In this document: piece after piece, positions 1 to 32,123 of the stretch
Position numbering within the stretch: the first letter of the stretch is position 1
Layout of the letters: each line of letters begins with the position of its first letter
Assembly: GCA_946498975.1 (NCBI GenBank)
Contig: CAMMQC010000019.1
Coordinates: 1-32,123 of the forward strand
Reading direction: 5' to 3'
Origin: an uncultured Mycoplasmatota bacterium
GTDB taxonomy: Bacteria; Bacillota_I; Bacilli_A; RF39; UBA660
DNA: 32,123 nt
The notes under the pieces: model-generated
The model's database searches: none
The model's input: the letters and a program-made list of their open reading frames with translations, nothing else
What the model was told of the DNA's origin: nothing
Translations under genes and position numbers: made by a program

Positions 1-797
1 ACTATTTCGTTCGCTATATTATTTAAATAATGTTTTCTATAATTCTTTATCTTAGAATGTACTCTTGCTATCTTCTCCTTTGTCTTTAAATAATTCTTAC
101 TACCTTTTTCTCTTCTTGATAATTCTCTTTGTAATCTTTTTAATCTCTTTTCAAATTTCATTAATACTTTCAGATTACCATATTTAATACCATCACTTGT
201 TACTACTAAATCTTTTATTCCTAAATCTATTCCTACTATAGTGGTAGGTGTTAATTTTTCTACTAACAAATCTTCTTCTACTAATACACTAACATAATAT
301 TTATTTGTTGTTTCTTTTGATATAGTAGCATTTAATATCTTTCCTTCTATTTTATCTTTATTTCTAAAACCCCTTATTTTAACTTTTCCTAGTTTTGGTA
401 ATTTTATATTTCTAGTTAATAAATCTACTTCTATATTACTATATTCTTTTTCTTTATATGTACCTCTTACACAACTAGTTCTATAAGACTGTCTATTAAA
501 CTTACTCTTAAACCTTGGATATCCACTTCTTTTTGCAAAGAAGTTATTAAAACCATCTTCTAAATCAAATATAGAGCATCTTAAGGCACATGAATCTACT
601 TCTTTAAGATATTCGTGATTTTTTTCTAATTCTTTTAAATCTTTACATAAATTAAATGATTTCTGCACTCCTTTTTCTTTTTGATAATTTAGATAATAAT
701 TATAAACAAAACGACTACATCCAAAAGTCTTATGTATTAATATCTTTTGTTCTTCATCTGGATATAATCTAAATTTATATGCTCTATACACTTTCAT
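1..797 (-). mobile_element. tnpB: IS200/IS605-family TnpB (OrfB), 5' part, cut by window edge
   Basis: Open frame of 265 codons running off the left edge; the protein starts MKVYRAYKFRLYPDEEQKI, the classic N-terminal helix-turn-helix-like start of TnpB/OrfB. A RuvC-I motif GIDLGIKDLVV lies near residue 190, with the first catalytic Asp, followed by a basic helical stretch (about residues 210-250). Family members are usually about 370-400 residues, so roughly the last third, with RuvC-II, the zinc finger and RuvC-III, lies outside the window. The start is supported by a GAGGG-type ribosome binding site just upstream. No tnpA is seen here. TnpB is known as an RNA-guided DNA nuclease that uses an omegaRNA made from the 3' end of the element, which is off the edge. 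Whether this copy is intact cannot be judged. Confidence 0.93.
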
Positions 798-824
798 ATG
801 ACGAACCCTCTTTCTTGTAACTCA

Positions 825-854
825 AGTGTATTATATAGAAGATATGTTTGTCAA
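825..854 (-). promoter_or_regulatory. possible tnpB promoter
   Basis: On the minus strand TTGACA (854-849) is followed after 18 bases by TACACT (830-825), about 30 bases before the tnpB start. The -35 box is perfect and the -10 box matches four of six; a TATAAT lies nearby but at poor spacing. Confidence 0.4.
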
Positions 855-901
855 TACATTTATTCGATTTTCATCCAAAAAAACGCAATTTCCTTATAGA
901 T

Positions 902-929
902 AAAAAAACTGCATCACTGCAGTTTTTTT
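902..929 (-). terminator. hairpin terminator ending the T-box/tyrS operon
   Basis: Perfect 12-bp stem (902-913 with 918-929) with a 4-base loop TCAC; each arm carries seven A or T, so it can work on both strands. The TGA stop of the upstream minus-strand gene (914-916) lies in the loop. Confidence 0.85.
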
Positions 930-2302
930 ACTTTGTCTCCATTCTTAGACTTACTATATTCTAAAATAAATTTATCTATTTGTTCTTGTAAATAAGGTAA
1001 AGGTATCTCACTCTTTATCTGTTTTATAAAATTAATTACATCTTTTTCAATTTTTCTAGTATTAACTAAATCTCTAATATCAATATCAGAAGAAATCGCT
1101 CCTCTACCATTTCTATAACACTTATTAATAACATCAACAAAAAACTCTATTCTATTTTTTAATGTATCCGTAGAAAGTCTTTCATCATCATAATAAATAT
1201 TATCAATATACTTATAAATATCACCTTTTCTACTTCTATAACTAAAAGAAAAGTTTTTATCTCTATTATTAATCCTTATAAGGTACATACCATTAATCTT
1301 ACCATTGTTTCTATGGGTCCTAAAATCAATATAACATTTATCAATATCATCATTATCATCAAGTCTAACCTCTAAATAAATAGAAGATTTATCGACAATA
1401 TCACTCTTATAAATTATTTTTTTAGTACCTTTTTCTTTAGATTTAATTAACTCTTCATTAAGAGTTATTATTTTAGAACGAGTTTGATCATCTTCAAGTA
1501 AAAAACCAAAAGTATTAACATTAAAACCATCTTTTCTCACATTATAAGTAAACTCACACATAGAATCATTTTTCTTTATTTTTTTAGAAAAACTAACATT
1601 TCCATCTATATCAAAAGTAACATTTCTATCTTGAGTATAATCAACCAAGCTAAAAGATGAAGCTTTACTAAACATTTCATCTGACTTTTCGATATAATCA
1701 TTATCAAATAAAAGATGAAAATCATCTGAAGTTCTATGTTGAATCTCTTGCCACCAAGTCTGTTTCCAAGAAACTAAAGTATCCTCACAACTTTTAATTT
1801 CTTTTAATAATAAAGGTATAGTTTTATTGTACTTGTTATTACTACAAACATAAGTAAAAATATTTGGCAACAGATACTCCCTGTTATATTTAAGACAATT
1901 ATATTTAGATAAATCTATTTTATTTAGTAATTCAATACAAATATTTTTTCTTTCATAACAATAAAGTCCTAAAGAATCTACTAACTGATTAATAAGCATA
2001 TACATTTCTGTTTCATTAGCAAATTTACTTTCATCTAATTGTAATTTTACCTCTAAGTCCTTTTCATCAGTACTAGTACCAATATAAGTAGCACCAACAC
2101 CTATATCATCACCTTTAACAATCATATAGGCCTGATGATCACTATTTATACTATAAATCACAGGGCATGCCATAACAGAATCAATTAAATTAGTATCAAT
2201 GCCTTCAATAGAATCCAAAATATATTTATATTTATCTTCATATTTTACTAAACTATACTGATAATTATCTGTACCATTTAAACTAATACTCTTATATTTC
2301 AT
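914..2302 (-). CDS. uncharacterised protein, N-terminal part possibly GNAT acetyltransferase-like
   Basis: A 462-residue soluble protein without signal peptide or membrane segment. The ATG at 2302 is chosen over a TTG two codons upstream because an AGAGG ribosome binding site lies 9 bases before the ATG. Residues about 1-130 have a pattern seen in GNAT folds: a beta-strand with GVGATYIGT, then paired strands KDLEVKLQLDES, then a helix and CIELLN, but no clear acetyl-CoA loop can be pinned down. Residues about 180-462 are unlike anything I recognise: many aromatic and charged residues and a run of predicted beta-strands (about 250-390). It is the last gene of the tyrosine T-box operon and ends in the operon terminator. 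Function unknown; the GNAT suggestion is weak. Confidence 0.7.
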   Translation of the reverse strand: MKYKSISLNGTDNYQYSLVKYEDKYKYILDSIEGIDTNLIDSVMACPVIYSINSDHQAYMIVKGDDIGVGATYIGTSTDEKDLEVKLQLDESKFANETEMYMLINQLVDSLGLYCYERKNICIELLNKIDLSKYNCLKYNREYLLPNIFTYVCSNNKYNKTIPLLLKEIKSCEDTLVSWKQTWWQEIQHRTSDDFHLLFDNDYIEKSDEMFSKASSFSLVDYTQDRNVTFDIDGNVSFSKKIKKNDSMCEFTYNVRKDGFNVNTFGFLLEDDQTRSKIITLNEELIKSKEKGTKKIIYKSDIVDKSSIYLEVRLDDNDDIDKCYIDFRTHRNNGKINGMYLIRINNRDKNFSFSYRSRKGDIYKYIDNIYYDDERLSTDTLKNRIEFFVDVINKCYRNGRGAISSDIDIRDLVNTRKIEKDVINFIKQIKSEIPLPYLQEQIDKFILEYSKSKNGDKVKKLQ

Positions 2303-2346
2303 TACCAAACACCTCTCATTAAATATATTTATTTATACTATAACAT

Positions 2347-2697
2347 TTACTTTAACTCCATACAATCAAAATTACCTCTAATAGTAGAAATAACTTCATC
2401 ACTAGCAACTACTAAAATAGATTTATCTTGGGGAAGAGATTCAATAAAATTGATTATCTCTTCTTTATTTTTACTATCTAAACTATGAGTTCTCTCAACT
2501 ATTAATTTATCTCCTACAAGAATAAGAGCACTTCCAAAATCTTTTAACTTAAATGATGTATAACACTTATCAAAGTTTATTGCATTATTTCTTAATTTTA
2601 ACTTCTTACCAAACTCTACTCCTTCTTCTGATAAAGGAGGATTTAGATTACCACTAGTATCTTTATCTTCTCTAAAACTCTTAACTACATAAAGCAT
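2347..2697 (-). CDS. degenerate histidine phosphatase (phosphoglycerate mutase)-like protein
   Basis: A 116-residue protein whose start overlaps the previous stop as TAATG, implying translational coupling. The pattern LYVVKSFRED...NPPLSEEGVEFGKKL, then DKCYTSF and later SILVVASDEVI follows the histidine phosphatase order (LYLVRHGET, LT..G..QA..L, D.VYSS, the late strand with the second His). The catalytic RHG is replaced by KSF and the second His position reads AS, so the phosphoryl-accepting His is absent. It is also shorter than usual (about 180-220 residues). I infer a catalytically dead paralogue, perhaps a binding or regulatory protein. The fold assignment comes from motif order only. 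Confidence 0.65.
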   Translation of the reverse strand: MLYVVKSFREDKDTSGNLNPPLSEEGVEFGKKLKLRNNAINFDKCYTSFKLKDFGSALILVGDKLIVERTHSLDSKNKEEIINFIESLPQDKSILVVASDEVISTIRGNFDCMELK

Positions 2698-3989
2698 TAT
2701 TTATAAAATTCTCTTTCCAAATCTTTATTATATTTTAAGAAATAAGTACGATAATCTTTATTATTACTACCAAGTTCTTTTGATGAAGATGCACCACCTA
2801 CTAAATAACCATCATCAGTAACTATTACATCACTAAAATAATCAACTCCAGAACCATTCTCTTTATTATTAGCTTTTTTCTCTAAATCAGTATTATATTT
2901 AACAATAATACCACGATAATCTAAATAATTATATGTATCTGTAGACTTTTCTTCATCTTTCTTATAAGTATGACCAACTACTATTAAATCATCTCCATCA
3001 GAAACTATTTTATTAAATCTTGCTGCATTATTTCTACTAAAAGTAACTTCATCTAACACATTACCATCACTATCATACTTAAGAATTAATCCTTCAGTAA
3101 CTTTATCTTCATCTTTAGCATCAATATTAATAGTCTTAGAGCCTGCAACAAAGAATTCATCTCCAACTTTTACAATAGAACTAAAACCAACAGTATCTGT
3201 ATATTCATAAGTCTTAACAAATACTTGTTCACCATCTAATGTATATTTAGCAATCATACCATACCTAGTAGCATCTTTACCAACCAAATAAAGGTAATCT
3301 CCATCTATAACAGCATCATTAAATATAGCAGACTTACTTCCTCCATAATTAGCTCTCCACTGTTCCTTTAAATCAAAGTCATACTTAATTATTAAAGCAC
3401 CACCATCTGGATCATTACCAATAACCATATTCTGTAAGATACTTTGCCCTACTACAATAAATCCATCATCTACAAGTAATACTTTATTAAAAGTAGTATC
3501 TCCTGCTATTTGTACACTCTTAGTATCAACTTGCTTACCATTTTTATCATATAAAACAATTAGCCCATCAGTAGCATTATCTTCTACTTGTTGTTCATCA
3601 TATTGTGCACCACCTACTGCAATATAACCATCTTTATACTCTATAACATCACTAAAATATGATGAATAACCCTTAGTATAAGCACTTTCAAACTCTACTT
3701 CAAAATCACTATTATATTTAGAAAACTTAGCTTTATTATAATCTTTCTGATAAGAATTAAACTCACTATTTTTAAAGTCACTATTACCAACGACTAAATA
3801 ACCATCATCTATTTCTTTAAAGCTATTTAAAGTATCAGTATAAACAACAGACTTTGTTCTATTATAATAAGAAAGACCAATATAACAGGCTTCTATAACT
3901 ATAATAGCAATACATAAGACTATAATTACTCTTAACCATTTAACTAATCTTTTTTGTTCTACTTTTAATTCCTTCTTATTCTTCTTCAT
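2697..3989 (-). CDS. membrane-anchored seven-blade beta-propeller protein
   Basis: A 430-residue protein. The start at 3989 (MKKNKKELK) is chosen over an upstream ATG because GGAGG lies 7 bases before it; it overlaps the end of tyrS by 14 bases. A basic N-terminus is followed by one membrane helix (about 19-40), giving a large outside domain. That domain contains seven repeats built on a strand pair of the type FSDVIEYKDGYIAVGG, at about residues 54, 110, 166, 221, 268, 324 and 383, spaced 45-60 residues, each followed by a strand with YD or KY. This is a clear propeller pattern with a full set of blades. No catalytic motif or sorting signal is visible. Role unknown; ligand or glycan binding at the surface is a guess. 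Confidence 0.8.
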   Translation of the reverse strand: MKKNKKELKVEQKRLVKWLRVIIVLCIAIIVIEACYIGLSYYNRTKSVVYTDTLNSFKEIDDGYLVVGNSDFKNSEFNSYQKDYNKAKFSKYNSDFEVEFESAYTKGYSSYFSDVIEYKDGYIAVGGAQYDEQQVEDNATDGLIVLYDKNGKQVDTKSVQIAGDTTFNKVLLVDDGFIVVGQSILQNMVIGNDPDGGALIIKYDFDLKEQWRANYGGSKSAIFNDAVIDGDYLYLVGKDATRYGMIAKYTLDGEQVFVKTYEYTDTVGFSSIVKVGDEFFVAGSKTINIDAKDEDKVTEGLILKYDSDGNVLDEVTFSRNNAARFNKIVSDGDDLIVVGHTYKKDEEKSTDTYNYLDYRGIIVKYNTDLEKKANNKENGSGVDYFSDVIVTDDGYLVGGASSSKELGSNNKDYRTYFLKYNKDLEREFYK

Positions 3990-5235
3990 CTTTCCCTCCA
4001 AAACATGCAATAAAGTATTTCTTCTTACCACGTCTTACTACTACATATTTATTATCTATAGCAATATCTTTATTAATAGTAAACTCTAAGTCATTAATCT
4101 TCTCTCCATTAATACTAATACTATTATTATTAACAAACTCACGAGACTCTCTTTTACTACTACAGATATTATATTCTACAAGAAAGTCTACTATATTCAT
4201 ATCTTTATCTATAATAAGTTTATCTAACCCTTTAAAAGCCATTTCTATCTCTTGACTAGTAAGATTCTTAATATTACCACTAAATAATGCTTCACTAATA
4301 TTTAAAGCCTCGTTATAAGCATCTTCCCCATGTATAAAAGTAATAACTTCTCTTGCTAATGCTTTATGAGCAATACGTCTTTCAGGTGCTTCCATCTGTT
4401 CTTTTTCTATTTTCTCTATTTCTTCTTTACTTAAGAAGGTTAAGAATTTCAAATAATCTATTACTTTAGTATCTTCTGCATTTATTAAGAATTGATACAT
4501 CTCATAAGGAGTAGTCTTCTCTCTATCTAACCAAATCGCTCCTCCTTCACTCTTACCAAACTTAGTACCATCCGCTTTAGTTAAAAGAGGCATTGTAAAA
4601 GCATACACTTCTTTACCAGTCTTTTTACGAATCAAATCAATACCTGCAGTAATATTACCCCATTGATCTTGTCCAGCGACTTGTAATGTACAATCAAACT
4701 CACTATTAAGATGTAAATAGTCTAAAGCTTGTAATATCATATAAGAAAACTCTGCATAAGTAATACCAGAATCAAGTCTTCTTCTTACAATGTCTTTATC
4801 AAGCATATAGTTGATATTAAAGTACTTACCATAATCTCTTAAGAAATCTATTACATTAATATCTTTAATCCAATCAAAGTTATTAACTACTCTAAAGTCA
4901 TTATCTCCTCTTGCAAATATCTTTTCCGCTTGTTCTTTTAAGCAAAGGAAATTATGATTTAACTCTTCTTTACTTATCATAGGTCTTTCACTAGTAGGAC
5001 GAGGGTCACCAATAAGACCAGTCGCACCTCCTACTAATAAAATTGGATGATGTCCTGCTTCTTTCAAACGTCTTGCAATTAAGAACGATGAAAAATGTCC
5101 AATATGTAAACTATCAGCAGTTGGATCAGTTCCAATATAAAAGGTAAGACCTCCTTTATTTAGTTTATCAACAAGTTCAGGACTAGATATATCTTTAATT
5201 AGTCCTCTCCATTTCAATTCTTCAAACAATGTCAT
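3976..5235 (-). CDS. tyrS: tyrosyl-tRNA synthetase
   Basis: A 419-residue class I aminoacyl-tRNA synthetase that charges tRNA-Tyr in the cytosol. HIGH is at residues 44-47 and the KMSKS motif appears as KFGKS at 225-229; GLIGDP, the tyrosine-binding YAEFSYMILQALDY (about 160-173) and QVAGQDQWGNI are all in place. A C-terminal S4-like RNA-binding domain covers about 345-410. Length is normal for the bacterial TyrRS1 group. It starts with an ATGA overlap on the preceding gene, with GGAGGG 5 bases upstream. It is the fourth gene behind the tyrosine T-box at 6605-6806, so transcription should rise when uncharged tRNA-Tyr accumulates. Confidence 0.98.
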   Translation of the reverse strand: MTLFEELKWRGLIKDISSPELVDKLNKGGLTFYIGTDPTADSLHIGHFSSFLIARRLKEAGHHPILLVGGATGLIGDPRPTSERPMISKEELNHNFLCLKEQAEKIFARGDNDFRVVNNFDWIKDINVIDFLRDYGKYFNINYMLDKDIVRRRLDSGITYAEFSYMILQALDYLHLNSEFDCTLQVAGQDQWGNITAGIDLIRKKTGKEVYAFTMPLLTKADGTKFGKSEGGAIWLDREKTTPYEMYQFLINAEDTKVIDYLKFLTFLSKEEIEKIEKEQMEAPERRIAHKALAREVITFIHGEDAYNEALNISEALFSGNIKNLTSQEIEMAFKGLDKLIIDKDMNIVDFLVEYNICSSKRESREFVNNNSISINGEKINDLEFTINKDIAIDNKYVVVRRGKKKYFIACFGGKDEEE

Positions 5236-5666
5236 TTTAACCCTCCTAATTTCTTAACATGATTATTATCTTTAATTCTAGTATCACCAAAATAATCAAA
5301 ATAAATTTCTTCCCCACTACAATCAGGCCTATACATTAATCCCCAATGTAAAACACCAAATCCTTCACCAAATACTTGCCATAACTTATCTTCTTCATAA
5401 TCTTTTTCATCATAAAAACCTAAGTTCCCTTCAATATAATTAATAAAGTCTTCTTTAGATAAATTAAAGTCTTTAGTAACCTTATCAATTTCTCTATCAA
5501 TTTCTTCCTTATAGGCATCATAAAATTCTCCTTCTTCTACTTTTAAAGATTCAAACTCATCTTTTTTATCTAAAAGAAGAAGAGCAAGTAAATTACTAGG
5601 ATGATTTCTTTCTCCTGTATCATGATAATTTTCTAATTCTTCATTATAAAACTCTATTAATGTCAT
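5232..5666 (-). CDS. small acidic protein, tandem paralogue 2, unknown function
   Basis: A 144-residue acidic soluble protein that I do not recognise. It is paralogous to its upstream neighbour: both start M(T/S)L.E.Y.EE, share a segment with LLALLLLDKK versus LAMLLLEKK (about residue 27-36), share W(Q)(V/I)(F/Y)G (about 92-103), and end with K(K/R)(L/I)GGLK. It contains no membrane helix, signal peptide or metal-binding cluster. The ATG at 5666 has GGAGG upstream, inside the preceding gene. The codons for its own C-terminal GGLK contain the ribosome binding site of tyrS, and its TGA overlaps the tyrS ATG. Its position between the tyrosine T-box and tyrS is the only hint at its role. Confidence 0.8.
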   Translation of the reverse strand: MTLIEFYNEELENYHDTGERNHPSNLLALLLLDKKDEFESLKVEEGEFYDAYKEEIDREIDKVTKDFNLSKEDFINYIEGNLGFYDEKDYEEDKLWQVFGEGFGVLHWGLMYRPDCSGEEIYFDYFGDTRIKDNNHVKKLGGLK

Positions 5667-6045
5667 TTTTTAAACCTCCAATTCTTTTTACTTTATTACT
5701 ACTTTCAAATTTACCATAACAATATTGATAAACATCTTCCCCATTCATAAAAGACATCTGAGTAATTCCATCAAATAATACTTCTATTGCCCCGCCATAA
5801 ATCTGCCAAAATTCATCAGCATCTTTTGGAGAGTCTAAATCAAAATCTTCTTCTACTTTAACAACATCATCTTTTATTTCATCCTCATAATCACGACAAA
5901 AAGTTTCAATATTTACATCAGTAGGAAAAAAATACTTTTTCTTTTCTAACAGTAACATTGCTAAAACTTGACTAGGTTCAACTTGTAATTTACCAGTTTT
6001 TCTATACTGATTAACTTCTTCACTATATAATTCACTTAAACTCAT
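5644..6045 (-). CDS. small acidic protein, tandem paralogue 1, unknown function
   Basis: A 133-residue acidic soluble protein, paralogue of the next gene. The start at 6045 has an AGGAAAGTGG-type binding site partly overlapping the CYTH stop. The C-terminus carries seven extra residues (NDINRVL) after the shared GGLK because the A-run before the next start codon is six long here and four long in the second copy; the frame therefore misses the ATGA stop seen in the sister gene and overlaps the next gene by 23 bases. Function unknown. Tandem duplication followed by divergence is the inferred history. Confidence 0.78.
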   Translation of the reverse strand: MSLSELYSEEVNQYRKTGKLQVEPSQVLAMLLLEKKKYFFPTDVNIETFCRDYEDEIKDDVVKVEEDFDLDSPKDADEFWQIYGGAIEVLFDGITQMSFMNGEDVYQYCYGKFESSNKVKRIGGLKNDINRVL

Positions 6046-6057
6046 ACTACCACTTTC

Positions 6058-6588
6058 CTAAAACTTTAATTCGTCTATCATTTTTAAATCATGACCATAC
6101 TTTTTATAGATACTATCAACATCTAAAGTAGTTATCTCATTTTCATTATAGCCTAATTTCTTAACTACTGTCATTACTTCTTCTTCACTTTTGCCTTCTA
6201 TTTCTACATAAGTAGGTATCAAAGGCCAAGTATCAATATCTATCTCTACTCCATCAAGATTATATCTAATACGTTTATTTTCTTGATAACTTCTAGCCTT
6301 ATATCCTAACTCATTTAAAATATAATTACACTTATCAAAGTCTGATACAATTATTTCTATTTCCTTAGTACCATCTATCAAAGGACTAACAATATTTTTA
6401 ATAGTAAGAGTACTTTCATTGCCATTAGTCCTAAGTCTAATCCACTTTCCTTTAACAACAGGATTAAAATCATAAACATAACGTTTCTGAAAAAAATCTC
6501 CTACCTTTTCAGCCCCTAGTTTCTCTAACATTTTAATGAAAGAATCTTTATCAATTTCTAAAATCCTAACTTCATACTCTGTATTCAT
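6058..6588 (-). CDS. CYTH-domain protein (class IV adenylate cyclase / CyaB-like)
   Basis: A 176-residue protein. An open frame extends further upstream into the T-box terminator, but GGAGG at 6599-6595 fixes the start at the ATG at 6588. The N-terminal CYTH signature ExExR is E4, E6, R8, followed by KWIRLRTNG, TLTIKN, KEIEI, and the paired acidic strands GVEIDIDTWP and TYVEIEG, which line the triphosphate and metal tunnel in this superfamily. C-terminal SIYKKYGHD resembles CyaB-like members. Known CYTH proteins act as adenylate cyclase, thiamine triphosphatase or inorganic triphosphatase; which one applies here cannot be told from sequence. It is the first gene of the tyrosine T-box operon. 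Confidence 0.88.
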   Translation of the reverse strand: MNTEYEVRILEIDKDSFIKMLEKLGAEKVGDFFQKRYVYDFNPVVKGKWIRLRTNGNESTLTIKNIVSPLIDGTKEIEIIVSDFDKCNYILNELGYKARSYQENKRIRYNLDGVEIDIDTWPLIPTYVEIEGKSEEEVMTVVKKLGYNENEITTLDVDSIYKKYGHDLKMIDELKF

Positions 6589-6604
6589 ATCATACCTCCA
6601 AAAG

Positions 6605-6806
6605 AAAAAGTTCCCATAAACTAAGGACGAGACAAACCCGTGGTACCACCTTATTTCATAGAAACTATGCACTTATACCTAATTAACGCTTAAGTCACGT
6701 TTTTTCTCCATCTATGTAATTTCAAAATATAACTATCTTAGTTTACACCATCCACTAAGTCTCTTATAGTAGTTATATTTCTACTTTTAGATTTCATCAA
6801 AAAATC
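6605..6806 (-). ncRNA. T-box riboswitch, tyrosine (UAC) specifier
   Basis: Read on the minus strand. Stem I base pairs TTTTTT (near 6803-6798) with AAAAAA after GGAG; the kink-turn strands GATGA and GGAG follow; then ATCTA pairs with TAGAT, and AAATATAACTA pairs with TAGTTATATTT. The specifier loop 3' strand reads TGAAATTACA; TAC at 6718-6716, followed by A, is the Tyr codon. AGAGA and GGATGGTG mark the distal stem I. The T-box AAGGTGGTACCACGG is at 6652-6638 with bulge TGGT, fitting a tRNA with discriminator A. The terminator pairs 6666-6649 with 6626-6609 (17 of 18, counting G-U), followed by five T (6609-6605). Uncharged tRNA-Tyr should favour the antiterminator. The gene directly downstream is not tyrS but a CYTH gene. 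Confidence 0.93.
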
Positions 6807-6813
6807 TAAATTA

Positions 6814-6842
6814 AATATATCAAAAAAAGACTACTAAGTCAA
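6814..6842 (-). promoter_or_regulatory. promoter of the T-box operon
   Basis: TTGACT (6842-6837), 17-base spacer, TATATT (6819-6814) on the minus strand, placing the start point about 7 bases before stem I of the T-box. It begins 16 bases after the murI stop; the spacer contains a short GACT/AGTC hairpin followed by seven T that may also end murI transcription. Confidence 0.75.
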
Positions 6843-6857
6843 ACAATTTACAACACT

Positions 6858-7601
6858 TTATTCATAACTACTACTCATTAATTCCATAAATCTATTTTCT
6901 TTACTAACATTACTACTAGTATCAATAAACTCTACACTAAAACTCTTATTATCAAAAGTAATACCTCTAAGTTCTAACTGTCTAACTAACTCTTTACTAA
7001 CACCTAAAGAACCATCAAAAAACTTAACATTTCCTAAAACTTTTCTAATATTTTTCTTAATTAAAGGATAATGGGTACAACCTAAAACTACATTATCTAT
7101 ATCTTTATATTTACTAAGATTATCATCTAAATATCGATCTATTTTTACTTCATTACCTTCTTCTATAAGTTCTGCAAGTCCCTTACAAGGAAGAAGTGTT
7201 GTATTTTTATTATCATATTTATTAAATAAGGTAAGAAACTTCTCACTATTTATTGTCCCTTCCGTAGCCATAACTAAAGTCTTACCATTAGGATTATAAT
7301 CATGTACCATTTTATAAGCAGGCTCAATTGCAATAAATAAGGTATCAGGATATTCTTCTCTTAATCTCTTAACACAAATAGCAGAAGCAGTATTACAAGC
7401 AATAACAATCGCAACACATCCCTTATCTAAAAGATAATCAACTATTGTCTTAACAATACTATAGACTTCATCACTACTCTTATCACCATATGGATTATGT
7501 TTAGAATCTGAGTAATAAATAAATTTAGCATTTATCCCTTGTTTAAAAATCTCTCTTAAAACAGTAACACCACCAATTCCAGAATCTAATATTCCTATCA
7601 T
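6858..7601 (-). CDS. murI: glutamate racemase
   Basis: A 247-residue cofactor-independent racemase that makes D-glutamate for peptidoglycan. GILDSGIGG (3-11) starts the first domain; the two catalytic cysteines are C69 in IACNTASA and C175 in LGCTHYPL, and YSDSKHNPYGDK (about 30-41) is the usual substrate-loop motif. Length is slightly shorter than the usual 260-270. The ATG overlaps the truA stop as ATGA, so it is coupled to truA and is the last gene of the operon that starts at 10652. Its presence argues for a walled cell. Confidence 0.96.
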   Translation of the reverse strand: MIGILDSGIGGVTVLREIFKQGINAKFIYYSDSKHNPYGDKSSDEVYSIVKTIVDYLLDKGCVAIVIACNTASAICVKRLREEYPDTLFIAIEPAYKMVHDYNPNGKTLVMATEGTINSEKFLTLFNKYDNKNTTLLPCKGLAELIEEGNEVKIDRYLDDNLSKYKDIDNVVLGCTHYPLIKKNIRKVLGNVKFFDGSLGVSKELVRQLELRGITFDNKSFSVEFIDTSSNVSKENRFMELMSSSYE

Positions 7602-8341
7602 ATATCATCCTCCAAAGTAGTTTTAACTAGATAAAGTCCACATGACCTCGCTGTCGCCCCATTTTTACCTCTTACTTTACTTTCAAGTATTCTCTTAACT
7701 TCATAAGGCTCTATCTTACCAGTACCAACTTTAAGTAAAGCACCAACCATATTTCTAACTTGATATCTTAAAAAACCACTACCAACAAACTTAATATCTA
7801 AAACGTCATTCTTTCTTGTAATAGATGCTTCATATATAGTCCTAACACAATTTTCTTTAACATTATTTTCAGTAACAAACGCTCTAAAGTCATGTTCACC
7901 TTCAAAAAAATGTATTGCTTTTCTCATTCTACCAACATTAAGAAGATAACCATGTTGATAAATATAATTTCTCATCATTGGATTAAACTCTTTCATATTT
8001 ATATAATAATGATACTCTTTTCTTAAAACATGATACCTAACAAAGTAATCATCAGGAACTTCCATCGCACTATTTATATGTATCTCATCACTCAAATAAC
8101 TATTCAATGCTCTTTTTAACTTATAAGGAGTAATATCAACATCCAAATCTAAATGAGCCACCTGATCAATTGCATGTACCCCTTTATCAGTTCTACCAGC
8201 AGCGACTATCTTTACTTTAGTATTATTATTAATCTTATAAAGAGCACTTTCTAACTCACCTTGTATAGTTCTATACCCCTCTTGTTTCTGATACCCTTTA
8301 AAATTAGTACCATCATAACTAAATCTAATCAAAAATCTCAT
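7598..8341 (-). CDS. truA: tRNA pseudouridine(38-40) synthase
   Basis: A 247-residue enzyme that converts uridines 38-40 of the tRNA anticodon arm to pseudouridine. The catalytic motif AAGRTDKGVHA has its Asp at about residue 52; RKEYHYYI, GEHDFRAF and GSGFLRYQVRNMVG are also in the family order. Normal length. It follows the second ECF-type ATPase by 4 bases, with AAGTGAT as its binding site overlapping the upstream stop. The ecf-truA adjacency is the common Firmicute arrangement, except that ecfT, normally between them, is missing. Confidence 0.97.
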   Translation of the reverse strand: MRFLIRFSYDGTNFKGYQKQEGYRTIQGELESALYKINNNTKVKIVAAGRTDKGVHAIDQVAHLDLDVDITPYKLKRALNSYLSDEIHINSAMEVPDDYFVRYHVLRKEYHYYINMKEFNPMMRNYIYQHGYLLNVGRMRKAIHFFEGEHDFRAFVTENNVKENCVRTIYEASITRKNDVLDIKFVGSGFLRYQVRNMVGALLKVGTGKIEPYEVKRILESKVRGKNGATARSCGLYLVKTTLEDDI

Positions 8342-8345
8342 AATA

Positions 8346-9131
8346 TCACTTCACATTCCAATATATATCTTTAATAAGGTCCATAACACTTTTTCTTCTA
8401 GGTAACTTAACATTCTTCTTCTCTTTAACTAATAATATAAAGGAGACTATATCAGGTCTTTTAATATCATATTTACTATCAAAGAAAATATCACTACAAT
8501 TACCTTCTACTAACACTTTATTATCTTTAAGTACTATTAAATAGTCAGTATATTGATATAAGTAATTAGGATTATTACTATAAATAACTATAGTCCTAGC
8601 AAATTTATCTTTTAATCTTGTAATAATTCTAATAAGTTTCTTTCTCGCATTTAAATCAAGCTCTCTAAAAGGCTCATCTAATAATATTACTTTAGGGTTT
8701 GAAAGAAATGCTAAAGCAAACTGTAATAGTTTTAACTCACTCCCTGTCAAAGTAGAAATACGTCTTTCTAAAATATCTATCTTAAGTCCTACTATTCTTA
8801 AAGAATCTTTTATTTTTTTATCAATATCATCTACTTCAAGTTTTCTATATCTAATATATTCTATAAAATACTCATAGATATTATCTATATTAAATAAATT
8901 AACAAATCTCTTCTCTACAAGTTCAATTGTCTTACTAAATAAATAGTAATTACGTCTTAACTTTCTAATTTTATTAAAGTAAATAATACCCTTACTATCA
9001 TCTTCTAAAGATATTAATCTAAGTAATTTATCCCCATTCTCTCCATATATACCAGTAATCTCTCCTTTAGGTATAACAAAGGATAAATCAGAAAAAATTT
9101 TACTATTAACATGAGAAAACTTTATTTCCAT
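8346..9131 (-). CDS. degenerate ECF-type ABC ATPase (second of pair)
   Basis: A 261-residue ABC ATPase-like protein at the ecfA position. The fold markers are recognisable: first strands MEIKFSHVNSKIFSDLSFVIPKG, signature region STLTGSELKLLQFALAFL, Walker B VILLDEPF, and the usual C-terminal extension. Walker A is broken: GENGDKLL (about 30-37) replaces GxNGSGKST, so the phosphate-binding Gly-Lys-Ser/Thr is deleted. The signature LSGGQ reads LTGSE, and the switch His after Walker B is replaced (IVIYSNNP instead of the usual THD-type sequence). It overlaps the upstream ATPase by 10 bases. ATP binding in its own P-loop seems unlikely; it may be a non-catalytic partner. Family assignment rests on gene order as well as motifs. 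Confidence 0.82.
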   Translation of the reverse strand: MEIKFSHVNSKIFSDLSFVIPKGEITGIYGENGDKLLRLISLEDDSKGIIYFNKIRKLRRNYYLFSKTIELVEKRFVNLFNIDNIYEYFIEYIRYRKLEVDDIDKKIKDSLRIVGLKIDILERRISTLTGSELKLLQFALAFLSNPKVILLDEPFRELDLNARKKLIRIITRLKDKFARTIVIYSNNPNYLYQYTDYLIVLKDNKVLVEGNCSDIFFDSKYDIKRPDIVSFILLVKEKKNVKLPRRKSVMDLIKDIYWNVK

Positions 9132-9892
9132 AAATGCTCCACCATCCCCAAAGGACTAAGATTAATCTTAGGAACAAGATTATAATACTCTAATTTAACA
9201 GATAAATCTACCATAAAAGGTAATTCTAAACCAATTTTATTTAAAAGACTATCATCACTTAATACTTCTAACATATCCCCACTACTAACAATTCCCCCTT
9301 TATCAAGTACATAAACAATACTATTAATAGTATAGATTACTTCTTCTATTGAAGAACTAGAAACAACTACAGTAATACCTCTTGTCCTCAACTGTTCTAA
9401 AAGCCCCATAAATTCTTCTTTTTCTAAAGGAGACAAAAAAAGACATGGATCATCTAATAATAGTAATTTAGGATTATATATAACTTTAGATGCTAAAAAG
9501 ACTCTAAGTTTTTCATATTCATTTAAATCTTTAATATTTTTATTAAGTAAATTAGTAATCTTTAAGTCTTTAGCAATATCCCTAACTAATACATTAATCT
9601 TATCATCCTCATATCCTAATCTTTCCAATGGATATCTAATATTTTTTAAGACAGTAGCATAGTTAAAAGTTAAAGTAGAAATATAAGAAATATCATTATC
9701 ACTTTTTATTATCTCTTTATCATAAGTAATTTTATTCTTAACATTAACTACTCCTGCAAGTACTTTTAGTAATAAACTCTTTCCACTATTATTAGAACCA
9801 GTAATAAAAGTAAAAGAATTAAGAGGTATTTCTATACTAAACTTTGTAAAAGGACCTAACATTAAGTTATCAACACGAACCAATGCTTTCAT
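9122..9892 (-). CDS. ECF-type ABC ATPase (first of pair), with altered signature motif
   Basis: A 256-residue ABC ATPase. Walker A GSNNSGKS is intact (32-39); the region ISYISTLTFNYATVLKNIRYPLERLGY matches the Q-loop stretch of EcfA proteins but lacks a clear Q; the signature LSGGQ reads LNEYE; Walker B is LLLLDDP, with Asp in place of the usual catalytic Glu. The C-terminal LGLELPFMVDLSVKL resembles the EcfA tail. It starts 1 base after the SDR gene and runs into the second ATPase. In known ECF transporters two such ATPases bind EcfT coupling helices and power vitamin uptake. No ecfT is present nearby, so the partner is unknown. Confidence 0.85.
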   Translation of the reverse strand: MKALVRVDNLMLGPFTKFSIEIPLNSFTFITGSNNSGKSLLLKVLAGVVNVKNKITYDKEIIKSDNDISYISTLTFNYATVLKNIRYPLERLGYEDDKINVLVRDIAKDLKITNLLNKNIKDLNEYEKLRVFLASKVIYNPKLLLLDDPCLFLSPLEKEEFMGLLEQLRTRGITVVVSSSSIEEVIYTINSIVYVLDKGGIVSSGDMLEVLSDDSLLNKIGLELPFMVDLSVKLEYYNLVPKINLSPLGMVEHLWK

Positions 9893-9893
9893 A

Positions 9894-10652
9894 TTATTTA
9901 TCCTTCTTCTTTTGAATATTATAGTTAATTCTAGTTACAAACTTATCAGGTAAGAATCTAACTATAAACTTAACAAATTTCATCTTAAAACCTGGAATAA
10001 TTATTGTCTTACCACTAAACATCTTCTCTACTGCATATCTTGCCACATACTTACTACTTAAAGCTTTAACAGCAAACTTAACCCCTGCTCTATTATTAAA
10101 GTTAGTATCAACTGGACCTGGACATAAAACAGAAATTTGTACTTTACTCTTACGTCTTCTTAACTCTTCATTAATCGCTAAACTAAGACGATAAACATAA
10201 CTTTTAGAAGCATAATAACTACTAAGTAATGGCCCTGCCATAAAAGCAGCACTTGAAGATACATTAAGAATAATACCTTTATCTTTTTTTATCATATCTT
10301 TTAAATAAAACTTACATAACATATCAACCGCTCTAATATTAACATCTAACATATTAAGTTCAGTATTAAGGTCTATATCATAAAACTCTCCAAATACTCC
10401 AAACCCTGCATTATTAACAAGTATATCAATATCATCGTTCTTAGTTAAGACATAAAACTCTTTAACTTTCTGTAAATTACTAAGATCAACTACAACTATC
10501 TTAACCTTAACCTTTCCATCTATAGTAGTTTTAACTTCTTCTAAAGCTTCTTTATCTCTACCAACAAGTATTAAATCATAATCTAATTTAGCAAGGTTTA
10601 ATGCAATATCACGTCCAATCCCACTACTTGCCCCTGTTATCATTGCCTTCAA
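9894..10652 (-). CDS. short-chain dehydrogenase/reductase (SDR)
   Basis: A 252-residue classical-type SDR. TGASSGIG (6-13) is the cofactor-binding glycine motif, NNAG is at 80-83, catalytic Ser lies in NVSSSA (about 132-134), and YxxxK is Y146-K150. LCPGPVDTNF follows as expected. Arg31-type NADPH preference is suggested by LVGRD after the second strand. The start is a TTG at 10652, chosen because GGAGG lies 8 bases upstream; the internal ATG three codons later has poor spacing. An extended -10-like TGATAGAAT lies at 10689-10681. It heads the operon SDR-ATPase-ATPase-truA-murI. The substrate is unknown. Confidence 0.93.
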   Translation of the reverse strand: MKAMITGASSGIGRDIALNLAKLDYDLILVGRDKEALEEVKTTIDGKVKVKIVVVDLSNLQKVKEFYVLTKNDDIDILVNNAGFGVFGEFYDIDLNTELNMLDVNIRAVDMLCKFYLKDMIKKDKGIILNVSSSAAFMAGPLLSSYYASKSYVYRLSLAINEELRRRKSKVQISVLCPGPVDTNFNNRAGVKFAVKALSSKYVARYAVEKMFSGKTIIIPGFKMKFVKFIVRFLPDKFVTRINYNIQKKKDK

Positions 10653-10691
10653 CTAAACCACCTCCGTCTTGTCTAATTCCATTCTATCACA

Positions 10692-10716
10692 GAAAAAAAG
10701 AGAATACCAGTTCTCT
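10692..10716 (-). terminator. terminator of the GH31 gene
   Basis: On the minus strand AGAGAA (10716-10711) pairs with TTCTCT (10704-10699), followed by a run of seven T (10699-10693). The stop codon of the glycosidase touches the stem. Confidence 0.8.
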
Positions 10717-13139
10717 TATACACTTTCTATATATTCCATAAGTTTTAAGAACAGTTTCATATGCTCTTTAGATAAACCATCACGTCTTAACTTACGAATA
10801 GCAATTCTCTTCTTCTTAATAGGTAACTCAGAGAAAATAATATCTGCAAGTTTTTCTTTTAAATAAGTACTAATCTGTAAATCCATCAAAATACTATCAA
10901 TATCTTCATTAATAAGTCTAACTGCATCAATCTCAATATCTTTACCTCTACAATTAAGAGTTAATTGTCCAATAGTATTAACATTATTAACTTCAACTAC
11001 AAAGTCATTTTCTTCAATATACATAGATTCTATTTTTATTTCTTGCTCATTATAGTGAGCACTAACAGATTCTGCCATCTTAGTATTTCTAAATCTAAAC
11101 TTATAATTACGTCTTATAGGAGCAATACCACTTTTACCTTCAACAGATCTAATAATTACCGTATAATTATTCTGCATATAGTTATAATCAATATCTGTTT
11201 TTAAGTAGTAACCTTCTTTATACAAGGATGTAAGTCCATCATCTTCATAAAGAGTATATGTATTAGATACTCCAGGAAATATATGAATCTCCATATCTAA
11301 AGGAAGACCTACATTATTAACATCACTTCTATTCGATAAAGGAATAACAGAGCCAGCTTTTGCAAAAACAGGATAATCTTCTTCTTTATAAAATGATACA
11401 TACTTTTTATTACCTGGAAATTTCTTACCAGTTTTAAAATCATACCAAACACCTTCAGGTATATAAAAGCGATGTATTGTCCTATTCATAATATTATCTT
11501 TTCTTGTAAGTATAGGACAAACAAGAAACTCACTACCTAAAAAATATTGATACTTATAATTATTATCATCTATTACCCATTTATATTTATAATAGAAAGG
11601 CTCAATCAACATCTTAGCTTCTTTATAATATCTATAACTCTCTGTATATAAGTAAGGAATCAATCTATGTCGTAAACGTAAATAATCATTAACAATAGTC
11701 TCAGTTTTAATATCCCATCTCCAAGGTTCTCTTTTATAGTAATTACCACGTGCTGCATGAAATCTCAAAATAGGACTAAATACACCAAGCTCTACATATC
11801 TAATATAAAGTTCACTCATCTCTATACCACCATGATTACCCCCCACATCATGAGACCAAAATGATACTCCTATGTTAGCAGAAGCCATCATACTAGAAGA
11901 TATCTCTTTTAAGCCTTCCCAAGATACCTCAGTCTCTCCAGCATAAAGAATAGGATACCGATGAGGAGCATAAATACCATTACGACTTAACATAATATTT
12001 CTTTTAGCAGGATTTCTACCTATATCTTTATAATTGAAATGATTATAAGCAAGTAACTTTAAAGGGTTATTATCTCCTTTATAATCATGCAAAAAAAAGT
12101 CAACTCCTAAAGATTCTAAAGGATGTAAAAAAAGCTTAAAGTAAACATCAAGTAATTTAGGATTAAGTGGATCAAATACAATTATTTTATTACCATTAAT
12201 CCCTAAATAAGAACAAGCTTGAGCATAATAAGTTTCATGAGGATAAATTCCTTCAGTAGGATCAATTTCTAAACCAAGTCTTATATTATGGCCATGTAAA
12301 TACTTAGATATTTCACTTGGATTAGGAAAAAGTTCTTTATTAAAGGTAAAGCCTGTATGTAAATTTTTGTAATTACCAATATTCCTATAATGCCAATCTT
12401 TATCTAAAAGAAGAACAGCTAAAGGTACATTACGTCTTTCAAAGTTTCCTACTAACTCTTTAACTGATTCTTCATTATAAGTAGTATTACGACTCCACCA
12501 ATTACCTAAAGCATAACGAGGTATAAGTTCAGGATTACCAGTAAGATGAAAATAATCCTTCATAGCAAGTTCAAAATCATCTTTATACATAAATACATAT
12601 ATATCAAAACTACCTTTTTCACGATTTTCTAAAGTTCCATCTGAATTAAATAAAAGACTATTACTATCATCAATACTAGCAAAACCTTCTAGTGAATAAA
12701 GGCCCCTCTTCAATGCCTTAGGTGTATTAACATCTTCACTTATCATGTTTCCACCTAAATTACGAACTTCAGGATGTCCATAATACCAATCTCTATTATT
12801 ATCACCATTTCCCATAAATAAAGATATCTTTAAATTTTTCATAGGATCTACTTTAGTACCAACAAAAGGAGCCTCTTTCACATAAACAAGGCGAAAATAT
12901 TTAGTAGTAATCTCTAAAAATTTAGCATCTTGTTTAGTTTGATATTCAGGAAACATAAAAGAACGATTTAAAGCAAATTGACTTGGAACATCTACAAACT
13001 GACCACTAGGACTATACTCAAGCCTAACAAGTCTTTCAGACAAAACAGTAATACGATAATGTTTCCCCTTACAAACACATTTATCATCACTTTTAGCTTT
13101 ACTAACATCAATTTCAAACTGTTTACCTAGTGGATACAT
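10716..13139 (-). CDS. glycoside hydrolase family 31 (alpha-glucosidase-like)
   Basis: An 807-residue cytosolic glycosidase (no signal peptide). Start at 13139 is preferred over one four codons upstream because GGTGAT is well placed before it. Layout: N-terminal beta-sandwich (about 1-200), then a TIM barrel beginning with YALGNWWSR (209-217), VLLLDKDWH (about 242-250), the nucleophile strand DFFLHDYKGD with D352, and the acid/base stretch FWSHDVGGNHGG with D431; RFHAARG follows. C-terminal beta-domains include FLVCPIL and YTLYEDDG. The nucleophile context HDYKGD differs from the common W.DMNE, so the exact substrate (alpha-glucoside, alpha-xyloside or other) cannot be fixed. It follows the surface-protein gene by about 75 bases with no strong terminator between, so partial co-transcription is possible. 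Confidence 0.93.
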   Translation of the reverse strand: MYPLGKQFEIDVSKAKSDDKCVCKGKHYRITVLSERLVRLEYSPSGQFVDVPSQFALNRSFMFPEYQTKQDAKFLEITTKYFRLVYVKEAPFVGTKVDPMKNLKISLFMGNGDNNRDWYYGHPEVRNLGGNMISEDVNTPKALKRGLYSLEGFASIDDSNSLLFNSDGTLENREKGSFDIYVFMYKDDFELAMKDYFHLTGNPELIPRYALGNWWSRNTTYNEESVKELVGNFERRNVPLAVLLLDKDWHYRNIGNYKNLHTGFTFNKELFPNPSEISKYLHGHNIRLGLEIDPTEGIYPHETYYAQACSYLGINGNKIIVFDPLNPKLLDVYFKLFLHPLESLGVDFFLHDYKGDNNPLKLLAYNHFNYKDIGRNPAKRNIMLSRNGIYAPHRYPILYAGETEVSWEGLKEISSSMMASANIGVSFWSHDVGGNHGGIEMSELYIRYVELGVFSPILRFHAARGNYYKREPWRWDIKTETIVNDYLRLRHRLIPYLYTESYRYYKEAKMLIEPFYYKYKWVIDDNNYKYQYFLGSEFLVCPILTRKDNIMNRTIHRFYIPEGVWYDFKTGKKFPGNKKYVSFYKEEDYPVFAKAGSVIPLSNRSDVNNVGLPLDMEIHIFPGVSNTYTLYEDDGLTSLYKEGYYLKTDIDYNYMQNNYTVIIRSVEGKSGIAPIRRNYKFRFRNTKMAESVSAHYNEQEIKIESMYIEENDFVVEVNNVNTIGQLTLNCRGKDIEIDAVRLINEDIDSILMDLQISTYLKEKLADIIFSELPIKKKRIAIRKLRRDGLSKEHMKLFLKLMEYIESV

Positions 13140-13215
13140 AATATCACCCATCCTTTTATTCTCTTTAATTTTAACATAAATATAAAAGAATTAAAAGTAA
13201 GAACATTAAAAAGAT

Positions 13216-14721
13216 TTAAATAGACAATCTATATGGATTTTCACTACTACCATCACCACTTGTTATTTTTATATTACTGTTTAAATAAAGTGTTGGATAA
13301 ACATAATTTGTCCCATCAGCACCTCCAAAAGTAATATTACCATTACCCTGCAAAACATAAATATCTCTTGAAGTAATTAAGCGGTGAATAATTGTATACT
13401 TTCCAACGTTTCTTTCATATAACCAACTTTTTGATCCTTCAGATGCATTACAACTCATTACCGTATTATAACAAGTATCACTAACACCATTTGCAAAAGT
13501 ATAGGTATAATCACTTATATAAATTAAGCCTATTTCTCCTAACCATGATAAAGGCCTTGTATTAGTAACTCTATCTCCACGTTCTAAAATATAATCATCT
13601 TCTCCTGTATTACTAGTAGTACTATTATGTTTACCACCTAAATACCAAACCACTTTACTAGTCATACTTTTCGCTTCTTGATTTAAACCATTTTCACCAA
13701 AATCACAACTAACAGTTCCATTATTGTGTCCACTATAACACGTTCCACTACCTCTATTATAGTATAAACTTCCACCAACAGATTCATTCTCATAACCTCC
13801 GTTTAGAAGCTTCATAAGTCTAGCATCTGACCAATCGTTTTTACCAAAATCATCTTCTGCACCAGTTGCCATGTTTTTATTATCCCAAGAATATCTTCCT
13901 ATAGATTCATTTCTTATTATTTTAATTCTATTTTCCGTCTCTCCTTTAGCATTAACTACAGGAAATACACCAATTATTCTCCATACTTCATCATTAAATA
14001 TAACATAGTTATTAGGATTGTTTCCTATATAACGATAATCAGTTAAAGCTTCTGTTTGATAAGTCTCACTATGATTAAACACATACATTTCCTTCTGTTC
14101 TTCTATACTACTACTATTATAATCATTATTACTAGGATCGTTCGCTTTATCTATTAAAACATCAATTCCTTCTGGTTTATCTTGTGAAACTTCTACTCTT
14201 AACTTGCCACTAAATACTTGTCCAGAGTAATTTCCATCTACTTCATCTGTTATCCATAGATTTAAACTATATTCATTTGTGCTTTTTCCTTCTATGGTTC
14301 CAGAATCTAATATTCTATTAGGGTTACTTCCTATACTGGTAAGTAAATAAGCTCCACTATCACTACCATTCTTAACTAGATTATACTTTAAATACTTATC
14401 ATCTATTCTAGTATCAGTGTCACTTATAGTATTATCATCTAAATAAATTGTATAATCTACCGCTTTACTACCATTATTTATTAGTTTAAAAGTTGAACCT
14501 TCTAAAGACATACCTTCACTATCACTTATACCTACTGCATTATCTAAACTTATCCCTTCACTTGTCTCATCTAGTACTAGTTCTAATTCTCCTACTTTTA
14601 CTATCTGGTCTGCTCCATTTAACTCTGTAATAAAATAAGCATAACTTATTAGTATCGCAAGTATTAATACTATAAATATACTTATGATTATTACTGTCGC
14701 TTTCTTATTTTTCTTCTCCAT
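13216..14721 (-). CDS. membrane-anchored surface protein with TasA/camelysin-like domain
   Basis: A 501-residue protein. Start at 14721 (MEKKNKK) is chosen because AAGGAG precedes it by 10 bases; a longer frame exists. One N-terminal membrane helix (about 8-30, ending SYAYF) is followed by a TasA/camelysin-like beta-domain to about 190 (VKVGELELVLDE, TFKLINNGSKAVDYTIYLDD, then YSLNLWI and FSGKLRVEVSQ). The large second domain (about 220-501) has six cysteines, many Asn, Gly and Tyr residues, VWRIIGVF, and ends TSGDGSSENPYRLSI. The same architecture and ending occur in the protein at 30703. No LPxTG-type signal. Proposed: secreted, matrix or surface display protein. A leader ORF with a G8 tract lies upstream. 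Confidence 0.82.
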   Translation of the reverse strand: MEKKNKKATVIIISIFIVLILAILISYAYFITELNGADQIVKVGELELVLDETSEGISLDNAVGISDSEGMSLEGSTFKLINNGSKAVDYTIYLDDNTISDTDTRIDDKYLKYNLVKNGSDSGAYLLTSIGSNPNRILDSGTIEGKSTNEYSLNLWITDEVDGNYSGQVFSGKLRVEVSQDKPEGIDVLIDKANDPSNNDYNSSSIEEQKEMYVFNHSETYQTEALTDYRYIGNNPNNYVIFNDEVWRIIGVFPVVNAKGETENRIKIIRNESIGRYSWDNKNMATGAEDDFGKNDWSDARLMKLLNGGYENESVGGSLYYNRGSGTCYSGHNNGTVSCDFGENGLNQEAKSMTSKVVWYLGGKHNSTTSNTGEDDYILERGDRVTNTRPLSWLGEIGLIYISDYTYTFANGVSDTCYNTVMSCNASEGSKSWLYERNVGKYTIIHRLITSRDIYVLQGNGNITFGGADGTNYVYPTLYLNSNIKITSGDGSSENPYRLSI

Positions 14722-14772
14722 AAATCTCTTACTCCTTCCATTATTACACACAAAAAAGAATAAAATAATTCT

Positions 14773-14892
14773 CTATTCTATTCTTCTTACACTATGAAAG
14801 AAAGTAACTAAATTACTATTAAATTTACCTTTTATGCTTAAGGATAAAAACTGCCCCCCCCAGGTAACATATTGTAAACATAGTTTTCTCAT
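14773..14892 (-). CDS. 39-residue leader ORF containing a G8 tract
   Basis: The ORF begins MRKLCLQYVTW, with GAGAAGG 9 bases before the ATG at 14892 and a promoter further upstream; it ends 51 bases before the surface-protein start. Its codons 11-13 lie in the G8 run (14861-14854), so gain or loss of one G would end the frame early: nine G gives a stop after about 22 codons, seven after about 17. It has no recognised homology. It may be a true leader peptide controlling the next gene, or a chance frame. Confidence 0.45.
   Translation of the reverse strand: MRKLCLQYVTWGGQFLSLSIKGKFNSNLVTFFHSVRRIE
14854..14861 (-). repeat. homopolymer tract (eight G on minus strand)
   Basis: Eight consecutive C on the plus strand in an otherwise very A+T-rich intergenic region, within CTG-G6-CAG context, 133 bases upstream of the surface-protein start. 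Such tracts are common sites of slipped-strand length change. Confidence 0.9.
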
Positions 14893-14926
14893 ATTTTTTT
14901 ACCTTCTCTCAATTCTTATTATCTAT

Positions 14927-14955
14927 ATATTAACATATTTTTTATTAGTTAACAA
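14927..14955 (-). promoter_or_regulatory. promoter of leader ORF and surface-protein gene
   Basis: TTGTTA (14955-14950), 17-base spacer ending in ATGT, TAATAT (14932-14927); the TG one base before the -10 box gives an extended -10. It overlaps the intergenic start just after the VanY stop. Confidence 0.55.
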
Positions 14956-14958
14956 TTA

Positions 14959-16092
14959 CTAATCATCTAAAAACATAACATAATACTCATCATAAGTAAT
15001 ATTATTTTCTTTTATATATTTAGCAATCTTTTTACCTACATATCTATAATGCCAAGCTTCACATTTATAACCTGTAATATCTTCTTTACTTCTAGGATAT
15101 CTTAATATAAATCCATACTTATAAGCATTATCCATCATCCAAGTATATTCATCACTTTCCACAAAAGTATTAACAGATTTACTAGCAATATCTAAACTCA
15201 TCGCTGTTTGATGTTCAGAAAAACCAGGTTTCGCTACATAATTATCAACATAATTTTGTCCATAAAGCTCTAAATATGTATTAGTAATCTCTTCTTGATC
15301 TTCATAACTTCTATAACCAGAACTAACCATTAACTCAAGTCCTTCTTTACTAGCATCCTCTGCCATATCATAAAATGCTTTCGCAACATTACGTTCTATC
15401 TCAATCTCTCCATCCGCTTTTACATACTCTTCATCAATAGTAACTAAATCATCAGGAACATATTTACTACTAAGCTGTCTATGTTTATTTACTAACACAT
15501 AATCATCAAATTTATCTATAACTAAAGGATCAACATAATCTTCTTTATCAAAATCCATATTTACATATAAAACAGTAGTCTCTGCATCATCATTTTCCTT
15601 TTCTTTATAAGCAACATATCTATCTAAATTATCAAGTTTAGCATAATCAACAGATAAAAACTCTTCTATATATTTAACCTTATCGCGTTTTACAAAGTCA
15701 CTAACAGACTCATCATCACCTTTAGAAATAATTAAATTAACTTCATCAACACTATAACCTTTATTTAATAATTTATTTATATTACTAATTAAATGCTCTT
15801 GATTTTCATAATCTATCTTTGCATAATTATCAAGATTATCTTCTTTATAATCATCACTACTAAACGCTGCATTTAAAGTCTTATTCTCGCCTATATCCAT
15901 AACATAAGAATATTTAAACTTAAAGATTATATTCTTCGCCGCTTCCTCACTATAACCTAAATACTTAAGCTCTCCTATTCTATTAAAATAAAATACTAAA
16001 AGAATTACTATAACTAAAAGGATTACTCCAATTATCATCAAAGGTTTCTTAGCATTACTTTTCAACTTTAATTTAACTCTTTTTTGTGGCAT
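14959..16092 (-). CDS. VanY-type D-alanyl-D-alanine carboxypeptidase (peptidase M15B)
   Basis: A 377-residue membrane-anchored protein. A basic N-terminus and one membrane helix (about 17-36) place the rest outside. The helical region 40-160 includes two segments with the same motif (LKYLGYSEEAAKNII and LNKGYSVDEVNLII). The C-terminal M15B domain (about 215-365) has VSSGYRSYEDQ, the zinc motif SEHQTAMSLD (S292, H294, D301) and EAWHYRYVG with E345 and H348. The usual Gly in SxHxxGxAxD is Ala here. Expected role: removal of the terminal D-Ala of peptidoglycan stem peptides. No vanS/vanR or other resistance genes are nearby, so a housekeeping wall role is more likely than glycopeptide resistance. 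Confidence 0.93.
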   Translation of the reverse strand: MPQKRVKLKLKSNAKKPLMIIGVILLVIVILLVFYFNRIGELKYLGYSEEAAKNIIFKFKYSYVMDIGENKTLNAAFSSDDYKEDNLDNYAKIDYENQEHLISNINKLLNKGYSVDEVNLIISKGDDESVSDFVKRDKVKYIEEFLSVDYAKLDNLDRYVAYKEKENDDAETTVLYVNMDFDKEDYVDPLVIDKFDDYVLVNKHRQLSSKYVPDDLVTIDEEYVKADGEIEIERNVAKAFYDMAEDASKEGLELMVSSGYRSYEDQEEITNTYLELYGQNYVDNYVAKPGFSEHQTAMSLDIASKSVNTFVESDEYTWMMDNAYKYGFILRYPRSKEDITGYKCEAWHYRYVGKKIAKYIKENNITYDEYYVMFLDD

Positions 16093-16121
16093 CTTATCAC
16101 TTCCTCTACTACTATATAGAA

Positions 16122-16162
16122 ATTATATCACAGTTTTAAAATCTTTTAAACTATGATATAAT
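16122..16162. promoter_or_regulatory. divergent promoters in a dyad-symmetric block
   Basis: Plus-strand TATAAT at 16157-16162 (lipase operon) and minus-strand TATAAT at 16127-16122 (vanY) face outward. The 20 bases from 16123 are nearly the inverse complement of the right half (one indel). Both -35 regions fall in the central TTTTAAAA sequences and are weak. Confidence 0.65.
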
Positions 16163-16191
16163 AAGCCTTGAAAAGAAAGGCGGTGCTTAAC

Positions 16192-17325
16192 ATGAAAACA
16201 GCGGTTGTCTTATCAGGAGGAGGCGCTAAAGGAAGTTATCAACTAGGTGTTTGGAAAGCTTTAAGAGAATTACATATTAAATATGATATTGTAACAGGAA
16301 CATCAATTGGTGCCTTAAATGGGGTTTTAATGTGTGAGAATTCTTACTTTAAAGCGAAAAGAATATGGCGTAAACTAAATCTCGAATATCTTTTTAACGA
16401 GTTACCTAAATCTAACAAGGAAATAGATATTCTTAAACTATTTGGAGGTAATTTTATAAAAAACGGTGGTATGGATATTAAAAAGATTGAAACTATTCTT
16501 GAAGATAATGTCAATAAAAGAAAGTTTTATAATAGTAAAATAGATTATGGCCTTATTACTTATAATTTCACCACTAAAAAGCCTCTAATCTTATCTAAAG
16601 AAAAAATACCACATGATAAACTAATAGATTACTTAATGGCCTCTGCTACCTGTTACCCTGCCTTTAAAATGAAAGAAATAGATGGAGATAAATATATAGA
16701 TGGTGGTTACTATGATAATTTACCTGTTGAACTTGCTATAGAATTAGGAGCAGAGTTTTTAATAATCGTTGACCTAGGCTCTCCTGGTTTTAAGAAAAGA
16801 CCTAGTAAACAAGTAGATAGCATTGTAATAAAACCTAAAAACAACATCTCTTTCTTCTTAAATTTTGATGAAAAAACTGCAAAAATAAATGTTAAATTTG
16901 GCTATAACGATACCCTAAAAGCTTTTAAAAAGTTAGATGGTAATAAATTTACTTTTAAAAAGAATACTATTTCTACTTATTATCTAAATAATAAAGATAA
17001 TTTATTAGATACTACTGAAAAGAAATTCTTAACATCTATAGAAGAACTAGGTAAAATATTCAAACTAGATGAAAGTAAAATATATAGTCTTAATAGTTTT
17101 ATCAAATCTTTAAATAAAAAAATAGAAGTAGAAGGCTCTCTAGATAAAAACACTATCAAAAGTATAAAAAGTTTAACTAAAAAGATTAACTCTAAGACTT
17201 TAATACTATTTTTCTTAAATCATTTAGAAAATAATAAAACACCAAGAAAACTAAGTAAAGTTTTTTCTAAGGAATTTAAACTAGCAAGATACTTACAAAT
17301 TTTAGGAGTAGAATATGGAAAATAA
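16192..17325 (+). CDS. patatin-like phospholipase
   Basis: A 377-residue patatin-fold acyl hydrolase. The start MKTAVVLSGGG at 16192 is preferred over an ATG eight codons upstream: AAAGG/GGCGGTG precede it. The oxyanion-hole GGGAKG is at 9-14, the nucleophile elbow GTSIG at 36-40 (S38) and the dyad Asp in DGG at 170-172. Residues about 200-377 are lysine-rich and less conserved, with no membrane helix. Predicted substrate: lipid acyl esters, in the RssA/YlbK-type bacterial group. It overlaps the next gene by 11 bases and leads the plus-strand operon. Confidence 0.95.
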   Translation: MKTAVVLSGGGAKGSYQLGVWKALRELHIKYDIVTGTSIGALNGVLMCENSYFKAKRIWRKLNLEYLFNELPKSNKEIDILKLFGGNFIKNGGMDIKKIETILEDNVNKRKFYNSKIDYGLITYNFTTKKPLILSKEKIPHDKLIDYLMASATCYPAFKMKEIDGDKYIDGGYYDNLPVELAIELGAEFLIIVDLGSPGFKKRPSKQVDSIVIKPKNNISFFLNFDEKTAKINVKFGYNDTLKAFKKLDGNKFTFKKNTISTYYLNNKDNLLDTTEKKFLTSIEELGKIFKLDESKIYSLNSFIKSLNKKIEVEGSLDKNTIKSIKSLTKKINSKTLILFFLNHLENNKTPRKLSKVFSKEFKLARYLQILGVEYGK

Positions 17326-17809
17326 TTTTAAATATAGTGATGATAATAAAAGGTACCACACTCTAACTTATTATTACAAAAAGAAGTTCAATACTAAGGT
17401 CTGTAAAGTTAGTCTAAATGCTAACTTCACTTGTCCTAACATTGATGGTAAAGTTGGTTTTGGTGGTTGCATCTACTGTTCAAAACTAGGTAGTGGTGAC
17501 TATGCAGGTAATCCTAAAGAAAGTTTAATCGAACAGTTTGAAAAAGGAAAAAAAATTATGCAAAGAAAGTGGCCTAATGCTAAATTTATCGCTTATTTTC
17601 AAGCTAATACTAATACTTATGCACCTATAGAAAGATTAAAAGAATGTTTTGAACCATTTATAGAAAGAGATGATTGTATTGGATTATCTATCGCTACAAG
17701 AAGTGATTCTATTACAGATGAATGTTTAGATTATTTAGAAGACATTAATAAAAGAACTTTTCTTATCGTTGAACTAGGTTTACAAACAATCCATGAAAAA
17801 AACAAGTAA
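17315..17809 (+). CDS. radical SAM protein, N-terminal fragment
   Basis: Fragment of 164 residues with the radical SAM cluster-binding cysteines (about residues 40-56, with CIYC at the end) and the first barrel strands. The ATG overlaps the lipase stop. Out of frame after the A7 run at 17796-17802, it gains only NK before a stop. Confidence 0.8.
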   Translation: MENNFKYSDDNKRYHTLTYYYKKKFNTKVCKVSLNANFTCPNIDGKVGFGGCIYCSKLGSGDYAGNPKESLIEQFEKGKKIMQRKWPNAKFIAYFQANTNTYAPIERLKECFEPFIERDDCIGLSIATRSDSITDECLDYLEDINKRTFLIVELGLQTIHEKNK

Positions 17810-18275
17810 GCTTATTAACAGATGCTCAACTCTTGATAGTTTTGATAATATGGTAAAAAAACTAAAACAAAGAAATATCAATGTCGTCGCTCATATTATT
17901 AACGGCCTTCCTTATGAAACAGAAGATATGATGATAGAAACAGTTAAACATTTAAATGATTTAAATATAGATGGTATTAAAATACATATGCTAGGAATAT
18001 TAAAGGACACCCCTTTAGAAAAATATTATCAAAATAATAAATTTCATATTCTAACAAAAGAAGAATATGTTAATATAGTAGTTAAACAACTAGAATATTT
18101 AAATGAAGAAATAGTCATACACCGTCTAACAGAAGATCCTAATCCAAGCGATATAATAGAACCTACTTGGCTTACAAAAAAGTTTACAATTTTAAATGAA
18201 ATTGATAAAATAATGAGTACTAGAAATCTCTACCAAGGAGATAAAGTAAAGGAGAAAAAGAAAAATGAACAATAG
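17793..18275 (+). CDS. radical SAM protein, C-terminal fragment
   Basis: A 160-residue frame that opens with an ATG lying just before the A7 run but without a binding site of its own. It carries the later barrel strands (NVVAHIINGLPYET, IKIHML) and the family tail with HRLTEDP. On its own it lacks the iron-sulfur cysteines. Confidence 0.75.
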   Translation: MKKTSKLINRCSTLDSFDNMVKKLKQRNINVVAHIINGLPYETEDMMIETVKHLNDLNIDGIKIHMLGILKDTPLEKYYQNNKFHILTKEEYVNIVVKQLEYLNEEIVIHRLTEDPNPSDIIEPTWLTKKFTILNEIDKIMSTRNLYQGDKVKEKKKNEQ

Positions 18276-19116
18276 TTACAATTTATTAATGACAAGAAGA
18301 ATTAATATAATTAACCAAGATTTAAATGAAGAATATATAAGAAAATTTAATCTTAGTGTTGATACTATTAAAAGAAAGAAGAAAAGAAAATTAAATATTA
18401 AAGAATTAGATGAACTAAAAAATATCATTAAAGATTTACAAAAAATAACTAAAGATGAAAAGTTCCAAGACTACATATTAAGACATCTAAAAGTATTTCT
18501 AATATATGGTAATGTAAAACTAATAAATAGAAATGATATTATCTTAGAATTAACAAATGATAAAGAAACTTCTATACTATATATATCAATAGACAAAGAT
18601 AACGTTTCAGCTACTCTAAAAGGAAAAGATTATAGAGAAGAAACTAACTATAAAAAACTAGACAATAATGATTACTATACAACTTATAAAAGAACAGAAA
18701 CAAATATATATAAAAATAGAAATACAAGTCTACATGAGATTAACACTAATGAAGAATTCCATGGTTTTCATAATAACAAAGAAATAATAACTAGGCTTAT
18801 TTCTGAACATGATAATTATATAAAAGATAACACAACAGGAACAATAAGCAGAAAAGAATTTGGAGAAAACAATTATAAAGACGTAACTAATTACTATAGA
18901 AAAGATGGTTTTATTATAAGAAAACATAAAAAAAGATATAAAAATAAAAACATAGGTGAATTATTAAACTATAAAGAATATCAAATTAGTGAAGATTACA
19001 ATATAGATAATAAATATCTAAAGCAAGTTGGTCATTACAAAGATTTTGATAGAAAACTATATAATCCTTTCTTAAGAGGAAAATGTAAAGTTAAAACAAT
19101 TTATGAACAAAGTTAG
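18265..19116 (+). CDS. unknown lysine- and asparagine-rich protein
   Basis: A 283-residue basic protein, not recognised. The ATG overlaps the end of the radical SAM gene by 11 bases and has GGAG 10 bases upstream. Residues 1-70 look helical (KKKRKLNIKELDELKNIIKD), and about 85-283 are strand-rich with many Tyr, Asn and Lys. There is no signal peptide or membrane helix. It sits between a radical SAM gene and a lipoprotein in one operon; nothing else hints at a role. Confidence 0.7.
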   Translation: MNNSYNLLMTRRINIINQDLNEEYIRKFNLSVDTIKRKKKRKLNIKELDELKNIIKDLQKITKDEKFQDYILRHLKVFLIYGNVKLINRNDIILELTNDKETSILYISIDKDNVSATLKGKDYREETNYKKLDNNDYYTTYKRTETNIYKNRNTSLHEINTNEEFHGFHNNKEIITRLISEHDNYIKDNTTGTISRKEFGENNYKDVTNYYRKDGFIIRKHKKRYKNKNIGELLNYKEYQISEDYNIDNKYLKQVGHYKDFDRKLYNPFLRGKCKVKTIYEQS

Positions 19117-19126
19117 GTGATAATAG

Positions 19127-19747
19127 ATGAATATGGAAATTAAAAAAGCTTTAAAAAGACTAATAGCCTTGGGTTCACTATCTTTTGTTTTAGTAACAAC
19201 AGGATGTTCTAGCAAAGAAAATAATATTGAGTCAACTAACGAAATAACAACAGAAGTAGAAAACAATAACGAACAAGATAATGTTGAAAATAAAAATGAA
19301 GAACAATTTGATAATTTTGCAAGTGAAAGAGAAGAAATTGATAGTTTAATCTATACAGAAAACTTTGAAAAAGCAGATGAAATATGGGGAGACTATTTTG
19401 TTGATGCCATTGACTTTATATTTTATGGAAAAGAATATAAAGAGACTAAATTCGCTGATTTAAATCCTGAAGCACAGGCAAAGTGTATTGAAGAATTTAT
19501 TAATACTAAAAACAAAATAGAAAGCATAAATCCAAATTGGAAAGAAGATTTAGAAAGTATTAAGGGTGGTGCCAAAGAAGCATACTATGATATTCTAGAA
19601 AAAATTGAACAACTTATTGGAACAGAAAATTATAATAATATCGGAGACTTAATAAACAGTGGAATAGATGGCTTAAAAAATATAGGAAATGATGTAGGAG
19701 ATTCGCTTAATAATTGGTATCAAGGATATAAAAATAACCGTAAATAG
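19127..19747 (+). CDS. predicted lipoprotein, unknown function
   Basis: A 206-residue protein with a basic N-terminus, a hydrophobic stretch (about 12-23) and a lipobox-like VTTGC ending at C27, followed by a Glu/Asn-rich linker to about residue 65. The mature domain (about 70-206) appears helical. AGGTGAT precedes the ATG. Lipid attachment at C27 and exposure on the outer face of the membrane are inferred; the lipobox is imperfect (Thr at -3 and -2). It is the last gene of the lipase operon, ending in a hairpin terminator. Confidence 0.78.
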   Translation: MNMEIKKALKRLIALGSLSFVLVTTGCSSKENNIESTNEITTEVENNNEQDNVENKNEEQFDNFASEREEIDSLIYTENFEKADEIWGDYFVDAIDFIFYGKEYKETKFADLNPEAQAKCIEEFINTKNKIESINPNWKEDLESIKGGAKEAYYDILEKIEQLIGTENYNNIGDLINSGIDGLKNIGNDVGDSLNNWYQGYKNNRK

Positions 19748-19776
19748 TGAATTATGTAAAGTAATCACTATTTTTT
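19742..19776 (+). terminator. terminator after the lipoprotein gene
   Basis: AAATAGTGA (19742-19750) pairs with TCACTATTT (19765-19773), followed by T to 19776. The TAG stop lies inside the 5' arm. Confidence 0.8.
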
Positions 19777-19777
19777 C

Positions 19778-19806
19778 TTGTCAATTGACATTACTTAGAT
19801 TATAAT
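19778..19806 (+). promoter_or_regulatory. promoter of the Ig-like membrane protein gene
   Basis: TTGTCA (19778-19783), 17-base spacer, TATAAT (19801-19806), directly after the preceding terminator. Confidence 0.78.
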
Positions 19807-19832
19807 GGTTATAAGAGTAAAGGATGATATAT

Positions 19833-20546
19833 ATGGATAAACATGTTAGAATCATAACTGTAAGTGCTCTTTCCTTACTTGGAATTCTTTGTATTTCATC
19901 AGGAGTAATGTATAATTCATTGCAAGCAAATAATGTAGAAGAAAAAGTACTAGTTATAGTTGAACAAAAACAAGTAAGTAAAGAAAGCGATATTGACATA
20001 AAATTAAAAAATTTGACTATTGAAGTTAACACTCCTTTAAGTGTCAAGATAATTGACTATTTAGATAGTGCTGTTTCAGATGAAGTTCTTGCAAATCTAA
20101 AGCTTGATACAAGCAGTGTCAATGTTACTGAGCCTGGAACATACAATTACACAATTACATATAAAAAGAAGGTTTATCAAGGTATCATTGTTGTAAAAGA
20201 GAAAGAAGTAAATACAAATATTTTACAAAGTATAACTTTAAAAACTGTAAATATAAATGTAGGTACTGCCTTACCAACTGATGTAAGTAACTATGTAATA
20301 GAGCCACTTACTGATGATATAAAAGCTACTATGTTAATTGATCTTAGCAAAGTTAATGTAAACAAAGCAAGTAGTTATCAATATACAATTACCTACAATA
20401 ATAGCATTTATACTGGTACTATTGTGGTAACTGAAACACAACCTACTTTATCTACTGATATAGGAGAAAATACTAATACAAATCCATCACAATCTGAAGA
20501 ACAAACTCCTACTACAGAAAGTGAAAATAATACTCAAACTAATTAA
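19833..20546 (+). CDS. membrane-anchored protein with two Ig-like repeats
   Basis: A 237-residue protein. The start at 19833 is chosen because AAAGGATGAT is properly spaced; the ATG three codons earlier abuts it. A membrane helix or uncleaved signal covers about 6-27. Two homologous repeats follow (about 57-124 and 136-203), each with LK..(T/N)I.V.T.L, a central VNV..(P/A)..Y.YTITY and ending Y.G.IVV; these look like bacterial Ig-like domains. The tail (205-237) is a Thr/Glu/Asn/Ser-rich linker without sorting signal or second membrane helix. Single-gene transcript between its own promoter and terminator. A short surface adhesin or spacer protein is inferred. Confidence 0.8.
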   Translation: MDKHVRIITVSALSLLGILCISSGVMYNSLQANNVEEKVLVIVEQKQVSKESDIDIKLKNLTIEVNTPLSVKIIDYLDSAVSDEVLANLKLDTSSVNVTEPGTYNYTITYKKKVYQGIIVVKEKEVNTNILQSITLKTVNINVGTALPTDVSNYVIEPLTDDIKATMLIDLSKVNVNKASSYQYTITYNNSIYTGTIVVTETQPTLSTDIGENTNTNPSQSEEQTPTTESENNTQTN

Positions 20547-20570
20547 AACTTCCACAAAGGGAAGTTTTTT
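20545..20570. terminator. bidirectional terminator between the Ig-like protein gene and corA
   Basis: AAAACTTCC (20545-20553) pairs with GGAAGTTTT (20560-20568), loop ACAAAG, with T to 20571 on the plus strand. It overlaps the stop of the plus-strand gene and abuts the corA stop. Confidence 0.82.
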
Positions 20571-21514
20571 TATAACATATTTTTCTTCTTTAAAATAAGA
20601 GCAACTATAAGTGATAAGAGTAGTGATAATAAAAGTAGTAAAACAAAAGCATAAGGATTATCAGCAAACTTACCAAAAGTAACATTCATTCCCATAAAAG
20701 AAGCTACCATTGTAGGAATAGAAAAGACAATTGTAATACCTGCTAAGAACTTCATAATAGTATTAAGATTATTAGATATAATAGTAGCAACAGTATCAGT
20801 AGTACTAGATAAAATACCTCTATATAAATCAGCCATCTCTATCGCTTGGTTATTTTCAATAATTGCATCCTCAAGTAAATCTTCATCTTCTTCATATAAC
20901 TCTATTACATTACCTTTTAATATCTTATCAAGTACAACTCCATTACTCTTTAAAGCTGTAATAATATAAGTCAAACTATTTTCAATAGAAAGTAAATTTA
21001 ATAATTCTTGATTTTTAGTAGCATTTAAAATATTAGATTCTGCTATCTCTATTTTATTATCTATTTCTCTTAACATCTTTAAATAAAGTAAAGCAAGTTT
21101 ATAAATCATTTGAATAATAAATCTACTTTTCTTATAAGTATAAAACTCTTTAACCTTACCTTTAGTAAACTCATCAATAATACTATATTTTTGCAAACAA
21201 ACTGTAACAATATAATCATTTCTAACAACAAGAATACCTATAGGAAGTGTTGTAATAGTTTTAATATTATTTTTAGTCTCATAAACAGGCACATCTAAAA
21301 GAAGCATCTTAACCCCATCTTCTTCATCAATACGAGGTTTCTCATCATCATCAATTATACTCATAATAAAGTTTTTCTTAATACCAAGAGCATTAACAAC
21401 ATTATCTATTTCTGTTTCCGTAGGATTAACTAAATTAACCCAACTACCAACTTCATAGGTATCTATTCTACTAAATTCCCCACTAGTAACATCAGTATTA
21501 TAAATTCTTAACAC
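20570..21514 (-). CDS. corA: CorA-family divalent cation transporter
   Basis: A 314-residue inner-membrane channel/transporter, normally homopentameric, for Mg2+ (or Co2+/Ni2+). The cytosolic N-terminal alpha/beta domain (1-245) includes KPRIDEEDG. Two C-terminal membrane helices follow; the first ends in the selectivity motif GMN (in FMGMNVTFG), the second is a long leucine-rich helix ending KKKNML. Length is normal. It follows the metallopeptidase gene by 24 bases and is the last gene of the fhs operon. Confidence 0.95.
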   Translation of the reverse strand: MLRIYNTDVTSGEFSRIDTYEVGSWVNLVNPTETEIDNVVNALGIKKNFIMSIIDDDEKPRIDEEDGVKMLLLDVPVYETKNNIKTITTLPIGILVVRNDYIVTVCLQKYSIIDEFTKGKVKEFYTYKKSRFIIQMIYKLALLYLKMLREIDNKIEIAESNILNATKNQELLNLLSIENSLTYIITALKSNGVVLDKILKGNVIELYEEDEDLLEDAIIENNQAIEMADLYRGILSSTTDTVATIISNNLNTIMKFLAGITIVFSIPTMVASFMGMNVTFGKFADNPYAFVLLLLLSLLLSLIVALILKKKNML

Positions 21515-21538
21515 AAAAAATCACTCCCTTTAATATTT

Positions 21539-22750
21539 CTAACTTGCTTTAGTATCCCCCATATCTTTAGCTTTCTCTCTATCATTAGCATTCTTAATCA
21601 AAGTTAAATAAAGCTCATCCAACTTCGCATTATCATTTTGGAAAAGCAACTCATCAACAAGTTCCATCTCACTTTTGTACACAACATAACCATCCTCTAC
21701 CTTAAATTCATATCTTAAGCCAGGAAAAAGTTCAAACAAATCAGGCCTATCTTTAATAAAGTCTGCAAACAAATCATTAATATTAACGAATTCTCCATCT
21801 AATTGTCTTAACGGATCACCTAAACTCTCCAAATCATGATATACAATTCCTGAACAAACCTGTGCATCAACTTCATCAACTTCAAGCCCCAATGAGTTTA
21901 AATATTTTTTGGTATTATCATAAGAAAATGCATCAGCCGATATTTCTTCTATATTTTTAATATAATTAGAATTTTCATCATATAAAGAAGATCTATTATA
22001 ATGCGTAATCAGTATTTCTTCTTTTAAAGACAAAAGATCTATATAATTATTAATTATCCCATTAGCTTTACAATACCATTTATAAGCATGATAGAGTTCA
22101 TGAAATAAGAAATAAGCAATTGCAGAAGAACCATTATTATAAAAACTATCAAAATCTATTTCATTAAGTCTCAATCTATCTTTAAAAAAATCTCCGTGTA
22201 CTTTATCCCCAAGATCTACAATAGAAAAATCGACTTTCATATTTAAAACATTAACATATGCTAAAACAAAATGAGAAAGAACTTTCTCTATTAACTCCTT
22301 ACTAAGAGTATTTTTCTTTAAAATAACATCTTTAATAATTCTATTTCTCAAATTTCCATCAATATTTGAAAAGAAATCGTTACTAAAAATAATCTCTAAA
22401 AGCTTAACATCTTCTTCATTATAAGAAGGAGAACTAGCTAATCTGTGTACTACCTCATCTACTTTAGTAGCAAAATTTAACCTATTCAATAATTCATCAA
22501 AAACTTTTGTATTCTTAGCAAGATCAAATAAATATAATGAAAGTTCTTCATCAATATCATTTTCATTTAAAGAAGATATTATAGATACGATATTTTCATA
22601 ACTTCTCTTTAACTCTTCACTAAAACTACCACAATATTCACAAGTAAATGTTTGAAAATTATAAGTACCATTACAGTTTGAACAATTAATGTTTTTACAA
22701 AAAACATTTATACTATTAATTAAAATCTCTTTGTAATTCTGATTTAACAT
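21539..22750 (-). CDS. zinc-ribbon protein with HExxH metallopeptidase motif
   Basis: A 403-residue protein without signal peptide. An N-terminal zinc ribbon has CSNC (23-26) and CEYC (37-40). Helical segments cover 45-170. The putative peptidase core contains HELYH (217-221) in the strand-helix context AYFLFHELYHAYKW, and EEISADAF at 268-275 could supply the third zinc ligand (E269). No known family is clear to me. The start at 22750 has AAGGAG 7 bases upstream, inside the overlapping 51-residue ORF. It is located between fhs and corA in one operon. A cytosolic zinc protease, or a toxin-like or maintenance enzyme, is possible. Confidence 0.78.
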   Translation of the reverse strand: MLNQNYKEILINSINVFCKNINCSNCNGTYNFQTFTCEYCGSFSEELKRSYENIVSIISSLNENDIDEELSLYLFDLAKNTKVFDELLNRLNFATKVDEVVHRLASSPSYNEEDVKLLEIIFSNDFFSNIDGNLRNRIIKDVILKKNTLSKELIEKVLSHFVLAYVNVLNMKVDFSIVDLGDKVHGDFFKDRLRLNEIDFDSFYNNGSSAIAYFLFHELYHAYKWYCKANGIINNYIDLLSLKEEILITHYNRSSLYDENSNYIKNIEEISADAFSYDNTKKYLNSLGLEVDEVDAQVCSGIVYHDLESLGDPLRQLDGEFVNINDLFADFIKDRPDLFELFPGLRYEFKVEDGYVVYKSEMELVDELLFQNDNAKLDELYLTLIKNANDREKAKDMGDTKAS

Positions 22751-22871
22751 CTAATAACTCCTTATATTTCTTTATTTGATATAAAATTAATAATTTCTTT
22801 TCTTCATCTTTTTCTTTAACATATAATTGTTCTAGCACTTTAATCTTCTCCTCTATACTCATATTATCCAT
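22716..22871 (-). CDS. 51-residue coiled-coil protein
   Basis: A short frame opening MDNMSIEEKIKVLEQLY, charged and helical with leucine/isoleucine heptads, no cysteines and no membrane segment. Its ATG overlaps the fhs stop as TGATG, and its end overlaps the metallopeptidase start by 35 bases, so it fills the gap exactly; GGGGGTG upstream may act as binding site. Tight coupling to both neighbours supports a real gene, perhaps a partner of the metallopeptidase. No homology recognised. Confidence 0.62.
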   Translation of the reverse strand: MDNMSIEEKIKVLEQLYVKEKDEEKKLLILYQIKKYKELLDVKSELQRDFN

Positions 22872-24466
22872 CAAAACACCCCCATTATCTCTTCATCTAC
22901 TAAATCCATATTTTCATAATTAGGCTTCTTAGGAAGTCCTGGCATTGTATAAATCTTACCAGAAAGTACGGTAATAAAACCTGCTCCTCTATTTATAATT
23001 AAATCTCTTACATGAAGTATATTATCTTTAGGATAACCTAGCAGTTTAGGATTATCACTTATCGAATATTGTGTTTTCGCTACACAAATTGGAAGATGAG
23101 ATAGACCTAATTTATCTATAAGTTTTAACTTTTCCTCCGCTACATCACTATACTCTACATAATTAGAGTTATAAACAATTTTATTAAGCTTACTAATTTT
23201 ATCTCTTATACTATCACTTTTATCAATAATCGGTTTAAAGTTATTAGATAATTCAGAAGACTTAATAACTGTCTTAGCAAGGTCTATCGCTCCTTCTCCT
23301 CCCTTACTATAAGCATTACTAACTTCGCAAGAATAACCTAAATTACTAACATAGTCTTTTACATAATTAATATCTTCTAAACTATCATCACTAAATTTAT
23401 TAATACAAACAACAACAGGTACATTATAGTTCTTTAAATGATTAAGATGGGCATCTATATTGCATATACCTTTTTCCAATAAATCATTACCATTATATTT
23501 CAAAGCTCTAACAGTAACCACTAAAACGATAGTAGAAGGAGTAATAGAAGCGGTAGGACAAACTATATCAAGAAACTTTTCAGCTCCTAAATCACTACCA
23601 AAACCTGCTTCTGTAATAACATAATCAGATAAACTTCTAGCAAACTTAATAGAAGTAACACTACTACAACCATGAGCAATATTTGCAAAAGGTCCCCCAT
23701 GAATAATAGCAGGTGTTCCTTCTAGAGTCTGTACCAAATTAGGTTTAAAAGCATTGCTTAACAAAACAGTTAAAGCCCCTTCTAATTTTAAATCATGAAC
23801 ATAAATAGGTTCATTTTTACTATTAAAACCAACTATTATCTTAGATAACCTTTTCTTTAAATCATCTATATCAGTAGCAAGACAAAATAAAGCCATAACC
23901 TCACTTGCAGAAGTTATATTAAAGTGATCTATATATTCACCACTCTTACACTCTAACTTAACATCTCTTAAACTTCTATCATTAACATCTAAACAACGAT
24001 TAAAGGTTACTTTCTTAATATCTAGACTATTCCCTTGCTCTATATGATTATAAATCGCCGCACTAATTAAATTATTAGCAGAAGTTATCGCATGAAAATC
24101 CCCTGTAAAATGCAAATTAATATCTTCCATCGGAACAACTTGACTAAAACCACCACCTGTCGCTCCTCCTTTAACACCAAAAACTGGTCCTAAAGAAGGC
24201 TCTCTTAAAGCAAGACATACATTTTTATTAAGCTTATTAAAAGCATCTGCAAGTCCAATACTAACAGTAGTCTTACCTTCCCCATAAGGAGTAGGATTAA
24301 TCGCTGTTACCAAGATAACTTTACCATTTTTATCTCCCTTATCTTTAACAATCTTAGCTTTACTCTTACCATACATTTCTATGCCATCTAAAGAAAGATT
24401 AAGTTTACTTGCAATATTACTAATATCTTTTAGCTTTATACTATGAGCGATTTCTAAATCAGTCAT
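22871..24466 (-). CDS. fhs: formate-tetrahydrofolate ligase
   Basis: A 531-residue enzyme that makes 10-formyl-tetrahydrofolate from formate, THF and ATP. The P-loop TPYGEGKTT is at 59-67; REPSLGPVFGVKGGATGGG, PMEDINLHFTGDFHA and HGGPFANIAHG are family hallmarks. Slightly shorter than the usual 556. The ATG at 24466 is chosen with GGAGG 7 bases upstream. A TATAAT at 24496-24491 (minus) may be its -10; no good -35 is seen. It is the first gene of the fhs - small ORF - metallopeptidase - corA operon and supplies one-carbon units for purines and initiator tRNA. Confidence 0.98.
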   Translation of the reverse strand: MTDLEIAHSIKLKDISNIASKLNLSLDGIEMYGKSKAKIVKDKGDKNGKVILVTAINPTPYGEGKTTVSIGLADAFNKLNKNVCLALREPSLGPVFGVKGGATGGGFSQVVPMEDINLHFTGDFHAITSANNLISAAIYNHIEQGNSLDIKKVTFNRCLDVNDRSLRDVKLECKSGEYIDHFNITSASEVMALFCLATDIDDLKKRLSKIIVGFNSKNEPIYVHDLKLEGALTVLLSNAFKPNLVQTLEGTPAIIHGGPFANIAHGCSSVTSIKFARSLSDYVITEAGFGSDLGAEKFLDIVCPTASITPSTIVLVVTVRALKYNGNDLLEKGICNIDAHLNHLKNYNVPVVVCINKFSDDSLEDINYVKDYVSNLGYSCEVSNAYSKGGEGAIDLAKTVIKSSELSNNFKPIIDKSDSIRDKISKLNKIVYNSNYVEYSDVAEEKLKLIDKLGLSHLPICVAKTQYSISDNPKLLGYPKDNILHVRDLIINRGAGFITVLSGKIYTMPGLPKKPNYENMDLVDEEIMGVF

Positions 24467-24510
24467 CAAATCACCTCCAAAACTACTCTTATTATATGCT
24501 AAAACTAAAG

Positions 24511-24535
24511 AAAAAACTAGTCTAAAATAAGACTA
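24511..24535 (-). terminator. terminator of tmk
   Basis: On the minus strand TAGTCT (24535-24530) pairs with AGACTA (24523-24518), loop TATTTT, then G and six T (24516-24511). The tmk stop lies in the stem. Confidence 0.8.
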
Positions 24536-25195
24536 ATTAATAATCTCCTCCACTATAGAATAAACCTCACTACTTATATCATCAATACTACGTAAGACTC
24601 CATCTTTACTACATTCTATTACTTTAAAGTTATACTTATCTGCAACGTATAAACTATTATCATAAACTTTATCTAAAAAAACAGTATCTTTCTCATTAAT
24701 ATCTCCATCAATTCCATCATAGTCTCTATTTTTTCTAAGATTATTAGCAAAGTCTTTATCTAATTTTAAAAAGATAACTAAATCAGGTTTCTTAAGACCA
24801 AGTCTATTATATTCATAATCAGTTATATAGTCTAAAAACTCATCCTTTTTTTCTCGCTCAAATAAAGAACCTTGATAAATTAAATTAGATGTTGTATATC
24901 TATCTAATAAAACTATTTTCCCACTATCTAAAACTTCTTTTAATTCATTATGATAAGCATAGAATCTATCCACAGCATAAAAACTACTAATTGCATAAGG
25001 ACCAATATCATCTCTCTTACCTAAATTTCCTTTTAAATATTCTTCAACTAAAGAAGCCCCAACACTACCATAACTAGGAAAATGATGATAAACTACTTCC
25101 TTTCCAGATTCAACTAATTTATTATATAATTCTTTAATCTGTGTAGTTTTACCTACTCCATCACTAACACCTTCAATTACAATTAATTTACCCAT
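24533..25195 (-). CDS. tmk: thymidylate kinase
   Basis: A 220-residue dTMP kinase that forms dTDP. The start at 25195 (MGKLIVIEG) has GGAGG 7 bases upstream; a longer frame has none. The P-loop is GVSDGVGKTT (9-18), where the usual form is GxDGSGKTT; the DRY motif appears as LLDRYTTSNLIYQGS with the usual spacing, and PDLVIFLKLD is the base-binding strand. The LID region NRDYDGIDGDIN is acidic, unlike the Arg-rich LID of E. coli-type enzymes. It follows the membrane-anchored protein by 21 bases and ends at a hairpin terminator. Confidence 0.95.
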   Translation of the reverse strand: MGKLIVIEGVSDGVGKTTQIKELYNKLVESGKEVVYHHFPSYGSVGASLVEEYLKGNLGKRDDIGPYAISSFYAVDRFYAYHNELKEVLDSGKIVLLDRYTTSNLIYQGSLFEREKKDEFLDYITDYEYNRLGLKKPDLVIFLKLDKDFANNLRKNRDYDGIDGDINEKDTVFLDKVYDNSLYVADKYNFKVIECSKDGVLRSIDDISSEVYSIVEEIIN

Positions 25196-25216
25196 ATCAT
25201 AACCTCCATACATTAA

Positions 25217-26002
25217 CTAATTAACAAAATCTCCTATTATCTCATTAGTAGTCAATTCTCCTTTACGAGAATTATATCTAACTACTAATTTATTATAATA
25301 ATTATTATCTATACTCATTAATAATTTTCTATCAGTATAATTATTATTTTGATAAGTCTTTGCTATCTGCTGATACTCTTCATTATTAGCATAATAAATT
25401 TCAAGGATTATATTAAGATTAGAAAGTTCTTCTAAATCAAGAAGTTGTTTAACTTTACTTGCTTCAACACTCTCATCAATACTTTCAGTATTTACAAGAA
25501 TAACCGTTGTAAAACTCATACTTTCTGTTTCTATTATATCTAAAGGACTACTATCAACAGACCAATCTTTACTAGGAACATCATTAATAAAACTAATAGA
25601 AAACTCTTGCATATTTTCATTCCAATTACTATTAATTATTGGTTCAAGTTTTTCTTTCAAATAATCTTCAACTATAAATCTTATTCCACTATCTCTACAT
25701 TCGCCAGTTTCTACATTAATTTCAACTATATTGTCATATGGATTATAATAATGAGCACTAAAATCACCATTATCTGTTCTAGAAGGCAAACTAACATCAT
25801 AAGAAACATCATACTTTTCTAAAAGAAACTTCTCCATTTCTTCTCTAGCTTGCTCTTTACTAGTTATAACAACATCTCTAATATTAGAACTATCTAAAGA
25901 ATTATCAGACTCACCAGGCCATAACATAATGATAATAATAAATACTATAACGAAAGTACCAAAATAACTAACCCCCTTTAAAATCTTATTTTCTTTTTTC
26001 AT
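25217..26002 (-). CDS. membrane-anchored protein of unknown function
   Basis: A 261-residue protein with a basic N-terminus (MKKENKILKG), one membrane helix (about 11-29) and an outside domain. Start at 26002 with AAGG 9 bases upstream. Residues 45-65 are helical, and the rest (70-261) alternates strands and helices. It has one cysteine (in ETGECRDSG) and no catalytic motif I can name. It is co-transcribed with tmk by spacing, but a functional link is doubtful. Confidence 0.75.
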   Translation of the reverse strand: MKKENKILKGVSYFGTFVIVFIIIIMLWPGESDNSLDSSNIRDVVITSKEQAREEMEKFLLEKYDVSYDVSLPSRTDNGDFSAHYYNPYDNIVEINVETGECRDSGIRFIVEDYLKEKLEPIINSNWNENMQEFSISFINDVPSKDWSVDSSPLDIIETESMSFTTVILVNTESIDESVEASKVKQLLDLEELSNLNIILEIYYANNEEYQQIAKTYQNNNYTDRKLLMSIDNNYYNKLVVRYNSRKGELTTNEIIGDFVN

Positions 26003-26261
26003 AAACACTCACCTTAATTAAATAATAGTTTATAAAGGTTAAAAAAAGCAATAAAACTATCAAAAAAATACATAATTTTACAAAAAAATAAAATTTATAT
26101 GAATTTTTAAAATTCGAAGAAATTTACCCTTCAAAATACAAAATTGCTCTAGAGAAAATTAAAAATTGAGACTAAAAAGTCCTTGAATTTTAAAAATTGC
26201 CTATTTGCAACAAAAAAACAATCATGTTAGAGTAAGCCTCGTTAAGAAAAAGGAGGAATTT
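26003..26261. other. A+T-rich divergent intergenic region
   Basis: A 259-base region between the unknown membrane protein and the adhesin. It has two near-palindromic A+T-rich copies: TGAATTTTTAAAATT at 26100 and TGAATTTTAAAAATT at 26184. Both directions need a promoter here; a candidate for the minus gene is TATTAT near 26020, and for the plus gene TTGCAA near 26196 with TAGAGT about 17 bases later. Neither is strong. AGGAGG precedes the adhesin start. Confidence 0.4.
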
Positions 26262-27758
26262 ATGAAAAAAATATTATTATTCTTAACTATATGTTTTATT
26301 TATTTAATAAGTTCAACAACAATCGTAAATGCAAGCACTGATTCTTTTTATGAAGCAGAGTATATTGATAATATCTATATGGTTAGATATGACAAAAGTA
26401 CAAAAACTAAATATTATCAAAAAGCAAGAACTTATCGAAGAACAAGTGATGGTAAACTAGCTTACTGTCTACAACCTTTCACTAAGTTTAATCCAAGCGA
26501 TAACAATTATGAAACAGTAGGATCACTTCCAAATATTAGTGAAGAAACTTTAACTAGAATAAATGATATTATTGGTTTTGGTTACGGTTATGTAGGTCAC
26601 ACTAATGATTTAAAATGGTATGCTATAACTCAACTAATGATTTGGCAAACAGTTGAACCAGATAGTGAATTTTATTTTACTGACACTCTAAATGGAAATA
26701 GAATTAATATATACAACTCAGAAATACTAACTATTAATAATCTAATAAATAATAGTTACATAATGCCAAGTTTCAATAATAAAACATTCTATGGAATAGT
26801 AGGAAAACCTTTAACAATAACAGATACAAATAATGTTTTTGGTTTCTATACAAATGGTAGTTCAGATTCTATTAAAAATAATAATAGTTTAACTATAACC
26901 AAAAATAAACAAGGATGTTATGAAGAAACTTTCTATAGGACATATAATGCTAACAATGAACCAGTTTTATTCTATTACAATCCAAATAGTCAACATTTAG
27001 CAACTATAGGAAAACCTAATAATAGAGAAGCTAAAGTAAGATACTGTTTTAATGAATTAAACCTAAAAATAAAAAAAGTTGATAAAGATACAGGAACAAC
27101 AGAAAGTATTGGAGAAGCATCTCTAAAGGATACAGTCTTCACTCTATATAATAAAAATATGGAAAAAATAACAGATTTAACATTAGATGAAAATATGGAA
27201 GCTAAAATAAATAGTACTGATTTTAACTTAGATTATGGTACTTATTATCTTAAAGAAACACAAACAGGAACAGGTTATCTACCTAATGACAAAGTATATG
27301 AAATAAACTTTACAGAAAATAATCCTACTATAGATTTAACTATTGAAAATAAAGTTATAGAAAAAGAAGTAACTATTAAGAAATTGTTTGGTGATGGAAA
27401 ACTTATGCAAACAGAATCTAATATTACTTTTGAAATCTATGATAAAGATAAAAATCTAGTTAAAAGTATAACAACAGACCAAAATGGAATAGCAAAGATA
27501 ACTCTACCTTATGGTCATTACAAAATAGTACAAGTTAATACTACTGAAGGATATACAAAGATTAAACCTTTTGAAATATTTATAAGTGATATAGATAAAG
27601 ACTACTATTACACAATAAATGACTATAAAGAAAAAGAAGAAGTACCGAAAGAAACTATATCAATAGAAGTACCAAACACAAGTACTGAAGATAACAACTA
27701 CCACTTATTAAGTTTAATATTACCTACATATTTAATTGTTAAGAAAAAGTTTAGTTAG
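26262..27758 (+). CDS. thioester-domain adhesin with two SpaA/Cna-B stalk domains and VPNTS sorting signal
   Basis: A 498-residue secreted protein. Start MKKILLFLTICF at 26262 with AGGAGG; signal peptide to about residue 24 (VNA-S). The thioester domain (about 30-262) has Cys69 in LAYCLQ and Gln124 in AITQLMIWQ, the two residues that form an internal Cys-Gln thioester in such adhesins, and two more cysteines (219, 262). SpaA-like domain 1 (about 268-363) has KKVDKDTG and YLKETQ with E332, as needed for a Lys-Asn/Asp isopeptide; domain 2 (about 369-455) has Gln424 where that Glu is expected. The C-terminus is VPNTS (470-474), a hydrophobic stretch and KKKFS. It is expected to be wall-anchored by the next gene's sortase and to bind host or neighbour amines covalently. 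Confidence 0.92.
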   Translation: MKKILLFLTICFIYLISSTTIVNASTDSFYEAEYIDNIYMVRYDKSTKTKYYQKARTYRRTSDGKLAYCLQPFTKFNPSDNNYETVGSLPNISEETLTRINDIIGFGYGYVGHTNDLKWYAITQLMIWQTVEPDSEFYFTDTLNGNRINIYNSEILTINNLINNSYIMPSFNNKTFYGIVGKPLTITDTNNVFGFYTNGSSDSIKNNNSLTITKNKQGCYEETFYRTYNANNEPVLFYYNPNSQHLATIGKPNNREAKVRYCFNELNLKIKKVDKDTGTTESIGEASLKDTVFTLYNKNMEKITDLTLDENMEAKINSTDFNLDYGTYYLKETQTGTGYLPNDKVYEINFTENNPTIDLTIENKVIEKEVTIKKLFGDGKLMQTESNITFEIYDKDKNLVKSITTDQNGIAKITLPYGHYKIVQVNTTEGYTKIKPFEIFISDIDKDYYYTINDYKEKEEVPKETISIEVPNTSTEDNNYHLLSLILPTYLIVKKKFS

Positions 27759-28281
27759 TATATTACTACTAACTGCATACTTAGGTAGTTGTCTATTAAT
27801 ATATAATACTGAAACAAACACCAAGAGTATTAAAACTACAAGCATAGAAAATAGTACTAATACAGCTAATTATATTAATAATAAAAATACACAAACAGAG
27901 GATGAAATAATTGGTACTTTAACAATAAAGAAATTAAACTTATCTAAAAATATTTATAATATTAACAGTTCTCATAATAATGTAGAAGAAAATGTTACTA
28001 TTTTAAATGATGATATAAATCTAATTGTCTTAGCAGCTCATTCAGGACCTGGATACATTGCATTCTTCGATGATTTAGATAAGCTAGAATTAAATGATAC
28101 TATTAATCTAACATATAAAGGAAAAGACTTTATATACAAAGTAACAAACATAGAAGAACAAGCTAAAGATGGAACTATAGAAATAAATAAAACTAACAAA
28201 CAAAGATTAATACTAACTACTTGCAGTAAGAAAGATAAAAATAAACAGTTAGTAGTAACAACAGAAAAAATAGATGAATAA
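27736..28281 (+). CDS. sortase dedicated to the upstream adhesin
   Basis: A 181-residue membrane-anchored transpeptidase. It starts at a TTG at 27736, overlapping the adhesin gene by 23 bases, without a clear binding site, so re-initiation from the adhesin message is likely. One membrane helix (about 7-23), a linker, then the sortase barrel from about 57 (IIGTLTIKKLNLSKNIY). Catalytic His102 lies in LAAHSGPG and Cys163 in LILTTCSKK. The usual Arg after the Cys is replaced: the matching place reads NKQLVV with Gln171. It should cleave the VPNTS signal between Thr and Ser and join the protein to peptidoglycan. No pilin genes or second substrate are adjacent. Confidence 0.92.
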   Translation: MLRKSLVSILLLTAYLGSCLLIYNTETNTKSIKTTSIENSTNTANYINNKNTQTEDEIIGTLTIKKLNLSKNIYNINSSHNNVEENVTILNDDINLIVLAAHSGPGYIAFFDDLDKLELNDTINLTYKGKDFIYKVTNIEEQAKDGTIEINKTNKQRLILTTCSKKDKNKQLVVTTEKIDE

Positions 28282-28293
28282 CCATCTATTTTT
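28265..28293. terminator. bidirectional terminator between sortase and clpB
   Basis: AAAATAGATG (28267-28276) pairs with CATCTATTTT (28283-28292), loop AATAAC. T-runs exist on both strands. The sortase TAA lies in the loop and the clpB TAG in the stem. Confidence 0.82.
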
Positions 28294-30385
28294 CTATTAT
28301 TAACTCATTATCAACTACATCAAAAGTAACAGTCTCTCCATACTTAATAGTGCCTTTAACAAGTTCATGAGCAAGTAAACTCTCAATTGTTTTACTAACT
28401 TCACGTTTTAAAGGTCTAGCACCATAATTAACATCATAACCAGCATCAACTAAATAGTCTTTAGCCTTATCAGTTAATTTAATATGAATATCATTATTAC
28501 TTAAACGATTCTCTATATCAGAAATAATCTTATCAAGAATTTGATAAATTACATCTTTAGTAAGAGGTTTAAAGACAATTACTTCATCAATACGGTTAAT
28601 AAATTCAGGTCTAAAATGACTTCTCACTTCATCCATTACTTTACTAGTATCTCCATCTAATATGTATTCACTACCTAAGTTAGATGTCATGATAATAATG
28701 GTGTTTTTAAAGTCAACAGTTCTACCATTAGAATCAGTTATTCTACCATCATCAAGTATTTGTAGTAAAAGGTTTAAAACCTCAGGATGAGCTTTCTCAA
28801 TTTCATCAAATAAAACTATACTATAAGGATTACGTCTAACCGCTTCAGTAAGTTGTCCTCCTTCTTCATATCCAACATATCCTGGAGGAGAACCAATTAA
28901 ACGACTAACACTAAACTTCTCCATATATTCACTCATATCAATACGAACCATATGTTTTTCATCATCAAAAAGTTCATAAGCAAGAGTTCTAGCTACTTCA
29001 GTTTTACCAACACCAGTAGGGCCTAAGAAGATGAAGGATCCAATAGGTCTATTAGGATCTTTTATTCCACTACGAGACTTAATTATCGCTTCACTTACTA
29101 AGTGTAATGCTTCATCTTGTCCCATAACACGATTTTTCATACTATTCTCAAGATTAAGAAGTTTCTCTTTCTCACTACTAACTAACTTACTTAAAGGAAT
29201 ATTAGTCATCTTAGAAATAACACTAGCGATATCTTCTTCAGTAACATTATCACTAAGTAATTTCATTTCATCACGACTCTTTAACTCTTCAAGTTCCTTC
29301 TCTAATTTAGGAATAGTACCATGTTGTAGTTTCGCTGCACTCTCTAAATCATATCTATTTTCAGCTTGTTCTAACTCAAAACGAGCCTTCTCAATTTCTC
29401 TTTTCTTATCATTAATCTTATCATTAAGACCTTTCTCTTCTTCCCAAGCCTCTTTATATTCCTTCTCTTTAGCTTTTAATTCACCAAGTTCTTTATCTAT
29501 TTCATCTTTACGTTTCATAGATAACTGATCTTTCTCTTTCTTAATCGCTTGTCTTTCTATTTCAAGTCTCATAATCTTACGAGTTAGGGAATCTAAAGCG
29601 TTAGGAACAGAATCCATTTGAACACGAATAGTAGCACAAGCTTCATCTACTAAATCTATCGCTTTATCAGGTAAATATCTATCAGTAATATAACGATTAG
29701 AAAGCACTGCCGCACTTACTAAAGCTTTATCATGAATAGTAACTCCATGATGTATTTCAAATTTTTCTTTAAGTCCACGAAGAATAGTTATAGTATCTTC
29801 TACACTAGGTTCACTAACTTTAATCTTTTGAAAACGACGTTCCAAAGCCCCATCTTTCTCTATATATTTACGATATTCATTTAATGTAGTTGCACCAATT
29901 ACATGAATCTCACCACGAGCAAGCATAGGTTTTAAGATATTTGATGTATCCATAGCTCCTTCCGTATTACCAGTACCTACAATCATATGAATCTCATCAA
30001 TAAACATGATAATAGAACCTTCGGATTTTTTAACTTCATTTAAGACTTTCTTAAGTCTTTCTTCAAACTCACCACGGTATTTAGCACCTGCAACTAAACT
30101 AGCCATATCAAGTTCCCATATAGTTTTATTTTTAAGACTACTAGGAACGTCACCTCTCTCTATTCTTAAAGCAAGTCCTTCAACAATAGCAGTTTTACCA
30201 ACACCAGGCTCACCAATTAAAACAGGATTATTCTTAGTACGACGAGATAAAACACGAGTAATACTACGAATCTCTTCATCACGGCCAATAACAGGATCAA
30301 CCTTACCTGCTTTAACCGCTTCATTTATATTACGGCCATATTTTTCTAATACATTTTCATTTTCTTCATTTGGATTTTGATACAT
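28286..30385 (-). CDS. clpB: ClpB disaggregase without the N-terminal domain
   Basis: A 699-residue Hsp100 ATPase that, with DnaK, rescues aggregated proteins. It starts [20 protein letters not shown], directly at the linker before the first AAA+ domain, so the usual N domain (about 150 residues) is missing; the promoter and CIRCE lie just upstream, so this is the real start. AAA1 has Walker A GEPGVGKT (59-66) and the arginine finger region; the coiled-coil middle domain is complete (about 255-375, [15 protein letters not shown] onward), as needed for DnaK contact; AAA2 has GPTGVGKTE and the pore loop [15 protein letters not shown] lies 9 bases before the ATG. Regulation: heat shock via HrcA/CIRCE. 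Confidence 0.97.
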
Positions 30386-30414
30386 AATACATCTCTCCTT
30401 TCTTACACAAGCAT

Positions 30415-30443
30415 ATTATATAATAAAAATTAGCACTTGTCAA
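30415..30443 (-). promoter_or_regulatory. clpB promoter
   Basis: Perfect TTGACA (30443-30438), 17-base spacer, perfect TATAAT (30420-30415) on the minus strand. The -35 box lies inside the CIRCE operator. Confidence 0.92.
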
Positions 30444-30456
30444 TAAAGAGTGCTAA
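30430..30456 (-). promoter_or_regulatory. CIRCE operator (HrcA binding site)
   Basis: TTAGCACTC - 9 bases - AAGTGCTAA on the minus strand; one mismatch to the consensus TTAGCACTC-N9-GAGTGCTAA. It covers the -35 box and part of the spacer of the clpB promoter, so bound HrcA would block RNA polymerase until heat stress. Confidence 0.93.
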
Positions 30457-30470
30457 AACTTTTGTGAAAA

Positions 30471-30494
30471 GAATACTAGATAAATCTAGTATTC
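30471..30494 (-). terminator. hairpin, likely terminator for upstream minus-strand transcription
   Basis: GAATACTAGA and TCTAGTATTC form a perfect 10-bp stem with a 4-base loop, followed on the minus strand by TTTT. It insulates clpB from the surface-protein gene upstream. Confidence 0.65.
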
Positions 30495-30496
30495 AG

Positions 30497-30583
30497 TCAT
30501 ATATTTTCTAATTTTATCATCATTGTTACTAAATCATATACTGTAGGTCGTACTTTTATATCTATCTTTCCTTTATTTTGCAT
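30497..30583 (-). CDS. possible 28-residue ORF
   Basis: Begins MQNKGKIDIKVRP and ends KLENI, just before the terminator hairpin. GGAAGTG precedes the ATG closely. The frame stays open a further eight codons upstream, so it could be the tail of a decayed gene. No homology recognised; low certainty. Confidence 0.25.
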   Translation of the reverse strand: MQNKGKIDIKVRPTVYDLVTMMIKLENI

Positions 30584-30610
30584 CACTTCCACTAAAACTT
30601 TACGTTACTA

Positions 30611-30634
30611 AGTCAAATGAAGAGTCATTTGACT
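30611..30634. repeat. perfect inverted repeat
   Basis: AGTCAAATGA and TCATTTGACT separated by AGAG; no T-run follows on either strand, so it is not a typical terminator. It may be an operator or an RNA hairpin in the 3' region of the surface-protein transcript. Confidence 0.6.
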
Positions 30635-30702
30635 AATTCTACCTAAGAAATTGTATATGGAAGACTCTTGACAAGAATCTTTTACTCTATTTTAACAATT
30701 AT

Positions 30703-32123
30703 CTAGCTCTCTATAACGTAAGGTGAAGAGGCAGTCCCATCTCCACTAGTAAACCCGTTTTCAGTGGTCACATTGATAACTGGACGGACGGCAGTGTGGT
30801 TAACTACAATGTAGTAATTGAGGATATCAAACTCATCCCAAACACCAGCATAACCATTACTGAAAGCGGCCGGCGTCATACTCCAATACCAATAATCACT
30901 CTCTCCTGGATTTAAATAACTATTTCCTACTACATACGAACTTTCACCTGCTAATGTTAATTCATCCGCTGTTATTAATCCTGCTTTTAATCTATAAGAA
31001 CCTCCATATGTCTCTTCTGTTGCAGGACAACTTAATGTCGGTGCATTATTCCCTGGACTATTTTTCTGAAAATTTGCTAGTCTATCCCCCATGCTTGAAT
31101 ACATATAAACATTAGTTAAATCTCCCATCTTCTCTTCTGATACATCATATTCACTCGCTAATTTATATCCACTACTATCACTACAAAATCTTCCTCCTGT
31201 TACTTTACTATCATAACTACTACTTCCTAATGTATTTTTATACCATGTATCTACTTCTTTCTTTATAAATGAATCTGTTCCATTATCATAGGTATATCCT
31301 GTGTATTTTGGATCATTATACTCTAAATTATATGGACTTACTCCTACTGCAAATGAATGTGCTAAATCACTATTATCTGGATTTGTACTTGTTCCATTAT
31401 ATATTAATCTTAAACTTCCATCTCCATTTACTCGCACTATCTTCCAGTACATTTTATCACCAGCATTAGCAAGTTTTACTCTATTACTTTCACTACAACT
31501 ACTATTATATTCTTGGCAAGTTTCTAAACTTTGAAAATATCTACTACTATAGTTATATACATAATAATCACTTGTATATTCTCCAAACTGTACATTGTTA
31601 TTATTTACATTTCCTCTAAAATAGTAACTTGTTCCATCTTCATCTTCCATACTATATAACCCATTCGTTACTTGACTAGGCTCGCTTCCGTATTGTGGTC
31701 CCTCTTCAGTAACTGATGCTATATAATTACCATTACTTGCATAATTAAACATATTAGTCTTTTCTTCTTGTAGTTCATTATCTTCAAGTATCTCCTGTGT
31801 AGTTAATGGAACATACTTATCTCCTGCTTTTCCATACACATTTATTCTTACACTAAATGTTAATCCTCCTCCATCTCCCTGGGGATTATAACTCTCATCT
31901 ACATACATTCTTAATCTATAATTATTAGATTCACTAGAGTTCATACTACTTGTATATAAACTCATCTCATTTACTGGTCTTCCTGTATAATCATTAGCAC
32001 TACTCTCTTCATTATATGTCTCAGGTACCATTAAAGCTTCTTCGCCTGTCTCTGTTAATCTAAGTAGAATCGTAGCCATGTCGTTCTGTGGCCAAGGAGT
32101 TGTCAGTGAGTCTTGTCTTCCTA
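30703..32123 (-). CDS. large surface protein, C-terminal part (5' end beyond the window)
   Basis: Open to the right edge: 473 codons are visible, and the frame continues upstream of the first in-window ATG (GRQDSLTTPWPQNDMATILL) without a stop, so the true start is outside. A TasA/camelysin-like segment (NYRLRMYVDES, LTFSVRINVYGKA) is followed by a large Tyr/Ser/Asn-rich domain with six cysteines and MYWKIVRVNGDGSLRLIYNG. The C-terminal region WYWSMTPAAFSNGYAGVW...AVRPVIN ends FTSGDGTASSPYVIES, matching the ending of the protein at 13216. It probably has an N-terminal membrane helix like its relative. The last 60 or so codons are G+C-richer than the rest. Function unknown; surface display is likely. 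Confidence 0.85.
   Translation of the reverse strand, partial: GRQDSLTTPWPQNDMATILLRLTETGEEALMVPETYNEESSANDYTGRPVNEMSLYTSSMNSSESNNYRLRMYVDESYNPQGDGGGLTFSVRINVYGKAGDKYVPLTTQEILEDNELQEEKTNMFNYASNGNYIASVTEEGPQYGSEPSQVTNGLYSMEDEDGTSYYFRGNVNNNNVQFGEYTSDYYVYNYSSRYFQSLETCQEYNSSCSESNRVKLANAGDKMYWKIVRVNGDGSLRLIYNGTSTNPDNSDLAHSFAVGVSPYNLEYNDPKYTGYTYDNGTDSFIKKEVDTWYKNTLGSSSYDSKVTGGRFCSDSSGYKLASEYDVSEEKMGDLTNVYMYSSMGDRLANFQKNSPGNNAPTLSCPATEETYGGSYRLKAGLITADELTLAGESSYVVGNSYLNPGESDYWYWSMTPAAFSNGYAGVWDEFDILNYYIVVNHTAVRPVINVTTENGFTSGDGTASSPYVIES

Follow-up and report, generated by a model that had tools for sequence, protein, structure and literature searches.

A G tract in a translated leader as a putative phase-variable switch ahead of surface-protein genes in uncultured Bacilli

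The leader module at the window locus

What does a run of eight G do inside a short leader frame just ahead of a gene for a surface protein? The window (the whole stretch of DNA analysed here, 32,123 nucleotides) carries such a run on its minus strand, at 14854-14861 by base-run count. A sequence-only reading had assigned it to a leader ORF of 39 codons whose end lies 51 bases ahead of the surface-protein start and had proposed that it acts as a phase-variation switch through the position of the leader's stop codon. The coordinates are confirmed. The leader ORF (14773-14892, minus strand; 39 aa, MRKLCLQYVTWGGQFLSLSIKGKFNSNLVTFFHSVRRIE) begins at the ATG at 14892 and ends at a TAG at 14775-14773, and 51 bases (14722-14772) separate this stop from the surface-gene ATG at 14721. 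The good binding site ascribed to the leader is equally present, as GAAGG at 14906-14902 (minus strand); the commonest leader ribosome-binding site in the family is a longer form, AAAGAAGG, found in 105 of the 197 called leaders described below. Just before the G tract, at 14864-14880 on the same strand, lies GTTTACAATATGTTAC, which is seen in the other copies too; it is strongly conserved without evident reason, and TTAAC-like motifs occupy the same place in other genera.

Does the leader have a promoter of its own, as that reading also held? A plain consensus promoter scan of the window gave no match on the minus strand, so this part of the claim stands only in another form: a promoter-like element, TTGTTA-17-TGTTAATAT, with an extended -10 of TG-T-TAATAT (14927-14955, minus strand), fits the consensus of an element, TTG-17-TGnTAATAT, that recurs upstream of leaders across the module copies. 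At least 14 positions of the 22-nt promoter consensus were matched in 133 of 193 copies, as against 47 of 193 after one shuffle per copy, a comparison in which the consensus was derived from the very copies scored; the window element scores 16. The upstream neighbour, on the same strand (14959-16092), encodes a VanY-type D-Ala-D-Ala carboxypeptidase (PF02557, E 3.9e-36), and its stop lies just ahead of the promoter-like element.

Two hairpins follow the tract, both found by folding the minus strand. A small one, AGTAA-TTTAG-TTACT (14803-14817; helix 1 of the alignment below), lies between the tract and a terminator-like hairpin of 15 pairs and -11.3 kcal/mol (14753-14788), whose 3' arm merges into a U-tract. 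In this second hairpin, the leader's TAG lies across the top of the 5' arm. The downstream gene (13216-14721, minus strand), which is the regulated gene in the model proposed here, encodes a 501-aa protein with a hydrophobic N-terminus (SYAYFITELNG) that is probably exported. Its likely start is the ATG at 14721, behind GGAAGGAG; a GTG at 14751, overlapping the terminator, is the less likely candidate. The protein, scanned from that GTG and thus ten residues longer, matched no Pfam family at E 0.001, and no NCBIfam family above cut-off.

Copies of the module and the genes behind them

Is this arrangement peculiar to one locus? With a 311-base region of the window as query, further copies were found in the window's own genome, and a 17-base leader motif, allowing at most one mismatch, marked seven module copies there. 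Each has a terminator-like hairpin, and their longest G runs are 4 to 10. Three copies, on contigs C19 (the window), C15 and C9, are in the open frame, and four (C17, C6, C3 and C1) are not. The genome has six G runs of at least seven, and four of them lie within module copies, so the G8 tract is more than chance. Several copies, C6 and C9 among them, have longer leaders with repeated units like QGKINRQFWGKLIRQS.

Two other G8 runs of this genome are of separate interest. The one at C15:34034-34041 was considered as a leader module and set aside: it directly follows a hairpin behind a surface gene, the 3' end of which resembles the C9 retroelement target described below. The other, at C24:16918-16925, runs into a ribosome-binding site just before a start codon and is possibly a second kind of G-tract switch.

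How widespread is the module? The sequence-only reading had suggested searching for the same leader and tract before paralogous surface genes, and many copies of this kind occur in the genomes of the genus. A first covariance model, built from the seven own-genome copies and with matches counted at E ≤ 0.01, gave 367 matches in 34 of 35 genus genomes, single genomes having between 0 and 36. It also matched 8 of 193 genomes sampled from the order, seven of them from the genus (own genome included) and one from another genus of the family. A second model, built from 101 matches, matched 8 of 291 genomes and 4 of 150 genera in a family sample, and 1 of 296 genomes, the own genome, in a class sample. 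All three samples were drawn from larger groups, and the stricter search filters lose weak matches. A strict pattern found 110 stretches in named records; among the matches listed (80 of the 110), the names were uncultured Bacilli, uncultured Tenericutes, uncultured bacterium and Candidatus Onthousia excrementipullorum, Candidatus Onthousia being a genus of Bacilli. A viral carrier was also considered and rejected: an 18-base motif from behind the tract matched six stretches of viral contigs, and the module was absent within 200 bases on each side of every one. In one related genome, two contigs (G012:C23 and G012:C47) carry arrays of modules about 2 kb apart, each ahead of a surface gene; one of the four analysed copies in the C47 array is predicted ON (defined below), and none of the four in C23.

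The analyses that follow use 220 copies from 35 genomes (140 from the genus listing, 7 own, and 40 and 33 weaker matches). Behind 194 of them, an ORF with a ribosome-binding site starts within 260 nt of the hairpin, at a median of 29.5 nt. A hydrophobic N-terminal segment is present in 192 of these 194 downstream ORFs, at a threshold that 7 of 30 window ORFs pass, the window's surface gene included, and 165 of the 194 have SYA within the first 60 residues. Judged by such sequence features, the downstream products look like exported, membrane-anchored surface proteins, with N-termini that may resemble SipW-type signals. Among the 26 copies without a callable downstream ORF, 16 had less than 300 nt of contig left and 10 had at least 300 nt; some of these 10 may be relics.

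One of the genes behind a module appears to be subject to a further source of variation. The C9 copy, predicted ON, lies ahead of a 559-aa protein with a variable repeat at its 3' end. A template repeat begins 281 bases on, all 22 mismatches between the two over 96 nt fall at template adenines, and a reverse transcriptase ORF follows, with an RVT_1 match at C9:31791-32504. In the stretch of C9 taken from position 26500 (L436), the retroelement locus spans 2309-6191, with the variable repeat at 3819-3914, the template repeat at 4100-4195, a small ORF at 4748-5107 and the reverse transcriptase ORF at 5088-6191. Going by this layout, the C9 switched protein is a likely target of a diversity-generating retroelement.

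Reading frame, hairpin and tract length

If the tract were to switch anything by shifting the frame, what would the frames behind it meet? For each copy we located the hairpin and, for all three frames, the first stop codon behind the tract. In 216 of the 220 copies, exactly two frames stop before the hairpin, at a median of 33 nt, and one reaches it; in the four exceptions, two frames reach it. The first stop of the hairpin-reaching frame in the 216 copies lies in the 5' arm in 181, in the loop in 18 and beyond the hairpin in 17. The 147 closer copies agree: between the tract and the tail, the frame of the tail peptide is open in all 147, the +1 frame in one and the +2 frame in none. The copies are related, and a fairer number than the 220 comes from 31 non-redundant tract-to-hairpin segments, of which 30 have two closed frames; over 1000 dinucleotide-keeping shuffles of the same segments, the number averaged 15.0 and never exceeded 27. 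The arrangement extends to copies from other genera that lay outside the model, in which exactly one frame reaches the hairpin in eight of nine and two frames in the ninth; in the eight, the open frame stops in the 5' arm in three and beyond the hairpin in five. The frame seems to matter more than the peptide, because the tail peptides differ between copies while the frame is kept. Both the suggestion of a switch acting through the leader's stop ahead of the main gene and the expectation that leader frame and tract would be conserved in relatives find support in this frame design. In one copy from a further genome (L464, G096:C9), the frame that passes the hairpin continues for 1530 nt; leader and surface protein might then be translated as a single polypeptide.

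The same data bear on whether the module is a repeated cassette that has been copied along with surface genes, the leader being a passenger without a regulatory role. The many copies, the roughly 2-kb arrays (G012:C23 and C47) and the copies without a callable surface gene would suit such a history. Passengers are expected to drift, however, and here the frame design and the hairpin are kept in copies with little sequence in common with the window copy, and in other genera, which makes a mere passenger highly unlikely.

How consistent are the hairpins? Every one of the 220 copies has a hairpin of at least eight pairs, and in 218 a T run of at least four stands at its 3' end. Folding z-scores were -2 or lower in 44 of 46 non-redundant hairpins, a set in which the hairpin of the window copy was mis-set. 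The hairpins are A+T-rich, with a median of -13.5 kcal/mol, and the 5' arm of the terminator occurs in the forms AGAATAG and AGAGCAG, each with a matching 3' arm. The 101 matches were also aligned with the first model, giving an alignment that leans towards that model. Paired cells make up 95.1% of it, a share that none of 500 shuffles attained and that exceeds the slid controls (38.9 to 65.3%). Within it, 91.4% of the cells of the small hairpin are paired, and changes on both sides occur in some sequences at six of six pairs of the small hairpin and at two of nine of the terminator.

Could the G tract act through such structure rather than through the frame, by pairing with the conserved CUUUCUUUC or by forming a G-rich structure? 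Among the seven own copies, some do show the G run paired with CUUUCUUUC in their minimum-free-energy folds, and the small hairpin behind the tract covaries. An action through structure predicts neither that 216 of 220 copies keep exactly one frame open as far as the hairpin nor that 197 of 220 place a ribosome-binding site and start codon before the tract, and we consider it improbable, if slightly less so than the passenger account.

Which state do the copies occupy? Of the 220 copies, 197 gave a called leader that has a ribosome-binding site and extends into the G tract; five of these calls were made by choosing between frames, and 23 copies remained uncalled. On these leaders, 40 copies are predicted ON (in the hairpin-reaching frame) and 157 OFF; the ON share of 40 in 197 is below one third, so the frames are not drawn evenly. 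OFF leaders stop at a median of 34 nt before the hairpin (13 to 60), and the 40 ON leaders stop in the 5' arm (35), in the loop (3) or beyond (2). The longest G run in the 147 closer copies is 3 to 13, with a mode of nine, as read from metagenome assemblies, in which homopolymer lengths can be wrong. Nine-G runs occur in 70 of these 147 copies and in 91 of the 197 called leaders, 9 of the 91 being ON. As there are three frames, a change of one base would bring any OFF copy to ON: loss would suffice in 112 of the 157 and gain in 46, one copy being counted in both.

Does the tract differ between close relatives? Length variation in relatives, which had been proposed as a check, is what we find in 11 of 19 near-identical pairs with different tracts. 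These pairs, which show no more than four differences to either side of the tract and are nearly all between genomes, come from 27 copies and are not independent. The 11 tract-differing pairs stand against 51 substitutions and 10 other indel events in the 19, over about 132 nt per pair. In one pair, G003:C5 (11 G, ON) and G049:C64 (9 G, OFF), 761 nt align with no mismatch and one two-base gap; the difference between 11 G and 9 G is predicted from the frames to change the state. The G049:C64 contig ends soon after the aligned stretch, and its ORF is shorter than that of G003:C5. A second pair, G049:C5 and G048:C67, differs by 17 mismatches and one three-base gap in 759 aligned nt, the tracts of nine and six G both being OFF. 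At the window locus itself, orthologues with 90 to 93% DNA identity over 1.7 to 2.2 kb have G8 in G011 (ON), G7 in G048 (OFF) and a decayed GAGGG in G020 (G020:C110); around the tract, window and G048 differ by two substitutions and no other indel over 152 nt.

All of these data are assemblies, and the tract lengths might differ through sequencing or assembly error, with the leader a fixed antiterminator or terminator. Runs ranging from 3 to 13 and near-identical pairs differing by two or three bases nevertheless exceed single-base error, and we give this explanation little credence, a touch less than we give the passenger account.

A proposed leader attenuator and its precedent

How might tract length reach the downstream gene? 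In the mechanism that we propose, slippage at the G tract would change the reading frame behind it. In one of the three frames, the ribosome would read to a stop inside the terminator hairpin, mostly in the 5' arm; by covering that arm it would block the hairpin, and RNA polymerase would enter the surface-protein gene (ON). In the two other frames, the ribosome would stop about 30 nt ahead of the hairpin, the terminator would form and the gene would be silent or low (OFF). With its stop inside a terminator-like hairpin, the open frame would bring about antitermination that depends on translation. The window copy, with its G8, is predicted ON.

A leader peptide with a terminator is the classical attenuator architecture, and in attenuators of the trp leader type the position of the ribosome on the leader decides whether the terminator forms. 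That match speaks for an amino-acid- or ligand-sensing attenuator (a trp-like leader, a T-box or a riboswitch) to which the G tract is incidental. Yet Rfam gave no match at the gathering threshold in the window (three region matches had E of 1.7 to 3.5), the leader peptides inspected hold no run of one regulatory codon, and leader peptides vary between copies while the frame is kept; sensing appears to us very unlikely, the least probable of the alternatives. The trp leader, among the translation-mediated attenuators discussed in PMC3894217, is like the module in that ribosome position decides; the difference is that in the module a mutation-prone tract would set this position, in the trp leader an amino acid.

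The nearest precedent is the pil1 locus of Streptococcus gallolyticus. A search of the literature on phase variation with leader peptides or attenuation gave one abstract describing a phase-variable leader attenuator (PMC3894217), and a search for RF39 with phase variation found no paper. As reported there (Danne et al. 2014, PMC3894217), GCAGA repeats shift the frame of the pil1 leader: in the low state a short leader stops 39 or 49 bp before the terminator, in the high state longer leaders stop just before or in it, and for biphasic isolates a distance of at least 28 nt is given. The same study reports that deleting one strand of the hairpin locked expression high, that removing the leader start locked it low and that chloramphenicol lowered the high variant; a three-stop mutant was slightly higher than low cells, not quite in line with the model (PMC3894217). 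Since the geometry of the module is the same as that of pil1, we take it to be a phase-variable leader attenuator. The leader, the tract, the frame geometry, the hairpin, the tract differences between genomes and the type of downstream gene are read directly from the sequences; slippage within a population, termination and antitermination we infer from this geometry and the pil1 precedent. We consider it very probable that the G tract works as a phase-variable switch, within a translated leader that controls a transcription attenuator.

The likeness to pil1 and pil3, as PMC3894217 describes them, lies in a repeat-bearing leader ORF, a frame-dependent stop relative to a terminator and a surface structure encoded downstream, and the stop distances of the OFF or low state are near each other (a median of 34 nt here, 39 or 49 bp in pil1). 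The hairpins are weaker here (median -13.5, window -11.3 kcal/mol) than the terminators of pil1 and pil3, given there as -18.7 and -28.2 kcal/mol. The repeat is a GCAGA pentanucleotide in pil1 and pil3 and a G run in the module copies read here; with the GCAGA unit absent, the module would share the working principle of pil1 without being a copy of that element. Pilus operons lie downstream in S. gallolyticus, whereas proteins with a hydrophobic N-terminus do here; two loci in one strain contrast with up to 36 model matches per genome across a genus, and mutants demonstrated the pil1 mechanism, whereas ours is reasoned from sequence geometry.

The contingency loci of Campylobacter, Neisseria and Haemophilus typically carry their slippage-prone repeat in the gene or its promoter. 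They resemble the module in having such a repeat, surface genes and several loci per genome; the difference is that the repeat of the module belongs to a leader of its own upstream of the gene, where its target would be transcription termination. The Discussion of PMC3894217 names such genera for simple-sequence contingency loci.

What would this mean for the genus? The logic of pil1 is known for two pilus loci of one Streptococcus; here it would recur, with another repeat, as a large family of modules in uncultured Bacilli. Such a module would be a way to switch genes without an unstable repeat inside the protein itself. From tract length one could then predict the surface proteins in the ON state, and since existing metagenomes already record these lengths, a test of the idea needs no cultured strain. 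More tentatively, and with somewhat less than even confidence, we suggest that a family of independent leader-attenuator switches governs the surface repertoire of the genus. Each would rest in the OFF state, a single G away from ON, and any one cell would then display a small random subset of many surface proteins; at one locus or more, the switched protein would also be rewritten by a diversity-generating retroelement. The link at C9 to a retroelement-diversified protein would join two systems of variation on one gene, which, if true, would there be varied in two layers.
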